A stretch of 64,000 nucleotides of DNA from Haladaptatus cibarius D43 (GTDB lineage Archaea; Halobacteriota; Halobacteria; Halobacteriales; Haladaptataceae). Each line of letters begins with the position of its first letter. The first letter of the stretch is position 1. The notes below the pieces were generated by a model, which made no database searches, was not told where the DNA came from, and saw only the letters and a program-made list of their open reading frames with translations. Both the position numbers and the translations under genes were made by a program. This document shows positions 1 through 64,000 of this stretch, one piece after another. Location of the stretch: NCBI RefSeq assembly GCF_000710615.1, contig NZ_JDTH01000002.1:1790082-1854081 (forward strand), written 5' to 3'.

Positions 1-1161
1 CGCGTCTACGAGAACGAAACCGCCATCTGGACGGTGAGAAATCAGCTCATGAGCGAGCGTGCGGTTCGATACTTCCGAAACAACCACGACGCCTTCACCG
101 AAATCACCGAAAGTGCCGAAGGCTACAGCGATATACACTTTTTCTCTGCGAAAATCGTCGGCAGTGACACGGCCGTCCTCCGCTACCGGAGCGACGAGCA
201 GGTCGTCCGAACGCGTGGCGACACCCTCCGATTCGATGGCTTCCGCGAGATAGGGACGAGAAGGATTTCCGACTTAGGTGCCGACGAAATGACCGTTATC
301 GGGCCGTCAGGAACTCACATCACGCGCGCACCGAGCGACGCGACGGTGCGCGGGAACGAACTGGAACTCACCGAATACGACGGCGGGAGGGGCAACGGCC
401 CGTTCGTCACCTTCACGCAGTCCGGCGGCGTGGCCGGAGAATTTTGGAGTTTCGTCTCGGTTTCGGAAACACTCGCTGACAACGTGATTCGAAACCTGCT
501 CCTCAACGTTCTCTTGCCCGCTGTTTCCTTACTGGCGTTTCTCGTGGGATTCGTGTGGCTCAGCGAAAAAACCGTGAAGCGCGACGAGCGGACGGCAAAA
601 TGTCTCGCGGGAATCGTCATGGCACTCGGTGTCCTGACGCTTTTCTTCGGATTACTCGGAATCGCGGACGGCGGTAGCTTCGCCTCAGGAATCGTCATCG
701 CAGGCAGTGCGTACACCGTGCTGGCACTCCTGACCTTCGCGGACGTTCGTCCGACGCTCCCCCGCGTTGCAGGTGGCGTCCTCCTCGCGTGGGGAGCAGG
801 CATAGCGATACTGTTTGCCAGCGCCATCGCCGTCGATAGTTACGTCGTGTCGGGACTGCTCGCGCTTGATTACTACGCCGTCAACAACTTCATGTTCGCC
901 GCGTTTTCCAGCCTCTTTCTGCTCTCGATGGCCGTCGTGGGTTATGCGGTCAGCGACCCGCGATACCGGCGGGTTGCAATTGCCCTCCCACCGACGATGC
1001 TGGCGGTTTCGCTTGCGATGGCTAGACCGATCACGTACGTCGGAACGTCGCTTTATACCCTCTATTCGCTCCTGTTCGTCGGCGTAATTCTGGTCGCTGT
1101 CACCTTCGTCGGGATTCCGGCATTTCTACTCGGCAGGATGATTCCGGCGGAAAAATCGTAG
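1..1161 (+). CDS. Multi-pass membrane protein, 5' end cut by window edge
   Basis: The reading frame is open from base 1, so the true start lies upstream. An internal GTG at 34 is a less likely start. About 150 soluble residues come first, with no motif I recognise. Roughly seven hydrophobic helices follow in the C-terminal 220 residues (first near LLLNVLLPAVSLLAFLVGF, last near LYSLLFVGVILVAVTFVGI). The soluble N-terminal part may be an extracytoplasmic sensor region, but that is inference. It is convergent with truD, with 15 bases between the stops. Function unknown. Confidence 0.6.
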   Translation, partial: RVYENETAIWTVRNQLMSERAVRYFRNNHDAFTEITESAEGYSDIHFFSAKIVGSDTAVLRYRSDEQVVRTRGDTLRFDGFREIGTRRISDLGADEMTVIGPSGTHITRAPSDATVRGNELELTEYDGGRGNGPFVTFTQSGGVAGEFWSFVSVSETLADNVIRNLLLNVLLPAVSLLAFLVGFVWLSEKTVKRDERTAKCLAGIVMALGVLTLFFGLLGIADGGSFASGIVIAGSAYTVLALLTFADVRPTLPRVAGGVLLAWGAGIAILFASAIAVDSYVVSGLLALDYYAVNNFMFAAFSSLFLLSMAVVGYAVSDPRYRRVAIALPPTMLAVSLAMARPITYVGTSLYTLYSLLFVGVILVAVTFVGIPAFLLGRMIPAEKS

Positions 1162-1176
1162 TCACGATGAGTCACT

Positions 1177-2502
1177 TTACCCCATATCGAGCGGGTCGGA
1201 TTTCAGAAACTCCCGCAGGAAGACGGTCGCATACGACCCCGAGGGAAGCGAAAATTCGAACGACAGCGGGTCGTGTCCCACAGTGCAGTCGGTTCGAACC
1301 AGAATCGCCCGGCGGGTGCCGGTTGAATGAAATTCTCCCGGCGAGTTGAAATCGGTCGGTTCGAGGGCTACGTCGGCAAGAATTTCGCGTTCGATTTCGC
1401 CTTGTTCACCCTCCGCGAGTTCGGTTTCCGTGCCGACGAGTGGCGCGGTGACGAACGCTCGACCGCGCTTGCAGTGGCGTTCGATGGTTTTTACGCGGTT
1501 TTCGGTTACCTTCTGTTCTCTGCTCATATCCGGCATGAACAGGCCGTCAACCTCCTCGGCGAAACAGACAACGTCGCCAGCGACCGGTTTGTCGAATGGA
1601 AGCCCGCGTTCCAGTCGCTCGCTCAGGATTCGGTTGAAGATGTACGACTGGGCCGCGTTCACGAGCAATCGCTGGAGATTCGTCGGGAGCGATTCCAGCG
1701 CATCGCGGAAATCCTCCGGTTCGGTACCGCCGTTTTCCACGAGTCGGTGAGCCATCGAGCGTTCGAATCCGAGTCGTCTCGGAAGCGCGTCGAGGACGGC
1801 GTCCCAATCAGGTGCGACTTCTTCGACGCGCTTTCGGGCGGTTTGCGTGTCTTCCGGTTCCGTTTCGAACGGATTGCCCACGTAGGCCATCACGGCGTCT
1901 TCCCACTCGCCGCGAACGATGTGTAGGCCGACTTCGTGCGTGATGGGCCGCAAACTGCCGAACCGTTGCTGACCGAAGAAGTTCGGCACCGCGACGCCGT
2001 CGGCGGAACCTGCGAAATTTTCGAGTTCATCCGCGATTGTGTCTGCGTTTTCCGGACGTTCGGGGTCGGAGACGACGATTTCGAACTCGTTGCCCGCGAG
2101 ATCACCGAACTGGAGTGCTCGCCCTGCTCGTCCGAGCGGTTCGATTTCGGCGTTTCGAATCTCGGGCACGTTTTCCGGATTTACTTTTCGGAGGCTGAAC
2201 AGTTGGGTCGTGACGGCGTACTTGTCCTTCGTTCCGGCCCACGAGACGCGCTCCCTGCTGATTGCCAACTCGCTGGACAAGCGCTTGGCGAAGTCGTTCG
2301 TGTCCCACCCGCGCAGTGTGGCCCGAACGACGAGGTGTGGATACGAACCGGGGTCTGCGCCGAGCGGTTCGACCTCGAACTGCTCGATTTCCCGAACGCG
2401 AAAATCCTCGTCGGTGTCGCGGAGGTGACCGCCCACTCCCGCGGTGTCACTGACGTAATACTCCATACCGACCGCAGTTTCGATGGGGTGTGCCTCGCGC
2501 AT
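1177..2502 (-). CDS. truD: tRNA pseudouridine(13) synthase TruD
   Basis: The 441-residue protein matches the TruD family, which isomerises U13 of tRNA to pseudouridine. The catalytic-loop motif WAGTKDKYA carries the expected Asp near residue 93, and the family motif NFFGQQRFG lies at about 174-182. Length is normal for archaeal TruD, which carries a large insertion domain. The ATG at 2502 gives MREAHPIE; a later Met (GMEYYVSD, residue 13) is an alternative start. It stands alone between a membrane protein and a winged-helix gene. The identification is secure from motifs. Confidence 0.93.
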
Positions 2503-2528
2503 TCGTCCGGAGAATGAACCGGACGGGA

Positions 2529-2900
2529 CTAAAGTTCCGCGAGTTCGAGGTAGCCCTGTGCGCCGCCGATTGCGTCGCCGGGCTCGACGATTCCTGCCGA
2601 AGAATCGTATGAAACCAAGCCGACATCTTCCAACTTCGGCAGATGGACGTGATACAGAAGAATCTCGATTTCGTCCGTCATCTCCGAGGATAGGTCGGTA
2701 TCCGCCGTCCCTTCTTCCGCGGCGGCAATGTACTCCGCAAGGTCGTCGATTTTCACTGGCGGTAGTGACTCCGAGAGGTACGAGAGGACGAATCGCCGGT
2801 GAGAACTCTCCAGCACGTCGAAGAGCGTTTCGACCGACAAGTTCACCTCGTCATCCGGGTGTCGCTCTTTCATGTCTACTGTTGCCTGTCTCTCGCTCAT
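2529..2900 (-). CDS. DUF7344-type winged-helix protein
   Basis: A 123-residue acidic protein. The core [22 protein letters not shown], followed by [19 protein letters not shown], is the pattern of the small haloarchaeal winged-helix family now called DUF7344, often found as putative regulators. No sensor domain is present. The start chosen is the ATG at 2900; MKERHPDD inside the protein is a shorter alternative. It lies 26 bases upstream of truD on the same strand and could be co-transcribed with it. The target is unknown. Confidence 0.75.
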
Positions 2901-2982
2901 CGATTGTGTAGTGGAACGTCGTAACCAAATACTGTGTACCTACGTGCGTTGGTAGTGCAGGCAAACGGGGAAGAGCGTCTTC

Positions 2983-4581
2983 TCACTCCCTGTTATCGGT
3001 GAAAAACGTAGACGCGAGTTTTCCCTCCGCTTTTCGCAAATGCTGATGAAGCGTCGCGGGCGCGATTCCCATCGTGTCCGCGATATCCTCGGCCGTGCTT
3101 TTGCGCGGCCAGTCGTAGTAACCAGCGAGATAGGCGGCGCGGAAGGCGGCCCGTTGGCGGGACGTGAGGTCGGACGCGAACGATTGGCGAAAATCGCTTC
3201 GTGTCTCGACCGGCCTATCGACTTCGCGTTTTGCGCTGAGTTCTACGTCGGGATGTGACGACCGAACAGAGTCCAACAGCGTTCGAATGTCCGCGTCCGG
3301 TGACACCTCCACGACGAGGTGTTTCTGGCCGTGTTCGGCTCTGGCGGTTCGAACCTTCGCACCGATTTCGACGACCAAATTCACCAGCGAGTCCGAGACG
3401 GTCAACACCAGCAACCCCGCGTCAGAATGGGAGGAGACGACGCGCGACTCGTCCACGGCAGACAGCGTTTCTGCAACGTCCGTAACTTGTTCCGGCGTGA
3501 CTCCCTCGGTACGTAAATAGTAGAGGAACTTTCCACCGGACAGTGGGACAGTTCCTTCGAGCACGAGCACTCCGCCAGTTTGGCGTGAAAGGGAAACAAG
3601 CACGGCGTCCTCGTCCGCTACGTCGAACTCCAGTTCGACGATTGAGCCAGCGGTCAGGAGTTTCTTGCTTTCGGTCGCGTTGATGGCGAAGCCCACGAGT
3701 TTTCCGAGGGCTTTGAATCCGTCCGCTTCGCGCTCGCTGAAGGCATCGGTGCGGTTCGCATAGACGACGAGAACACCGTACGTCGTCGGGCCGTGGGAGA
3801 GCGGAACCGTGATTCCCGAATGAATCCCTCGCTCGGTTCCTTCGTTCCTGAGTTCCGCTGTGAGAGCGGGTTCCTCGGAGATGTCACGAACGACGACGCT
3901 CTCACCGGTTCGATAGACGGTTTCCGCGGGGCGCTCCCACTCGTCGTTCACCTGCTCACTTACCACTTCGTGGTATCCCTCGTCGTCGCCAGCGGTCGCT
4001 CGCGGGACGATGGCATTCTCGACAACGTCGTAGTCGCCAACCCACGCGAACCGATAGAGGTCGGAATCGACTAACTGGTCACAGACGGTTTGTTCGACTT
4101 CCTCGCGTACCGCCGCCGAGACGAGTGCGTGAATGACCTCTCGAACGAGTTCGTTGATCCGGTTGAACGTCTCCAGTTCGTCGCGCTGTCGGCGGAGTTC
4201 ACGCTCGCGCTCACGGCGCTTGGAGAGGTTTCTACCGGTTCCGACGAATCCGCGAACGGTGCCATCCCCGTCGGTAACCCGCCGTGCGTTAAATTCGAAC
4301 GGAATTTTTTTGCCGTCCTTCGTCAACAGTGCGGACTGTCGTGTTTCGGTTTGGTTGTCTGCAAGAACGGCGTCGATAGCCGCAAATATCGTTTCTTGGT
4401 CTTCTTCTGGGATGAAATCTTCTGGAGTCATCCCCTCGATTTCCGAATCGTCGTAGCCCGTGAGCGCCGTCAAACGATCGTTCCATTGTACGAGTGACCC
4501 ATCGTCATCGAAGGCGTAGAATACATCCGGGAGCGCGTCGAGAACTGCCCGAACAGTTCGTTCGTCCATTACCGTCCTCAT
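2983..4581 (-). CDS. PAS-GAF-HTH-10 regulator, bacterioopsin-activator-like
   Basis: The 532-residue protein has an N-terminal PAS domain (about 5-125; ALPDVFYAFDDDGSLVQWNDRL). A charged linker (RKRRERERELRRQRDELE) leads to a GAF-like domain (about 150-300) and the Bat-type middle domain (about 310-460). A C-terminal HTH-10 follows (LTSRQRAAFRAAYLAGYYDW, then PATLHQHLRKAEGKL). This architecture marks haloarchaeal Bat-like transcription factors thought to sense redox, light or small molecules. No conserved ligand residue can be assigned by eye. The start is the ATG at 4581; ATG 4569 is possible. A longer paralogue lies at 15018-16988. Confidence 0.88.
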   Translation of the reverse strand: MRTVMDERTVRAVLDALPDVFYAFDDDGSLVQWNDRLTALTGYDDSEIEGMTPEDFIPEEDQETIFAAIDAVLADNQTETRQSALLTKDGKKIPFEFNARRVTDGDGTVRGFVGTGRNLSKRRERERELRRQRDELETFNRINELVREVIHALVSAAVREEVEQTVCDQLVDSDLYRFAWVGDYDVVENAIVPRATAGDDEGYHEVVSEQVNDEWERPAETVYRTGESVVVRDISEEPALTAELRNEGTERGIHSGITVPLSHGPTTYGVLVVYANRTDAFSEREADGFKALGKLVGFAINATESKKLLTAGSIVELEFDVADEDAVLVSLSRQTGGVLVLEGTVPLSGGKFLYYLRTEGVTPEQVTDVAETLSAVDESRVVSSHSDAGLLVLTVSDSLVNLVVEIGAKVRTARAEHGQKHLVVEVSPDADIRTLLDSVRSSHPDVELSAKREVDRPVETRSDFRQSFASDLTSRQRAAFRAAYLAGYYDWPRKSTAEDIADTMGIAPATLHQHLRKAEGKLASTFFTDNRE

Positions 4582-4678
4582 GAGTCAATCGCTAACACGG
4601 TGCGTAGCGTATCGGGAGAATCGGTCGCCGAGTCGCTAAAGTGTTTCTAAATTGGTAATTTTTCGGTAGGTATAATTT

Positions 4679-5017
4679 TTAGTACAAAGAGAGATCGCCG
4701 GTAACCCGGTCAACGAGGTCGTCGTCCGCCGGGCCGACTGCGAGCGTCGTCACGGTTCCGGGGTCAAGTTGGGTGTGGCCTGCATCGCGGATGATGGCAT
4801 GGGGAAGTCCCTCTGCGCGCGCTTTTTCCGCGAGTTGGAAGATTTCTTTTTCACCACTGGCCTTTACAACGACTTTCTTCTGGCCGCTTCCCTTCCATCG
4901 TTTTCGTGCTTTGCGTCCCGTATCCTCGTATGCGGAAAGTGACGCGTGTGCAACCTGTGCCGCGAGCTTGCCGCGACCCATCCCGATGTCAGTTCGCGCG
5001 ACGATGGTCTGTTTCAT
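4679..5017 (-). CDS. pth2: Peptidyl-tRNA hydrolase, Pth2 type
   Basis: The 112-residue protein matches archaeal/eukaryal Pth2, which recycles peptidyl-tRNA. Diagnostic stretches are [14 protein letters not shown] near the N-terminus and [18 protein letters not shown] near the C-terminus. The frame stays open further upstream, but the ATG at 5017 matches the family N-terminus (MKQTIVAR), so the upstream extension is not coding. The gene is divergent from the Yip1-like stub 81 bases away. Confidence 0.95.
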
Positions 5018-5098
5018 GAGCAGTGGTGGAAGTGGTGGAGTAAAACGCTGGCTACTCGATTTGGAAGCTGTTATGTAACTAAAATTAACATTTCGGAC

Positions 5099-5332
5099 AT
5101 GATTCGAGACGTGCTCCGGAACCCTGACCGATTTTTCCGTGAGCGAACGCCGAAACTGCCGTTTCCGCAGACATTCACGATCGTGTTCTTCGTCGCCATC
5201 AGTACGTCTGCCGCAGTTGGTATCATGGGTAGGTGGCTTAGCCAAGCGATCACAACCGCTTCCGAAGGCGACGGCAGCAGCAGGTTCCGTCGCCTTCCTT
5301 TCTTCTATCTGACCATTCTCGGTAGCGCCTGA
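5099..5332 (+). pseudogene. Short Yip1-like N-terminal fragment
   Basis: A 77-residue reading frame begins [16 protein letters not shown] and has one hydrophobic helix ([19 protein letters not shown]). The opening resembles the N-terminus of haloarchaeal Yip1-type membrane proteins, which normally continue for more than 150 residues with several helices. Here the frame ends after a short polar tail. It is therefore either a truncated relic or a genuine one-TM small protein. The family assignment is from memory of the pattern and is weak. Confidence 0.4.
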
Positions 5333-5373
5333 CGACCGAATCTTCTTTACTCACCCCCGCCCGTTCTACCGAC

Positions 5374-5994
5374 ATGATACTCTCCGATGTCGATATTCGC
5401 AGCCGTTTGGAATCGGGGTCGCTAGTCGTCGAACCGATAGACGAACCCGACCTGCAGATACAACCGGCGAGCATCGACCTCCGCCTCGGAAAGGAGTTCC
5501 TCGAATTTCAGCGCACGAACATTCCCTGCATCCATCCGGACAGCGAGGACGAAGTCGATAGCTACGTGGACAAAACAATCGTGGAGGACGGCGACGAGTT
5601 CATCCTCCACCCCGGCGACTTCGTCCTCGGGACGACGAAAGAGCGGGTCGAGATTCCGGCCGACTTGCTGGCCCACGTCGAAGGGAGATCGTCGCTCGGC
5701 CGACTCGCGGTGGTCGTCCACGCGACTGCGGGCGTCGTTGACCCCGGCTATCGCGGCCAAATCACGCTCGAACTGTCGAATCTCGGCACGGCACCCGTCG
5801 CGCTGAAACCCGACACGCGAATCTCACAGCTCATTTTCACGGAGCTCAAAAATTCGGCGGAGCGACCATACGGGTCGGAACGCGGGTCGAAATATCAAGA
5901 CCAAGACGGGCCACAGGCCTCCCGAATCGGTAGCGACCACGAGTTCGGCGGGGAGCAGAATTTCGGGGGAGAGTCGCGGGGAGACGACTCATGA
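5374..5994 (+). CDS. dcd: dCTP deaminase
   Basis: The 206-residue protein matches Dcd, which deaminates dCTP to dUTP for thymidylate synthesis. Key stretches are [33 protein letters not shown] and [14 protein letters not shown], the nucleotide-binding and catalytic region. The archaeal protein could be mono- or bifunctional (dCTP deaminase/dUTPase); this cannot be settled by eye. A polar C-terminal tail of about 30 residues extends beyond the fold. Its TGA overlaps the thiR start (ATGA at 5991-5994), which indicates translational coupling. Confidence 0.93.
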
Positions 5995-6890
5995 AGTTCG
6001 CCGAGGAAATCGTGGTCGAAGAGTTTCTCCCCACGTTTCGTTCGATGCTCGCCGAAGATCTCCGCGAGCGCGGATTGACACAGAGCGAGGTAGCCGACGC
6101 GCTCGGCATCAGTCAGAGTGCGGTGTCGAAATACGCCCACGGAGAGGTTGCACAGAACGACCGTATTCGTGACGACGAGCGCGTGAGTCGTCTCGTGGAC
6201 GAAATCGGCGAGGGGTTGGCGACGGGAAGCATGAGTCAGGTGCAGGCCCTCGTGGAAGTCGAAGTCCTCATCCGGCGACTGGAAGACCACGACCTCATCG
6301 CGCAGTTGCACGAGGAATCGATGCCGAAACTGAAAGGTCACGGCGGCGACTTCAACATCCACGACCCGGAAGACGAACTTCGGGCGACGGAGCGCGTTCT
6401 CACCTCGATGCGCCGGGCGATTCGCATCGTAGAACAGACGAGCGGCTTTTCGTCGCTCATTCCCGCCGTCGGGTCGAACCTCTGTGAGTGTCTCCCCGAC
6501 GCGGATGCGATTGACGACGTTGCCGGGATTCCGGGCAGAATTTTCGACGTGAAAGGCCGCGCGACGATTCCGGCCGAACCCGAGTTCGGCGTCAGCGAAC
6601 ACGTCGCCTCCATCCTGCTTTCGGCGCGCGAAAACGGCGCTAGCGCCCGCGCAGCACTCAATATTCGGTACGACCCCGACGTCATCAGCAGATTGGATGA
6701 ACTGGGCTACGAAACCGCGGAGTTCGATGCAACATACGAGAATCTCGGCGAAACGCTGGGAGACGCGCTCGCGGAGAATCCCGATGCGACGATTCTGTAC
6801 CACACCGGAAGCTACGGCATCGAACCGATTACGTACATTCTCGGCGAGACTGCCGAAGAAACGGCGGAAATAGCGCGGAAAATCGTCTGA
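5991..6890 (+). CDS. thiR: ThiR-type thiamine regulator (HTH + ThiN domain)
   Basis: The 299-residue protein starts with an XRE-type helix-turn-helix (about 25-55; [20 protein letters not shown]). It ends in a ThiN-like domain (about 125-299; ending [20 protein letters not shown]). HTH-ThiN proteins are the archaeal thiamine regulators called ThiR, whose ThiN domain senses thiamine phosphates. Without the HTH, ThiN domains act in thiamine-phosphate synthesis; the N-terminal HTH here favours a regulator. The start overlaps the dcd stop. The thi4 gene and a palindromic putative operator lie 1.7-2.6 kb downstream, which fits a local thiamine regulon. Confidence 0.87.
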
Positions 6891-6972
6891 GTTCCGTGTT
6901 GTCCGTCTCGTGAATCGAGTCCCCCGACTCGATTCGACTTAATTCAACTCGTCACAACTCGATTCGACTCGA

Positions 6973-7335
6973 CTACACCGGCACTCGCTGCCCGCGTTTC
7001 ACTTCCCGAACGATGTCGTGGGGAAGCATGTCGTCGCGCTCATTTCGAAGGTCGGAAACCGCCTCGGCAAGCGCCACGAGCGCAGAAACGGCTTGGGTTT
7101 TCGTGTCGGCTTGCCCAACCGGTCGAATCGTGGTGTATCGGTTGCCGATGCTGTCCTCCATTTCGAGTTCCCACTCGTCCGCACTCGTCGCACGAACCGC
7201 CTTCACTGCGATATCTCCGTTCTGATGCCGGAGTTCGATTTCGTCGCCACGGATTGGCGACTGCTCCCATCCGGCAGGAATATCACTAGTCTTAGGCAGT
7301 GGTTGCATGCTGTATTGTTTCTGTATCGTTCTCAT
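6973..7335 (-). CDS. Conserved haloarchaeal protein of unknown function
   Basis: A 120-residue acidic soluble protein beginning MRTIQKQYSMQPLP. A middle segment (DEIELRHQNGDIAVKAVRAT, then WELEMEDSIGNRYTTI) reads like a small beta-rich fold. A helical tail follows (AVSALVALAEAVSDLRNERD). I know the general look from haloarchaeal genomes but can assign no function. A GTG at 7359 would add eight residues. A TATA-like stretch (tatata near 7401-7407) lies upstream on this strand. Short CGACTCGATTCGACT-like repeats sit past the stop at 6920-6972. Confidence 0.65.
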   Translation of the reverse strand: MRTIQKQYSMQPLPKTSDIPAGWEQSPIRGDEIELRHQNGDIAVKAVRATSADEWELEMEDSIGNRYTTIRPVGQADTKTQAVSALVALAEAVSDLRNERDDMLPHDIVREVKRGQRVPV

Positions 7336-7359
7336 TTCGTTTAGTTCTTGCCTACTCAC

Positions 7360-7842
7360 GCAGGTAGTTTATGTTGTCCAACGGAACTGGCACACACAAA
7401 GTATATACCAGTCCGGTCTTACTGTTCAGTTACCTCGGGTAGGGGTACACGAGGTTATTTTTTAGACACAGACAGCGTAGCTATGGGTCTGTGAACCGAT
7501 CCCCGTGTCCTCGTTGTTCTCGTCAGATACTTCGAACACGGGGTATGTATTTTCGTCGTTTCCGTTTGAACTGATGAGACGGTACTCGCCCTGACGACGC
7601 GTTTTTCACCGTCTCCGAGCGGTCTGATATATAATATAATAATGGAAATTTTTATGGTATGTATTGAATACTCTGGCCGTTTTAGCGTGGTTTTGGCAGG
7701 AGCCTGTTGACTCGATACCACCGTAAATACCGAGTTCGAACGGTCGTTCGTTAAATTTCCAAGCAATCTCGTCCACAAGATATAATGCCACCGTGCATAT
7801 CCAGCCCCGTCTCTTTTATCGAAACCGGTCGTATCTGCATTC
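7360..7842 (+). other. AT-rich intergenic stretch, no convincing gene
   Basis: This gap lies between two divergently oriented genes. It is markedly more AT-rich than its surroundings, with a run of TA dinucleotides at about 7627-7645 (tatataatataataatgg) that could form TATA boxes on either strand. The longest reading frame here (7455-7862, minus) has a composition unlike the acidic haloarchaeal proteome and no recognisable motif, so I do not call it a gene. Confidence 0.5.
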
Positions 7843-8523
7843 ATGTCCCAGAGCAGAACCACCGCTGCCCAGCAGTTCTACGGGCGGTGGGCGCGGCTCT
7901 ATGACTTCCTCGCGTCGGCGACGCCCGGATTCTCCCAGTTACGTGGTCGGGTCGCCGACCAACTCGGCCTCGAACCCGGCGATACGGTCGTCGAAATGGG
8001 CTGTGGTACGGGGGCGAACTTTCCCCATCTTCGGGAGCGCGTCGGTTCGGACGGAACCGTCGTCGGCGTCGATTTTACCCGCGGAATGCTCGAACAAGCT
8101 CGATGGCGGGTCGAACGCGAAGGCTGGGACAACGTCCACCTCGTGCAGGCCGACGCCGCCACGTTCGAACTCCGCGAGGAGGTTGACGCCGTCCTCGCCA
8201 CGTTCGTCGTGGGGATGCTGGACGACCCCTACACCACCGTCGATTACTGGCTGGACGGCATCAGTCCGGGCGGTGGGCTCGCACTGCTCGACGCAGGCCA
8301 AAGCACGCATCCGTACTCGTGGGCCGTCAATCAGGCCTTCCGCGGATTGGTCGTCGCTTCGACTCCCGGCAGGGGGAAGAACTTCGAAGAACCGCCGTGG
8401 AACGTGCTTGACGACCGAGTCGCGGAAGCGCGGCGGGCGCTGTCGGAGCGCGCAGTCGAGACGAACGACAGCGAACACGCGCTGGGTGTGGTTCGGATTA
8501 CCGGCGGGCGATTGCCAGTGTGA
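7843..8523 (+). CDS. Class I SAM-dependent methyltransferase
   Basis: The 226-residue protein has a Rossmann-type SAM-binding motif I (VVEMGCGTGANFPHL, about residues 47-61). The acidic motif II GVDFTRGMLEQA follows, and VQADAATF corresponds to motif III. It resembles the UbiE/phospholipid N-methyltransferase group. The substrate cannot be deduced. The ATG at 7843 is preceded by the AT-rich gap. The gene is convergent with thi4. Confidence 0.88.
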   Translation: MSQSRTTAAQQFYGRWARLYDFLASATPGFSQLRGRVADQLGLEPGDTVVEMGCGTGANFPHLRERVGSDGTVVGVDFTRGMLEQARWRVEREGWDNVHLVQADAATFELREEVDAVLATFVVGMLDDPYTTVDYWLDGISPGGGLALLDAGQSTHPYSWAVNQAFRGLVVASTPGRGKNFEEPPWNVLDDRVAEARRALSERAVETNDSEHALGVVRITGGRLPV

Positions 8524-8553
8524 AAATAGGCGAAGGTGTGGTTTTTCAGGTTT

Positions 8554-9480
8554 TCAGTCGTCCGCAGTCAACGAACTCCCTTCCATTTCTACAGTCCCAC
8601 CGACATCCAACTCGTCCAACGCAACCTGTGCGGCGCGTTTACCGGACAGAAGCATCGCGCCGAACGTTGGCCCCATTCGGGTCAGACCGTAGGTCGTCGC
8701 GGTTGCGAGGCCAGTCGCAACGAGGCCGTCGTGGACTTTCCCGGCGTGTTCGACCACTTCGTCCTCACTCTTTGCGACCCACATGGAATCGTGGCCGGGT
8801 GAGTCGTGGCCGGGTGCGCCGTACTCTCCTTCCTCGGTTTTGTCCATCCCGGTGTTGTACTCCTTTGCGTGGGAAAGTCCCGGGGCATCCAGCACGCCGC
8901 GCTCTTGGAGTTTCGAGACGACGACTGCGTCGTGGCCCGTGGCGTCGATAACGAGGTCGGATTCGACTGCAATTGGGTCAACACAGGTGAGTTCGCGCGG
9001 GAGGGCGTGAACCGGCGTCCAGTTCATCACCACGCCGCCGACGCGGTGGCCCTCGCGGACGACCACGTCGGTGAACTCGGTCATGTTCTGCATCTTCGCG
9101 CCCGCGGCGCAGGCCGATTCGATGAGGGCGGAACAGGCGTGCGGCCCGTTTGCGACGTACAGTCCCTCCGCCTCGTCCGACTCCTCGTAGGGGACACCCA
9201 GTTCGTCCAAAACGGCCTGTGACGGGTCACGAACCGTGACCTTGTTCATCAGGAATCCGCCGAGCCAAAAGCCGCCGCCGAGGTAGTTGTTCTTTTCTAC
9301 GACCATCGTCTGCACTCCGCGTTCCGCGAGTTCCTTTGCGGCGACCAGTCCGGACGGGCCGCCGCCGACGATGATGACCTCGCTTTCGGAAAACTCGGTG
9401 AACTCGTCGCTCCACGCCGTGCCGATTGCTCGCGTTACTTCCGCCTCGCTAACGTCCGCGAATCCGTCGAAGTCGTGCAT
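8554..9480 (-). CDS. thi4: Thiamine thiazole synthase Thi4
   Basis: The 308-residue protein is a Thi4 enzyme, forming the ADP-thiazole precursor of thiamine from NAD and glycine. The dinucleotide motif [20 protein letters not shown] (about 35-54), [12 protein letters not shown] and the C-terminal [17 protein letters not shown] are typical. A Cys sits at residue 166 in [10 protein letters not shown], the position of the sulfur-donating Cys of yeast Thi4 and of the essential Cys of Haloferax Thi4. Catalytic methanogen homologues have His there. This points to the suicide, single-turnover type. The start at 9480 is supported by the Thi4-like N-terminus and the operator just upstream. Confidence 0.94.
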
Positions 9481-9484
9481 ACCA

Positions 9485-9502
9485 CCTAGTGATATTACTA
9501 GG
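9485..9502. promoter_or_regulatory. Palindromic putative ThiR operator upstream of thi4
   Basis: CCTAGTGATATTACTAGG has perfect 6-base arms around an ATAT-centred spacer. It ends 4 bases before the thi4 start codon. In a leaderless or short-leader haloarchaeal transcript this position would overlap the transcription start, typical of a repressor site. ThiR is encoded 2.6 kb away, so it is the obvious candidate ligand, but that link is inference. Confidence 0.55.
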
Positions 9503-9576
9503 TTGTTGAAAACCGTTTCCCTCTGTTGGTGGTACGAAGATGGCGAACGAAACGTGGCCACTCGTCAATCGAAATG

Positions 9577-9583
9577 TTATTTA
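9577..9583 (+). promoter_or_regulatory. TATA box of the interrupted methyltransferase gene
   Basis: TTATTTA is centred about 31 bases before the ATG at 9611. That spacing fits a haloarchaeal promoter driving a leaderless or nearly leaderless transcript. Confidence 0.45.
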
Positions 9584-9610
9584 TGCAATCGTTCACAGGC
9601 TACGAATCCA

Positions 9611-10447
9611 ATGGAACCACTGGCACTCGACAAACTGCCACAGCAGTCGGAGTGGTCGGGCTACCTTCTCGATACAGACCGCGACCCACCGGGAGATTTC
9701 GACGCCTACACCGACCCGGCGGTGTACGACGACATCTACGGCCATGTGCTGAACCACTATCGTGAAACGAATCTCGACCGCGAAGGCTTCGCGGTCGAAA
9801 CTCGCTCTCGCGGGCGCGAGGAACCGGATGTCATTTCGGTCGAAAAAGAACTGTTTCTCTCCAGTTCGAATGAACTCCATTCGCGCGAAAAAGACGTCGT
9901 GCGCAAGGCGCTCAGACCGGTTTTGGAGGGCGGCGAAACCGTCCTCGCGCTCGGCTGTGGGTGGGGGAAAAACCTCGGCATCATCGCGGATGGATTTCCC
10001 GACGTAACAGTCGTCGGCGGCGAAATCACCGAGAAGGGTGTCGAAATTTCGCGCGAACTACACGCGGAGGACGATCGGATTTCTGCCGAATAGTTCGACT
10101 TCCACGACGAGTGGCGTATTTTTGATGAACACGAGGACGTAGTCGTGTTCACTCGTGGTGCCCTAACGACACTGAACAAAGTCGAATCGGTCGTTGACCG
10201 ATTAGTCTCCCGAGCAAATGCGGGAACAATCGCGGCAGGTGTCCACCTCGAACAGACAGGGCCACACCCGACAGATACCGTTCTCGGACTACTCCGACGG
10301 CGATACGCCGATATTCGCGGGTACGACACCGACCTACTGCCAATTCTCCGGGAACATCCCGATATTTCTGTGACACACACCGACTACGACGTTCTCGGCG
10401 CGAATCCGCTCCATCCGCAAACCGCAATCAGGTGGCGTCCTGCGTAG
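9611..10447 (+). pseudogene. SAM methyltransferase interrupted by one in-frame TAG
   Basis: One continuous frame of about 278 codons is split only by a TAG at 10091-10093. The first 160 residues hold the SAM motif VLALGCGWGKNLGIIADGFP and VVGGEITEKGVEIS. After the stop the same frame resumes with FDFHDEWRIFDEHEDVVVFTRGALT, the expected next strands of the same domain, and ends in LHPQTAIRWRP. The upstream frame alone lacks half the catalytic domain. One base change (from CAG, GAG, TAT, TAC or TGG) would explain it. It is either a recent nonsense mutation or a sequencing error; readthrough is possible but unsupported. It is divergent from thi4. Confidence 0.8.
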
Positions 10448-10467
10448 TTTGTTCAAAAAAACAGTTC

Positions 10468-11586
10468 TCAGTCGTACTGCGGCACCCGACCCGACGAATC
10501 GCTACCCTCCACGAACGGGAGCGTCACCAGTTCCGCCGAAACGTCTTCTCCGTCGATGCGAACTGATAGGTCGGCGTCTGTTCCCACGGCGTAATTTACG
10601 AGCGCCATCGCGATGGGTTCCTCGCAGGACGGACTGTCGATTGCGCGGGTGACTTCGCCGACGACTTCGTCGCCGTCGAAGACCGCCGCGCCCTGTTCGG
10701 GCACCGATTCGGGAACCAGTCCGGCGAGTTTGCGACTCGGTTGGCCACGGTTTTCGACGCGCGAGACGACTTCCTGTCCGACGAAACAGCCTTTCTCGAA
10801 GTCGAGCGCGTTCCGAATACCGAGAACGTTCGGAATTTCTCCCTCCAGTTCGAACTCGAACAGTGGTGTACCAGCCTCCAACGTCAGCGATTCCCACGTC
10901 TTCCTGCCGAACGGCGCGGCATTCATCCCGTGCGTAATCAGTGCGTCGAAGACGAGTTCGACGTTCGGGCGCGGACGACCGATTTCGTCCTCGGTTTCGC
11001 CCGTCGTACAGACGACTTCGTATCCTTCTTCGCCGGTCGGTGCATCAGTTCGGATGACCGTGACGCCCACGTCGGCCATCTTCCCGCGAACGAAGGTTAG
11101 CTGTTCGTCGGGCGTGCTCACGTTGTTCAACACGCTGGCGACCTTCTCGGTGGCGTGCGGGCCGTGGACGCCGAAGACGGCGAACTGGTCGGTCGCAACT
11201 GTAATCTCCACGTCCTGAATAAACACCTTCTCGCGCCACTCTTCGGCCAATGGAGTCGCCTTGCCGGGCGGCGTGAAAAGGAGGAGTTTGTCGTCCGTCG
11301 TGTAGACGTACATGTCCATCTCGATTTTGCCCTGCGGGTCGAGGAGCAGGGCGTAGGTTCCCTCACCGTCTTCCGTCGGAATCCGGTTCGAAACGACGTT
11401 ATCGACGTACTCGATTCGGTCGTCGCCCGTGATGACCAGAACACCGTATGGCATTTCCGTGAGTCCGACGCCGTTTCTGACGGCGCGGTGCGTGCGCTCC
11501 GGTCGTCCGTAATCGCGGGGAACCCGTCGGTTGCCGACAGAGCAGAACGTCGCCCCGTGGTCGGCGTGCAGGTCTTCTACGTGCAT
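10468..11586 (-). CDS. YgfZ/GcvT-family folate-binding protein
   Basis: The 372-residue protein has the GcvT/YgfZ fold. The C-terminal part carries ALDFEKGCFVGQEVVSR, matching the YgfZ signature K-G-C-x-x-G-Q-E whose Cys is essential in bacteria. YgfZ-type proteins use folate to help build or repair certain iron-sulfur enzymes. Glycine-cleavage T proteins lack this Cys motif, so I prefer YgfZ-like over aminomethyltransferase despite frequent annotation as the latter. No other gcv gene lies nearby. Confidence 0.85.
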   Translation of the reverse strand: MHVEDLHADHGATFCSVGNRRVPRDYGRPERTHRAVRNGVGLTEMPYGVLVITGDDRIEYVDNVVSNRIPTEDGEGTYALLLDPQGKIEMDMYVYTTDDKLLLFTPPGKATPLAEEWREKVFIQDVEITVATDQFAVFGVHGPHATEKVASVLNNVSTPDEQLTFVRGKMADVGVTVIRTDAPTGEEGYEVVCTTGETEDEIGRPRPNVELVFDALITHGMNAAPFGRKTWESLTLEAGTPLFEFELEGEIPNVLGIRNALDFEKGCFVGQEVVSRVENRGQPSRKLAGLVPESVPEQGAAVFDGDEVVGEVTRAIDSPSCEEPIAMALVNYAVGTDADLSVRIDGEDVSAELVTLPFVEGSDSSGRVPQYD

Positions 11587-11634
11587 GGTCGTAGTCGTCG
11601 CCGTGGCCGGGTAAAAACGTCGGATGTGTTCGGA

Positions 11635-11931
11635 TTAGAGCGGTAATCGGTCAATGATGCGGTCAACGATTGTCGGTTCGTCGCTTTCTTCCTCCGGGTC
11701 GGGAATGACGCGCTCGTCGGGTTTGATGAGGGTTCTTCCGTCTTCTTTCTCGGCGTCGATGAGGCCGTCCTCTTTGAGGTTGCCCAGCGCGTCCTCCAAA
11801 TCGTCAATATCGACATCAACCTGCGTCCGAAGTTCGAACACCGTCATCCCCTCCTCGTGCCGGTCTACGAGGGCGTCGAGTACCCGGACTTCGATGTCCG
11901 TGCGGCGTCGATACTCCCGCTTGGCCTTCAT
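11635..11931 (-). CDS. Small winged-helix-like protein (DUF6432 type)
   Basis: A 98-residue acidic protein, MKAKREYRRRTDIEVRVLDA onwards. The segment VFELRTQVDVDIDDLEDALGNLKEDGLIDAEKED is a winged-helix pattern, followed by a polar linker and a terminal VDRIIDRLPL. It is probably a small transcription factor or adaptor conserved in haloarchaea. The frame is open upstream, but the ATG at 11931 fits the conserved start. It is 48 bases upstream of the YgfZ-like gene on the same strand. Confidence 0.75.
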   Translation of the reverse strand: MKAKREYRRRTDIEVRVLDALVDRHEEGMTVFELRTQVDVDIDDLEDALGNLKEDGLIDAEKEDGRTLIKPDERVIPDPEEESDEPTIVDRIIDRLPL

Positions 11932-11998
11932 ATCTGTCTCTATGTCACCCCGGGTTTTAGCCTTACCTGCGATTCGAGTTGTTGACTGAACTGATTCG

Positions 11999-13402
11999 CT
12001 ATTTCTCCCCAATCTCCGCACTCGCATCCCGAAACAGTCCGTCCAAAATCTCGGGCGTCGTCGGATGATACGCCCGGTCTGGAATCTCTCGCACATCCAT
12101 TTCCTGCTCCACGACCACCTGCATCGTCTTCGCCATCACGTCGGCGTGGTAATGTAGCCCCTGATAGCCCAGAACCGTGCCGTCGTCAGCGTCCACGACG
12201 AGTTTTGCGAGTCCTTCCGTGGCCTGTTTCGTTTTGAACACGCCGTCGTCGCTGGCCTGCCGTGAGACTGCGACGTAGTTGCGGCCTTGCGCTTTCGCCG
12301 CTTCTTCCGAGAAGCCGACGCGAGCGAACGGATACACGCCAGTTGCCGAGAAGATGACGTGGTGGTGAACGTTTTCGTAGGGTTCGAGACTCTCTCCGCG
12401 AGCGTGCGCGAGGATGTTTTCGGCGGCTTTGAATCCCTGTTCTTTGGCGACGTGTAAAATCGGTTCTTTACCGTTTACGTCCCCGACGACGAATGTTCGG
12501 GGGTCGTCGCGGGACTGCATGGTGTCTTCAACCCACCTCGATTCGGGTTCGAGACTCGTATTCTCCAGTCCGAGTCGGCCGAGATTGGGCTGGCGGCCGG
12601 TGAACAAAAATAGTTCGTCGGCCCCAATGGCGCGCTCGTCGCCGTCCTGTTCGACGTGGAGCCGAATTCCGTTTTCCGTGGGTTCGACGCTCTTCTCGTC
12701 CGTGTCGGTCAGAATTTCGACGCCGAAATGGTCGCGGTAGATGTCGAGCAGTTCGTCGCCGAACGCCGGGTCGGCCTCGTCCAGCGGTCGCTCGTCGTGC
12801 TCGATGACGGTGATGTCCATCCCCGCCGCCTCGGTGAGGTAGGGCACGAGTTCCAATCCGACGTAGCCGAATCCCATTACGACGCCCGAGTCGGGGAACT
12901 GAGTCGTATCCAGCACGTCCGCGCTGGTCATGAAATCCACGTCCTCGATCCCGGGCAAGTCGGGAACGTTCACGACCGACCCGGTGGCGATGACGACGTA
13001 GTCCGCCTCGATTTTTTCGTTTCCGATTCGAATCGTGTGGTCGTCCACGAAGCGGGCGGAATCGTGGTAGAATTCGACGTTCTCACGTTCCGCGAGGTCG
13101 CGCACCGCGGCCCGGCGGTGTTCCGCAAAACTGTAGATGTGTTCGTTTTTCGTGTTCACGACTGACTGCAAATTCACCTCCGGCGTCCTCGACAGTCGCG
13201 GGTCGTGCCGAGCGTGGAACTTGTGCGCCGAGGCCGACAGCACTTCCTTGGAGGGCATGCACCCGCGGAGGATGCACAGGCCACCGCCGGGTTCGCCGTC
13301 GTCTACGAGGGTAAGTTCAACCCCCGGTTCGTCCGCGAGTTCGTCGGCGACTGCGACCCCCGCGCTTCCATACGCTCCGATTATTGCGACCTGAATGGTC
13401 AT
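11999..13402 (-). CDS. FAD-dependent pyridine nucleotide-disulfide oxidoreductase
   Basis: The 467-residue protein matches the dihydrolipoamide dehydrogenase/mercuric reductase family. It has an N-terminal FAD motif (IIGAYGSAGVAVADEL) and a redox-active Cys pair at residues 43 and 48 (CILRGCMPSK). A second nucleotide motif follows (VVMGFGYVGLELVPYL), and the C-terminal AYHPTTPEIL supplies the His-Glu pair. No 2-oxoacid dehydrogenase genes are adjacent, so a lipoamide role is not supported by context. The substrate disulfide is unknown. Confidence 0.88.
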   Translation of the reverse strand: MTIQVAIIGAYGSAGVAVADELADEPGVELTLVDDGEPGGGLCILRGCMPSKEVLSASAHKFHARHDPRLSRTPEVNLQSVVNTKNEHIYSFAEHRRAAVRDLAERENVEFYHDSARFVDDHTIRIGNEKIEADYVVIATGSVVNVPDLPGIEDVDFMTSADVLDTTQFPDSGVVMGFGYVGLELVPYLTEAAGMDITVIEHDERPLDEADPAFGDELLDIYRDHFGVEILTDTDEKSVEPTENGIRLHVEQDGDERAIGADELFLFTGRQPNLGRLGLENTSLEPESRWVEDTMQSRDDPRTFVVGDVNGKEPILHVAKEQGFKAAENILAHARGESLEPYENVHHHVIFSATGVYPFARVGFSEEAAKAQGRNYVAVSRQASDDGVFKTKQATEGLAKLVVDADDGTVLGYQGLHYHADVMAKTMQVVVEQEMDVREIPDRAYHPTTPEILDGLFRDASAEIGEK

Positions 13403-13512
13403 ATGGGTGTGACAAGGTGTGCTGGGACATTATCGTTTGAGGTGTCGGTTCAGATGGCGGGTAGATTGGTTCGTTGAAGTGGGAGCAGAAGAGTTTGTCG
13501 AGGTTTGGTACC

Positions 13513-13554
13513 GAGGAGTTTTGGAGATTTGATGTGAGGAGTTTTGGAGATTTG
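13513..13554. repeat. Two 19-base direct repeats
   Basis: GAGGAGTTTTGGAGATTTG occurs at 13513-13531 and again at 13536-13554, a 23-base period. It lies immediately left of repeat copy A. Confidence 0.8.
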
Positions 13555-13556
13555 GT

Positions 13557-13757
13557 GCTAGGTAATCACGACTCCACTGAAAACCGCCACAGCACCGCAA
13601 CTACGGGCCACACACCTCCCCAACCGACTGCGCTTCTCAGTCGCTTCGCTCCCTGCGATGCTCATCCCTCGCAGGGAGCGAAGCGAGGAACGCAGTCGGT
13701 TGGGGAAGCGTGTAGACGGATGCGGTGGCGGTGCGGTCTGATTGGAATCGTGATTTC
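13557..13757. repeat. Dispersed inverted-repeat element, copy A
   Basis: About 200 bases form one long imperfect hairpin. The outer arms run from AATCACGACTCC (13564) to GGAATCGTGATT (13744). Inside are perfect 15-base arms (13618-13632 and 13691-13705, CCCCAACCGACTGCG). Innermost are perfect 18-base arms at 13641-13658 and 13669-13686. No reading frame of interest is present. The left end GCTAGGTAATCACGAC is shared with copy C, and CTCCCCAACCGA with copies B, C and E. It lies between convergently useless flanks (a gene start and a gene stop), with no coding cost. Confidence 0.85.
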
Positions 13758-13851
13758 TGTATCACAATCCAACCCGGTTTTTGTCTACTGACATAAGAAC
13801 GAATCAAACAGCAGACTCAGAAAAACGATCGAAAATTTCAGCTTGTGAGCG

Positions 13852-14805
13852 CTATCGTGAAATTTCGCTCACATCGGATCCAACGACCCGTTCGACCTCC
13901 TCTCGCGTCACCACGGCCACGTCGCCGGGAATCGTGCGTTTGAGCGCCGCAGTCGCGGAACCGTATTCGAGTGCCGTTTGCACGTCTTCCCCGTCCAGTC
14001 GGCAGGCGAGGAACGCGCCAACGAAAGCGTCCCCGGTGCCAATCGGGTCAACCGTCTCGGTGTCGAAGGCCGACTGCTCGAAAACCTCGCCGTCGTGAAA
14101 CGCCAGCGCGCCCGCAGAACCGCGGGTGACGACGACCGTTTCGAAGTCCCAGTCGGCGGCGAGTCCGCGGGCGATTTCCTCGGCGTCGCCGGAGCGTCCG
14201 AGCACGTCGCGGGCGTCGCGCGCCGCCGTCACGAGCAGGTCGATTGCCGGGAAGAGGTCGGTCAGGCTCTCGCGAGCCTCGACAGGCGACCAGAGCTTCG
14301 AGCGATAGTTCACGTCGAAAGCGGTCGTCGTTCCGGTGGCTTGTGTGTCCTGAAGCACCTCGCGAGTGGTCGATTCGAGGGTCGAAGAGAGGGCGGGCGT
14401 GATGCCGGAGGTGTAGAAAATTTTCGCGTCTCGAATCGAACCCAACGGGAGGTCGTCGAGTTTGGTCGTGGTTACCGCGGCGTCGGCCCGGTCGTAGATG
14501 ACGTTGGTTCCGCGCGGGTCGGTGCCGTGTTCGAGATAGTAGGTTCCCTGTCGTCCCTCGTCAGTCCACGCGATGTCGGTGTCGATGCCGTACTGCCGGA
14601 GTCCGGCGACGACCCGCCGACCGAGGGGAGAGTCCGGGAGTTTCGATGTCCACATCGTTTCCGCACCGAGGCGATTTGCCGCGATGGCGACGTTGCTTTC
14701 CGCGCCCGCGGCCCGGAGTTCGAGGGTCGAAGTACTCTCGATTCGCTCACTGTTCGGTGGTGAGAGGCGCAGCATCGTCTCGCCAAACGTCACGAGGTCG
14801 GTCAT
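13852..14805 (-). CDS. kdgK: PfkB-family sugar kinase, probably 2-keto-3-deoxygluconate kinase
   Basis: The 317-residue protein is a ribokinase/PfkB kinase. The N-terminal [11 protein letters not shown] and the segment [20 protein letters not shown] match KDG kinases of the semi-phosphorylative Entner-Doudoroff route in haloarchaea. The C-terminal [15 protein letters not shown] contains the catalytic Asp and anion-hole Gly pattern. The start at 14805 (MTDLVTFGE) is preferred over an upstream Met at 14832. The exact sugar specificity is inferred from family resemblance only. Confidence 0.8.
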
Positions 14806-14971
14806 ATGCGCGACATTGTCCGCGGAACGCATAGTTCGCCCGGTAGGATGTGCTGGTGGAGGAGTGAAGACGGTAATAGAGAGGAGATAGCAGGTAACGG
14901 AGTGTAACTAGCAGACAACGGAGAGAAAGCAGTAGACGAAAAATTGTCGGTGAAAATCCGAATCGACGCAA

Positions 14972-14979
14972 AGTATAAT
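14972..14979 (+). promoter_or_regulatory. TATA-like box before the second HTH-10 regulator
   Basis: AGTATAAT is centred about 42 bases before the ATG at 15018. It implies transcription starting near 15000, which would exclude the ATG at 14982 and favour the one at 15018. Confidence 0.4.
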
Positions 14980-15017
14980 GTTTGTTAGCTAACTACATAC
15001 GAGCGGCGAAGAGGGGA

Positions 15018-16988
15018 ATGACGAAGCGAGAACCAAAACGACCACGAAATCAGAAATTTGATGCATTCGAGAGCGACCTCTGTGACGCCCTTTCCGACGT
15101 GTTCTATGCAATCGATAGTGAGTTTCGACTCCGGCGGTGGAACGACCGCCTGTCAGAACGAACCGGCTACAGCGACGACGAACTTGCCGAGATGAGTCCG
15201 CTGGCGCTCGTCCCCGAGGACGAGCGCCCGGTGTTAGAGAAAGCAACGCGGAAAGTGTTGGAACAGGGAGTCACCCAAACCGTCGAATCGCATCTGTTGA
15301 CCGAGGACGGCCAGCGGATTCCACACGAGTTCAACGGGTCACCCATCACGGACGAGAGCGGAACCGTCGTCGGACTCGCGGGAACGGCCCGAAACATCGC
15401 GGAGCGAAAACGACGCGAAAACGAACGCAAGCAGTACGAAACCCTGTTCGAGACGATAAACGACGGCGTGTTCGTCCTCGATGCAGACCTCCGATACACC
15501 GCCGTCAACGACGCATTCGCGGCGATGGCCGGGTACGACCGAGACCAGTTGCTCGGCCTGCATGCCTCGGTGCTGAGCACCGAGGAAGATTTCAAGCGAG
15601 GCGAACAGTTGGCGGTCGAAATCACGAGCGGCAAGCAAGACGTTGCGGCGTTGGACTCCGAACTCGTCAGAAAAGACGGGGCACTGCTCCCAGTCGAAAC
15701 GCGGTTTGCCCTTCTCCAAGCCGACGATGCCGAAACCGTCGTCGGCGTCGTCCGCGACGTGAGCAAGCGAAAGCGCCGCGAGCGAACGCTCCGCAAGCAC
15801 CGTGACGAACTGGAGACACTGAACCACATCAACGTCGTCATCCGCGAACTCGTCTGGGCACTCGTTTCGGCAGCGACACGCGAAGAAGTCGAACGAACAG
15901 TGTGCGACTATCTCGCCGACTCGGATCTCTATCGGTTCGCGTGGATTGGCGAACGAGACAGAGATACCGGCGGTGTCGCCGTCAGAACGGAAGCCGGGAT
16001 CGACGACGGTGCGCGGGAACTGTTCGAAGCGGCGAATAGCAAAAACGACTGGGAACGCCCGGCCAGCGAAGTCCTCCACACCGGGGAGTTAACCGTCATC
16101 AACGACATCGAATCCGACGAGCGATTTCCGGCGTCGGTACGGCGAACCATCACCGATAGCGCGGTTCGCTCCGGAATCGCGCTCCCCCTCTCGCACGGCC
16201 AGACGGTTTACGGCGTCCTCGCCGTCTACGCCACCCGAACCGACGCCTTCAGCGAGCGCGAGGCAGTCGGATTCGAAGCCCTCGGTGAACTCGTGGGGTT
16301 CGTCATCGACGCCGTAGAAAGCAAACGATTGCTCTTCGCGGACAGGGTGGTCGAACTGGAGTTCCGCGTCACCGACGAACGGTCATTTTTCGTCTCCCTG
16401 TCGAAGGAGTTCGGTGCCACCTGCGCCCTTGAAGAGATAGTTCCGGGAGAGGCCGGGACGCTTCTCGAATACGGTCGCATCGAGGGTATACCGACGGACG
16501 ACGTACTCGAACGCGGTGAGGAGTCCAACCATATCGAGCGGATTCGAGCCATCGACGAGACGTTGTTCGAGATGACGGTAGTCGGAGCATCGCCGGTGCT
16601 GACGCTGACGGAACTGGGCGGATCGGTGACGGAGGCGGTCGTGGAGGACGGTGCGGCGCGAATCGTCGCCGAACTGCCCGCAGACGTGGACGTTCGGAAC
16701 GTCGTCGAAACGTTCAAAGGCATGTTTCCGTCGTCCGAACTGATGGGAAAGCGCGAACGAGAGCGACCCACAGAGACCGTGGACGAACTCGTGGCCGACC
16801 TCGAAGGCGACCTCACCGAGCGTCAACTGGCCGCACTTCGGGCGGCCTACATGGCCGGATATTTCGACTGGCCGCGTGCCAGCACCGCCGAGGACGTCGC
16901 CGACGCGCTCGGCATCTCGTCGCCAACGCTCCACCAACATCTACGAAAAGCGGAATCGAAGGTGTTCAGTTCGTTTTTCGCGGAATGA
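15018..16988 (+). CDS. PAS-PAS-GAF-HTH-10 regulator, bacterioopsin-activator-like
   Basis: About 656 residues. PAS 1 (LSDVFYAIDSEFRLRRWNDR) and PAS 2 (LFETINDGVFVLDADLRYTA) are followed by a charged linker and a GAF-like domain (ESDERFPASVRRTITDSAVR). The Bat-type middle domain and a C-terminal HTH-10 (LTERQLAALRAAYMAGYFDW, then SPTLHQHLRKAESKV) complete it. From PAS 1 onwards it parallels the regulator at 2983-4581 with one extra PAS, so the two are paralogues. The ATG at 15018 follows GAGGGGA closely; ATG 14982 would add 12 residues. The target genes are unknown. Confidence 0.87.
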   Translation: MTKREPKRPRNQKFDAFESDLCDALSDVFYAIDSEFRLRRWNDRLSERTGYSDDELAEMSPLALVPEDERPVLEKATRKVLEQGVTQTVESHLLTEDGQRIPHEFNGSPITDESGTVVGLAGTARNIAERKRRENERKQYETLFETINDGVFVLDADLRYTAVNDAFAAMAGYDRDQLLGLHASVLSTEEDFKRGEQLAVEITSGKQDVAALDSELVRKDGALLPVETRFALLQADDAETVVGVVRDVSKRKRRERTLRKHRDELETLNHINVVIRELVWALVSAATREEVERTVCDYLADSDLYRFAWIGERDRDTGGVAVRTEAGIDDGARELFEAANSKNDWERPASEVLHTGELTVINDIESDERFPASVRRTITDSAVRSGIALPLSHGQTVYGVLAVYATRTDAFSEREAVGFEALGELVGFVIDAVESKRLLFADRVVELEFRVTDERSFFVSLSKEFGATCALEEIVPGEAGTLLEYGRIEGIPTDDVLERGEESNHIERIRAIDETLFEMTVVGASPVLTLTELGGSVTEAVVEDGAARIVAELPADVDVRNVVETFKGMFPSSELMGKRERERPTETVDELVADLEGDLTERQLAALRAAYMAGYFDWPRASTAEDVADALGISSPTLHQHLRKAESKVFSSFFAE

Positions 16989-17798
16989 TTACCACGGGGC
17001 GAAATTCGGGTCAACTTCTCGGCTCGTGCGGTCGATATCGTCGATTTTCGTCACGTCCTCGTCGTCCAGTTCGAGGTCGAGTGCGGCGAAGTTGTCCTCG
17101 ATGTGGTCTTCGCCGGTCGCCTTCGGAATGGCGACGACGTTCTCTTTCTGCATCACCCACGCGAGGCTGACCTGTGCTTCGCTGACGCCGTGTTTTTCGG
17201 CGATGTCGTTCAGCTCCGGCACGTCGAACACCTCGCCGCGGGCGAGCGGCGAGTAGGCCACGAGTTGAATGTCGTTTTCGACCGCGTAATCGTGGAGTTC
17301 GTCCTGCTGAAGCAGCGGATGCATCTCGACTTGATTGGCGAAGAGAGGTGCGTCGAGGATTTCCTGCGCCTCGGCCAGATGTTCTGGTTCGAAGTTGCTC
17401 ACGCCGACGTGTTCGATTTTGCCTTCGTCGTACAGTTGGTCGAAGGCCGCGAGGGTTTCTTCTGCGTCGTACTCGCGGGCGGGCCAGTGGACGTAGAGCA
17501 GATCTACGTACTCCGTCCCGAGTTTGTCGAGGCTGGTTTGGGTCGTTTCCAGTACATCGTCGTGTTCTAAGTTGTCAATCCAGACCTTGGTGGCGAGGAA
17601 GAAGTCCTCGCGGGAGACGGACGATTCTTCGATTCCTTCGCCGACGTACTCCTCGTTGCTGTAGGCCTGTGCCGTGTCGATATGCTCGTAGCCGAGGTCG
17701 AGGGCGTATTTCACACTGTGTGCGCAGTCCTCGCCGTCGGTGTTCTGCCACGTTCCGAGTCCGAGTTTCGGAATGCCGTCGCTATCATCGTATGACAT
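16989..17798 (-). CDS. Aldo/keto reductase
   Basis: The 269-residue protein is an NAD(P)H-dependent aldo/keto reductase. The catalytic residues are visible: Asp in GYEHIDTAQAY, Tyr in AQAYSNE, Lys in LATKVW and His in YVHWPA. LVAYSPLARG and the C-terminal IPKATGEDHIEDNFAALD belong to the cofactor-binding region. It is close to the 2,5-diketo-gluconate reductase subgroup; the substrate is unknown. The start at 17798 (MSYDDSDG) is preferred over an upstream Met at 17822. Its stop abuts that of the HTH-10 regulator. Confidence 0.9.
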   Translation of the reverse strand: MSYDDSDGIPKLGLGTWQNTDGEDCAHSVKYALDLGYEHIDTAQAYSNEEYVGEGIEESSVSREDFFLATKVWIDNLEHDDVLETTQTSLDKLGTEYVDLLYVHWPAREYDAEETLAAFDQLYDEGKIEHVGVSNFEPEHLAEAQEILDAPLFANQVEMHPLLQQDELHDYAVENDIQLVAYSPLARGEVFDVPELNDIAEKHGVSEAQVSLAWVMQKENVVAIPKATGEDHIEDNFAALDLELDDEDVTKIDDIDRTSREVDPNFAPW

Positions 17799-17932
17799 CG
17801 TATTCACAGCAAGGGCGAGCAATAGGAAAGCGGTTGTGGCGGCGGAAATTCCGGCGGGATTCGAAACCAGTAGTGTGGAGTGGAATTTGTGGAATCAGGA
17901 GGCATTGTCAATCGAATTGGTGTAGGCTTGGA

Positions 17933-18420
17933 GATAGCAAGTTACGACTCCAATCAGACCGCCACCGCCCACACCCTCCCCAACCGATTCCTTCACCCAC
18001 TGTCGCTCGTTTCAGTCATCCACCATCAGAGGCAAACTCTGATGAGCCATTCGCTCGCTCCGGAAGAGCACAGCTCTTCCGTGCTCTCGTTCGCTCCTCC
18101 GTCACTCACGAGAACTCCTCCGTCGCTCACGAAGACCTCGCGCGATTTTAGTGCGGAACCTCGGACGTGGAGTCCTCGGTTCTGCACCAGCACGCGCCAC
18201 ATCGCTTGACTACCCAGTCGCAAGGTAGCGTCAGCGCGAATCGCACGAGGGCCGAACGCCAGTGAGGCGTGAGTGCAAGCCCGCGCTGGCGGGGGGGTCT
18301 GGGGAGACTGCGGTGGCGGGCCTTGGCGGATGAAGGGCGAAGGAGAGAACGACGAGCGGAGCGAGGAGTGAGCGACTGAGGGCTTCGTTTGGAGTCAGCA
18401 ACTTCGGTCCCCACTACAGG
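17933..18420. repeat. Dispersed inverted-repeat element, copy B (long form)
   Basis: The left end GATAGCAAGTTACGACTCC is nearly identical to copy E, and CTCCCCAACCGATTC follows. Internal hairpins include a perfect 9-base pair at 18061-18069 and 18073-18081, and the TCAGAGGCAAACTCTGA stem (about 18024-18040), also present in copy D. Read in reverse complement, the right half (about 18220-18330) closely matches the left half of copy D. The GTCGCTCACGAAGACC block (near 18131) matches the right half of D. B and D thus carry the same modules. No protein-coding signal was recognised. Confidence 0.75.
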
Positions 18421-18557
18421 CTGTGAATCGATTCAAATCAACACCACACATTCCCCGAGCAAATTACGACCACAAAACCCACCAAAGTCACCCAAAAATC
18501 CACGACGAAAACATCCCTTTCGCAGTACTTAACCCGGTACCGACAGACACCTCGTGT

Positions 18558-19226
18558 ATGCGAATCGCACTTTTGGGCGGGACTGGCGACATCGGACAGG
18601 GACTCGCGCTCCGCTGGGCGTTCGACACCGACCACGAGGTCGTCATCGGGTCGCGCGACCCCGAAAAGGCCCGAACGAAGGCCGACGAGTACGAAACCGA
18701 ACTCGACAGCTTGAACGTCTCGCGCTCGATTAACGGCTTCGCCAACGAGATGGCCGCCGAACGCGCAGACGTCGTGGTGCTGGCGGTGCCGCCGTTCCAC
18801 GTCCGGGATACGGTCGAATCGGTGGCCGACCGACTGGACGACGTGGACGTGCTGGTGACGCCCGCAGTCGGGATGAACCGCGAGGAAGACGGATTCCACT
18901 ACAAACCGCCGAAAGCAGGGAGCGTGACGGAACTAGTGGCCGAAACCGCACCCGAGGATGTCCCGGTCGTCGGCGCGTTCCACGGTCTTTCGGCGGGGCG
19001 ACTCGCCGACCTCGAAGCCGAACTGTCGCAGGACACGCTCCTCGTGGGCGACGACGAGGACGCAAAGGAGACGGTCAAACTGCTCGCAGACGGAATCGAA
19101 GGCCTGCGGCCACTGGACGCCGGTGGTCTGGCAAACAGCGCGGAAGTCGAGAGCATGACGCCACTGCTCATCAACCTCGCAATGAACAACGCAGGACTGC
19201 ACGACGTGGGCGTCAGGTTCGAATAG
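18558..19226 (+). CDS. npdG: F420H2:NADP oxidoreductase
   Basis: The 222-residue protein begins MRIALLGGTGDIGQGLALRW, the NADP-binding motif of NADPH-dependent F420 reductase (Fno/NpdG). HEVVIGSRDPEKA supplies the 2'-phosphate-binding Arg region. The late stretch DAGGLANSAEVESMTPLLIN is typical of the F420-binding C-terminus. The enzyme transfers hydride between F420 and NADP. The frame is open upstream, but the ATG at 18558 gives the conserved N-terminus. It relates functionally to cofE and mer near 51-52.7 kb. Confidence 0.9.
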   Translation: MRIALLGGTGDIGQGLALRWAFDTDHEVVIGSRDPEKARTKADEYETELDSLNVSRSINGFANEMAAERADVVVLAVPPFHVRDTVESVADRLDDVDVLVTPAVGMNREEDGFHYKPPKAGSVTELVAETAPEDVPVVGAFHGLSAGRLADLEAELSQDTLLVGDDEDAKETVKLLADGIEGLRPLDAGGLANSAEVESMTPLLINLAMNNAGLHDVGVRFE

Positions 19227-19332
19227 CGCACCGTTGCCGATTCAACTGACACAGTCGCTCAGGGAGTAGCGAACCGAAAAACGTTGGTTGTTGGTTATCG
19301 ATTGCCGATTTTCGACTTTTCAATGTTCCGAC

Positions 19333-19599
19333 TTACGCGCCTGCTTCTTCGAGGACGCGCTCCAAGTCGTCGCGTTGGGTGACGCCGACGAATCGCTCGA
19401 CGACGCCCTCGTCGTCTTCGATGACGATGGTCGGAATCGAGCGCACTTGGTATTCGTTGGCGACGTCCTGATGCTCATCTACGTCCACTTTCTCGAACTC
19501 GACGTCTCCCCAGTCCTCTTGGAGGTCGTCGAGAATTGGGTCTTGCGTCTTGCACGGGCCACACCAATCTGCGTAGAAGTCGAGTAGCTTGACGGTCAT
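19333..19599 (-). CDS. Thioredoxin-family protein
   Basis: An 88-residue thioredoxin. FYADWCGPCKTQDPIL holds the active-site CGPC, and RSIPTIVIEDD the cis-Pro loop. FVGVTQRDDLERVLEEAGA forms the last helix. The start at 19599 (MTVKLLDFY) matches the fold; the frame is open further upstream but non-homologous there. It is a compact thioredoxin, slightly shorter than E. coli TrxA. Confidence 0.92.
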   Translation of the reverse strand: MTVKLLDFYADWCGPCKTQDPILDDLQEDWGDVEFEKVDVDEHQDVANEYQVRSIPTIVIEDDEGVVERFVGVTQRDDLERVLEEAGA

Positions 19600-19731
19600 C
19601 GTCTCTCTGTCGAGATTCCGTCGCCGCGTGCATAAGGGTTTCTCACTCTGCCAACTCTGCCGCCTGTTTTCATGATGCGACGAACACTGAAACCCCGGAT
19701 ATAAGGTTCTACCGTCCGATTTTGACATATT

Positions 19732-20403
19732 TCAGTCGGATACGATTGCTGTAACATCGTGGAGCGTCTCCACCTCGTAAGTCGGAGTCACGGCAAGGTT
19801 CAGGTTGGAGCAGTGCGCTCGGCGGACGAACGCCGAATCCATGCCCGCGCGGTGGGCCGCGACCACGTCGCTTTGGCTGTCGCCGACGTAGAGTGCGGAT
19901 TCTGCGTTGAGGTCGGCGAGTGCTTTGTCGAGATAGTGCGGATTCGGTTTCTTCCACCGGAGGCTGTCGATGGCCTTGGGGCGACCGTAGTAGGTGTCGA
20001 ACAAAGAGTGCAATTCGAAGAACTCCAAGATGAACTCGATAGTGCTGTGGTGGTTGTTGCTCACGAGGGCACAGGAGATTGGGTGGTCGGAAAGCGCGGA
20101 GAGTGCCGAAACGTCGTCGTAACAGGTTCGAACGCCTGCTCTGAATTTCTCCAGTTGCGACTGCTCGTCGTGGTATTCGCGCGCTTCCCAGAAGGACTCC
20201 GGATCGAGGTTGTAGGCTGTACAGATTTCTCGGAGTCCATCGACGGTGATGCCGCTAATGACCGCATCGAGATAGTTTCGGTCTACGTCCGCGACGCCAA
20301 CCGCTTCGAACGCGGTTCGTGTAGCCTCGGCTTGCGTGTCGTAAGCAGGTGGTTCGACGAGGACGCCGTCGTTGTCGAAGATGACTGCGTCGTATTCGGT
20401 CAT
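19732..20403 (-). CDS. HAD-superfamily hydrolase
   Basis: A 223-residue HAD phosphatase with motif I FDNDGVLVEP, motif II LVSNNHHST, Lys motif in RWKKPNPHYL and motif IV YVGDSQSDVVAAHRAG. The first catalytic Asp position reads D-N-D, the usual D-x-D. It resembles phosphoglycolate phosphatase or beta-phosphoglucomutase relatives; the cap type is helical. The substrate is unknown. Confidence 0.88.
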   Translation of the reverse strand: MTEYDAVIFDNDGVLVEPPAYDTQAEATRTAFEAVGVADVDRNYLDAVISGITVDGLREICTAYNLDPESFWEAREYHDEQSQLEKFRAGVRTCYDDVSALSALSDHPISCALVSNNHHSTIEFILEFFELHSLFDTYYGRPKAIDSLRWKKPNPHYLDKALADLNAESALYVGDSQSDVVAAHRAGMDSAFVRRAHCSNLNLAVTPTYEVETLHDVTAIVSD

Positions 20404-20527
20404 CCGCTGTCGTCTCCGTGCATCGTCGGGCTAAATTTCAACATCCAGAGTGGCCGATTAGTTGTCTCAATTGAAATTCTTTGTTGGTACTTGCTGAAAC
20501 GGAGAGCGAAAGGAGACGACAAATCAC

Positions 20528-21487
20528 TCAGTCGATTTCGGCAAGCCGTCGTTCCATCTCTTCGTCCATCCACGCCGCGAGTTCCTCGGGCGACTCATCG
20601 AGGAAGTCCGCCCATTTGTCGAAAACGCCGGAATGGCCGAGGAACCGAACCGCCGCATAAACCGGACGGCGGGATTCGAATCCCGGCGGAAATCCGCCTG
20701 CTTGCTCGCGGTAGCCGTCGTAGAACGCGGAGACGAGTTCTTCGGGAGCGTCGGCGCGAAGCGAGCCGAACTGCAAATTTTGGGTGCGGTAGATTTCCCG
20801 AACCGGGTCGCCGACGTGCCCGATTTCCCAGTCGAGAAAGCCGATTCCGCCGTCGGTGCCGAAGCAGTTCGGCCGGGCAGGGTCGCCGTGAAGGAGTGCG
20901 GCGGGTGCCTCGTCCAGCAGTTCACGATTCGTTTCGACGGCTGAAACCACCGCATCGAAATGGTGGTCGAAACGGTTCGAGGAAGCGATTTCCCGTAGTT
21001 CATAAACCGTGTCGATGAGAACGTCCGTCCATGGCCCCGTTTCGAGTTCGAGGACGGTCGCATCGCCGCCGACGATGTGGCCGTGATTTTCGAAACGAAG
21101 CGAGTGAACGGTCGCAAGCGATTTTCCGACTTGACGAGCGAGCGCGGCCCGCCGGGTCGCGCTCGCATCCGACCACAGGTGAATGAAGTTCTCTCCGGAT
21201 ACCGGTGCAGTAGCGAGATACGGAATCTCGTTTTCGGAATCAGAGGCGACAACTTTCGGCACGGCAACCGAGCAGTTTTCCCGAACGTAGTCGATGACCG
21301 CTTGCTCGCGGTCGATTCGGGTTCCGTCACCCTCGTTCGACATCTTCAGAAAGATGCTCTCACCGTCGGTGAAATCGATGCCGACGGTTCGGTTCTGGTC
21401 GTTCCACGACGGACCGGAAGACTTCACCTCGGCAACCTCGCGGTCGGAGAACGCGCGGGAGAGCACCGACGCGATTTGTTCGTCCAT
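20528..21487 (-). CDS. Aminoglycoside-phosphotransferase-like kinase
   Basis: A 319-residue APH/choline-kinase-fold protein. The catalytic loop LLHGDPARPNCF and the metal-binding GFLDWEIGHVGDP are intact. The N-lobe Lys is probably in SIFLKMSNEG. Such haloarchaeal proteins phosphorylate unidentified small molecules, and drug resistance should not be assumed. The ATG at 21487 opens MDEQIASVLSRAF; the long upstream open frame overlaps the Sec61-beta and pdxT genes and is not coding. Confidence 0.85.
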   Translation of the reverse strand: MDEQIASVLSRAFSDREVAEVKSSGPSWNDQNRTVGIDFTDGESIFLKMSNEGDGTRIDREQAVIDYVRENCSVAVPKVVASDSENEIPYLATAPVSGENFIHLWSDASATRRAALARQVGKSLATVHSLRFENHGHIVGGDATVLELETGPWTDVLIDTVYELREIASSNRFDHHFDAVVSAVETNRELLDEAPAALLHGDPARPNCFGTDGGIGFLDWEIGHVGDPVREIYRTQNLQFGSLRADAPEELVSAFYDGYREQAGGFPPGFESRRPVYAAVRFLGHSGVFDKWADFLDESPEELAAWMDEEMERRLAEID

Positions 21488-21631
21488 GGAGCGATGTTGT
21501 GCGTTCCCGATAAAGAAATATCGGTGACATTTTAGAACAATCGAACGGCAGCGGAGGCCGGTTTCGTCCGAAAACCATCGGACGACAATCGTTGCGAAAG
21601 GTTTACCCGGGATGCTATCGGAACCGAACGT

Positions 21632-21796
21632 ATGAGCAGTGGTCAAAACTCCGGCGGACTGATGTCCAGCGCCGGACTCGTGCGATATTTCGATGCGGAA
21701 GACCGGAACGCGATTCGAATCAATCCGAAAAGCGTCTTCGCGTTCGGCATCCTCTTCGGCATCCTCATCATGGTGCTGAACGTCCTCGCAATCTAA
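21632..21796 (+). CDS. Preprotein translocase subunit Sec61-beta
   Basis: A 54-residue protein starting [20 protein letters not shown]. The polar Gly/Ser-rich N-terminus, the Y-F-D-A-E-D segment and one C-terminal membrane helix ([20 protein letters not shown]) are characteristic of archaeal Sec61-beta (SecG-type partner of SecYE). It is complete, from the ATG at 21632 to the TAA at 21794. Being under 60 residues, it is easily missed. Confidence 0.9.
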
Positions 21797-21833
21797 ACGA
21801 GTCCCTTTTGCCGACGTGTTTCCAACTCCCGGT

Positions 21834-22415
21834 ATGAGTCTCAACGCTGGCGTTATCGCCGTCCAAGGCGACGTGAGCGAACACGCCGACGCGATTCGGC
21901 AGGCCGCCACAGCCCATGGCGAGACGGCCGATGTCACCGAAATCCGCCAATCCGGCATCGTCCCGGACTGTGACCTGCTCTGCATGCCCGGTGGCGAATC
22001 CACCGCCATCTCGCGCTTGCTCCAGTCGGAGGAAATCGCCCCGGAAATTCAGGCGCACGTCGAGGCCGGAAAACCGGTGCTCGCCACCTGCGCCGGGCTT
22101 ATCGTGGCCGCCGCGGATGCCGGAGACGACCGCGTGGAAAACCTCGGTCTGCTGGACGTGACGGTCGAGCGCAACGCCTTCGGACGCCAAAAGGACAGTT
22201 TCGAGGCCCCGCTTTCCGTGACCGATCTTTCCGACCCGTTCCCGTCCGTGTTCATCCGGGCACCGCTCATCAGCGAAGTGGGGGACGCCGAGGTGCTGGC
22301 AGAATGGGACGGCAGACCCGTGGCCGTGCGAGATGGCCCCGTCGTCGGAACCTCGTTCCATCCGGAGCTGACGCCGGACAGTCGGATTCACGGGCTTGCG
22401 TTTTTCGGCGACTGA
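21834..22415 (+). CDS. pdxT: Pyridoxal 5'-phosphate synthase glutaminase subunit PdxT
   Basis: The 193-residue protein is the glutaminase that feeds ammonia to PdxS in vitamin B6 synthesis. The GGESTAISRLLQ loop, the nucleophile Cys in VLATCAGLIVAA and the His/Glu pair in TSFHPELT are all visible. The ATG at 21834 (MSLNAGVIAVQGDV) fits family N-termini. pdxS is not in this window. The gene sits 37 bases after the Sec61-beta stop. Confidence 0.94.
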   Translation: MSLNAGVIAVQGDVSEHADAIRQAATAHGETADVTEIRQSGIVPDCDLLCMPGGESTAISRLLQSEEIAPEIQAHVEAGKPVLATCAGLIVAAADAGDDRVENLGLLDVTVERNAFGRQKDSFEAPLSVTDLSDPFPSVFIRAPLISEVGDAEVLAEWDGRPVAVRDGPVVGTSFHPELTPDSRIHGLAFFGD

Positions 22416-22475
22416 CGGCCCACCCTGCACCGCAGTGAGCAAGAGTTTTTGGCACTGGGTCGCTTCCGTTTGGCT

Positions 22476-22931
22476 ATGGACGTTTCAATCGACGCGGTGC
22501 GCGTCGCCGCGACCGGGGACGGGCCGCTCCCGGTCGTCGTACTCGCGCCGAACGACGGCGACGACGTGCTTCCTATTTTCATCCGATTCGAAGAGGGTAT
22601 CAGCATCGCCCGGGGGATGGAAGCCGAGGACATCGGGCGACCCCTGACCCACGACCTCTTGCTCGACGTGATGGAGGAACTCGGCGGGCGCGTAGAACGC
22701 GTCGTCGTCAGCGAACTCGACGACAGCACCTACATCGCCGAACTCCACATTCAGACGCCCCGCGGCCCCGAAGTCGTTGACGCTCGGCCGAGTGACTCGC
22801 TGGCGCTCGCATCGCGCACCAACGCGCCCATCGAAGTCGCGGACGAGGTGTTCCACCACGGCCAACAGGAGCGCGAGCAGTTCGACGAACTACAGGACAT
22901 CAGAGAAGTTGCCCAAATTGGTGCGAAATAG
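22476..22931 (+). CDS. DUF151 bifunctional-nuclease-family protein
   Basis: A 151-residue protein of the DUF151/BFN family. LPVVVLAPNDGDDVLPIFI, EAEDIGRPLTHDLLLDVMEE and ARPSDSLALASRTNAPI are the family's conserved blocks; plant and bacterial members have nuclease activity. The physiological substrate in archaea is unknown. It lies 4 bases upstream of hisE and is probably co-transcribed with it. The start at 22476 (MDVSIDAVRVAAT) is preferred over a Met nine codons upstream. Confidence 0.88.
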   Translation: MDVSIDAVRVAATGDGPLPVVVLAPNDGDDVLPIFIRFEEGISIARGMEAEDIGRPLTHDLLLDVMEELGGRVERVVVSELDDSTYIAELHIQTPRGPEVVDARPSDSLALASRTNAPIEVADEVFHHGQQEREQFDELQDIREVAQIGAK

Positions 22932-22935
22932 AGCC

Positions 22936-23220
22936 ATGGACGACGTACTAGACGACCTTTTCGACGTTATCGAGGACAGAAAGGAGACGCTCCCCGAAGA
23001 CTCCTACACCGCATCGCTGTTCACCCACGAGAAGGGCCAGAACGCCGTCCTCGAAAAACTCGGCGAGGAGACGACGGAACTCGTCCTCGCCGCGAAGGAC
23101 GACGACTACGAGGAAATCGCGCACGAGAGCGCAGACATCGTCTATCATCTGTTGGTGTTGCTGGCCATGAAGGATATGGATTTGGAGGATTTACGGTCTG
23201 AGTTGGCAGAGCGGGGATAA
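22936..23220 (+). CDS. hisE: Phosphoribosyl-ATP pyrophosphatase HisE
   Basis: A 94-residue HisE, second step of histidine synthesis (PR-ATP to PR-AMP). The conserved acidic helices LGEETTELVLAAKDDDYEEI and ESADIVYHLLVLLAMKD bind the Mg ions. SYTASLFTHEKGQNAVLEKL is the typical N-terminal motif. It is a stand-alone HisE, not fused to HisI. No other his gene is nearby. Confidence 0.94.
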   Translation: MDDVLDDLFDVIEDRKETLPEDSYTASLFTHEKGQNAVLEKLGEETTELVLAAKDDDYEEIAHESADIVYHLLVLLAMKDMDLEDLRSELAERG

Positions 23221-23307
23221 GGGCGGGAATGGGAGGTTTCGAACGGTTAAGCGAGAATCGGGCGATAAGTACTGGTTCGGTTTTGTGTGATTTACCTCAT
23301 TGTAACG

Positions 23308-23622
23308 CTAGGTAATCACGACAATACATGACCGCACCCGGCCACTCCCTCCCCAACCGACTCGTGCGCTCACATTCGTTCGCGCACTCATCCCTCGCGC
23401 GAAAATTGGCAGACCCTCGGACGAAGAGTCCGAGGGTCTGCCGACGCACGCGCCACAGGGTTTGTATCGAATAGAAAACCCGAATGTTCCATATGGCGCG
23501 CGAAGGCGAACCGTGGTTCGCCCGCGCGAGGGATGACTGAGAAACGCAGTGACGAAGGAATCGGTTGGGGAGGGCGTGGCCGGTTGCTGTAGCGGTGGCG
23601 GTATTTGTTGTCGTGATTTGTT
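23308..23622. repeat. Dispersed inverted-repeat element, copy C
   Basis: The left end CGCTAGGTAATCACGAC matches copy A; the right end pairs with it (TTGTCGTGATTTGTTCC at 23608-23624 against GGTAATCACGACAATAC). CTCCCTCCCCAACCGA appears near 23344-23359 and its complement near 23561. The core holds a perfect 15-base-arm hairpin at 23408-23422 and 23428-23442 (arm GGCAGACCCTCGGAC, loop GAAGA). A CATCCCTCGCGCG block resembles copy E. Confidence 0.8.
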
Positions 23623-23623
23623 C

Positions 23624-23676
23624 CAACACAGTGGCAAAAGCAATGCAGTCTGTTCACAACACAGTGGCAAAAGCAA
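23624..23676. repeat. Two 20-base direct repeats next to copy C
   Basis: CAACACAGTGGCAAAAGCAA occurs at 23624-23643 and 23657-23676, a 33-base period, directly outside the right end of copy C. Confidence 0.8.
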
Positions 23677-23716
23677 CTCAGTACCAATTTACAAAACAAC
23701 CACGCGAATCCCGTGT

Positions 23717-24031
23717 TCACTCCTGTCGCTCGAATCGGTGTCGGTAGACGGTCACATCGTCGTCCCATTCGAAATGATCGTGGGCGTGGTTTAGACGCTC
23801 GCGGTAGCCATCCAAATCTTCCGACCCCTCGGCCTGCGCATCTTCGTTGGTCAAATCGCCGAGTTTTCGCTCGGTCACTTCGACCACTTCGAATGTCTTG
23901 CCGGAAATGTCGAACGTGTCGCCCTCGTCTGCGTACTGGTCGCCGCGGTGCAACTGCGAGACGCGCCCGGAGGCGACTGCCTGTTGGATGTGCTCTGCTG
24001 GAAGGACGGTGTCGGCGTCGATTTCGGCCAT
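23717..24031 (-). CDS. ASCH-domain protein
   Basis: A 104-residue protein. VASGRVSQLHRGDQYADEGD followed by FEVVEVTERKLGDLTNEDAQ is the beta-barrel pattern of ASCH domains (PUA-related, RNA-binding or RNA-modifying). The C-terminus FEWDDDVTVYRHRFER is common to haloarchaeal members. The start at 24031 (MAEIDADTVLP) is preferred over a Met eight codons upstream. The specific RNA target is unknown. Confidence 0.78.
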   Translation of the reverse strand: MAEIDADTVLPAEHIQQAVASGRVSQLHRGDQYADEGDTFDISGKTFEVVEVTERKLGDLTNEDAQAEGSEDLDGYRERLNHAHDHFEWDDDVTVYRHRFERQE

Positions 24032-24062
24032 ACCGGCTATTCGGCCCGTGGACAAAAATACG

Positions 24063-24428
24063 CTAACTTTTCAACAGCGACCCGACCATCCCGCCGAGCG
24101 CGCTGTCGAGCGCCATGATGAACGCGACGAGAAGCGCGGCGGCGAAGATGCCGATGCCGCCGAACAGCGACCCGACGGGGCCGCCCGCCAGTCCGCCGAC
24201 GACGGTTCCGGCGAGGCCCAAAAAGAGGGCGACGACGATTCCGCCAAGCGCCCCTGCGAGCAGGCCGTGCCAGAAGCCACTGCCCAACCCACCGCCTGCG
24301 ACGTAGCCTGCGGCGAATCCACCGATAAGTCCGGCACCAATGTGGCCGATTCCGGGAACGGCGAACGCGACGACGCCCGCGATAACCGAGACGACGAAGC
24401 CGACGAAAACTGCGTACCAGTTCGTCAT
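24063..24428 (-). CDS. DUF5518-type glycine-rich membrane protein
   Basis: A 121-residue protein made almost entirely of hydrophobic, Gly/Ala-rich helices, about four membrane segments starting WYAVFVGFVVSVIAGVVAF. Gly-rich packing motifs such as GLIGGFAAGYVAGGGLGSGF match haloarchaeal DUF5518 proteins. Function unknown. The start at 24428 (MTNWYAVF) is the natural start; the frame extends upstream without homology. Confidence 0.8.
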   Translation of the reverse strand: MTNWYAVFVGFVVSVIAGVVAFAVPGIGHIGAGLIGGFAAGYVAGGGLGSGFWHGLLAGALGGIVVALFLGLAGTVVGGLAGGPVGSLFGGIGIFAAALLVAFIMALDSALGGMVGSLLKS

Positions 24429-24578
24429 GATGTATTCCGTAGGCCTCGGACGAGCAAAAGTCTCCCGCCGAAACGGGCAGAGCGCGAGACGGAGTCGATT
24501 CGAAACAGAGTTGAACACAAAATGGAGTCGAACGACGCTATGGACGCCCTTTTAACCCGGGAGTCCATACGGATGACC

Positions 24579-25538
24579 ATGATTTTCGAGACCCTACCGA
24601 CAACGCCCACGTCGGAGGAACTCATCGACAAGGCATTTTCGCGGGCGGCACGGGCGGGGCGGGCCAAAAGCGGCATCCAAGCCCAGCAGTCCATGCTCCA
24701 GACCGCCTCGAACGTGCTTTCGGATAACCTGCAGAACGTCGTCACCGCGTGGCCGGACTTCGGCGAGGTAGACCCCTTCTACTACGAACTCGCGGACGCC
24801 GTAGTGGAAGTAGACGAGATTCGAAAGAGCCTGTCGGAAATCCAGTGGGCCTCACGAAAGACGAAAGAAATCGGCCGCGAGTACCAAGGCAAACTCCGCG
24901 GCGACATCAACTACACCCGAAAAGTTCGCAAGCAAGGGTTCGCCCGCCTCGCGGACATCGTGGAGGAAGTCGAGGACGACTTAGACCGCGTCGGTGCCGC
25001 ACGGAACGACCTGCGGAAACTGCCCGAAATCAATCCCGACGACCCGACCGTGGTCGTCGCGGGCTACCCCAACGTGGGGAAATCCTCGTTCGTCAACGAC
25101 GTCACCCGCGCACGGAACGAAATTGCAAAGTATCCGTTCACGACGAAAAGTGTCCGTGTTGGCCACTTCGAGCGCGACCACATCCGATACCAAATCGTGG
25201 ACACACCCGGCCTCCTCGACCGGCCGGAGGACGAGCGAAACGCCATCGAAAGGCAGGCGGTGTCGGCACTGACACACGTCGCGGACTGCATCCTGTTCAT
25301 GGTGGACGCTAGCGCGTACTGTGGCTACCCATTGGACGCGCAACTCGAACTCCGCGATTCGGTGGAAAAACAGTTCGGTGATGTGCCGGTGCTCACGGTG
25401 TGCAACAAAGCAGACCTCTCGACCGACGTGGAGGCAGACCTGTACATGAGCATCGAAGAAGACGACAACGTCACCGAAACCCTCGATGCCGCCGTGGAAG
25501 CCATCGGCTACGAACCCGAACTGCCGTTCGACGGCTAA
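24579..25538 (+). CDS. NOG1-family GTPase
   Basis: A 319-residue GTPase with an N-terminal helical bundle (about 1-150) and a G domain. G1 is VVVAGYPNVGKSSFVND, G2 lies near YPFTTKSVRVG, G3 is IVDTPGLLDRP and G4 is CNKADLS. Archaeal and eukaryal NOG1 act in large ribosomal subunit assembly. The archaeal form is shorter than the eukaryal one. The start at 24579 (MIFETLPTTPT) is preferred; ATG 24573 would add two residues. The 3' end overlaps the convergent DUF389 gene by 4 bases. Confidence 0.9.
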   Translation: MIFETLPTTPTSEELIDKAFSRAARAGRAKSGIQAQQSMLQTASNVLSDNLQNVVTAWPDFGEVDPFYYELADAVVEVDEIRKSLSEIQWASRKTKEIGREYQGKLRGDINYTRKVRKQGFARLADIVEEVEDDLDRVGAARNDLRKLPEINPDDPTVVVAGYPNVGKSSFVNDVTRARNEIAKYPFTTKSVRVGHFERDHIRYQIVDTPGLLDRPEDERNAIERQAVSALTHVADCILFMVDASAYCGYPLDAQLELRDSVEKQFGDVPVLTVCNKADLSTDVEADLYMSIEEDDNVTETLDAAVEAIGYEPELPFDG

Positions 25539-26842
25539 TCTGGCGCGAGTCGAGAGTTGGGAGAAGCGACCTGATACTCCTGAAATCGGACTCGAACTTC
25601 CGGCTCTTCTCCCGTTCGACTGGCAACCTGCCGTTGAATATCGGCCGCAACGGCCGGATACGTTCTGTTCGATGATTTGCTAAGCGTGACCGAGACGGTT
25701 CGAGCGGAATCGAACGGCCGACCGTCGTACTGGGTTCTGACTGCGACGACTTCCAACCCGTCGTACGCCGGTCGGTCGATAACTTCCTCGACGCTTGTCG
25801 TCGCCTCGCGTTCGAACGAGAGTTGAATGAACGTTCCCGCCAAAACGCCCGTCACGACGAGGACGAGCAGGGCAACCGCGGCGAACCGCGGAATCGTCCA
25901 CGACGGATGATTTTCACCCGCATCCGTCTCAGAATCGTGGTCGTCCGACTGGTAGCCGAGATACCGAAGCGTGGCGATGACCGCGAGGTTGATGAAGATG
26001 AGCGTCATCGTCAGCAAGAGAGCGGAACCCAACGCCACGATGAGCGCGCCCCAGACGAGGGCGATACCGACCGTCGCGGCGGCGGGAAGCAGTGCCGCGG
26101 CAATCATCACGCCGACGAGCGCCGTCGGCCCTTTCGTCGTGAGCGCGAAGGCGGCGGCAGACCCCGCACCAAGACCGATGGCGACCGTAATCAGCGTCGG
26201 TGCGAGGCGGACGCTCACCAACTCTATCGAGGAGATTGCAAGCCCTGCCGGAGCGAATCCCGTCACGCGAAGAAACAAGCTGAACATCGCCGACGTGACG
26301 ATGGCAACGACGAGGCCGACGACTTGCAGTTGAACGCTGTCGGACATCATTTTTCGGTCGTCGGTGACGACGCCGACGCCAGTCGTGAGAACCGGCCCGA
26401 CCAGCGGGGCGATGACCATCGACCCGACGATGACGGCGGGCGAATCGACGAGCAATCCTCCGGCGGCGATAACCGCGGAGACAGCCACCAGCCAGACGAA
26501 CGAATACAAATCGTAGGACATATCCCGAGATTTCGACCGGAGTTCGGCTGTCGCAAGCGGCGAAAAATCGCTCGCGTACCGGTTTTGCAGTCGCTCCATC
26601 GTCCCCGTCCTCGCGGTTTCTGCGGAACCGACGACGACGTATGACTCCTCGTCCAGACCCACTTCGCGGAGCGAGTCGAGAACGTCGTTGACGCCGTCAG
26701 TAGGGAGTGGAAACTCCACCAGCGTTCCGCCGGTTGCGGCGCTCGATGCAGTGGTGGTGACGTAATCGACCTCGCAGTCTTGGAGTACCTCGAAGACCGC
26801 TTCTTTCTGTTCTTCCGAGACGAAAACGTGAACTAGACGCAC
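25535..26842 (-). CDS. DUF389 (TIGR00341-type) membrane protein
   Basis: A 435-residue protein. A soluble ferredoxin-like N-terminal part (MRLVHVFVSEEQKEAVFEVL to about 95) is followed by a DUF389 core of roughly six helices. VDSPAVIVGSMVIAPLVGPV and TKGPTALVGVMIAAALLPAA are the conserved loops. One more helix and a soluble C-terminal tail end it. DUF389 proteins are conserved in haloarchaea and cyanobacteria; transport has been suggested but not shown. It pairs with a paralogue at 27691-29019. Confidence 0.88.
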   Translation of the reverse strand: MRLVHVFVSEEQKEAVFEVLQDCEVDYVTTTASSAATGGTLVEFPLPTDGVNDVLDSLREVGLDEESYVVVGSAETARTGTMERLQNRYASDFSPLATAELRSKSRDMSYDLYSFVWLVAVSAVIAAGGLLVDSPAVIVGSMVIAPLVGPVLTTGVGVVTDDRKMMSDSVQLQVVGLVVAIVTSAMFSLFLRVTGFAPAGLAISSIELVSVRLAPTLITVAIGLGAGSAAAFALTTKGPTALVGVMIAAALLPAAATVGIALVWGALIVALGSALLLTMTLIFINLAVIATLRYLGYQSDDHDSETDAGENHPSWTIPRFAAVALLVLVVTGVLAGTFIQLSFEREATTSVEEVIDRPAYDGLEVVAVRTQYDGRPFDSARTVSVTLSKSSNRTYPAVAADIQRQVASRTGEEPEVRVRFQEYQVASPNSRLAPD

Positions 26843-26874
26843 GAACGCACAACAAGACAGCGAAGCAAAAGCGT

Positions 26875-27612
26875 TCAGGCCGCCTGTCGAGTTGTATCGC
26901 TCTCCCGCGCCTCGTAGGTCACGACCACCTGCACGGACACCGTCACCGGCCCGGGTTCGACGTTGGTTTCTCCGCCAGCGTTTGCCGCTGTGGTCGTCCG
27001 TGCTTCGACCGGAACGAACGAGGGTTCGACGGTCGAAACGTTTCGCACGCCGACGACGGACAGATTCTCCGCGCCAGCAATCGTTTCCGCGTCGGTTCTG
27101 GCGGACTGCATCGCGGTTTCGAGTGCGGTCGCCCGGAGTTCTCGGGTTCGATTGTCCGACAGAGTAAATTCGACGCCGCTCACTTCGCTCGCGCCGTTCT
27201 GTACCGCCGTGTCGATGATTTCTCCGACACGAGAGGTATCGTTCACGGTGATTTCGAAGATGTGAATCCCGCGAAACTCGGGTTGGCTTTCGTCTCCGGA
27301 TTGGTCTTCCGAGATATCGAACGAAACGGTTCGAATTTGCTCGTCGCCGATATTGGTTTCTCGGAGTGCGCTTTGCATTCGGGACGAGTTCTGCGCGAGC
27401 CGCTCCCGAACGGTTTCGGCATCGCTCGCGGACTGAACGACCGAAAGCAGTACGACTGCCTGATTCGGTTCCGATTCGGCTTCGCCGACCGCGGATACTC
27501 GAATCGTCGTGTTCGATTCGCTACTCTCACTCTGTGCCGCACCACTGGCTCCAGCCCCTATGGAACCGAAAAAGAGGAGAACCACCAGTGCTGTCGTGAC
27601 TGCGCGTCGCAT
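26875..27612 (-). CDS. SIMPL-domain (DUF541) exported protein
   Basis: A 245-residue protein with an N-terminal signal peptide (AVTTALVVLLFFGSIGAGAS). The SIMPL/DUF541 domain shows IRVSAVGEAESEPNQAVVLL, GIHIFEITVNDTSRVGEIID and TALETAMQSARTDAETIAGA. Related bacterial BP26/SIMPL proteins are periplasmic and form oligomeric channels or help against oxidative stress. Here it would be extracellular. It lies between two DUF389 genes on the same strand, suggesting an operon. Confidence 0.85.
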   Translation of the reverse strand: MRRAVTTALVVLLFFGSIGAGASGAAQSESSESNTTIRVSAVGEAESEPNQAVVLLSVVQSASDAETVRERLAQNSSRMQSALRETNIGDEQIRTVSFDISEDQSGDESQPEFRGIHIFEITVNDTSRVGEIIDTAVQNGASEVSGVEFTLSDNRTRELRATALETAMQSARTDAETIAGAENLSVVGVRNVSTVEPSFVPVEARTTTAANAGGETNVEPGPVTVSVQVVVTYEARESDTTRQAA

Positions 27613-27690
27613 GGCGAACGAGAGACGAGGGCGAGAACCAAATAGCTCGGGCAGGAAGTGAATAGAATTCGGGCAGATTGCGAGCAGGGT

Positions 27691-29019
27691 TCAGGCCGAC
27701 GTTTCTTCTATTTCGATGTACCGTACCTGCACCGCCACTTCGCGCCCGGTTTCGCGCTCGATTCGATTTTGGAGTCGAGTGGTTAGGTTCGGATAGCGTT
27801 CACCCTGCGGTCGCCCGACCATGACGATAACTCGACTTGGTTCTCGAAACGGCAACTCGCTCGTGTACGTGTTTTCCCCCATCGAGAACCTCTGCTGGTA
27901 CTGTACCTGCATGTCCAATCGTTCCGCCTGCTGAAGCTGAGACGCGGAAAATACCTCCGTCACCGCCGTATCCGCCCCTTCTTCGAACTGTGCGTCCTGA
28001 TAGGTGGAGTAGGTCACACCGCCGAGAAAAATCGAGAGGACGGCGAGCGAGAAAACCAAAAATCCGATTCGACGGATGGTTTCCTCCCGGGAACGCTCCA
28101 GCCTGAACCAACTGCGGGGCTGATAGCCCATGTACTGGAGCGTCGCAATCGCGGACAGATTGATGGACAGAACGTTCACCAGCACGAGGACGCCTGCCGC
28201 GAGCGCGACCATCGGTTCGCCCCACGCGATGCCGACGCCGACGGCGGCGGCGGGCGGGATAAGCGCCGCGGCAATCATCACGCCCACGAGTGCAACCGAC
28301 ACACCTGCGGCGAGGCTGACGATACCCGCCGCACCGGCACCGAGTGCGACGATGAGCGAGAGGAAATCAGGGGACAATCGTCCACTGATTTGCGAGATGG
28401 TAGTAACGTCCGTGTTCGGCGGAAAGAGGTACAGGTACCGAACGAGTAAGGCAAACACGGTCGCGCTGACGATTGCCGTAACGACACCCAGCAGTTGGAG
28501 TTTGACACCGCGAACGAACAGGTCGCGGTCGTCCAAGACGGTGCCGACCCCCGCACCCAATGCCGGGCCGACCAGCGGAGCGATAACCATCGACCCGACG
28601 ACGACGGCGGGCGAATCGAGCAGGAGGCCCGCCGTCGCAACCACGGCACTCACCACGGTCATGAAGATGAAAGTTCGGAATCGAGGCGACATCTCGCGGG
28701 CTTTCGTGAGAATTTCGTCGCGGGCAATTCGGTCGCCGCCGTTTTCGGCGTCGTACCGCTTTTCTAACTGCTCGAACTGCCGCGAGGTGTCGGTTTCGGC
28801 GTCGATGATGACCGTGTGCGCCTCGTCGCTCAATCCTGCGTCGTGGAGTTTGTCGAGAACCGGCTGAACCGCGTTCGGTGGAAGTGGAAACGTAGCGATT
28901 GCGGTGTATTTTCGCCCGCTCGTCTCGTCGGTGAGAAAGAAGTCGATTCCCTCGGCGTCGAGCGCCTGCACGACCGCCTCGCGCTCGCCCGTCGGGATAG
29001 AAACCTGTAGGAGTCGCAT
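27691..29019 (-). CDS. DUF389 (TIGR00341-type) membrane protein
   Basis: A 442-residue paralogue of the protein at 25535-26842 with the same order: soluble N-terminal domain (MRLLQVSIPTGEREAVVQAL), multi-helix DUF389 core and soluble C-tail. The core loops LDSPAVVVGSMVIAPLVGPA and VALVGVMIAAALIPPAAAVG are nearly identical to its neighbour's. It is separated from the SIMPL gene by 78 bases on the same strand. The duplication flanking a SIMPL gene suggests a shared envelope task, though none is established. Confidence 0.88.
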   Translation of the reverse strand: MRLLQVSIPTGEREAVVQALDAEGIDFFLTDETSGRKYTAIATFPLPPNAVQPVLDKLHDAGLSDEAHTVIIDAETDTSRQFEQLEKRYDAENGGDRIARDEILTKAREMSPRFRTFIFMTVVSAVVATAGLLLDSPAVVVGSMVIAPLVGPALGAGVGTVLDDRDLFVRGVKLQLLGVVTAIVSATVFALLVRYLYLFPPNTDVTTISQISGRLSPDFLSLIVALGAGAAGIVSLAAGVSVALVGVMIAAALIPPAAAVGVGIAWGEPMVALAAGVLVLVNVLSINLSAIATLQYMGYQPRSWFRLERSREETIRRIGFLVFSLAVLSIFLGGVTYSTYQDAQFEEGADTAVTEVFSASQLQQAERLDMQVQYQQRFSMGENTYTSELPFREPSRVIVMVGRPQGERYPNLTTRLQNRIERETGREVAVQVRYIEIEETSA

Positions 29020-29107
29020 AGTTCCCGGTGGGGTTCGCAGATTGATATAATCGCTGGCTCGAACCAGAAAACACGGCCGTTAAGCCCCATCGGAAAAAAA
29101 GGACAGT

Positions 29108-29728
29108 ATGTTCGACAACCGACCCGACCGAGATGCCGAAATCGTTTTCGTCGGGCGCTCGAACGTCGGGAAATCCACCCTCATGCGCGAACTGACGGGA
29201 CACAAGTTCGAAACCGGTGGCAAACCCGGCGTCACTCGCAAACCGAACCATTTCGACTGGACGAGCGAGGATTTCATGCTCACCGACCTGCCGGGATTCG
29301 GTTTCATGTCCGGCGTCAGCGACAAGCACAGGGAGAAAATCAAAACCGACATCGTCCACTACATCGAGGACAACGCCGAGAAGATTCTGCTCGGCGTCCT
29401 CGTCGTGGACGGAAAAAGCGTCGTAGACATCATCGACCGCCACTCCGGAGAAGACGAAATCCCGCACGACGTGGAGATGTTCTACTTCCTCCAAGACGTG
29501 GGCATCCCGGTCGTCGTCGCGGTGAACAAGATGGACAAGGTGGATGACAAGGATGACCGTCTGAACGACCTCTGTGACCGTCTCGGACTGCACCCGCCGT
29601 GGAAGCAGTGGCAGGACACCATCGCGCCCATCACCGCCAAGCGCGGGAGTATCGATTCGCTGAACGAGTCGGTGAAGGAGCATCTGCACGACCAGAAGCG
29701 CGACGACCTGTTGAAGTTCTTCTCGTAA
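29108..29728 (+). CDS. engB: EngB-type GTP-binding protein
   Basis: A 206-residue TrmE-Era-EngB GTPase. G1 [18 protein letters not shown], the G2 Thr in [10 protein letters not shown]3 LTDLPGFGF and G4 [12 protein letters not shown] are all intact. Bacterial EngB/YsxC aids ribosome assembly; archaeal homologues keep the fold, but their role is less clear. The gene is divergent from the DUF389 gene, starting 88 bases from that gene's ATG. Confidence 0.92.
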
Positions 29729-29877
29729 GTGGTAGTTTTGGGAGGTTATTTTTTGATGGCTGTTCTCAGGCACTGGCGGGTTTGGTTGCTTTCTGGTATA
29801 TAAAGGTTCGTGTGAGGTCGAATACGTGGTTTTGAGACACCTGTTTGCGACAAATCGGCTGACCTCTATTTCCTGTG

Positions 29878-30236
29878 CTAGCAGTACTGCTAGGTACTCC
29901 CGACTCCACTGAAACCGCCACCGCACCGCAACCACAGTTTCCCCATCCCTCCCCGCCATCGCAGGACTGCACTCACGCCTCACTGGCGTTCGGTTCTCGT
30001 GCGAATGCGCTGGCGCACCTTTGTGGTTGGCTAATCAAGCAAGATGGCGCGCGCTGGCGAACCTTCGATGATACGGTCGTCCGAGAAGGCAAATAAAAGC
30101 GCGCGAGGTCTTCGTGAGCGACAGCGAGCGAACGGCTTGTCAGAGCAAACTCTGACAGTGGACGAGCGGAGCGAGTCGGTTGGGGAGGGGTGTGGGCGGG
30201 TGCGGTGCGGCGGCGGTTATTTGTTGTCGGCAATGG
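29878..30236. repeat. Dispersed inverted-repeat element, copy D (long form)
   Basis: The left end sits on a 16-base perfect palindrome CTAGCAGTACTGCTAG (29878-29893), followed by GTACTCCCGACTCCACTGAA and ACCGCCACCGCACCGCAACC. The right end has GTCGGTTGGGGAGGGGTG and GGCGGTTATTTGTTGTCGGC, close to copy C's right end. The interior shares the TCAGAGCAAACTCTGA stem and the CTCACGAAGACC block (here complementary) with copy B in opposite order. A further family-like end (GGTCTGATTGGAATTGGTAA) lies outside, near 30285-30304, suggesting nesting. Confidence 0.75.
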
Positions 30237-30392
30237 CTACCTGCACCTGAACATCAAACCAGTTACTTGGTGGCGGTTTTAGAACGGTCTGATTGGAATT
30301 GGTAACTTCCTACGAAGTCTGTCGAATAGGTCAAAACCAGTGTCAAACACTTAAAATAGCAAATTGAAAAATTGCCTCAAACTCGATATCTA

Positions 30393-31583
30393 CTAATTCG
30401 TAGAGACGATTTCCACAACAGACCGATGGTCTAACTTCGTACTCGAACCGATTTGGCGCTTGCTCCGACAGTCGATTCCGTGCAGGAACCCGTCGCCGAT
30501 GTCGCTGTGCAGGTGGTACGCGAAGTCCTCCGCGGTGGAACCGCCGGGGAGGAGGAAACAGTCGCGGAAGACGCCCTTCTCGCTGGCACTGCCGTTTGCC
30601 GAACCGGGGAAGACGGCCATCAGATTGAGTTCGTCGAACAGCGCGACCTCTATTGCTTTCTGGACGCCAGTGCCGTCGAACTCCGTGACGAACTCCCGAA
30701 TCTGGGAGAGGCCTTCTTCCTGCTCTGCGCTCACGTCGCCCGTGATTTCGAAGTCCTCGTCGCCAGCGTCGTAGTCGATGACGCCCTGTTCGGCGGCGTT
30801 CTTCAGGGCCTTCTCGGCGTGGGCGCTGGCCGGGACGATGGTCAGGTGTTCGTACTCCGGGTCGGACGTGATGTCGTCGTAGTTTTCCTGCGCTTCGGGC
30901 GTGTCCATTTTATTCGCCGCGATGACCATCGGTTTGGTGCGTTTGCGGATTTCGCGGGCGAGGTCTTCGCGGTCGTCGTCCTCCCACTCGTCGGGGTCTA
31001 AATCGAGTCCGAGCGAGAGGATGATTTGCTTGATTTCGTCCTTGTTCGTTTTGAACGCGGACATCTGTTCTGCGAGGTCGATTTCGATGTGTTTCTCGTC
31101 GCCGTCGTAGCCCGAGCGATAGCGCTCGATTCCTTTTTCCAAAATTTCGAGGTACCACATGTCGAGTTCGTTTTCCAGAAACGCGATGTCGTCACGCGGG
31201 TCGTGACCCTCGGTCGGTTCGCCCTCGATGTCGGTGGTTCCCGAGAAGTCCACGACGTGAACCAGCACGTCGGCCTCGTTCAGGTCGGTCAAGAACTGGT
31301 TTCCGAGCCCTTTGCCCTCGTGCGCGCCGGGAATCAGGCCCGCCACGTCCACGAGTTTCGTCGGGACGTATCGCGTCCCTTCCTCGCAGAAACCGACGCT
31401 TGGGGTACAGGTTTCATCGAACTCGGGCGCGGCGCATTTCACGCGCACGTAGGCCTCTCCCACGGAGGGGTCGATTGTCGTGAACGGGTACGCACCCTCC
31501 GGCACGTCGTTCATCGTCGCGGCGTTGAAGAACGTCGATTTGCCCACCGAGGGCTTCCCGACGAGTCCGATTTTGTAACTCAT
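30393..31583 (-). CDS. ychF: YchF/OLA1-type OBG-family NTPase
   Basis: A 396-residue OBG-family P-loop NTPase. It has GLVGKPSVGKSTFFNAATMN (G1), the switch stretch TTIDPSVGEAYVRVKC, VDVAGLIPGAHEGKGLGNQF (G3) and VIAANKMDTPEA (G4). A TGS domain forms the C-terminal about 85 residues, including AEDFAYHLHSDIGDGFLHGI. Members bind ribosomes and act in stress responses. The ATG at 31583 gives MSYKIGLVG. Nucleotide preference (ATP or GTP) cannot be read from these motifs. Confidence 0.93.
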   Translation of the reverse strand: MSYKIGLVGKPSVGKSTFFNAATMNDVPEGAYPFTTIDPSVGEAYVRVKCAAPEFDETCTPSVGFCEEGTRYVPTKLVDVAGLIPGAHEGKGLGNQFLTDLNEADVLVHVVDFSGTTDIEGEPTEGHDPRDDIAFLENELDMWYLEILEKGIERYRSGYDGDEKHIEIDLAEQMSAFKTNKDEIKQIILSLGLDLDPDEWEDDDREDLAREIRKRTKPMVIAANKMDTPEAQENYDDITSDPEYEHLTIVPASAHAEKALKNAAEQGVIDYDAGDEDFEITGDVSAEQEEGLSQIREFVTEFDGTGVQKAIEVALFDELNLMAVFPGSANGSASEKGVFRDCFLLPGGSTAEDFAYHLHSDIGDGFLHGIDCRSKRQIGSSTKLDHRSVVEIVSTN

Positions 31584-31989
31584 TAGGCCGGACTGGGCAA
31601 TCCGCGGGTAAAGGAGTTTTCAAACGCTGACACGTTTGTCGAATGGTAACGAGTGGCGTGAAAAGAAAAAGAAAAAAGAGGTACTGAATCAACTGCACGA
31701 ACCAGTGCGACCGACACCGCAGAACGCACGAGTCGTAAGCCACGCCCGAACTCACGCAGTCACTCATGGCAAAGCCGCTCGTTCCAGCGTTCGTTCGCCC
31801 GTTCCCAGCTAAAACAGCAGGCGGGCGAGTTCGGCGCACTCGCCCGCTAAGAGATAGGAATGGTATGCTGGACACAGAGGATGCATTCAGCAACGTAGTA
31901 TCGACAAACGGTGTGGTTCTCGGTAAATTCGTCATCGGTTGTCCTTCGGCAACCGGATGAGACAAAAGCGATTCATCTACCTCTGCCGC
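31584..31989. other. Intergenic gap with two hairpins
   Basis: No gene is supported here. A perfect 10-base-arm inverted repeat lies at 31821-31830 and 31838-31847 (GCGGGCGAGT). A shorter stem (CGGTTG / CAACCG, 31936-31955) sits 34 bases past the stop of the minus-strand HTH-10 gene and could act at its transcript end. A purine-rich tract lies at about 31660-31680. Confidence 0.5.
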
Positions 31990-32616
31990 CTACGAGATGA
32001 ATTCCGTGACAATCCGGCCTTCAGCTCGATGGAGGACACCACTAGCCGCCGATTGATTGACACCCAATATTTCTGCAAGTTCGACTAACGTACAGCCGCG
32101 AGGGCTGTCGTAATAGCCCCGTTCAACTGCTTCAGTGATGACCTCCCGCTGGCGCTCGGTCAGAAGCCCGTTCGAGTCGTATGAATGGGTTAACGACAGT
32201 ATCTCGTACGGAATATGAGCCGCCGCTAACTCGGTAGTCAACTCCGACAACTGCTCCTGTGAAGTAGTTTGTTCACCCGATGCCCACCCATCTCGGATGA
32301 TGATAGGAAATCGTGGGAGAATGCCCATCGAACGTCTCGCCTCATACGTTGACGGCATCGGAAACACCAACTGGATCATTACTGTCCCGTCGCTGGAATG
32401 GAGCACTTCGTACGAGCGCACCTCCGGTGCGTCGTCGAACCGGCGAATGATGGCGTCACCATCCGATGTCGTTACTTCGATCAGTTCGAGCACGCCGTCG
32501 TCTACGGGCTGGCTCGTCAGAATCTTGAACTCGGCGTCCGAGAAGTCGGTCGAGACACCAGCCAGCCAGTTGTCGCCGTCTGCCCCGATGTTGACCTTCA
32601 GATGTACACGAACCAT
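31990..32616 (-). CDS. Small HTH-10 (Bat-type) transcription regulator
   Basis: A 208-residue protein. The N-terminal about 150 residues form a Bat-associated domain (MVRVHLKVNIGADGDNWLAG through ILSLTHSYDS) without PAS or GAF. The HTH-10 follows at the C-terminus: LTERQREVITEAVERGYYDS, then LAEILGVNQSAASGVLHRAE. This is the short two-domain form common in haloarchaea. The divergent DoxX-like gene 177 bases away is a plausible target, by position only. Confidence 0.88.
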   Translation of the reverse strand: MVRVHLKVNIGADGDNWLAGVSTDFSDAEFKILTSQPVDDGVLELIEVTTSDGDAIIRRFDDAPEVRSYEVLHSSDGTVMIQLVFPMPSTYEARRSMGILPRFPIIIRDGWASGEQTTSQEQLSELTTELAAAHIPYEILSLTHSYDSNGLLTERQREVITEAVERGYYDSPRGCTLVELAEILGVNQSAASGVLHRAEGRIVTEFIS

Positions 32617-32793
32617 ACTATCAGAATTGGCTGGCGAGTGGCTTAACAGACTTCCCAGCGCGTTAAAAAGGTGAATATATTCACGATTAAATCCGTAGTC
32701 TCAGCAATCGTAGTAAATCCATGCCTCTCGTCGGAGACAAGGACAGAACGTTACGAATGAACACTCGTCCGAATCGCGTAAGAGTAGTAGACT

Positions 32794-33162
32794 ATGAGCA
32801 CAATTGAAACGGTCATCCTCCTCGTGCAAGGGTTGCTCGGACTCATTATGCTGGCTGCGGGCATTGCGAAGCTAATCGGCATTGACCTCGTGGTAGCGGA
32901 TTTCGACCGATACGGCTATCCAGAGTGGTTCCGATTCGTTACTGGTTGCATCGAGGCATTTGGTGGTCTCGGCTTGCTCGTCGGTCTCGTGTTCGCGCCG
33001 ATTCTCGCTGTTCTCGGCGGACTGTTAATCGTCGCCACGATGGCCGGGGCCATCCTGACACATCTCTTCCGGGTTGACGATCCGCTCTGGAGATTTGTCG
33101 GGCCATCGATCTATCTCACCATCGGACTCCTCGTGACGAGATTCCACCTGCTGTCGTTTTAG
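32794..33162 (+). CDS. DoxX-like small membrane protein
   Basis: A 122-residue protein with four predicted helices: ETVILLVQGLLGLIMLAAGI, FRFVTGCIEAFGGLGLLVGL, APILAVLGGLLIVATMAGAI and FVGPSIYLTIGLLVTRF. AGIAKLIGIDLVVADFDRYG after helix 1 is the DoxX pattern. DoxX-like proteins are small integral membrane proteins; some are quinone-linked oxidoreductase subunits, but most are unassigned. It is divergent from the HTH-10 regulator. Confidence 0.82.
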   Translation: MSTIETVILLVQGLLGLIMLAAGIAKLIGIDLVVADFDRYGYPEWFRFVTGCIEAFGGLGLLVGLVFAPILAVLGGLLIVATMAGAILTHLFRVDDPLWRFVGPSIYLTIGLLVTRFHLLSF

Positions 33163-33374
33163 CCATCGAAGTACGAGCAGCAGTACTTGCCCCGATTGCG
33201 GTAGGGACGGGAGTCGTAGGCACGATTCAAGCGGGATGATCGCCCTCGATAACTACGCGGACGTAGATATGGATGAATTCGTTATGGCTTCGGATGCAAG
33301 ATACGCGCCCAGTGTTTAGAACGGCCACGTCACTGGTTGTGGATTGTGACAGAGCCAGCCTCGCCTAAAAACGA

Positions 33375-34433
33375 CTACTCGGGCGTAATTCCGTGTCCCG
33401 GCCCACCAATCGAAATCTCCGGCCCTCGTTCCGTCGAAATCACATCCTCCGCGAGTAGGAGATTCCCGTCCAAATCGACGTGCGAGAACGACCCGATTCC
33501 GGCGACGAGATGCGCGCTCGTATGAATCCCAATCGCACTTTCGAGCATACAGCCAACCATCAACTCGACGTTCGCGGCCTCCGCAATCGACGCGATGTCC
33601 GCCGCCGCGAGCAGTCCCGATTTCCCGAGTTTGACGTTGATTACATCCGCGGCATCTTCACGAATCACGCGAATCGCGTCCTCCGGCGTGAACACGGCCT
33701 CGTCCGCCGCGACAGGAAACGAAACCGCGTTTCGGGCGCGGGCGAGTCCAGTCACGTCGTCCGCGGGAACCGGTTGCTCTACGAGCGAGCAGTCGATGCC
33801 ACGCGATTCGAGTTCCTCGGCGAACCGAATCGTCTCCTTGGGTGTCCACCCCTGATTCGCGTCAACCGCCAGTTCCGCGTCCGGCGCGGCGTCGTGAACC
33901 GCCTCGACGCGGGCAACGTCGCGCTCGACGGTGGTTCCGGTTTTTATTTTCAGCGAGTCGAATCCCTCCTCGACCGCGCGAGTGGCACGGTCGTTCGCCT
34001 CCTCTGGCGGCAGAATCGAAATCGTGAGGTCGGTCGTGACTGGCCGTGGCGACCCGCCGAACAGTTCCGAAAGGGGCGTTTTCCGTTCCCGGCAGTAGGC
34101 ATCCAGAATCGCGGTTTCGACGGCGAACAGAGCCGACACCATCCCCGGAAACGTAGCGCGGACTTCAGCAATCAGTTCCCGGTAGTCCGCGAGATTTTTT
34201 CCTTCCAGCAGTTCGACGGCGGCGCGAGCAGTTGCGAGCGCTGCCTCCTGCGTTTCTCCCGTGACGGGCGTAAGTGGTGAGCCTTCGCCGTATCCGGTCG
34301 CGTTCTCGGTTTCGACCGTCACGAGCAGATTGTTCGCGTGGTGCTGTGTCCCAAGCGAGATTTCGAACGGCTCGCGGAGGGGCAAATCGAGCGCCGAGAC
34401 TGCGGCGTTCTGTATCGTCGTCCGATTGTCCAT
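33375..34433 (-). CDS. dgcA: Enolase-superfamily racemase/epimerase, DgcA-like
   Basis: A 352-residue muconate-lactonising-type enzyme. The Lys pair in DSLKIKTG (catalytic KxK), metal ligands in LAVDANQGWTPKE, LVEQPVPADD and VAADEAVFTPED, and the opposite Lys in INVKLGKSGL are visible. Such proteins are usually called dipeptide epimerases. The partner DUF1611 gene directly upstream (1 base between stop and start) makes N-acetyl-D-glutamate racemase (DgcA) the better call. That DgcN-DgcA pair catabolises D-glutamate in marine bacteria. No activity evidence exists here. Confidence 0.85.
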   Translation of the reverse strand: MDNRTTIQNAAVSALDLPLREPFEISLGTQHHANNLLVTVETENATGYGEGSPLTPVTGETQEAALATARAAVELLEGKNLADYRELIAEVRATFPGMVSALFAVETAILDAYCRERKTPLSELFGGSPRPVTTDLTISILPPEEANDRATRAVEEGFDSLKIKTGTTVERDVARVEAVHDAAPDAELAVDANQGWTPKETIRFAEELESRGIDCSLVEQPVPADDVTGLARARNAVSFPVAADEAVFTPEDAIRVIREDAADVINVKLGKSGLLAAADIASIAEAANVELMVGCMLESAIGIHTSAHLVAGIGSFSHVDLDGNLLLAEDVISTERGPEISIGGPGHGITPE

Positions 34434-34434
34434 C

Positions 34435-35472
34435 TCACAGCACCTCTCGAACCGACGAAAGGAGGTTTTCAGGCCCGTTTTCGTGGTAGACGTTTGCGGC
34501 AGGAACGGGATACTCTGCTTTCTCCGGGTCGGTCCACGTCGAAATCCCCGCAACTGTCGCGTCCGACAGTTCAGTGACGAGGTCGATTTCCGTCTCGATG
34601 CCCGCGACCGGCCACTGTTCGAAGTGAGTTCGTCGTTCGCGGTCTGGTTCAGCGACCAGCACCACGGCGTCGGGCCACGCGCCGTGCAGGAGCGAAAGCG
34701 TGACTCCGGAGTAGGCCCGATGGGTGAGTGCGGCCTGTCCCTCCACGAAAACGATGTCTTGGTCTTCCGCGACGGCGGATACGAGGTCTTCGACGACTCC
34801 GGCGGTGAAATCCGCCGGGACGCGGTCGATGACGACTCCGCGGTGTGCGCCGACCATGATTCCCGTTTGGCCGGTGGCGACCCACCCCGCATTCAGCCCG
34901 GCACGTTTTGCCGCGCGGTAGAGTTCGAACGTCGTGGTACGCTTGCCGACCGCGCAGTCGGTTCCGACGGTCAAGACTACTTTCGCGTCCGCGTCATCCA
35001 CGTTTCCATCTCCGACTCGCAGGTCGTCTTCCTCGGGCGGTTTCCGCACGTCGAAGAGTTGGATTCCGTGTTCGTCCGCGAGCGACTGCCACGAGGACTG
35101 GTCGGAAAGAAAGACGTGCAGGCCGGAGACGACATCTAGTCCGTCGCGGATGGCTTCCTCGATGTCCGCGACCCATTCGTCCGGCAGTGCACCCCCGGCG
35201 GGTGCGACGCCGATGACGAGAGCTTCGGCGTCCGGCGCGCGTTCGATGGCCTCCTCTGTTGAAGCGACGATTGGAACGTTCTCGACGTCGTTTCGCCCGA
35301 GAACGTCGCTCGCGTCCTCTCCCGCGTGCGTCGAGTCGATGACCGCTTTCGCGTCGAACAGTTCGCTGTGCATGACGACCCCGTTCGCCGTCTTTCCGTC
35401 CATGGTTCCAAAGGCTCCTTCCGCGAGGATAATCGCGGGCGCAGGGGCGTCGAAGGCCTCCCGAAGGTTCAT
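34435..35472 (-). CDS. dgcN: DUF1611 protein, DgcN-like D-glutamate N-acetyltransferase
   Basis: A 345-residue DUF1611 protein. The N-terminal Rossmann-like part (PAPAIILAEGAFGTMDGKTA) leads to a P-loop-like core (VVLTVGTDCAVGKRTTTFEL). GWVATGQTGIMVGAHRGVVI and FVEGQAALTHRAYSGVTLSL follow. DgcN was described as a DUF1611 enzyme that N-acetylates D-glutamate before racemisation by DgcA. The tight pairing with an enolase-superfamily gene supports that role. The ATG at 35472 is the first in frame. Confidence 0.85.
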   Translation of the reverse strand: MNLREAFDAPAPAIILAEGAFGTMDGKTANGVVMHSELFDAKAVIDSTHAGEDASDVLGRNDVENVPIVASTEEAIERAPDAEALVIGVAPAGGALPDEWVADIEEAIRDGLDVVSGLHVFLSDQSSWQSLADEHGIQLFDVRKPPEEDDLRVGDGNVDDADAKVVLTVGTDCAVGKRTTTFELYRAAKRAGLNAGWVATGQTGIMVGAHRGVVIDRVPADFTAGVVEDLVSAVAEDQDIVFVEGQAALTHRAYSGVTLSLLHGAWPDAVVLVAEPDRERRTHFEQWPVAGIETEIDLVTELSDATVAGISTWTDPEKAEYPVPAANVYHENGPENLLSSVREVL

Positions 35473-35650
35473 GTGCTACACAGGCGCACAGCCCATGAAA
35501 GGTTTGTCCCCTTTTATGGAAGGGTACCCCGCGCTTGCTGTGGGTTTTCGAACAGAAATGAGGTGATACGGAGGGGAGTTTTTAGAAGACGTGTGGAAAC
35601 GTCGCTGCTGCGTTTGTGAGTATCGTTGGTACCTTCAGACGGCCAGTAGC

Positions 35651-35845
35651 AAGTCACGCACCACATACCCGTCACGACGAAATTGGTAGTGCGCGACTTA
35701 CGACAGGTGAGGGTTTTCGATAGCAAGTCACGACTCCAATCATACCGCCACCGCACCGCAATCAGCCACACGCCTCCCCAACCGATTCGCTCACTTGCTG
35801 TCGCTCGTTCGCTCATCCCTCGCGCGCTTTTACAAAAATATAAAA
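35651..35845. repeat. Dispersed repeat family, copy E (one end) plus a small related hairpin
   Basis: A compact hairpin at 35651-35699 has near-perfect 14-base arms (AAGTCACGCACCAC against AAGTCGCGCACTAC). It is followed at about 35719 by the copy-B-like end GATAGCAAGTCACGACTCC, then ACCGCCACCGCACCGCAATC, CGCCTCCCCAACCGATTCG and TCATCCCTCGCGCGCTTTTA. The matching opposite end is missing; the sequence runs into the oxidoreductase stop at 35862. It looks like a truncated copy. Confidence 0.7.
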
Positions 35846-35861
35846 TCCGATTCGCTAGCCT

Positions 35862-37247
35862 TCAGTTCGCGGGTTCGATGTTCTGGTTCACGTGGAAGAA
35901 GTTGTCCGGGTCGTACTCGGCTTTGACCTCCCGCAGTCGCTCGTAGTTGTCGCCGTAGGTGGCCTGAATCCGGTCTTTGCCTTCTTCCATCATGAAGTTG
36001 ATATACGACCCACCGACCGTGTGCGGATGCAGGTCGTGCCAGTAGTCGCGCGCCCATTTGATTATTTTCCCGTCGTTTTCGGGGTCGGGGTCAACGCCCA
36101 CGATGACCATCGACCAGTTGGCGTCGCGGGCGTTCCACGCGGTTTCGTCCGAACCGACGTCGTGAGCCGCCCCGTCGATTGGATAAAGGTGCATCGTGGA
36201 TTTCGGCGTCGGCATCTCGGCGTGGCGTTTGTGCACCTCGATGGCTTCGTCGAAGAGTTCGCGCACGAAATCGCCTTTCCAGTACCACTGTTCGCCCGGC
36301 GGGTAGAGGTCGTCGAACATGCTCTGAAGCGCCGGGTAGGGCATCTCCCCGACGTGTTCGAACAGCGGTTCCGCAACGTCGCGGGCCGTTTGAAACATCT
36401 CCTCTGTTTGCTCTTCAGAACCCAGACAGCACCACATCAGGCCACAAACCTTCTCGCCGTGAATCTCCGGTGGGAAGGGGTCACCCGGAACCTCCGCAAC
36501 CAGATAGAAGGCGTACACGTCTTCTGGCGCTTGTGGGAGCCATTCTCGGTACCAGCGCATCGTGGTTTCGAGTTCCTCGATGGGCCAGAACAGCGGCCCG
36601 GCGGTCACTGTGTCCACGGGATGCAGTTCGTACTCGAACGAGACGACCACGCCGAAGTTGCCGCCGCCGCCGCGGAGCGCCCAGAACAAGTCCGGATTTT
36701 CGTCTTCGCTTGCATGCACCAGTCGGCCGTCAGCCAGCACGACATCCGCGCTGAGCAGGTTGTCGATTGTCAGGCCGTACTTTCGCGTCAGATAGCCGTG
36801 ACCGCCGCCGAGCGTCAGGCCGCTGACGCCGGTCGTGGAGATGACCCCGCTAACGGTTGCCAATCCGAAGGCGTGGGTCGCGTAATCCACATCGCCCCAC
36901 GTGCAACCGGGTTCGACTCGCACGGTTCGTTCGTCGGGGTCAACACGGATACCTGTCATCTCGGACAGGTCGATAACCAATCCGTCGTCCACCAACGACA
37001 GGCCAGGCCCACTGTGGCCGCCGCTCCGTATCGCAGTGTCGAAGTCGTTCTCGCGGGCGAAGTTCACGGCCACGATAACGTCACCGACGTTGGCACACTG
37101 GACGATGAGTCCGGGATGTTTGTCTATCATCCCGTTGTAAATCGTGCGCGTGTCGTCGTATTCCGCGTCGTCGGGCCGAATCAGCGTCCCCCGAATCCCC
37201 TCCCGAAACTGTTCGATGGTTGTTTCGTCTGTTGCTGTCGTCGCCAT
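35862..37247 (-). CDS. FAD-binding oxidase with berberine-bridge C-terminus
   Basis: A 461-residue PCMH-type FAD protein. AIRSGGHSGPGLSLVDDGLV contains the His that usually binds FAD covalently, and GLTLGGGHGYLTRKYGLTID the second FAD loop. The C-terminal KAEYDPDNFFHVNQNIEP is the berberine-bridge (BBE) motif. Such enzymes oxidise alcohols, sugars or alkaloid-like substrates with oxygen. The substrate here is unknown. The start at 37247 (MATTATDETTIEQF) is preferred over the long upstream extension. Confidence 0.9.
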   Translation of the reverse strand: MATTATDETTIEQFREGIRGTLIRPDDAEYDDTRTIYNGMIDKHPGLIVQCANVGDVIVAVNFARENDFDTAIRSGGHSGPGLSLVDDGLVIDLSEMTGIRVDPDERTVRVEPGCTWGDVDYATHAFGLATVSGVISTTGVSGLTLGGGHGYLTRKYGLTIDNLLSADVVLADGRLVHASEDENPDLFWALRGGGGNFGVVVSFEYELHPVDTVTAGPLFWPIEELETTMRWYREWLPQAPEDVYAFYLVAEVPGDPFPPEIHGEKVCGLMWCCLGSEEQTEEMFQTARDVAEPLFEHVGEMPYPALQSMFDDLYPPGEQWYWKGDFVRELFDEAIEVHKRHAEMPTPKSTMHLYPIDGAAHDVGSDETAWNARDANWSMVIVGVDPDPENDGKIIKWARDYWHDLHPHTVGGSYINFMMEEGKDRIQATYGDNYERLREVKAEYDPDNFFHVNQNIEPAN

Positions 37248-37485
37248 AGTGTCCTCCGTCTGTCGCGCCCGTCCCGACACCGTTCGTTTCCGGTTCATCA
37301 CGAAGGGCGCAACTGATTCTACGACAGTATCTGCGTTAGGTGTTACCAAATGACAAAGCCGTCGAATATGCACGGAAAATCGGCACCGACGCAGGTCATC
37401 TGCCCACAGGTGGCCTGCGAGAGTCGAAAACTCGTCTAGTCGGACGGTGCGTCGGATTAGGCGACTCAGTTCGCGGTTTGGCGGA

Positions 37486-38421
37486 CTACACGACCCGGTT
37501 CGTGATTTCCTCGTCCGCATCGATGTGCTGAACGTTTTCCCGAACCAGTTCCGCGATGTGGTTGTAGTAGTCGATTTCCGCCGCCGCGACGTGCGGCGTG
37601 ACGACGACCTCGTCCATTTCCCAAAGTGGAGACTCCTCCGGAAGCGGTTCCTCCTCGAACACGTCTAAGGCCGCGCCCGCGATTTCGGCGCTTTCGAGCG
37701 CCGAAATCAGCGCGTTCTGGTCGGCGCACTTTCCGCGAGCCACGTTGATGAAGTAGGCGTCCTCGCGCATCGCCTCGAACTCCGCCGCACCCATCAACCC
37801 TTCCGTCGCGTCGGTGAGGGGCGTCGCCAAGGCGACGAACCGAGCCTCCGAAATCGCGTCGTGCAGGTCGTCGTTCGCGTACACCTCGCGGACGTGCGGC
37901 ACCGATTCGGCCGAGCGCCGGACGCCCGTGACGTGCATTCCAATTGCATCCGCCCGTTTTGCGATTCCCTGTCCTAGCGTACCGAGACCGACGACACAGA
38001 CCGGTTCGTGCTGGAGCGTGAACGGTTCGTCCCAATCGGGGCGATTCCACTCGCGGTCGGCCTGCTGGCGCGAAAAGACGTGGAGTCGGCGGGAAATGGA
38101 GAGCATCATCCCGAGCACGGATTCGCCGACGCTGGTGCCGTGAATGCCCGTGCTGTTCGTCAGAATGATACCTGCGTCTTCGAATTCGGAGAGCGGGAAT
38201 CGGTCGTACCCCGCCTGAATCGAATGCACCCATTCCAGTCCGGAATCGAGCAGTCCGTCCCGGTGGGCGAAGGTGACCACGGCGTCACACTCCGCGAGTT
38301 CGTCCGGGTCGTCACCGACGACCACGACGTTCGGGTCGATAGACGAAAGCGCCTCGCGCAACTGCTCGGGTGGGAAGACGGCACCGACCGATTCGTGGAT
38401 TCCGAGGTGGGAAATCTGCAT
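37486..38421 (-). CDS. D-2-hydroxyacid dehydrogenase
   Basis: A 311-residue NAD(P)-dependent dehydrogenase. The dinucleotide motif is VCVVGLGTLGQGIAKRADAI. The catalytic Arg lies in FINVARGKCAD, Glu in LDVFEEEPLP and His in VVVTPHVAAAE. It is close to phosphoglycerate or glyoxylate/hydroxypyruvate reductase relatives. The start at 38421 (MQISHLGIHES) is preferred over 38487. It is divergent from the LURP-one-like gene. Confidence 0.9.
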   Translation of the reverse strand: MQISHLGIHESVGAVFPPEQLREALSSIDPNVVVVGDDPDELAECDAVVTFAHRDGLLDSGLEWVHSIQAGYDRFPLSEFEDAGIILTNSTGIHGTSVGESVLGMMLSISRRLHVFSRQQADREWNRPDWDEPFTLQHEPVCVVGLGTLGQGIAKRADAIGMHVTGVRRSAESVPHVREVYANDDLHDAISEARFVALATPLTDATEGLMGAAEFEAMREDAYFINVARGKCADQNALISALESAEIAGAALDVFEEEPLPEESPLWEMDEVVVTPHVAAAEIDYYNHIAELVRENVQHIDADEEITNRVV

Positions 38422-38526
38422 GGACAGGGGTACCCACGGCACGGGAATGAATCTTCGGACAGTGGCAGAGTGGATGTGGCGAGTCATCAGCAGAGATTAC
38501 TATCATCACGTTCGAATCGTCGGACG

Positions 38527-39099
38527 ATGCCAGTGCGCGACGAGGTTGGTGACCTGCCGTTCGGGGACGAACCGTACACCGTCAAACGAAAGTTCCTCCG
38601 GGAGGAGTTCCGGGTTTCCGATTCGGACGGCAATCGCATTCTCGACACCGGACGAAACGTGTCGGAGGGCATGGCAACGTTTCCGTTTCGTGACGAGGAC
38701 GACGAAATCGCGTTTCGAGTTCGTTCGAAGCGGTTGTTCGACAGTGCAGGCGATTACGTTCTTCTCGTTGGAGAAGGCGAGGAACCGCTGCTCACCCTCT
38801 CAAAAGAACTTAACTTTCGTCGCCATCACTGGACTGTCGCGTTTCCAGACAGCGAAGAAATCGTCGAAGTTACCTCTCGACGCGGACTCATCGGTGCGGT
38901 GAACACCGTCTCGCAGATGCTCTCTCCACTTCCGCAGACATTCTCAATCGACGCGCCGAACGGCGAGCACATCGGGGAGGTTGCTGGGCGACTTCATCCG
39001 CGAACCGTTTACGACGTTCGCATCGAGCGTACGAGGGCGACTTCGCAAGAGGTTTTGAGCGCGGCTGGCGTAGCTATCGCCGTGTTGGAGAGTGTGTAG
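38527..39099 (+). CDS. LURP-one-related (LOR) protein
   Basis: A 190-residue protein with the tubby-like LOR/DUF567 pattern. It opens EPYTVKRKFLREEFRVSDSD, with repeated short beta strands (FRVRSKRLFDSAGDYVLLVG, NFRRHHWTVAFPDSEEIVEV). It ends in TSQEVLSAAGVAIAVLESV, a terminal hydrophobic helix as in Tubby/scramblase folds. Haloarchaeal members are uncharacterised. The ATG at 38527 gives MPVRDEVGDLPFG. Confidence 0.72.
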   Translation: MPVRDEVGDLPFGDEPYTVKRKFLREEFRVSDSDGNRILDTGRNVSEGMATFPFRDEDDEIAFRVRSKRLFDSAGDYVLLVGEGEEPLLTLSKELNFRRHHWTVAFPDSEEIVEVTSRRGLIGAVNTVSQMLSPLPQTFSIDAPNGEHIGEVAGRLHPRTVYDVRIERTRATSQEVLSAAGVAIAVLESV

Positions 39100-39280
39100 G
39101 AAAGACAGAGAGCTGTCTCCTCGCGTCGTAAATTAGCGGTGGTTCGGTGTTAAACCCATCATCACAAGGGGCTCAGTGGGGGTAACATTTCGTCATCACC
39201 ACCAAGCGGTGATAGAGCGCTTGCAGTGAAAAACATCACGCAGTGTGGATCGCTACACGAAAAATACGCAACCCAACACC

Positions 39281-39290
39281 GTTTATATGT
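39281..39290 (+). promoter_or_regulatory. TATA box for the MNT/HEPN module
   Basis: GTTTATATGT is centred about 24 bases before the GTG at 39310. That spacing makes the GTG the first transcribed codon, a leaderless mRNA, and supports the start choice. Confidence 0.6.
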
Positions 39291-39309
39291 TGTTGCATGA
39301 AATCAGATA

Positions 39310-39999
39310 GTGTCCAAAGAAGAGAAACAGCGGATAAGAGTCTGTATCGACGTTCTCCCCAGCGACGATACAAACGTGTTTCGAATCGGTGTTGCAGACG
39401 ACATTCTTCGTCTGTTGACCGACGCAAACGATACGGAGTTCACGATTTCCGAACTCGTCAATGCGACAGGGGTGACTCGCTCGACAGTTTGGCGGGCTGT
39501 ACAACTACTGGACAATCTCGGTGTTGTCCGAATTCGTGAGACGCCACAGCGAAATTACGTTTCCATCGACCCCACACGTCTTCAAAAAGACGACCCAATA
39601 CTCGCCATCGAGCAACCCGAGTTTCACGACCCTGTTCGAATGTTCATCAAGGAAGTTCAGTCTGCACTCGGTGAGACAGGCGATATCGAGACTGTCGTCG
39701 GTATCGTCCTGTTCGGAAGCGTCGCTCGCGGTGAGGCAGACAGACAGAGCGACATTGACCTCTTTGTCGTCGTTGATGGCGACAGAACGAGTGCGAGACG
39801 CCACGTGACGGACGTGGTCAGCGACCTGAGCGAACGTCGATTCGGCGGCGACCGGTTCGACTTCGAACCGTACGTCGAATCGACCGAGAGCGCGCGACGA
39901 GCAGGCGAGAAGTTGCGAGATATCTTCGAGGAAGGAATTACTGTGTACGGAACCGAACAGCTTCAGTCGATTCGAAAGGGGGTCTTCGCAGATGAGTAG
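39310..39999 (+). CDS. Winged-helix + minimal nucleotidyltransferase (MNT) antitoxin-like protein
   Basis: A 229-residue protein. The N-terminal HTH (FTISELVNATGVTRSTVWRA) is followed by a minimal nucleotidyltransferase domain. VLFGSVARGEADRQSDIDLFVV carries the G-S-x9-D-x-D active-site motif intact. In MNT/HEPN toxin-antitoxin pairs the MNT antitoxin modifies the HEPN toxin by nucleotidylation. Here the HTH fusion suggests it also autoregulates. The GTG start is supported by the TATA spacing. The 3' end overlaps the HEPN gene by 8 bases. Confidence 0.82.
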   Translation: MSKEEKQRIRVCIDVLPSDDTNVFRIGVADDILRLLTDANDTEFTISELVNATGVTRSTVWRAVQLLDNLGVVRIRETPQRNYVSIDPTRLQKDDPILAIEQPEFHDPVRMFIKEVQSALGETGDIETVVGIVLFGSVARGEADRQSDIDLFVVVDGDRTSARRHVTDVVSDLSERRFGGDRFDFEPYVESTESARRAGEKLRDIFEEGITVYGTEQLQSIRKGVFADE

Positions 40000-40480
40000 T
40001 TCGAGAATCGAAACACTCCTAGACGAGGTACAGGCCTCCTTTGACAGGCGGCCAGACGACATCGAAACCGGACTGACCGTCGAGGATGCCGCTCTCTTGC
40101 AGCTTCGGAAGGCATGTCGTTTGCTCGCAGGTGCTGACGCGCTCCGCGACGAAGGCTACTACACACTCGTCATCGAAGCGGCGTTCGCGGCCATCGAGCG
40201 AACGGTCGAGTTTCGGTTGTTGGAGCGCGGGACAGCACAGTCCAATTCGCTCCCCGAAACGCATCCCGGTGTCTACCGCGAAGCAGCATCCGCAGGTATC
40301 TTCTCCGAATCAGTCGCCGACAACCTCGCCGACCTGTGGCGCGACCACCGAGCGAAGACGTACTATCAGGACGGGGTCGCGGCGGCGAATCGCGCGGAAA
40401 AAATGCACGGGCTTGCGTCGGAGATACACCGATTCGTCGTTGGTCGCTCTTCGCAGGGTCATGAGTGTATCTGCGAGTAG
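39992..40480 (+). CDS. HEPN-domain toxin-like protein
   Basis: A 162-residue all-helical protein. LRKACRLLAGADALRDEGYY and VIEAAFAAIERTVEFRLLER match HEPN helices. The usual HEPN RNase signature R-x(4-6)-H is not evident. The corresponding segment reads LWRDHRAKTYYQDGVAAANR, so Tyr residues stand where His would be expected; Tyr is also the residue type AMPylated in some MNT/HEPN systems. It is co-translated with the MNT gene through an 8-base overlap. Toxicity is not established. Confidence 0.75.
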   Translation: MSSSRIETLLDEVQASFDRRPDDIETGLTVEDAALLQLRKACRLLAGADALRDEGYYTLVIEAAFAAIERTVEFRLLERGTAQSNSLPETHPGVYREAASAGIFSESVADNLADLWRDHRAKTYYQDGVAAANRAEKMHGLASEIHRFVVGRSSQGHECICE

Positions 40481-40760
40481 ATTTTCACAAGTCGCGGCTA
40501 CTAATAGAAGGTGTCTTCCAGTAGGGGAAACATATCACTTTAGACGACGAACGCTGGCATCGTGTTAGCCTTTCTCTAGAAACGTCACCTCATGTGTTTG
40601 CTACACGGAAAGTACGCTTCTGATACTGGAGGTGAACTCCACAATTGTGACTCACTGCACCAGTACCCAAGCCAGTGTCGAACCCGACCTGCTTCCAGCG
40701 GCCGGTCGTCCCGAACTTGTTGCAACCGGCCGCCCGGGCATAGACCGCTTCTGATACCGA

Positions 40761-41711
40761 CTACCCAAGGATGTTCTTACGTTCTGATTCGGACAGGCTG
40801 ACGTCCGGGCCGACGTTCCGGGAGCACTCTTCGCACTCGTAGGATGCCCCGCCCTCATCGAAGGTGTACATCGGGAGTCCGAACAGGAAAAACGCATCCT
40901 CCTGATGACGCTCGATTACTGTAGCGGCATCTGCCCCGCAGGATGGACAGTGGTTCTGATCCGGGGCCGGTTCTTGATAGGTGACTTTCGCCCGCCCGAA
41001 TGACGGATACGCCTCGCTCTTCGTCGTCTGAATGATGTCCTCGTGTGGAATCGTCCGTTCCGTGACCGTGTTTTCCACCCCCGTGTCCGTCGCTACGTTT
41101 AGATCGACGTAAGGTGCCACTTCGATAGTGTTATGCGAGCCGGCAAGGTGGAGGTTCACGGTTCCGCGATTCCCTTCGATATCCACGGAGTTCTTCCAAC
41201 CGGTGACGTACAAGTCTATCTCCCGAGTGAGTTCCTCTATCTCTACGGAACAGCGGCCACCAGCGACACCGACACCTGTAGACGGATCAGAGCTGTGCAG
41301 AGACCGCTCCCAACCAGTTACAGTCTCGTCGTACTCCTCACGAGCTGTCGGTGTTCCGGCATCGCTGTCGTCGAAGACGCGTTCTGACCCGACGACCTGT
41401 AACTCTCCGCTAACGGCGTTGTGCTCGATGAACACGTCCCCCGCGTCCCGTATCACGACATCGCCGGTGGCACCGTCCGGCATCACGTAGCCGTCTTCGA
41501 GCGCGCCAGAGATTTCCGTCTCGATGCCGTCGAGGTCAACTTCTCCGCCGGTTTCCGTATTCGTGAACACGTACTCTGCATTCACGACCTTCAGGTTGCC
41601 GTCGATGCTCCCGGAGAGGACGTGAACGTTATCCGCACCATCGATTTCGATTGGCGTCTGTTCGTCACCAGTCAACGTTACGTCGCCTGAATATGATTCG
41701 GTACTGCTCAT
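40761..41711 (-). CDS. Beta-helix-like protein with C-terminal zinc ribbon
   Basis: A 316-residue acidic protein. The first about 220 residues are short repeated strands (VHVLSGSIDGNLKVVNAEYV, GDVVIRDAGDVFIEHNAVSG, NRGTVNLHLAGSHNTIEVAP), suggesting a right-handed beta-helix or bactofilin-like stack. The C-terminus has CPSCGAD and YECEECSRN, a four-Cys zinc ribbon. No signal peptide is seen. It is the last gene of the five-gene cluster, 112 bases after the channel gene. Function unknown. A 9-base inverted repeat (40698-40706/40725-40733) beyond its stop could mark a transcript end. Confidence 0.65.
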   Translation of the reverse strand: MSSTESYSGDVTLTGDEQTPIEIDGADNVHVLSGSIDGNLKVVNAEYVFTNTETGGEVDLDGIETEISGALEDGYVMPDGATGDVVIRDAGDVFIEHNAVSGELQVVGSERVFDDSDAGTPTAREEYDETVTGWERSLHSSDPSTGVGVAGGRCSVEIEELTREIDLYVTGWKNSVDIEGNRGTVNLHLAGSHNTIEVAPYVDLNVATDTGVENTVTERTIPHEDIIQTTKSEAYPSFGRAKVTYQEPAPDQNHCPSCGADAATVIERHQEDAFFLFGLPMYTFDEGGASYECEECSRNVGPDVSLSESERKNILG

Positions 41712-41823
41712 AGTTGCTGTATCGCTCCTTCGACTGTCGAAATACGAAGCATGTCAGCTGTTTTGTAGCGCTGATACTTCAACGCTCAGGAAAACAGTCA
41801 CGCGAGGGCAGCGACCCCCAGCG

Positions 41824-44004
41824 TCAGATTTCGCTACGTTTGATCAGGGCGTAGAGGAACAACCCAGCGAGGATCACGTTCAAGTACACGAGTCCAGCCG
41901 CAGTGAACCTCGCGCCGATTCCAGTGGGGCCGATGCCGCCGTATCCGATAGTGAGGAACGTGATGTAGCTGAAGTAGATGTTGATCATCAACGTATGCAA
42001 CCCGTCTGATGTGGCCAACGCTCCAATCGACGAGAGTTGGTCTCCACTGGTGGCGAACGGATCTCCACCAAACGCGAAGACGAACCCTGCGATGAGCGGG
42101 AACAGGATGAAGACAGTCGTAATTCGATACAGTCGCAGTCCATACCCACACGACACACCGAGGAACCAGTTTTCTACCCCCCTGAGGAAGTTCTTGAAAC
42201 GCGTTTTGACTCCCTCCGAAGCGTCAGTAGCGATATCGATGAACTTCTTCCGAGCGAACTGCTGGCGCTTCACTCGGAATTCTCCGGCGGCCTTGATGTT
42301 ACTCTCCGTAGATGCACTGTTTTTCGCTTTCAGGTACGTCTTCTCGGTCATCTCGGGAGTCAGATCGGCGGCGAACTCGTAGTCGTGGTTCCCCGCATCA
42401 AATGTATGGAGGTTCCAGTCGTTCCGGTCTAAATATCCGGTGTGTGCTGCGAAGTCGAACCCTTCGAACGTCGTATCGCAGATGCGGAAGTAATCCAGCA
42501 ACTCCCGTTCGTCGTCCGGGTTCTCTGCTCGGAGCGTTACCGTCCCGAGTGTAGCTTTCGTAAAGTCAAAACGAATCCATCCGGACTCCGGTTGAATGAT
42601 CTCTCCGTCGTCAACCTCGGCGTCTGTGAAATTGAAGTACGTGTTCTGCCCGAATGATGATGCCCTCAGCTTGATCGAGTCATTGAATTCGGCGTTGATG
42701 AAATCGACGCTCCCCTCAAACTTCGCGTCCATGAAGTTAGCCGACGTAAACACTCCGTCGTGGAAGTCCGCATCATCGAGGAATATCGCCTCGGTGAAGA
42801 TGGCGTCATCGTGTAGGTAGTTGGTTCCACCGAGGAACTCCCCTCCTCGGAAGATCGCTTTCTGTTTGAACGTTGTGCCCTTGAAGCTCGCATCACCATT
42901 GAACAGAACCTCATCGAAGTCCGCAACGCTATCGAAGGTGGCACCATCGAACACCGCGTCGTCATCGAATTGAGTCCGTTCGAAATTGACGTCGTCCTGG
43001 AATGCTGTATTACTGAAGTTGGAGTAGTGAAATGTCCCCTGATAGAACGTGACCTCTCCAGCGAATGTGGCATCCTCGAACGTGACGTCGTCGGCGAGAA
43101 CCGCCGCCCCTCCGTGGAACTCCACACCACGAAATGTCGCGTGTGCATCGAACTGTGCATTCCTGAACGAGGTGTCGTCGTGGAAAGTTACCTCGTCAAA
43201 GTCAGCCACTCCGCTGAATGTACAGTCCGTAAGGAGGAACGCACCGTTCACGGTCGCTTTCTCGAATACTGCCGCTCCGTGGAACAGAACGTCCTCGAAC
43301 GATGTGTATTCGAACGTAGCGTACTCAAACGTCACATCGCCGTGGAATGTCGCCTCGTCGAACGTGGTGTTGTCACCTATCGAGTTCACGCGGCCATAGA
43401 ACTGTACAGCGAGGAAGCTTGCGTCAGCCTCGAAGACGGCCTCCTCGAAACTCACGTCCTTTCGGAAATCGGCCTCGTCAAAACAGACCTCTCCTTCGAA
43501 ACGACTGGCAGTGAAATCGCTGTCACCCTCCAACACGAGTGCATCGGAGAAGTCCACCTGCTCGGTAATCGTAGCGTGACTACAGAGGATTCCGTTCTCG
43601 AACGTACAGTCGTCGGCAACGATTCCCCCGACCTCACTGTGGCGGAGATCAAACGGTTCCTCAAACCGGGCGTCAGAAGCGGTGATGCCGCCTTCGATTG
43701 TGGTGTGTCGGAAGTCAATTGGATGCTGGTCGGCACCCTCAACGTCGATATACTCTAGCGTGATCTCCGGGAGAGTTGCCCCGATGAACACACGCTCCTC
43801 GGGCGTGCCAGTCTTCAGAATTGTAGTGATCTCTTTAGAGAGTTCGCTTTCGGAGATCCCTGTCTCACTACGTGCCTCTGGTTCCAGATGGAACTGGCAG
43901 TGATGGTGGTCTGCATGCGCTTCGTGGGGACACTCCCACACTCTTTGTACAGTAGTCGATTCGTGTTCCGCTGGGTCAAACGTGTATGAACAGCTCGTTG
44001 GCAT
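41824..44004 (-). CDS. Pentapeptide-repeat protein fused to a two-TM potassium-channel pore
   Basis: About 726 residues. The N-terminus has a Cys/His cluster (WECPHEAHADHHHCQFH). Residues about 90-490 are dense pentapeptide-like repeats with Phe at the central position (TFDEATFHGDVTFEYATFEY), predicting a long quadrilateral beta-helix. After a basic linker come two membrane helices (ITTVFILFPLIAGFVFAFGG, FTAAGLVYLNVILAGLFLYA). These flank YITFLTIGYGGIGPTGIG, an intact TIGYG selectivity filter with Gly instead of the usual Asp after it. I infer a cytoplasmic repeat domain gating a K+ pore. The ATG at 44004 is preferred to a GTG at 44046. Confidence 0.83.
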   Translation of the reverse strand: MPTSCSYTFDPAEHESTTVQRVWECPHEAHADHHHCQFHLEPEARSETGISESELSKEITTILKTGTPEERVFIGATLPEITLEYIDVEGADQHPIDFRHTTIEGGITASDARFEEPFDLRHSEVGGIVADDCTFENGILCSHATITEQVDFSDALVLEGDSDFTASRFEGEVCFDEADFRKDVSFEEAVFEADASFLAVQFYGRVNSIGDNTTFDEATFHGDVTFEYATFEYTSFEDVLFHGAAVFEKATVNGAFLLTDCTFSGVADFDEVTFHDDTSFRNAQFDAHATFRGVEFHGGAAVLADDVTFEDATFAGEVTFYQGTFHYSNFSNTAFQDDVNFERTQFDDDAVFDGATFDSVADFDEVLFNGDASFKGTTFKQKAIFRGGEFLGGTNYLHDDAIFTEAIFLDDADFHDGVFTSANFMDAKFEGSVDFINAEFNDSIKLRASSFGQNTYFNFTDAEVDDGEIIQPESGWIRFDFTKATLGTVTLRAENPDDERELLDYFRICDTTFEGFDFAAHTGYLDRNDWNLHTFDAGNHDYEFAADLTPEMTEKTYLKAKNSASTESNIKAAGEFRVKRQQFARKKFIDIATDASEGVKTRFKNFLRGVENWFLGVSCGYGLRLYRITTVFILFPLIAGFVFAFGGDPFATSGDQLSSIGALATSDGLHTLMINIYFSYITFLTIGYGGIGPTGIGARFTAAGLVYLNVILAGLFLYALIKRSEI

Positions 44005-44115
44005 CGTGTCGTATGGTATTGCTCTATCGTGTAGACGGCGCGTCACTCTGTGACATCGGTATCGCTATCTGTCGTCAGGATTCGTTTCAGCGTTTGTCTG
44101 TCACTCTCCAACCGT

Positions 44116-44619
44116 TCATTGGTCCAATCGCGTTTCACTGCGGAGCGCAAGACCGTGTTCTGGATACGTGTGATATGTCTCGTAGCACACCTCGCTTAGC
44201 ACGTCAATCGAGGTGTACGCCTCCGGGCCAAACTGATATGCAATATCGTATTCCGCCGGGTCGCTGAAACTAGACAGTGGTTCACTGGCGAACTCGACAG
44301 TGATGTCGAGATCGTCTATCGCGTGGGAGAGCGTTTCCGTATAGCCCTTCGTAATCGGTACGACGTTGACCATTCCATGAGGGCTACGCCGGAGATTTTC
44401 TCCCGGTTCTGGTTGGGTAGTGTCTGATTGAATCGGATTGCACGTGAGGAATTCATGGAATTGAAGCGCCTCACAGCCGATGTAGTGAGAATCTCCAATT
44501 ATGGTGAAAGTAAATTCGTGACCGAAGAACTCTCCGACCTCTTGGTGTTTGATTTCATACTCTTCAAGAGACGGTTTTTCGTCCGTGTACGAAAGGTACA
44601 GTTTCTCTGTTGTGCTCAT
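44116..44619 (-). CDS. Unknown protein, possibly DUF2617-like
   Basis: A 167-residue soluble acidic protein. The segments EFTFTIIGDSHYIGCEALQF and FHEFLTC, and the C-terminal SEVCYETYHTYPEHGLALRS, recall bacterial DUF2617, whose core has a G-x-S-H motif. DUF2617 genes occur beside spermidine-synthase-like genes in actinobacteria. The resemblance is weak and from memory. It starts 4 bases after the spermidine-synthase-like stop, so the two are surely one transcript. Confidence 0.55.
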   Translation of the reverse strand: MSTTEKLYLSYTDEKPSLEEYEIKHQEVGEFFGHEFTFTIIGDSHYIGCEALQFHEFLTCNPIQSDTTQPEPGENLRRSPHGMVNVVPITKGYTETLSHAIDDLDITVEFASEPLSSFSDPAEYDIAYQFGPEAYTSIDVLSEVCYETYHTYPEHGLALRSETRLDQ

Positions 44620-44623
44620 TGTG

Positions 44624-46444
44624 TTAGGCCTCGTTCGTGATGCTCGTGTTCCCGCTATCGATACTCACAGCCCGTGTATCGACGATGATGTCGTAGTTCG
44701 GGTGGAAGACCCGGTTCGTTTCTACATTGGTATAGGTGGGTGTCTTCCGCCACTCTCGGTCTTCGTAGTGGTCGCCGTATGTCTGAACGTATGTAGTTCC
44801 ATTCTGGGGACTAATGATTGGTCGGTTATCATCTGTGGCGAGCACATGGAAGCGCTCACCCAGTTGAGGATCGCCGTCCTGATTGAAGTCGTCCCGAGCC
44901 CAGTACGACATCTTGTACTCGAATCCGGCTTCAGAAACCGTGTTCATGTACGCTTTATAATGTTCCCCGTAGGCGTACTTCGAATATCCCCAAGTCACGA
45001 CAGTTCCGTCGTCGGAGAGATGATTGGTGAGCATCGAATAGAACTCGACGGAGTACAATCCGAGCATCTTCCGACTTTTCGCTCCGGGGAGGTCGAGGAG
45101 GATGACGTCGTACTGCTTGTCATTCTCCTGGAGATACGCATAGATGTCCTGTTGATGAACGCTGAGGTTCTCGTACTCGTAGGCATCGTCGTGGTACTGG
45201 CTCAGGAACGGATCGTCTTTCGCATACTCCAGAAACTCCCCGTCGATATCGACCTGGTCAACATCCACACGGTGATTTCGGAGGTGCTTGTCAGCGATGT
45301 AGTCCCCCCCGCCGACGAGGAGCACGTCGGTTTCCGTGCTGTTTGGATACATCGTCATCGGCACATCGACGAGACCACTGTGATACGAATCAGTCCAGCT
45401 GTCGCACACTTGTATCGCAGTATCCAACCGCATGCACGTATCAGAGTCTCCGGCGAACTGCATGTTCTTAGAGTCTCCCGCCCACGATCGTTCGTACTTC
45501 ACTATCTGCTGGTGTTTCGTCGTCTGCTGGTCGGTGATGTCGGCTTCAACTACGTCGTTGGCCCAGTTCGACTCGATGACGTCCTCCATGTAGTACTCGG
45601 TCACCTCATTGTTCACTGTCTGATGATTTACAGCGACCCCAGTGAACACACTGGTGAGGAGCAGACACGCGACGAGGAACGATACCCGTTCTTCGGTCAA
45701 GATATTCCGCTTCTCTTCGGCGAAGATGCCCCATGGACGAACACTGAACCGCAGGGCAAACAGCAACGCGGCGACACAGTTGAGTAGCGCCAACAGGAAC
45801 ACCGATGAGATGAGCCCGAACTCGGGGTAGAGATAGTACACGTAAATCAATGCCCCACCTAACCCACCGAGGTAATCCATCGCCAAGACCGTCGAGTACG
45901 TGTCGTACTCGTCACTGCTCTTCGATGTATGGAAGAACAAACCGGTCACTCGATAGGCGATGCTGTTGACTATCTCTGCGACCTTCACTCGCCATCCACC
46001 CGGGTCTGGATCGGTGCCGTGTTCGGCTTTCACCATTGACAGCAGTAACGGCAATTCGAACCCCGACAGGATGCCAACGAGGACAACAGGGAGGCGTGCA
46101 GCCACCTGCAATGCCATCGACGGCACGACAGCCGGGAACTCCACCGTGTTTATCCAGATAATAAACAACAATCCAGCTGGCGCAGCGAATGCAAGATACA
46201 CTTCCGTCCGGAAGAAGTTCGCATTCCGTCCATCGTCCAAATGCTTCGAGAGGTACGACCCGATTCCCAACGAAGAGAAAAACAGGCCGATAGTCAACCC
46301 ATACTGTGTGAGCGCCCCGCCGTACATCACCGTCAGCAACTCGGAGTACACCAGCTCGTATGCGAAACTACAGAGTGCGACGGCGAATGCGGCCGTGTGG
46401 AGGATCGCTTGTTTCGAGATTTGGGATGTGGATATACGCGACAT
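44624..46444 (-). CDS. Membrane-bound spermidine-synthase-like protein
   Basis: A 606-residue protein. About seven membrane helices occupy residues 10-275 (FAVALCSFAYELVYSELLTV onwards). A soluble aminopropyltransferase-like domain follows: VLLVGGGDYIADKHLRNHRV, VDQVDIDGEFLEYAKDDPFL and DVILLDLPGAKSRKMLGLYS. In spermidine synthase the loop after motif III is D-x-x-D with catalytic Asp residues. Here it reads D-L-P-G, so one Asp is replaced. The LYSVEFY tail is typical of the membrane-fused bacterial homologues. The substrate may not be a free polyamine. Confidence 0.82.
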   Translation of the reverse strand: MSRISTSQISKQAILHTAAFAVALCSFAYELVYSELLTVMYGGALTQYGLTIGLFFSSLGIGSYLSKHLDDGRNANFFRTEVYLAFAAPAGLLFIIWINTVEFPAVVPSMALQVAARLPVVLVGILSGFELPLLLSMVKAEHGTDPDPGGWRVKVAEIVNSIAYRVTGLFFHTSKSSDEYDTYSTVLAMDYLGGLGGALIYVYYLYPEFGLISSVFLLALLNCVAALLFALRFSVRPWGIFAEEKRNILTEERVSFLVACLLLTSVFTGVAVNHQTVNNEVTEYYMEDVIESNWANDVVEADITDQQTTKHQQIVKYERSWAGDSKNMQFAGDSDTCMRLDTAIQVCDSWTDSYHSGLVDVPMTMYPNSTETDVLLVGGGDYIADKHLRNHRVDVDQVDIDGEFLEYAKDDPFLSQYHDDAYEYENLSVHQQDIYAYLQENDKQYDVILLDLPGAKSRKMLGLYSVEFYSMLTNHLSDDGTVVTWGYSKYAYGEHYKAYMNTVSEAGFEYKMSYWARDDFNQDGDPQLGERFHVLATDDNRPIISPQNGTTYVQTYGDHYEDREWRKTPTYTNVETNRVFHPNYDIIVDTRAVSIDSGNTSITNEA

Positions 46445-46513
46445 TATCGGAGGAATCCGGTACTCTGACTGGAGATAGTATGAAGGCGATACTGCTGGTC
46501 GGACAGTTGCTCA

Positions 46514-47266
46514 TCAGACGCGTGGGGACACCTTCCATCGCTCGGTAACTTCTAAGCTCCCGTTGGCTCGCTCAACGCGGATGTCGATACATTCCCAGCC
46601 CAAGTCACCGTCTTCTCCCTCCGCTAAGGCTTGTTCTTCGATGACGGTGTGAGCGCCAACACGGTACCAGCCAGCGCCCTGCTCGCCGACAAGCGGCGTT
46701 TCGATCTTCGTGTTCGGATCGGGTTCGTCGTAGGTCTGATCCCAACTAACCGGCCCCGCTCCGGGGTCTTGTTCTTGGAACTGCTGATTCGTCCCGAGAT
46801 ATGCCACTCCAATCGCAGCGAGTGTCACCGGGTACTTCTCCACCTCATCCTCGTGGTCGTCGTACCAAGAGTTAGCGTATGAGCCACCGAAGAACCACGC
46901 TCGTCCGTTGTGCGTCCGTGGAGCCGAGGAGTACCCTCCAGACCCTCGGCCAGTAGCTCCTCGACCTTTGGCAGCGCTTGCGACGCCAACCGGGGAGAAC
47001 CCACTCAGTGAGTTCGCCGCCCCGTTGCCATTCGTGTTTCCGTCGGACGAGCCTGTAGAAACAAGGTCGATATCCCGTCGAGACATGACCCACTGTTGGT
47101 CGGCCGGGAACGGCCGAATCTGTAGATTGTTGCCCGTAATCGAGAGGTCGTTGACGACGTTCGACCGACGAGGGGGCGGAGAGTTCTCTGAAGTGCAACC
47201 AGCAAGCGCGGTGAGTGCGCCTGTGCCAACGATACCACCTTTTTGGAGGAAGCTACGACGTTTCAT
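46514..47266 (-). CDS. Tat-type lipoprotein of unknown function
   Basis: A 250-residue exported protein. MKRRSFLQKGGIVGTGALTA has the twin Arg, and ALAGC is a lipobox, so it is probably Tat-exported and lipid-anchored outside the membrane. A Gly/Ser-rich stretch (AAKGRGATGRGSGGYSS) precedes a domain with RAWFFGGSYANSWYDDHEDE and WECIDIRVERANGSLEVTER. No known family is recognised. An ATG 15 bases upstream is possible (start 47281). It is the first gene of the cluster, 69 bases before the spermidine-synthase-like gene. Confidence 0.72.
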   Translation of the reverse strand: MKRRSFLQKGGIVGTGALTALAGCTSENSPPPRRSNVVNDLSITGNNLQIRPFPADQQWVMSRRDIDLVSTGSSDGNTNGNGAANSLSGFSPVGVASAAKGRGATGRGSGGYSSAPRTHNGRAWFFGGSYANSWYDDHEDEVEKYPVTLAAIGVAYLGTNQQFQEQDPGAGPVSWDQTYDEPDPNTKIETPLVGEQGAGWYRVGAHTVIEEQALAEGEDGDLGWECIDIRVERANGSLEVTERWKVSPRV

Positions 47267-47281
47267 GGCTGTATATTTCAT

Positions 47282-47588
47282 TATCGGCCGCAGTGTTGCA
47301 TCCCGAGGGAGTATACCACGCGCCCGCTGATGCAAACCGTGTATCTGTCTGTAAATCATTATGATGTATAAATCTCTGGGAAATAGATTAAATTCTGAAC
47401 CTCCACCATTCGTGAAGTCACCAGTGCTTCGTCGTCGAGTGACGATACCATTTATATTAAAGAGAAGAGACTGAGATTCTGTTAGTAGATGCCGGTTCCA
47501 ATGGGTGTGGTTTTCGTCACCGCACGACTGGTTTGACGCTGACAACCGGAGGGGTTCGAAAGCACCTTTCGAAACGACGCAGAAGCAT
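47282..47588. other. AT-rich promoter-bearing gap
   Basis: No gene is seen. This stretch precedes the lipoprotein gene (minus strand) and follows the stop of the small membrane ORF. It is AT-rich around 47361-47400 and 47449-47465 (tttatattaaagag), offering TATA-like sequences for the minus-strand cluster. Confidence 0.4.
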
Positions 47589-47834
47589 TCACGGTGTTTC
47601 GCCGTACAGAACGAACAAAAGCGAGAGGAAGAAAAACGTGGACGGGAGGAGGATGGAGAAGCAAAGCCATCGTTTGTTCGAGGGATTCGACCACACGGCG
47701 TACCCTGCGATGACGGGAAGCGTAAAGTGGATGAGAAAGTCGATAGCCGACGCCGAGGTGGGAAGGCCGTCGGGATGAATGACGAGTATCGTCACCAGAA
47801 CTGAGAGAGAAGACAGCACAAAAGCCAAAACCAA
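47589..47834 (-). CDS. Small three-TM membrane protein
   Basis: An 81-residue protein with three hydrophobic segments: VLAFVLSSLSVLVTILVIHP, IDFLIHFTLPVIAGYAVWSN and ILLPSTFFFLSLLFVLYGET. It starts 10 bases after the Nudix-eIF2B stop on the same strand, so it is likely expressed with it. No family is recognised. The clean helix pattern and tight spacing support a real gene. Confidence 0.55.
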   Translation of the reverse strand: MVLAFVLSSLSVLVTILVIHPDGLPTSASAIDFLIHFTLPVIAGYAVWSNPSNKRWLCFSILLPSTFFFLSLLFVLYGETP

Positions 47835-47844
47835 TGCAGTACAA

Positions 47845-49095
47845 TCACGTCTCGTCTTCTCGCCACCCGACCAACGACCGTAGTTCCTCGCTTACGTCCC
47901 AAACAGCCTTTCTTCCGAGCAAACCGCGCTCGGTCACGTACCCAGTGACGAACTCCGCGGGCGTTACGTCGAACGTCGGGTTCAGCACCGACAGACTCCC
48001 ATCGCCGTCGTACACCGCCGTAGAATCACCCGATTCCAGTTCCGGGCCGTCCACCCCGTCGCGGAGTCGTACCTTGTCGGTGGACGTAACGACGAACACC
48101 GGCACGCCTTCGCGGTTGGCGGCCATGGCCGCCAGCCGCGTTCCGGTCTTGTTCACCACGTCGCCGTTCGGGAGAACGGCATCCGCACCGACGACCACGC
48201 TGTCTACGTCCTCCGTCGCCAACACGTGCCCGATTCCGGCGTCGGTGTGAAGCGTTACGTTCGTACTTTCGGCGATTTCCTCCGCAACGCCGACGCTCTC
48301 ACATGCTGGTCGGGATTCCGCGACGAAGACGCGCTTCGCGCCGCGAAGCGCGTCCAACACGGTTCCGGAACGGGAAAGGGTGAAAACGGTCGAATCTTCG
48401 GTTTTCTCTCGTGCGTTTTCGGTCGCTTCCTCGTCAACTCGGTAGGCGCGGTCGATTCCCTCGATAGCGGACTGCTCGACGGTGGACGGGGAGTCAGTTT
48501 CCGCCATCACGCGATTGAGTCGGTTTTCGAGGACGGCCATGCTCGGCCGGGCAGAGCGAAGTTCGATTGCCAACTCGGCCAGTTCGTCCCAGTCGCCGTC
48601 TCGAACCGCGAGCAATCCGGCCCGGTCGCGGAGGATTTCGAGGGCACGAATCGAGATGTACGCGGAACCGTGTTTCGTATCCTCGGCGACCGATTCGACG
48701 CTCGGCGCGACGTGTTCGTAAGAGTTCCACAGGTCGGGCACCGTCTCCCGGCGAAGGATTTCGGTCGGAGGAACCCACTCCACCTCGGTCGTTTCCCAGT
48801 CGGGTTCGACTGCGCGAGTCGCGCAGTCGAACAGGTACGGGTGGACTATCCAGCGTTTTCCGAGCGATTCGTCTTCCACCTCGAAGGAATCGCCCGCTCG
48901 AACGAACGTACAGGCAAAAAACAGGCCGGTTTCCTCTTGGATTTCTTCGCGCGCGTGGGCGTCGGGGTCGTCCTCGGCGTGTCCGGCGACCGCGCCCCAC
49001 AGACCAGCATACGACCCGACCTGCTCGCTTCGCCGGAGCAGTAGCACGTCACCTCGATTCCGCAGAAAGCAGGTGACGACGTGGGCTTCGTCCAT
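47845..49095 (-). CDS. Nudix hydrolase fused to an eIF2B-like domain
   Basis: A 416-residue fusion. Residues about 1-140 form a Nudix domain (LWGAVAGHAEDDPDAHAREE, IQEETGL) with the catalytic E-E-x-G helix present, though the R-E pair is E-E. Residues about 170-416 match the eIF2B alpha/beta/delta and ribose-1,5-bisphosphate isomerase fold. SRSGTVLDALRGAKRVFVAE, DAGIGHVLATEDVDSVVVGA and GDVVNKTGTRLAAMAANREG are its conserved blocks. The combination suggests nucleotide- or sugar-phosphate processing; the exact substrate is unknown. Confidence 0.85.
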   Translation of the reverse strand: MDEAHVVTCFLRNRGDVLLLRRSEQVGSYAGLWGAVAGHAEDDPDAHAREEIQEETGLFFACTFVRAGDSFEVEDESLGKRWIVHPYLFDCATRAVEPDWETTEVEWVPPTEILRRETVPDLWNSYEHVAPSVESVAEDTKHGSAYISIRALEILRDRAGLLAVRDGDWDELAELAIELRSARPSMAVLENRLNRVMAETDSPSTVEQSAIEGIDRAYRVDEEATENAREKTEDSTVFTLSRSGTVLDALRGAKRVFVAESRPACESVGVAEEIAESTNVTLHTDAGIGHVLATEDVDSVVVGADAVLPNGDVVNKTGTRLAAMAANREGVPVFVVTSTDKVRLRDGVDGPELESGDSTAVYDGDGSLSVLNPTFDVTPAEFVTGYVTERGLLGRKAVWDVSEELRSLVGWREDET

Positions 49096-49146
49096 ACGAA
49101 ATCGTCGTTCCGAGAGAGGGTGAATCTGTGGGAGAACCGAAGCCAG

Positions 49147-50271
49147 CTAGCGGTCGTAGGCGACGATTGACGTGTCATCGCCGACGATGACCACGTCGTC
49201 GCGCAGGATCGGTTTCATCGTCGCTCGCTCGTTCAACGCGTACTGTTCTTTCTGCGCACCGCCGATACCGAAAATGGAGAGGCTATTTTCCGGAGTTGAT
49301 TCCTCTTGCGTCGTTTCGACTCGTTCGACAGATTCGATTGCGACTTCCTTCTCGGTCACTGAAAGTGGCGTGCCGAACTTCGCCCGCTTTCGCCAGCGCT
49401 CTTCGCCGGTGTGTCTGTTGCACGCAACGATGTACGTCTCCATCGCAAATCGACTCCGACTGTGGTTCGAATAAAGCGAAAGAATGGCGTACACGCTCGA
49501 ATCGTTCGCTTCGGGAAGCGTTCCGACCGACCCAATCCAGTCGCTTTCTGTCTGCCAGCGCACGCTCCCGTCAGTTGAGTTCAGTGCCGTAACGCCGTCC
49601 ATCGAGGCGACGAAAACGGCACCGTCGTGGTGCGTGAGTGCAGCATTTCTGCCGGTTTTCTGCTTCCATAGCGTCTTCCCCTCGTCCGCATCATACGCCC
49701 GTATCGTCCCCGTCGGTGAGGCCGCAAACACGCGCTCGCCGTCCGTATCGACCGACGAACGGATGTGTCCGAAGGGATACGCCCACTCGATTCGCTCCGT
49801 GTCGAGGTTCACCGAGAAGGCCGCGTATTTCTCGATTTCTTCGCTGTAGGCGACGCCGTACAGTCGTGAGGAATCCACCGGAACCGCAGAGTAGCGGCCG
49901 AACGCCAAGTAGTCGGTTCGAAGTTCGGTCGGGCCGTCACCGTTCACCGGAACCTCGTGGATACTTCCGTCCGCCTCGACGAATGCGCGATTATCGACGA
50001 GAATCGGGGGGGCGGTAATCCGCGACAGGTCGGCAAGCGGTTCGTACTCGCCGGAGAATCGAACGAACCCGAGTTCGCCGTTTGGTTCCAGCGTGGTCGC
50101 CACGACGAATCCGGTATCGGTAACGGCCGATGCTCGTGCGGGATAGCCGTCCAGCGTCACCGTCCATCTGGTGTCGCCGCCGTTCGCTCGGAGCGAGGTA
50201 CACCCGCTTCCGAACGCCAGCAAACTGGCACCTGTAGCGCGAAGAAATTCGCGGCGGAACCCGCGGGTCAT
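49147..50271 (-). CDS. PQQ-type beta-propeller lipoprotein
   Basis: A 374-residue protein with a Tat-like N-terminus (MTRGFRREFLRATGASLLAF) and a lipobox ending GSGC. The body holds repeated propeller blades of the PQQ/BamB type: AYDADEGKTLWKQKTGRNAA, ALNSTDGSVRWQTESDWIGS and ACNRHTGEERWRKRAKFGTP. No catalytic residues of quinoprotein dehydrogenases were recognised, so a scaffold or binding role is more likely. The start at 50271 is preferred over 50295. Confidence 0.82.
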   Translation of the reverse strand: MTRGFRREFLRATGASLLAFGSGCTSLRANGGDTRWTVTLDGYPARASAVTDTGFVVATTLEPNGELGFVRFSGEYEPLADLSRITAPPILVDNRAFVEADGSIHEVPVNGDGPTELRTDYLAFGRYSAVPVDSSRLYGVAYSEEIEKYAAFSVNLDTERIEWAYPFGHIRSSVDTDGERVFAASPTGTIRAYDADEGKTLWKQKTGRNAALTHHDGAVFVASMDGVTALNSTDGSVRWQTESDWIGSVGTLPEANDSSVYAILSLYSNHSRSRFAMETYIVACNRHTGEERWRKRAKFGTPLSVTEKEVAIESVERVETTQEESTPENSLSIFGIGGAQKEQYALNERATMKPILRDDVVIVGDDTSIVAYDR

Positions 50272-50356
50272 AACTAAACCACCGAAACTGAGCAAAAAAG
50301 CGTTCCGGTGGAATCGGCCTCGAACGCTTTTCTACCGGGACAACGAAGCGGGAACT

Positions 50357-50878
50357 ATGCTTCGGGTCGCCATCATCAGCGACACGCACATTCCCACGCG
50401 AGCGAATCGCCTCCCCGACTGGGTTCGAACCCGAATCCAGCGGGCGGATTACACGATTCACGCCGGGGATTTCGATTCGGCGGACGCGTTGGTTTCCATC
50501 ACGGAACTGACCGACGGCAACCTCACCGCAGTCGCCGGAAACACCGACCCGCGGTCGCTCCGTCTCCCTGAAGTGGCAACCCGAGAACTCGGCGGCGTGA
50601 CGTTCGTCGTGACGCACGGAAGCGGGCCGAAACGCGGCTATCGCAGTCGAGTCGCCGAAATCGTTCGAGAAGATTCCGACGAAGTAGCCGACTTCTCGGC
50701 CGCTTCGTCGGTCGTCGGCGTTTCCGGCCACACGCACCGAGTGATGGACGAGGAAGTCGATGGCGTCCGACTGCTCAATCCGGGAAGTGCAACGGGGGCG
50801 GCCCCGGCCAGAAACGCGACGATGCTGGTTGCGAGCGTCGAAGAGGGGGCAGTTTCGGTGCAGATTCACGAAAACTAG
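50357..50878 (+). CDS. YfcE/MJ0936-type metallophosphoesterase
   Basis: A 173-residue phosphodiesterase. The metal-binding motifs are in order: ISDTHIPTRAN, IHAGDFDS, VAGNTDPRS, VTHGSG and VSGHTHRVM. The archaeal homologue MJ0936 hydrolyses phosphodiesters in vitro, but the natural substrate is unknown. The ATG at 50357 gives MLRVAIISDTH. It precedes cofE by 82 bases on the same strand. Confidence 0.92.
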   Translation: MLRVAIISDTHIPTRANRLPDWVRTRIQRADYTIHAGDFDSADALVSITELTDGNLTAVAGNTDPRSLRLPEVATRELGGVTFVVTHGSGPKRGYRSRVAEIVREDSDEVADFSAASSVVGVSGHTHRVMDEEVDGVRLLNPGSATGAAPARNATMLVASVEEGAVSVQIHEN

Positions 50879-50960
50879 CGCTTGTCGTTCGAACTTACGA
50901 AAGCTACCGCAATTTGCACGTTTCGGGCGGGTTTTTATCCGGGCGCGCGAACGTCCGGGC

Positions 50961-51722
50961 ATGAACGTTTTCGCGGTTCCGGGGATTCCGGAGGTCGAAC
51001 CCGGCGACGACATCGCCGAACTCGTGGAGGAGCGAGTTGACCTCGAACCCGGCGACGTACTGCTGGTCGCGAGCACCATCGTCTCGAAAGCCGAAGGCCG
51101 CACCGCAAATCTCGCGGACTTCCCGGCGAGTCCACGGGCGGAGGAACTCGCAAGTAGACTCGGCGAAATTGCGGGCGAGGAGAAAGACCCGCGATTCGCA
51201 CAGGCAGTTCTCGAAGAGAGCACCGAGATTATCATGGAGGCACCCTTCCTGCTCACCTCGACGCGATTCGGCCACATCGGCGTGAATGCCGGAATCGACC
51301 GCTCGAACACCGGAAACGCAGACCTCCTGTTGCTCCCGAAGCGACCGAACGAGAGCGCCGACCGAATCCGGTCGGCGCTCTCGCAGGACGTGCCGGTCGT
51401 CGTCAGCGACACCTGTGGTAGGCCGTTCCGACACGGCCAGCGCGGTGTCGCCCTCGGATGGGCCGGAATGCCCGCCAGTCGGGATTGGCGCGGGGAACGC
51501 GACAGAGACGGCCACGAACTCGAAGTGACGGTCGAATCTGTCGTGGACGAACTCGCGTCCACCGCGAACCTCGTGAGCGGCGAGGGCGACGACGGCCTGC
51601 CGGTCGTCGTCGTCCGCGACTGGGAGTTCGGCAACCACGAAGGGAGCGACAATCTCTTTCGGGCGGTCGATGGCGATTTCGTCCGACAGGCGCTCAGGGG
51701 GTGGGAGTTTGCGCGGGATTGA
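50961..51722 (+). CDS. cofE: Coenzyme F420-0:L-glutamate ligase
   Basis: A 253-residue CofE, which adds glutamate(s) to F420-0 using GTP. Diagnostic stretches are VLLVASTIVSKAEGRTANLA, ITSTRFGH-like LLTSTRFGHIGVNAGIDRSN, LPKRPNESADRIRSAL and VVVSDTCGRPFRHGQRGVAL. It is the single-domain archaeal form without a fused nitroreductase-like domain. Its 3' end overlaps the mer gene. Confidence 0.95.
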   Translation: MNVFAVPGIPEVEPGDDIAELVEERVDLEPGDVLLVASTIVSKAEGRTANLADFPASPRAEELASRLGEIAGEEKDPRFAQAVLEESTEIIMEAPFLLTSTRFGHIGVNAGIDRSNTGNADLLLLPKRPNESADRIRSALSQDVPVVVSDTCGRPFRHGQRGVALGWAGMPASRDWRGERDRDGHELEVTVESVVDELASTANLVSGEGDDGLPVVVVRDWEFGNHEGSDNLFRAVDGDFVRQALRGWEFARD

Positions 51723-52692
51723 ACTCACGCCGGAAGACCCAGTTTCGGAACTGGTTGCGCTCGGCGCGCGCGCCGAGCGCGAGGGCTTCGACACGCTGTT
51801 CGCGAGCAGTCACTACAACAACCGTGACCCCTTCACGGTGCTCTCGCAAATCGCGGCCGAAACCGAGGACATCCGACTCGGCCCGGGCGTCGTGAACCCC
51901 TACGAAACCCACCCCGTATCCCTCGCTTCGCAGGTTGCGACCATCCACGAAACCAGCGACGGACGAGGCGTTTTCGGACTCGGTGCTGGCGACCGCTCAA
52001 CGCTCCAAAATCTCGGTATCGACCGCGGCCGCCCGCTCCGACGCGTGCTGGAGACGATGAAAGTCTCACAGCGACTCTGGGACGGCGAGCGCGTAACTCA
52101 CGATGGAACCTTCGTCGCGGAGGATGCAGGCCTGAACTACGATATCGGCGTAATTCCGGTGTACGTCGGAGCACAAGGGCCACACATGCTGAGGATGAGC
52201 GCGAAACACGCGGACGGCGCGCTGGTCAACGCTTCCCATCCGCGTGATTTCGAGTGGGCGGACGAGCGAATTTCGGAGGGATTGGCCGACCGGCCCAACC
52301 ATCGCGGCGAGTTTGACTTCGCCGCCTTCGCCAGCGTGAGCATCGCGGAGGACGGCGACGAAGCGCGAAAGGCCGCCAAACCGCCGGTCGCGTTCATCGC
52401 GGGTGGCGCGCCGAAACCGGTGCTGGACAGGCACGGAATCGACCACGAGCGCGCGGACGAAATCGGGAAGAAAATCGGCGCAGGGGAGTTTTCCGCCGCG
52501 TTCGAACTGGTGACACCGGAAATGATAGACACCTTCTGTATCGCCGGAACGCCGGAGACGGTGGCCGGACGAATCGACGCAGTGCTCGATTACGCGGATA
52601 GTTTCGTCGCCGGGTCACCCCTCGGTCCGGACAGAAAGGAAGCGATTAGCCTTGTCGCTGCGGCCCTCGACCTGCCGTGTCGGGAACCATAG
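51670..52692 (+). CDS. mer: F420-dependent methylenetetrahydromethanopterin-reductase-like enzyme
   Basis: About 327-340 residues of the luciferase-like F420 family. GIELTPEDPVSELVALGARA, LFASSHYNNRDPFTVLSQIA, LGPGVVNPYETHPVSLASQV and GLGAGDRSTLQNLGI match Mer. In haloarchaea, which lack methanogenesis, Mer is thought to serve folate-type C1 metabolism. The ATG at 51670 lies 53 bases inside cofE. A TTG at 51709 would give the family-like N-terminus (LRGIELTPE) with a shorter overlap and may be the true start. Confidence 0.88.
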   Translation: MAISSDRRSGGGSLRGIELTPEDPVSELVALGARAEREGFDTLFASSHYNNRDPFTVLSQIAAETEDIRLGPGVVNPYETHPVSLASQVATIHETSDGRGVFGLGAGDRSTLQNLGIDRGRPLRRVLETMKVSQRLWDGERVTHDGTFVAEDAGLNYDIGVIPVYVGAQGPHMLRMSAKHADGALVNASHPRDFEWADERISEGLADRPNHRGEFDFAAFASVSIAEDGDEARKAAKPPVAFIAGGAPKPVLDRHGIDHERADEIGKKIGAGEFSAAFELVTPEMIDTFCIAGTPETVAGRIDAVLDYADSFVAGSPLGPDRKEAISLVAAALDLPCREP

Positions 52693-52852
52693 CGGCACCG
52701 AGTCCGCCGAACGCGAGGAAGCCGAAAACCAGCACCGAGACGCCGACGAGCAGTGCGCCGAAGAAGAGGAGGATTGCGGAACCGGGGAACGAAACTGCGA
52801 CTTCGGTGAACAGCCGAATCATCTCCGTGATGTTGTGGACGAGGTTTACCAT
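52646..52852 (-). CDS. Small membrane protein, antisense-overlapping the mer 3' end
   Basis: A 68-residue protein with an amphipathic N-terminus (MVNLVHNITEMIRLFTEVAV) and one long hydrophobic stretch (GSAILLFFGALLVGVSVLVF, then GFLAFGGLGAAMV), one or two membrane helices. It overlaps the last 47 bases of mer on the opposite strand. The clean hydrophobic pattern supports a gene; the family is unknown. Confidence 0.55.
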   Translation of the reverse strand: MVNLVHNITEMIRLFTEVAVSFPGSAILLFFGALLVGVSVLVFGFLAFGGLGAAMVPDTAGRGPQRQG

Positions 52853-52900
52853 ACTGCAACGTCCGTACTGGGGGTACTTGGTTTCTCCGTCACGCTTACG

Positions 52901-53260
52901 ATGTGGCGATTCGTAGACGAGAGCGTGTCGCGGGATACGTCACTGGCCGACTTCGGGACGAATGCGGACGAGGCGGAAGCCGAGTCCGAACGAGAGGAAT
53001 CTGAGGCCGAAGCGGAAACGGAGTCAGAAGCCGAATTAGAGTCAGAATCGGGAGCGGAGTCGGAACGTTGTTCACGTTCCGACTCCGCAGGCGAAGGTGA
53101 CTCGGAGTCGCTGGTCGATTCCGACGCAGACATCGAACCGGCCCGCGCGACCTACGACTGGACGCCCGGTGGAATCGCCTGTGAGTGCTGTGGCGAATCG
53201 GTCGAAAAACGGTGGCGAGACGAAGGCGAGATGGTTTGTGCGGACTGCAAAGAGTGGTAG
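52901..53260 (+). CDS. Acidic protein with C-terminal zinc ribbon (DUF7573-like)
   Basis: A 119-residue protein. The N-terminal MWRFVDESVSRDTSLADFGT is followed by a very acidic Glu/Ser/Ala low-complexity region (about 27-85). A C-terminal zinc ribbon closes it: YDWTPGGIACECCGESVEKR to MVCADCKEW (C-x2-C and C-x2-C). The family is common in haloarchaea and of unknown function. The low-complexity part is encoded by GARTC-like repeats. Confidence 0.75.
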   Translation: MWRFVDESVSRDTSLADFGTNADEAEAESEREESEAEAETESEAELESESGAESERCSRSDSAGEGDSESLVDSDADIEPARATYDWTPGGIACECCGESVEKRWRDEGEMVCADCKEW

Positions 53261-53267
53261 TCAGTAA

Positions 53268-53333
53268 GATTCGACTTAGGCCGTCGATTCGCTCGAAATG
53301 GGTCACGTTTCGTGCAAGAATCGGTTCATCGGC
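53268..53333 (-). pseudogene. C-terminal remnant of a VapC toxin
   Basis: Directly after the vapB stop, in the same frame, the sequence reads DEPILARNVTHFERIDGLSR. This resembles the last strand and end of PIN-domain VapC toxins (I-L-x-R-N-x-x-H-F-x-R-I-x-G-L). The other about 100 residues, including the catalytic Asp residues, are missing, so the toxin is dead. Confidence 0.6.
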
Positions 53334-53483
53334 CTACTCCTTCGAAAGGATTCCCGCGATTTCGAGCAGGGAGCGCTCACCAGCCAGACGTTTTACTACA
53401 TCGGAGAAACTTTCGCCCTCGTGTTTCCTCGCTCGAAGTTGCTCGTAGGCTTCGTCGTTCAACGAGATGTTTTTCGTCCCCAT
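53334..53483 (-). CDS. vapB: VapB-type antitoxin
   Basis: A 49-residue protein, MGTKNISLNDEAYEQLRARK onwards, ending LLEIAGILSKE. The N-terminal beta strand plus two helices (ribbon-helix-helix-like) and FSDVVKRLAG match the archaeal VapB/DUF217 family. It is shorter than typical (about 70 residues) because the toxin-binding tail is cut short. It no longer has a functional VapC beside it. Confidence 0.75.
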   Translation of the reverse strand: MGTKNISLNDEAYEQLRARKHEGESFSDVVKRLAGERSLLEIAGILSKE

Positions 53484-53493
53484 GCGTACACAT

Positions 53494-53539
53494 ATCTGTG
53501 TGCAGTTTTATGTACTATCTGTGTGCAGTTTTATGTACT
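53494..53539. repeat. Perfect 23-base tandem duplication upstream of vapB
   Basis: The segment 53494-53516 is repeated exactly at 53517-53539. Each unit contains CTGTGTGCAG and, on the vapB strand, an ACATAAAA TATA-like block. The first unit begins 11 bases before the vapB start, so the duplication could double an operator or promoter. Confidence 0.8.
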
Positions 53540-53748
53540 CAGGGTCGATGTGGATGACTTCTCTCCTTACTTGTCGTCAGTCAGAAAGCACCAATCCACA
53601 AAGTATTCAACAGTAAGTCGAACAACTCTTTGAATAGCGACAAAAGTTACAAAGGTACGTCTCCATAGTACGCATAACGAGAGGGGACTTTTGCGTCTCC
53701 AACAGGTGCCATCCGAACCCGTTACGACCGAACCCCGGCATTTAGAGC

Positions 53749-54747
53749 ATGAAGGAAGCTAACAAAGACCCCGAGCCGACACATGTGGAACGACCGACAG
53801 ACGAGTTTGCAGACCCACTTTCTATCGAAGATGCGGCGGACTTGACCCAACGAATCATCGAAAATATCGAACACGTCATCGTCGGCCAGCACGACGCCGC
53901 CGAACACATTCTGACGACGATTCTCGCGCGCGGTCATCTACTGTTGGAGGACGTTCCCGGCGTCGGAAAAACGATGCTGGCACGGTCGCTGGCGCGCTCA
54001 ATCGACTGTTCGTTCAAGCGCGTGCAGTTCACGCCCGACCTCCTTCCGTCGGACGTAACCGGCGTCAACATCTTCAACCAGAAGAGCCGCGAGTTCGAGT
54101 TCCAACCCGGCCCGATTTTCGGCAACGTCGTCCTCGCGGACGAAATCAACCGTGCACCGCCGAAGACGCAGGCCGCCCTGCTCGAAGCGATGGAAGAAGA
54201 GCAGGTCACCATCGACGGAACGACGCACGAGATGCCGCGACCGTTCACCGTCATCGCCACGCAGAACGCGATTGAACAGGACAGAACCTACGAACTGCCG
54301 GTGGCGGAAATCGACCGATTCATGAAGAAACTCTCGCTCGGTTATCCGAATCCGGAAGACGAGTCCGAAATCCTCCGACGGGTCGTCGGCGAGCATCCGA
54401 TTCGCCGACTCGACCCGGTTGCGAGCGCCAGCGACATCCGTCGAGCGCGAGCGACGGTTTCGAAAGTGACGGTTCAGGAACCCGTCCGAGAGTACGTCAC
54501 GCGACTGGCGAACTACACCCGCGACCACGGGCAACTCGGCGTGAGTCCCCGTGGGTCGATTTCCGTTCTCCGTGCGGCACAGGCGCGCGCACTCCTCGAA
54601 GGCCGGGAGTACGTCGTCCCCGACGACGTGAAGTTGGAAGCGGAAATGGTGTTGAGCCACCGCGTCCGCGGCACCTCCGGCACGATGGGCGGCGAGGAAG
54701 GGAAGGCCGTCGTTCAGGCCGCCCTCGACAACGTTCCGGTGGAATGA
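53749..54747 (+). CDS. MoxR-type AAA+ ATPase
   Basis: A 332-residue MoxR ATPase. Walker A is LLEDVPGVGKTMLARSLARS, Walker B VVLADEINRAPPKTQAALLE, sensor 1 FTVIATQNAIEQ, and the Arg-finger region lies near ELPVAEIDRFMKKL. MoxR proteins act as chaperone-like partners of DUF58/VWA proteins. It is the first gene of a three-gene operon with DUF58 and a transglutaminase protein. Confidence 0.93.
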   Translation: MKEANKDPEPTHVERPTDEFADPLSIEDAADLTQRIIENIEHVIVGQHDAAEHILTTILARGHLLLEDVPGVGKTMLARSLARSIDCSFKRVQFTPDLLPSDVTGVNIFNQKSREFEFQPGPIFGNVVLADEINRAPPKTQAALLEAMEEEQVTIDGTTHEMPRPFTVIATQNAIEQDRTYELPVAEIDRFMKKLSLGYPNPEDESEILRRVVGEHPIRRLDPVASASDIRRARATVSKVTVQEPVREYVTRLANYTRDHGQLGVSPRGSISVLRAAQARALLEGREYVVPDDVKLEAEMVLSHRVRGTSGTMGGEEGKAVVQAALDNVPVE

Positions 54748-54748
54748 G

Positions 54749-55804
54749 ATGCTGACGCGACGTGGACAGGGATTCCTCGTTGTCGCTATCCTCGGAGTCG
54801 TGATGGCGTTCTTTTTCGGGGCACGCTCGTTGAACGCCGTCGTCGGCCCGATTCTCGTCGCGTTGGTCGTCGGATACGTCCAACTGAAACGGACGAGCCA
54901 TCCGAATCTCACCGTTACCGCGCCGAGCGTCGGCTTTCGGGAGAACGAGGCGACCATCACGCTCGAATTTTCGGCACCCGACCCGTTCACAGGGCGAGTT
55001 TCGCTTGGCCTCGCGGACGGACTCGAACATTCGGGCGAATCGGTCGGAACCAGCATCGGCGAGACAGAAATAGAGTACGACGTTCGACTCACAAAGCGCG
55101 GTGAACAGTCGATTGGCCCGGTTCGCATCGTTGCCGAGGACGTGTTCGGCCTGTTTCGGCGGACGTTCACCCACCAAGTGCGCGAGACGATACTCGTCTT
55201 TCCGCGGATTCATCCGGTCGATGGCATGAAAACCGTCTCCGCGCTCGAAGAGAGTCTCGGCGTTTCGGCGCGGCGCGAGTTCGACCAGCTGCGCGAATAT
55301 CAGCGCGGCGACCCGCTCCGCGACGTCCATTGGAAATCCAGTGCGAAACGACCGGCGGACGACTTGCTTATCAAGGAGTTCGAAACGGAAGAGGAACGAC
55401 AACAAATCGAAATCACGGCGGAGGCGGACGGTGGCCGCGTCGATACCGTGGCGGACGCAGCGGCGAGCATCGCGTCCGCGATGCTCGATGTGGGAATCTC
55501 GGTTGGCCTGCGGACGCCCGAAAGTCGGATTCCCCCTGATTTCGGCGATACACAGCAGACGGACATTCTCACACTACTCGCACATATGGAGAGCGGGCGC
55601 GTTCACGACCGCGAACGAGGACAGGCGGACATCGTCATCCGCGGACAGACCGCGCGCGAAGAGGCGGAAATCCAGTTCGCCGGACGGACGGTGGCGTTCA
55701 ACGAGTTCGTGTTCGGGACAGGAGGGTCGCCACCATCGGCGCGCGCCGACGGTGGCGTAGACAGCCACGTTGACGTGACGGGCGAAAACGGAGACTCACG
55801 ATGA
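54749..55804 (+). CDS. DUF58 protein
   Basis: A 351-residue protein. Two N-terminal membrane helices (GFLVVAILGVVMAFFFGARS, AVVGPILVALVVGYVQL) precede a beta-rich domain. The DUF58 signature follows: REFDQLREYQRGDPLRDVHW, then KSSAKR. It starts 1 base after the moxR stop and overlaps the next gene by 4 bases (ATGA), so the three are translationally coupled. It probably works with the MoxR ATPase at the membrane. Confidence 0.92.
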   Translation: MLTRRGQGFLVVAILGVVMAFFFGARSLNAVVGPILVALVVGYVQLKRTSHPNLTVTAPSVGFRENEATITLEFSAPDPFTGRVSLGLADGLEHSGESVGTSIGETEIEYDVRLTKRGEQSIGPVRIVAEDVFGLFRRTFTHQVRETILVFPRIHPVDGMKTVSALEESLGVSARREFDQLREYQRGDPLRDVHWKSSAKRPADDLLIKEFETEEERQQIEITAEADGGRVDTVADAAASIASAMLDVGISVGLRTPESRIPPDFGDTQQTDILTLLAHMESGRVHDRERGQADIVIRGQTAREEAEIQFAGRTVAFNEFVFGTGGSPPSARADGGVDSHVDVTGENGDSR

Positions 55805-58044
55805 GCACGAGACAGGACAACCGACTTCGGTTCGGTGGCGTAGCGATACCATATCACTGGCTTGCCGTCTGTTCGACGGCGGTTCTCATCGGGTCGTATC
55901 TGAGCATTCTCTATCGGATTACGAACGTCGTTGGCGTCGCTGGCGATTTGCTGTTCGTAGTCGCAGGCGCGCTCGTCGGAGCCATGCTGCTGGCGCGAAA
56001 GCTTCCAGCGTGGACGGCGTTCGTAATCGGTGCAATTTTGCTCGTAATCGGCCTATTCAGTTACTACGCGACGGTTCCCGGGATGTATCTCTCGCTGGAA
56101 CAGGCAGACCGAATCATCGCGGACACCATCGCACTGTTGACTGGGCTGTCGGTCGAGATGATGCGCGAAATCGAGACGTGGGCGTTGAGCGTCTCACCCG
56201 CCGCCGTCTTCGTTCCGTGGTATCTCGTCTTCCGGCGACGGTACGGACTCGCTGCGGCGAGCGGCGGGGCAGTACTCGGCTTTTTCGTCCTGACGGGCGA
56301 CGCCGGGGCGTTCGTGACGCTCACCGGGATGGTCGGCGCACTCGGCATCGTCGCCTTCGGGACAATGTCCCGGTACGGCGGTACCATCGCGCAGATGGAC
56401 GTGCTGGCGGTCGCACTAGTCGCAATGATACTGCTCTCGACGACGGTGAGCGTCGTTCCGGGCGGCAGTGCGAGTCCGATTCTTCCGAGTAGCGGCGGCG
56501 GTTCCGGAGGTGGCGGCGGCCTCATCAGCAACGACCAGCGCGTTGCGATACAGGGGAGCATCGAACTTTCGCCGAAGGTGCAGTACACCGTCACGTCGAA
56601 TCACGGCGGCTACTGGAAAGTAGCGTCCTACGACCGATATACGGGCGACGGTTGGATTCGAACCGGTGGCAGTCGGTCATACGAAGACCAGTCATCACCG
56701 CCCGGAACGTCCTACGAAGTCCGACAGACGTTCACCGTCGAAGCTGACCGCGTCAACGCGATGCCCGCGGCGTGGAAACCGATACGCGTGATGGGAGATA
56801 TGGACGACAGAACCCGAATCAGTAGCACCGGAAGTCTGTCGCCGAAAAGCGCGCTAACGAAAGGCGATTCGTACAGCGTTCGCAGTCGAGTTCCGACGAA
56901 AAACCCCGAAACGTTGCGCGATGCGGGAACCAACTATCCATCCGAAATACGACAGCAGTACTCGCAACTGCCCGGGTCAACGTCGAATCGACTGAAAGAG
57001 AAGACGAGCGAGATTACCGCCGACGCGGACAATCCATACGAGAAGGCGATCCGCATCGAAACGTGGTTGGAGGAGAACAAGGAGTACTCCCTCGATGTCG
57101 AGCGACCGGACGGAGAAATGGCCGATTCGTTCGTCTTCGAGATGGAGGAAGGCTACTGCGTCTACTACGCCACGTCGATGGTGACGATGCTCCGAACGCA
57201 GGATATTCCCGCGCGGTTCGCCACCGGTTACACGTCGGGTCAGCGCGTTTCGGAGGATGAGTGGGTCGTCCGGGGCCTCGACTCGCACGCGTGGGTCGAG
57301 GTGTACTTCCCGGACACGGGGTGGGTTCGATTCGACCCGACGCCGAGTGAACCGCGTTCGGACGCGGAACAGGAGATGGTCAACGACGCGCGTGCGAGCG
57401 GCGAAAGCGGCGTCGATACGGACGAAAGCGAGAACGGAACGTGGACGCCGGAACCGACGACAACCACCACGACGACCACGACGACCACGACCACGGATGA
57501 CGAAGACAACTCCACCAGCGATGGGGTAGACGGTCCTAATCCAGATCCCGGTGAGCCGCAAAATCCAGACCTCGGCGAGTTGACGAGCGCGGTGACGCCG
57601 ACAGAGACGACGAACTCGTCGTCCGAGGAGGGAGGCGGGATTCCTATCGAACCGCCGTCGAGGGAGCAACTGCTGTACAGTAGCTTGCTGGCGATTGGAG
57701 TGCTGCTGACGGCAAGACGAACCGGCATACTGCAACGGGCGTATCGAACGGTGTGGGTTCGCTGGCAACCGCGTGACGACCCCGAGACGGACGTAGAGCG
57801 GGCGTTCAGTCGGTTGGAGTACTATCTCGCGCAGAAGCATCGTATGCGACGACAGGGTGAGACGCCGCGCGAGTATATCGCTTCGCTCTCGCACGTCGGT
57901 GTGGACGACCGAGCACAACGTGTCGGGTCGCTGTACGAACGGGCGCGATATGCAGGAGATGTGAGTCGAGAACACGCAGACGAAGCCGTGTCACTCGTAA
58001 ACGACATCGTCCGAGGGTCGAAACGTCAGAAGTCGAGTGGATAA
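55801..58044 (+). CDS. Membrane transglutaminase-like protein (TgpA type)
   Basis: A 747-residue protein. About six N-terminal helices (up to residue about 225) and a Gly-rich linker lead to an extracellular domain with a transglutaminase core. Cys 453 lies in EEGYCVYYATSMVTML, His 496 in GLDSHAWVEVYF, and Asp in GWVRFDPTP. A run of 13 Thr follows (residues 553-565), then one more helix (LLYSSLLAIGVLLTARRTGI). A cytoplasmic DUF4129-like tail ends it (AFSRLEYYLAQKHRMRRQGE). The intact triad suggests cysteine-protease or transglutaminase activity outside the cell. It is the last gene of the MoxR-DUF58 operon. Confidence 0.9.
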   Translation: MSTRQDNRLRFGGVAIPYHWLAVCSTAVLIGSYLSILYRITNVVGVAGDLLFVVAGALVGAMLLARKLPAWTAFVIGAILLVIGLFSYYATVPGMYLSLEQADRIIADTIALLTGLSVEMMREIETWALSVSPAAVFVPWYLVFRRRYGLAAASGGAVLGFFVLTGDAGAFVTLTGMVGALGIVAFGTMSRYGGTIAQMDVLAVALVAMILLSTTVSVVPGGSASPILPSSGGGSGGGGGLISNDQRVAIQGSIELSPKVQYTVTSNHGGYWKVASYDRYTGDGWIRTGGSRSYEDQSSPPGTSYEVRQTFTVEADRVNAMPAAWKPIRVMGDMDDRTRISSTGSLSPKSALTKGDSYSVRSRVPTKNPETLRDAGTNYPSEIRQQYSQLPGSTSNRLKEKTSEITADADNPYEKAIRIETWLEENKEYSLDVERPDGEMADSFVFEMEEGYCVYYATSMVTMLRTQDIPARFATGYTSGQRVSEDEWVVRGLDSHAWVEVYFPDTGWVRFDPTPSEPRSDAEQEMVNDARASGESGVDTDESENGTWTPEPTTTTTTTTTTTTTDDEDNSTSDGVDGPNPDPGEPQNPDLGELTSAVTPTETTNSSSEEGGGIPIEPPSREQLLYSSLLAIGVLLTARRTGILQRAYRTVWVRWQPRDDPETDVERAFSRLEYYLAQKHRMRRQGETPREYIASLSHVGVDDRAQRVGSLYERARYAGDVSREHADEAVSLVNDIVRGSKRQKSSG

Positions 58045-58085
58045 ATATCACTCGACATGGCAACATACCCGACAGTGTTTAATAG

Positions 58086-58403
<318 letters not shown>

Positions 58404-58450
58404 CGGATACTCTCGGTCGTTTTCGAGACTAAAAACGGAAGAGAGCAGAG

Positions 58451-58759
58451 CTACGCGTCTATTCTTTCGAGACAGTCGTCGATAACACGATAGAGGGATT
58501 TCCCGCTTCGCTCGCTGAATGCGACGAGGGTACCCTCCGTCTCGGTTCGGATGAAATGCAGGACGAACAGATTGCTGAACGTGTAAACGTTCGCGCGAGG
58601 AGTGCCGAGTTCGGGCGCGACAGCTCCCGCTAGCCCGATAGTACTGTGGAGGTCGCGGCCTAACTCGACCAGATTTGTTATCAGGTCGTCACCAAAGTTG
58701 TCCCGAACCGTATCCGAGAGGTAGTATATTTCGTACTCCTGCGAACCGTATGCGATAAT
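58451..58759 (-). pseudogene. Headless DUF7522-like gene
   Basis: Minus strand, 102 codons from just after an in-frame TGA (58760-58762) to the TAG at 58451. There is no ATG, GTG or TTG. The translation contains YEIYYLSDTVRDNFGDDLIT, then VAPELGTPRANVYTFSNLFV and ends SLYRVIDDCLERIDA. This resembles the haloarchaeal DUF7522 family, whose members begin about 25 residues earlier with a Met. The lost start plus the in-frame stop indicate a frameshift or deletion. The upstream sequence 58763-58850 gives no clear family N-terminus in other frames. Confidence 0.55.
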
Positions 58760-58900
58760 TCATTGAAGGCCGCGCCCTGCTCGGCGCTTGCAGTACGCCC
58801 CCGATATCACGCACGCTAACATGTGTCATTGTTGGTTGTGGAAAACACACTGGGAAGAAGTAGCATATGTTTATGTATTGTTGCCGAAGGAGAAACAGAA

Positions 58901-59248
58901 TCAGAACGGTGCGTCGGATTCAGCACCGTCGGCCGATTCGAGGTCGTGTTCCCAATCGTTTAGTCCGCCAGCCATACTTTCGACGCGCGTGTTTTCGGGG
59001 ATGCCTTCGTAGGAGTCGATGAGGCGAGCGGCCTGCACGCTCGACTTTCCGAGGGGACAGACGGTGACGACGCGCTCTGCCTCTTCTAACTCCGAGATGC
59101 GCTGTGGAAGTGCGTGGAAGGGAATGTTCTCGCTTCCGGGGATATGACCGCCGTCGAACTGCGACTCCGGTCGGATGTCGACGATTCGCACGTCTTCGTC
59201 TGACTCTACGAGCTCGTGAACGTCGTCGGTCGAGATTTCGGCGTCCAT
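58901..59248 (-). CDS. Single-domain rhodanese-like protein
   Basis: A 115-residue rhodanese domain. VRIVDIRPESQFDGGHIPGS is the CH2A-like signature, and the active-site loop VVTVCPLGKSSVQAARLI carries the Cys. GLNDWEHDL ends the fold. It is a sulfur-transfer or redox role candidate; the substrate is unknown. The start at 59248 (MDAEISTDDVHELV) is the natural one; the frame is open upstream but overlaps the Nudix gene. Confidence 0.9.
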   Translation of the reverse strand: MDAEISTDDVHELVESDEDVRIVDIRPESQFDGGHIPGSENIPFHALPQRISELEEAERVVTVCPLGKSSVQAARLIDSYEGIPENTRVESMAGGLNDWEHDLESADGAESDAPF

Positions 59249-59306
59249 CGACGTGTCGTATGGACGCCGACGGAATAAGCGACCCGGTCGAATTTCGAAC
59301 GAGGTA

Positions 59307-59825
59307 TCAGAGCAGTCCCTCTTCCTGTGCGACCAATAACGGTGGAAGCGACCAGCCACAAATCGGGCCAGCACGGACTTTTTCGATTGCGTCCGCGACC
59401 GGAACGGTTCTGACTTCGATGAACTCGCCCGGTTCGAGGTGCTGGGTTCCCGACGTGAGGTCGTCCGCGAACACGACGCCGCGGCGCTTTCGCATTCCCG
59501 CCGTCGGATAGTACGTTTCGAGCAATTCGACGTGTCCCGCCTCGTAGCCGGTTTCCTCGCTGAGTTCGCGTTTTGCGGCCTGTTCGAACGACTCGCCGGG
59601 GTCGATTCGCCCCGCCGGACAGGATAGCATCGTCTTCCCGAGTCGCGGGCGATACTCCTCGATGAGCACGAGTTCGTCACCTGTGCGCGCCACGATGGCC
59701 ACCGAATCCGGCGGGTCGAACCAGAGTTTCCGGACGCGTTTTCCGTCGGGTCGTTTGAGGGAGTCGTACCCCACAGCGTGGCCGAACAGCGACAGTCCCC
59801 GTCTCGCTTTGCGTTTCCAGTTCAT
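59307..59825 (-). CDS. Nudix hydrolase
   Basis: A 172-residue Nudix protein with an intact box: GRIDPGESFEQAAKRELSEE followed by TGYEAG. The surrounding sequence (LVLIEEYRPRLGKTMLSCPA) matches ADP-ribose pyrophosphatase relatives. It overlaps the upstream Nudix gene by 4 bases and is probably a tandem duplicate of it. The substrate is not determinable by eye. Confidence 0.9.
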   Translation of the reverse strand: MNWKRKARRGLSLFGHAVGYDSLKRPDGKRVRKLWFDPPDSVAIVARTGDELVLIEEYRPRLGKTMLSCPAGRIDPGESFEQAAKRELSEETGYEAGHVELLETYYPTAGMRKRRGVVFADDLTSGTQHLEPGEFIEVRTVPVADAIEKVRAGPICGWSLPPLLVAQEEGLL

Positions 59826-60373
59826 CCGTCGATGAGTCCTGCCTCGCTGGCGAGGAGCAGTGCTTCGATAGTCGCGTCGTTGGCGGGTGCCTCGCGTGCC
59901 GCATCCAAGGCGTCATCGACGGGAATCGCTCGGACGGAAAGGAACTCGTTGTCGTCCAGATTTTGCTCGGTCGGCGTCAATCCCTCGGCGAAGACGATGC
60001 CGCGCTCGTGGCGTAGAACGCCCGTGGCGACCCAAAAGGATTCGAGCAGTGCGAGGCTGTTCGCCTCGAATCCCGTTTCCTCGCGGAGTTCTCGCGCCCC
60101 GGCAGTGGTGTAGGATTCCCCATCCTCGACGATTCCAGCGGGGCATTCCAGACAGGCTTCTCCAATCGCGGGACGGTACTGTTCCACGAAGACGATTTCG
60201 TCGCCCGCGACGGCCAGCACGACCACTGCTGGCGGGAGTTCGGCCCAGTAGTATTTTTTCGTCGTCCCGTCGGGTTGCTCCACGAGGTCGTAGCCGCCCG
60301 TGTACCAGCCGGTTTCGTATTCGATTTCGGATTCGAGCACCGGCCAGTCGTGGTCGCGCCAGTCGTCGGTCAT
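59822..60373 (-). CDS. Nudix hydrolase
   Basis: A 183-residue Nudix protein; box GIVEDGESYTTAGARELREE then TGFEAN. IVFVEQYRPAIGEACLECPA precedes it, as in its neighbour, and both share the ADP-ribose pyrophosphatase-like layout. Its TGA overlaps the next gene's ATG (59822-59825), so the two are coupled and may form a heterodimer; ADP-ribose-type Nudix enzymes are dimers. Confidence 0.9.
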   Translation of the reverse strand: MTDDWRDHDWPVLESEIEYETGWYTGGYDLVEQPDGTTKKYYWAELPPAVVVLAVAGDEIVFVEQYRPAIGEACLECPAGIVEDGESYTTAGARELREETGFEANSLALLESFWVATGVLRHERGIVFAEGLTPTEQNLDDNEFLSVRAIPVDDALDAAREAPANDATIEALLLASEAGLIDG

Positions 60374-60852
60374 GGTTGTGGAATGTCGGGGATGGGGCTT
60401 AAAAGCGGGAGAATGGCAATGGGGAACAAGAGTGAATCAGTATCGGACGAGGAGAGAGTGAAAGTTCTGGCGACAGAGAAACCGCCGAAATTGCAACTAT
60501 AAATTACCGCAACCGCAACGTCCCCTTCCTCCCCGCATGGCTGGGCGCTTCGCCGACCGCTGGCTCAGCGTCCATCCGGCGCGTCCCGTGGATTGGTCGG
60601 CTTGACGTCGTTCCCGGCAAACTACACAACCGCTGGGGGCTAGCGTTTCGCCGGAAAATTTCCGATTTTCCGGGCCGACGAATCCCTCGAAGGAGCGTCG
60701 AAGACGCAACTGAGGGGGTGAGGAGGCTTTTGATCAACCTTTTGCAAGGGAGGACGGTCAAAGCCAGTCCCGCGTGGGACTGGCTTTGGCTCCCGACTGT
60801 GGGAAAAGGTTGAGGGATGGATTTATGCCGCTCCTGCACTCAGATGGAGGTA
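60374..60852. other. Long structured gap before the DtxR-type gene
   Basis: No gene is supported. The left part (60513-60545) reads ACCGCAACCGCAACGTCCCC then TTCCTCCCC, loosely like an end of the dispersed repeat family. The right part holds the nested inverted repeat 60734-60813. A TTTCCGATTTTCCGG-like patch lies near 60658-60673. Confidence 0.45.
60734..60813. repeat. Nested inverted repeat upstream of the DtxR-type gene
   Basis: The outer arms TCAACCTTTT (60734-60743) and AAAAGGTTGA (60804-60813) are exact complements. Inside, CAAAGCCAGTCCC (60759-60771) and GGGACTGGCTTTG (60776-60788) form a perfect 13-base stem with a 4-base loop. The structure ends 40 bases before the regulator's start, in its probable promoter or leader. 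Confidence 0.75.
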
Positions 60853-61299
60853 ATGAGTGAGGTTTCCGCGAGCGTCGGGCGCTACCTCAGCACGATTCAT
60901 CTCGTCAGCAAGAGCACCGGCCGCCCGGCAAAAACCGGAGAATTGGCGACTGCCCTCGACGTGAGCGCCGCCAGCGTCACGGAAATGCTGACGACGCTCG
61001 AATCGCGCGACCTCGCAACCTACGAGAAGTACAAGGGCGCACGACTCACCGACGAGGGCGAGGAGACGGCCCGCGAAGTGATGTGGAAACATTGCCTCGC
61101 CGAGAACTTTCTCGAAGACGACCTCGAAATCGACAGTCCCGAGGACACCCGCGAGATGGGCCAAGCCCTCTCGGACGATGTTGCGTCCCGACTTCGTGAG
61201 TTAATCGACCACCCCTGTGCTGGGCAATGCAGTGCGCCCCAAACCGAGTACAGCGAATGCTGTGACGACGTTCGCGGTGAGGAACACGTCCCGAACTAA
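60853..61299 (+). CDS. DtxR-family metal-dependent regulator
   Basis: A 148-residue protein. An N-terminal winged helix (PAKTGELATALDVSAASVTE, then MLTTLESRDLATYEKYKGAR) is followed by the DtxR metal-binding/dimerisation domain (WKHCLAENFLEDDLEIDSPE). There is no SH3-like third domain. The C-terminal CAGQCSAPQTEYSECCDD adds a Cys-rich tail. It probably controls iron or manganese homeostasis genes. The ATG at 60853 is favoured; ATG 60844 is possible. No transporter gene lies nearby. Confidence 0.88.
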   Translation: MSEVSASVGRYLSTIHLVSKSTGRPAKTGELATALDVSAASVTEMLTTLESRDLATYEKYKGARLTDEGEETAREVMWKHCLAENFLEDDLEIDSPEDTREMGQALSDDVASRLRELIDHPCAGQCSAPQTEYSECCDDVRGEEHVPN

Positions 61300-61326
61300 A
61301 ACGGCTTTCTGCCCTGCAATCTGATT

Positions 61327-63075
61327 CTATTCCGCTGATTCGAACCGAACGATTTTTTCGAACACATCAAGCGACAGTCGCTCGCCGCTCGTGATACCGC
61401 GTGCGGGTGCAGAGCCGAACGCATCGGTGGTGAACTGCCGCGCAACCAGCGATTTTCGCTCGCGTCCTTGTTCGAGTTCTCGGTCTGCTTCCGCGAGGAG
61501 AAGGCCTGCGGTGTACACGTCGAAGATGTACGCCGCGAGTTCTTTCGCGTGGAGTTGCGCGTAGTCGTCGTCGCTGGTCGCCAGCGTCACCAGCGCCTCT
61601 TCTACTTCACCGAGTTCCTCGCGCGTCGTTTCCACGAGGTCGGCGAGGTCGTCGTGTTCTACACCGCCGAGTCGTTCCCGAATGCGGGAAAGCGCGGGTT
61701 CGTGGGCGTTTTCCCGTGCCATCGAGCGAAGCACGTCGAGCGAGAGAACGTTCGAAGTGCCTTCCCAAATCGGAAGCACTTGTGCATCCCGCAGGAGTCG
61801 GTGTGTTACGAAATCGTTCACGTAGCCGTTTCCGCCCTGAACCTCCATCGCGTAAGATGCCACCTCGACCGCCATGCGCCCGGTTCGGGCCTTCGCAATC
61901 GGAACGAGCAGTCGCATCAGCGCGAAGGCGTCCTCGTCGCCCTGCCGGTAGCGTTCGAACTCCTTTCCGGCGTCGAACGTGAACGCCGTCGCCGCTTCGT
62001 GTGCAACTGCCATCTCCACCAAATCCCGGCGCATCAGCGGATATCGGTCGATCCGCTGGCCGAACGCTTCTCGGTTCGCGGCGCGAACTTTGCTCTCCAA
62101 CAGCGCCCGACCGATGAGGCCACACGATGCGAACGCGTTGGCGATTCGTTCGAGATTGAGCATCTCGGATATGTATTTGAATCCGGATTCGGTGTCGCCC
62201 ACGAGGTAGGCCTCCGTTTCCCGAAACTCGACTTCCGCCGTCGGGACGCTCACGGTACCGAGTTTGTCCTTCAGGCGACGAATGTAGAAATCGTTTTGCT
62301 CGCCGTCGCGTTTCGTTTCGGAGACGAAAAACAGCGACAGTCCGGCGGTTCCTTCGGGTGCGTCGGGTCGCCGCGCGAGCGTGAGAATCGCACCGGAATC
62401 GACGTTCGAGCAGAACCATTTTTCGCCTGTGAGTTTCCACAGGTCGTCCGATTCGTCACCCTCCGGGCGCTCTGCGATGGTTTCGGTTACACCCACGTCG
62501 CTTCCGCCTTGACGCTCGGTGAGGAACATCGCCCCTTGCAGGAGGTCGTCGTAGTTCCGGGTCGTGAGTCCATCGTAAAAGTCGGAGAGGGAACCGTCAT
62601 CGAAACGCTCTAACACGAGCGCGACACCGGCGGTCATGGCGACCGAGCAGGTCAGCCCCACGTCCGCGTAGGCCAGCAGGTAGTCCATCGTTAGATGGTG
62701 AAGAATGGATTCCGGACTGTCCCTACCGGGTGGCGACCGAAACGAGTCGGCGACGATTCCTGCGCCGTAGGCCAGTTCCTCGTTTTCCAGTTGGGCCGGG
62801 TGGTATTCTACTTCGTTGACGAGCGTTCCGAATCTGTCGTAGCGATGCAGTTCCGGGTCGTGGCGGTCGATTGTGTCCGAGTTGTCGGCAATTACTGTTC
62901 CGACGGTGTCGCCGAACTCCTCGAATCGGTCTTCTGACCAGTCGCTCGCCCCGGTTCGGGCGACTTCCGAGCGAAGTACTGGGTCGTACTCCCAGTAGTT
63001 CATGCCGCGTCCCTGCTCGAACTGAGCGTAATCGAGCGAGGAAGAGTGGTCGAGTTGTTCGGGATTTGATGTCAT
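61327..63075 (-). CDS. AidB-like acyl-CoA dehydrogenase
   Basis: A 582-residue flavoprotein. FLTERQGGSDVGVTETIAER, EKWFCSNVDSGAILTLARRP, YAMEVQGGNGYVNDFVTHRL and VLPIWEGTSNVLSLDVLRSM match the acyl-CoA dehydrogenase superfamily. The N-terminal extension and overall layout are closest to AidB, which in E. coli is linked to alkylation stress. A plain acyl-CoA dehydrogenase role remains possible. The start at 63075 (MTSNPEQLDHSSS) is preferred over 63192. Confidence 0.85.
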   Translation of the reverse strand: MTSNPEQLDHSSSLDYAQFEQGRGMNYWEYDPVLRSEVARTGASDWSEDRFEEFGDTVGTVIADNSDTIDRHDPELHRYDRFGTLVNEVEYHPAQLENEELAYGAGIVADSFRSPPGRDSPESILHHLTMDYLLAYADVGLTCSVAMTAGVALVLERFDDGSLSDFYDGLTTRNYDDLLQGAMFLTERQGGSDVGVTETIAERPEGDESDDLWKLTGEKWFCSNVDSGAILTLARRPDAPEGTAGLSLFFVSETKRDGEQNDFYIRRLKDKLGTVSVPTAEVEFRETEAYLVGDTESGFKYISEMLNLERIANAFASCGLIGRALLESKVRAANREAFGQRIDRYPLMRRDLVEMAVAHEAATAFTFDAGKEFERYRQGDEDAFALMRLLVPIAKARTGRMAVEVASYAMEVQGGNGYVNDFVTHRLLRDAQVLPIWEGTSNVLSLDVLRSMARENAHEPALSRIRERLGGVEHDDLADLVETTREELGEVEEALVTLATSDDDYAQLHAKELAAYIFDVYTAGLLLAEADRELEQGRERKSLVARQFTTDAFGSAPARGITSGERLSLDVFEKIVRFESAE

Positions 63076-63103
63076 GCTACCGAACGAATCGGGTGCGAAG
63101 TAA

Positions 63104-63514
63104 TTAAACGATGTCCCGGTAGACACGGCCGAAGGCGATTCGCTGGAGGGTCGCAATCGCCGCATTTTCCTTTTCGTTGTAGGTCGCGGCAACCACGGTT
63201 TCTGTGGCGGGTGCGACGTGCCACGCGACGTTTTCGACGTTGTCGCTCCCTTCCACGTGAACGTCGAAGTTCTCGGGGATCGCGTCCTCGAACTCCTCGC
63301 GCGTTCCGGTGGTAACCGAGAGAAGCGAAGCGAACAGCGCGTCCCGAGCGGTTTCGATCACGTCGCCCGTTACGCGCTCGCGGTACTCCTCGCGGTCGAA
63401 TTCCATCGCTTTCGCCGTCTCCTTGACGACGGTTTGGGCCGCCGGGCCAACGGACTCGTACTGTTCGCGTGCTGTGGATTCGTCTTCAGGGGAGAAGGTT
63501 CCGTGCGTTTCCAT
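63104..63514 (-). CDS. DUF5809 protein
   Basis: A 136-residue acidic soluble protein conserved in haloarchaea. AREQYESVGPAAQTVVKETA, REEYRERVTGDVIETARDAL and ATLQRIAFGRVYRDIV are the blocks I recognise as DUF5809. Function unknown. The start at 63514 (METHGTFSPEDE) is preferred to a Met three codons upstream. It is 24 bases downstream of the DUF5810 gene; the two are commonly neighbours. Confidence 0.78.
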   Translation of the reverse strand: METHGTFSPEDESTAREQYESVGPAAQTVVKETAKAMEFDREEYRERVTGDVIETARDALFASLLSVTTGTREEFEDAIPENFDVHVEGSDNVENVAWHVAPATETVVAATYNEKENAAIATLQRIAFGRVYRDIV

Positions 63515-63538
63515 ACCCGGCAATTCACGGGGCGGGAA

Positions 63539-63997
63539 CTATTCGTTTTCGTCCTCGTCGTCTGCTTTTCTGTCAGTGTCTTCGTTCCCGTCAGCGTCTC
63601 CGTTCCCGTCAGTATCTCCGTTTTCGTCCAGCATCTCCTCGGTCATCTGTCGCGCTTCGTTGAGGATGGATTGGGCTTCCGCACCTATATTCGCGTCACG
63701 TCCGTAGCCGCCGGTTTGCTGGAGTTCGGTCTCTAAACTGCGTTCCTGCTGGCCGTGATGCTGATGGCCGTGGTCGTGAACCGTATCCTCGAACACCTGC
63801 GGATACTCCTCTTCCGAGGCGTGTTCCGTGACGCGCGATGCGAGTTCGTCCGGACTCTCCTCGCTCCATCCCGGCGTGTGCTCGTCCAACCACGTTTCGT
63901 GGTCGTCATCGCCGAGCATCGCGGCGAACGCGAGATGGTTGGCGAGGTGTTCCCCGTCGGACTGTGGCGTCTCGCAGACCGGACACGCAAATCCCAT
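63539..63997 (-). CDS. DUF5810 zinc-finger-like protein
   Basis: A 152-residue protein. The N-terminus MGFACPVCETPQSDGEHLAN then HLAFAAM has Cys-x2-Cys and two His residues, a C2H2-like zinc site. A His-rich segment follows (HDHGHQHHGQQE). The C-terminus is a low-complexity Asp/Gly/Asn repeat (GDTDGNGDADGNEDTD), encoded by a short tandem DNA repeat near 63580-63625. Function unknown. It is complete, starting 3 bases from the window edge. Confidence 0.75.
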   Translation of the reverse strand: MGFACPVCETPQSDGEHLANHLAFAAMLGDDDHETWLDEHTPGWSEESPDELASRVTEHASEEEYPQVFEDTVHDHGHQHHGQQERSLETELQQTGGYGRDANIGAEAQSILNEARQMTEEMLDENGDTDGNGDADGNEDTDRKADDEDENE

Positions 63998-64000
63998 ATC

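Follow-up and report, generated by a model that had tools for sequence, protein, structure and literature searches.

Our analysis points to a haloarchaeal membrane-aminopropyltransferase module of five genes, here called A to E, in which a small protein of the DUF2617 family, C, would supply the donor for a membrane-bound spermidine-synthase-like protein, D. We put the probability of this overall explanation at roughly 0.55. An ORF check of the window, by which we mean the whole 64,000-nucleotide stretch, confirmed the five genes originally predicted and placed them on the minus strand at 40761-47266, with the transcription order E-D-C-B-A; every feature located below lies on that strand. E (46514..47266) encodes a Tat-type lipoprotein of 250 aa, D (44624..46444) a membrane spermidine-synthase-like protein of 606 aa with seven TM helices and an aminopropyltransferase domain, and C (44116..44619) a DUF2617 protein of 167 aa that we propose to be a cryptic AdoMet-decarboxylase-like enzyme. 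B (41824..44007; 727 aa) combines an N-terminal Cys/His motif, a pentapeptide-repeat region and a 2-TM K+ channel pore, and A (40761..41711; 316 aa) has a DUF3060-type repeat region followed by a CxxC...CxxC zinc ribbon. The gaps given in the original prediction were right for E-D (69 bases), D-C (4) and B-A (112), while the 111 bases given for C-B become 108 with the ATG at 44007 as the start of B; a GTG at 44046 is a possible alternative start.

For the mechanism, we infer self-cleavage and activity of C, an acceptor and a topology for D, and roles for A, B and E. C would belong, as a divergent member, to the pyruvoyl-type AdoMet decarboxylases; it would self-cleave before Ser44 and yield decarboxylated AdoMet. 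D, whose gene lies directly upstream across the 4-base gap, would take this donor and aminopropylate an amine that is not putrescine, for example agmatine or one belonging to the envelope. Its catalytic domain possibly lies outside, fed via a membrane domain in which acidic residues are conserved; E, the outward lipoprotein, could be a substrate, receptor or chaperone of the reaction, and B and A might couple it to K+ flux.

Likeness of C to AdoMet decarboxylases

Taken singly, C matches DUF2617 (PF10936) over nearly its full length at 0.0036 and 17.8 bits, below the gathering cut-off of 22.3. In the family alignment, all 26 of 26 members match DUF2617 (best 5e-8), bearing out the possible identity first suggested for the 167-residue protein; the Haloferax volcanii member lies above the cut-off, and a Haloarcula orthologue is annotated as DUF2617. 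PF02675, the SpeD family, is absent from the Pfam matches of the same 26 members, and for this reason we term C AdoMetDC-like rather than a member of SpeD.

Computation nevertheless showed a similarity between C and SpeD at the level of sequence profiles. In hhalign comparisons of the C-terminal half of C with 21 SpeDs, scores were 36-37 (probability 86-89%, P 2-5e-6), compared with maxima of 18.9 (3.8%) for 60 column-shuffled profiles and 15.0 (0.9%) for 31 decoys from real families. The sequence support spans about 30-33 residues of this half, and the His150-Thr-Tyr-Pro-Glu154 motif of C (44158..44172) aligns with the HTWPE motif of SpeD. The N-terminal half lands on ESH with a non-significant score of 15, inside the decoy range, and comparing the two halves of C revealed no detectable internal duplication. 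Ser44-His45 (44485..44490) is the proposed self-cleavage site, with Ser44 as the pyruvoyl serine, and Cys60 (44440..44442) the proposed catalytic cysteine by analogy with the AdoMetDC layout; all three residues are invariant in 65 of 65 sequences, and the equivalence of S44 and C60 to SpeD residues falls in the part of the alignment without significance. Together with E56, T136 and H150 they remain unchanged across 64-65 sequences, among which identity drops as low as 17%.

A SpeD HMM run over 16,088 ORFs ranked 15 C proteins right after the three true SpeDs; these 15 proteins are interrelated, and their joint ranking amounts to roughly one observation. The top PDB match of the C profile was AdoMetDC (2iii), with an E-value of 0.25. 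The structure model of C is confident and nearly all-beta, and a Foldseek search of the PDB with it gave no significant match; AdoMetDC and prozyme chains had the highest probability among the matches listed (0.54), with TMq 0.34-0.36, E about 0.1 and ranks of 23rd or lower by E-value. We consider C to be probably homologous to AdoMetDC, and lean, with less assurance, towards an active AdoMetDC that serves D.

Alternatively, C might be a non-catalytic beta-sandwich regulator or chaperone of D, its likeness to SpeD being convergent or the relic of a dead paralogue, and D would then use AdoMet itself or an imported donor. The weak fold match, the lack of a PF02675 match and the genomes without SpeD would fit such a partner, and dead AdoMetDC paralogues are known, for example prozyme (PMC5201418). 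However, invariant Ser, His, Glu, Cys, Thr and His residues at identities down to 17% would be unusual in a purely structural partner, and DUF2617 has been predicted to be enzymatic (PMC11237479). We regard a non-catalytic C as rather unlikely.

The putative membrane aminopropyltransferase D and its proposed donor

D matches Spermine_synth (PF01564) in Pfam at 6.7e-16 and 58.8 bits (cut-off 22.9) and scores 211.6 bits against the PRK03612 equivalog of NCBIfam, below the cut-off of 472; judged by sequence, it is a relative of PRK03612 and not an equivalog. AF2 helices, hydropathy and charge bias predict seven TM helices in its membrane domain (residues ~6-272; 45629..46429), where the intramembrane residues E30, E130, D190 and N222 are conserved. 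The aminopropyltransferase domain (residues ~299-536; 44837..45550) carries Q345, Y354-H355, GGGD381, D399, D401, D433 and the catalytic D451, and Q345, Y354, H355, GGGD381, D401 and D451 are invariant across haloarchaea and 14 bacterial relatives. Aminopropyltransferases also make up the PDB profile matches of D, the best being the Thermus enzyme at 1e-21, and the AF2 model (pLDDT 86.5) matched the same fold at 3e-11 with TMt 0.58-0.70. Because the second acidic residue of the acceptor loop (DxxDP, or DFPDP in bacteria) is replaced by G454, with D451 retained, we have not filed D as a putrescine aminopropyltransferase.

An outward-facing catalytic domain is predicted because of the charge pattern around the seven TM helices, and we hold this topology, together with an envelope acceptor, only tentatively. 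The pattern gives the same prediction for archaea and bacteria alike. Such an orientation would be unusual for an enzyme using decarboxylated AdoMet, which counts against the outward model.

According to published work, no AdoMet decarboxylase is found in any sequenced halophile, and the donor source of the SpeE homologues has been posed as a question (PMC5178350). In our search, SpeD (PF02675) was absent from all 60 haloarchaea tested, 40 of which have D, and present in 8 of 14 control genomes; across the phylum, 37 of 100 genomes had it. The eukaryotic AdoMetDC family PF01536 had no match in 34 genomes and none in the control genomes either, so that its absence is not established. In Hfx. 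volcanii, spermidine was undetected, deletion of HVO_B0357, probably the D orthologue of this species, caused no phenotype, and the arginine decarboxylase HVO_1958 is essential (PMC5178350). Of 17 bacterial relatives of D, ten have a speD gene no more than about 4 kb away, and DUF2617 is near none of them; haloarchaea show the reverse, with C directly behind D and no speD.

The cluster could also be a PSP-like envelope-stress operon like the bacterial ones, in which no special donor chemistry takes place. Bacterial membrane-SpeE operons with lipoproteins, DUF350 and DUF4178 have been described, as have related ones with potassium channels or DUF2617 (PMC11237479); the original prediction had named DUF2617, DUF350, DUF4178 and ion channels among such partners, and bacterial examples were found here as well. 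However, PspA, CesT/Tir, DUF350 and DUF4178 are absent from the Pfam matches of the five proteins, and in the related loci no additional family recurs beside D across host families. We consider a PSP-like operon quite unlikely. This reading is compatible with a donor role of C.

C could instead be a SpeD-derived arginine or ornithine decarboxylase, providing D with its acceptor and not with its donor. In bacteria and archaea, such enzymes have arisen repeatedly from SpeD homologues (PMC10407285), and C does adjoin an aminopropyltransferase. Yet what marked out those enzymes was their occurrence without, or in addition to, the SpeE/SpeD pair, and C is confined to genomes with D; Hfx. volcanii already has HVO_1958 (PMC5178350), and the donor of D would be left unexplained. 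We judge this role of C improbable.

Conservation of the five-gene set and its partner proteins

The five genes form a conserved module. Of 391 Halobacteria genomes, 59, belonging to 23 of 86 genera, have D; all of these and no others have C, and A and E each occur in these 59 and two more; scans of genome contigs gave no match with a single-sequence query and worked with an alignment query. In 64 further loci, D is always accompanied by C and E, A is missing in one and B has been lost in a few, and gene order differs between loci. Evolutionary distances for the five proteins are mutually correlated, with rho 0.50-0.78, whereas 200 permutations reached no more than 0.25. One orphan A, lying among fragments matching B, C and E, marks a decaying copy of the cluster, and the module is apparently mobile by horizontal transfer. 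Co-occurrence and synteny thus speak against a chance arrangement: several members are annotated as hypothetical and their order varies, but the identical distribution of D and C, the near-identical one of A and E, the synteny in the 64 further loci and the correlated distances refute a chance or functionally unrelated neighbourhood.

The neighbourhood check across Halobacteria, proposed with the original prediction, found the partners of D repeatedly together and not scattered among unrelated neighbours. Of the interpretation offered there, the conserved module and the DUF2617 membership hold; a stress or ion-homeostasis role is conjectural. The suggested polyamine-like modification survives in altered form, with C no longer a mere extra soluble partner but a putative AdoMet-decarboxylase-like enzyme that would supply the donor.

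B has a Pentapeptide_3 match at 7e-47 and, at its C-terminus, a match to Ion_trans_2 (residues 671-722; 0.0014, below cut-off). The pore region (41842..41997) comprises a TIGYG selectivity filter and the second TM helix; T686 and G688-Y689-G690 of the TxGYG filter are invariant in 16 of 16 sequences, and the pore matches KirBac, TOK1 and KCa3.1 at 5e-4 to 6e-3. With this filter between two predicted TM helices, B has the sequence features of a 2-TM K+ channel. A alone gives weak zinc-ribbon and DUF3060 matches, and all 25 of its 25 family members match DUF3060 (best 2e-7); C255, C258, C293 and C296 are invariant, and A has no signal peptide. The N-terminus of E, MKRRSFL...LAGC, includes a lipobox, with R3, R4, G23 and C24 invariant in 25 of 25 aligned homologues. 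E also has the conserved regions RGATGRGxGGYSSAPRTxHGxAW and WKVSPR; the only Pfam match in its family is to the TAT signal, and 5 of the 25 members have it. Coupling of the channel to the chemistry of D is doubtful. A and B are tied to that chemistry by linkage alone.

An HTH/nucleotidyltransferase and HEPN-like pair (39310-40480) was rejected as a cluster partner, being on the opposite strand and of families that recur in fewer than three related loci. The pair had been considered because B has a very weak Hailong HalA match (0.14), and with its rejection a defence-effector role of B was dropped too.

Significance and comparison with known systems

The missing SpeD of haloarchaea was already in the literature, and our analysis suggests C as an AdoMet-decarboxylase-like candidate for the missing source of decarboxylated AdoMet in halophiles, always beside a D-type SpeE and open to testing in model strains. 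Should DUF2617 prove to be an AdoMet decarboxylase family, a function would follow for its bacterial members as well. We think it unlikely that all of this holds at once, with DUF2617 an unrecognised AdoMet decarboxylase family whose haloarchaeal form is a compact single chain of class-2-like Ser-Cys-His order, feeding an outward D that acts on envelope amines; if this reading is true, the origin of decarboxylated AdoMet in halophiles would be explained, and C would be an archaeal single-chain AdoMetDC with a class 2 layout. In cells living on high internal K+, the module joins polyamine-type chemistry to a K+-channel protein and a lipoprotein at the surface.

C shares with SpeD (PF02675) the profile match of its C-terminal half around HTWPE/HTYPE. 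Its Ser-His, downstream Cys and later His in one chain also resemble the residue layout of class 2 AdoMetDC. Unlike SpeD and the eukaryotic class 2 enzymes, C lacks PF02675, is about half the class 2 length, has a nearly all-beta model where AdoMetDC is alpha/beta/beta/alpha, and has an N-terminal half unrecognisable by sequence. A SpeD fusion protein has gone undetected in extant archaea (PMC10407285).

HVO_B0357 of Hfx. volcanii shares with D the GGGD(W/Y) motif, seven TM helices and a short tail, and by these sequence features is very probably its orthologue. HVO_0255 represents a second paralogue type, which differs from D in having the motif GG(GA)G, and hypochlorite tolerance has been linked to disruption of HVO_0255, not HVO_B0357 (PMC5178350, PMC6267482).

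The actinobacterial DUF2617 and DUF4247 variant (CCP45394/CCP45395, PMC11237479) likewise places DUF2617 beside a lipoprotein and polyamine genes; compared by its description, it differs in that E has no Pfam DUF4247 match and that A- and B-like proteins go unmentioned. Bacterial PRK03612-type membrane-SpeE operons (PMC11237479; Novosphingobium and Alteromonas loci) carry speD, DUF350, DUF4178 and lipoproteins. In common with the haloarchaeal cluster, they encode a 7-TM SpeE-like protein with identical invariant catalytic and intramembrane residues, and their polyamine-type genes likewise adjoin partners that are lipoproteins or membrane proteins. DUF350, DUF4178 and PspA are absent from the five haloarchaeal genes, and haloarchaeal D is distinguished by a Cys337/Cys347 pair and by G454, a position at which most bacterial relatives have Asp. 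In contrast to these operons, haloarchaea have C for speD, and A and B as extra partners.

Conservation and spread of the five-gene module

All five minus-strand genes of the original prediction were found at their positions, and their domain assignments also held. In transcription order they are E (46514-47266; Tat lipobox), D (44624-46444; Spermine_synth), C (44116-44619; DUF2617), B (41824-44007; pentapeptide repeats and K+ pore) and A (40761-41711; zinc ribbon). Its spacing stood except between C and B, where the gap is 108 rather than 111 nucleotides with an ATG start of B. In the same window, an HTH-nucleotidyltransferase gene and the small gene after it, which overlaps it and weakly matches HEPN/AbiV (39310-40480, plus strand), look like an MNT/HEPN pair of the toxin-antitoxin type, and 47845-49095 (minus strand) encodes a single 416-aa protein with a NUDIX domain fused to an IF-2B-type domain.

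A search of 391 Halobacteria genomes revealed D in 59, spread over 23 of 86 genera, C in exactly the same 59, and A and E each in these 59 plus two more, per-genome counts that overstate independence because the genomes are related. We additionally read the gene neighbourhoods of 64 D loci beyond the window, and C and E adjoined D throughout; at one locus (L121), D lies at one contig end and the C match at the opposite end of the same contig. Leaving loci cut by contig ends out of the count, A was absent only at L041 and B at L038, L041 and L082-L084. Besides the window's own order, E-D-C-B-A, loci showed E-D-C-A-B, an A gene running divergently from E-D-C-B, or A and B both convergent with E-D-C. 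A second, named collection had all five genes at 44 of 57 haloarchaeal loci and lacked only B at nine. Pairwise distances of the five proteins were mutually correlated (rho 0.50-0.78). The cluster is a real, conserved module and represents a variant, in haloarchaea, of the membrane-SpeE systems known from bacteria.

A combines DUF3060-like repeats with an invariant CxxC...CxxC zinc ribbon, and in some genomes is split or recognisable by its C-terminal part only. In B, pentapeptide repeats accompany a pore whose TxGYG is invariant; many members also have a Cys/His-rich N-terminus, which is absent from others. One extra A gene, itself intact (L244, contig C9 of genome G292), is surrounded by short pieces that match B, C and E, in what looks like a module copy undergoing decay; the other, in G236, is a zinc-ribbon fragment only. 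E occurs without D in G263 and G016, and E-like sequences lie away from the D module at G013 C1:1543108, G016 C1:920789 and G263 C19:78285. Tandem E-type lipoprotein genes precede D at L031 and L032. Two module copies sit near the ends of one Halorussus replicon (L033 and L042, G018 contig C2), one with D split into two ORFs.

In the D tree, the window protein groups with Halohasta (support 84/84) within a well-supported clade that also includes Haloquadratum and Halovenus, apart from Halorussus, the source of the nearest same-family genomes to the host. This placement, together with plasmid locations of the module, including a Halorussus aquaticus plasmid, suggests horizontal spread.

Catalytic and membrane domains of D

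Sequence and model both say that D is a predicted aminopropyltransferase. Its best PDB profile match is the Thermus thermophilus enzyme (1e-21), which its AF2 model (pLDDT 86.5) also matches in Foldseek (3e-11). Residues Q345, Y354, H355, GGGD381, D401, D433 and D451 are invariant and the same in 14 bacterial relatives. In the acceptor loop, the second acidic residue is replaced by G454 in haloarchaeal D, whereas most of the 14 relatives have DFPDP; an invariant Cys337/Cys347 pair in haloarchaeal D is absent from the bacterial proteins. A second SpeE-like paralogue, probably of the Haloferax volcanii HVO_0255 type, matches the catalytic part of D only (L013-L026, L028 and L029) and is present also in genomes without C.

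The membrane domain comprises seven helices, within which E30, E130, D190 and N222 are conserved. In bacterial relatives, K+R density is high at the N-terminus and in loops 2/3, 4/5 and 6/7, whereas loops 1/2, 3/4 and 5/6 and the region past TM7 have a low density; haloarchaeal D shows the same distribution, but more weakly. By the positive-inside rule, we infer from this pattern that the catalytic domain would face outside.

DUF2617 as a candidate AdoMet decarboxylase

The conventional AdoMet decarboxylase family (SpeD, PF02675) was not detected in 60 haloarchaea searched, 40 of them with D, while 8 of 14 control genomes and, across the phylum, 37 of 100 genomes did contain it. Searching for the eukaryotic family PF01536 gave no match, but with no positive control its absence is not established. 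This decarboxylase gap in halophiles has been reported previously, as has the detection of agmatine and cadaverine, but not spermidine, in Hfx. volcanii (PMC5178350).

The best PDB match to the C profile was an AdoMet decarboxylase (E 0.25), with HTYPE of C (at His150) aligned to HTWPE of SpeD. In hhalign, the C-terminal half of C scored 36-37 against 21 SpeDs (Prob 86-89%), compared with maxima of 18.9 for 60 column-shuffled profiles and 15.0 for 31 real-family decoys. In addition, when 16,088 ORFs were ranked with a SpeD HMM, 15 C proteins came right behind three real SpeDs, which counts as about one observation because these proteins are related. The N-terminal half aligned on its Ser-His without significance, and comparison of the two halves showed no visible internal duplication. 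The confident C model (pLDDT 91.5) had no significant match among PDB structures; AdoMetDC/prozyme chains were the most probable of the matches listed, not the best by E-value.

Across 64-65 C sequences, residues S44, H45, E56, C60, T136 and H150 do not vary. In class 2 AdoMet decarboxylases, the first half contains the cleavage Ser together with the catalytic Cys, and the second half contains a Ser followed by a His-x-x-Pro-Glu motif; the order in C is the same. DUF2617 may be an unrecognised AdoMet decarboxylase partnering D, a proposal we did not find in the open-access literature searched, and the most valuable lead from the cluster.

At bacterial D-relative loci, speD lies within about 4 kb at 10 of 17 and DUF2617 occurs at none of the 17, whereas in the haloarchaeal module C stands directly behind D.
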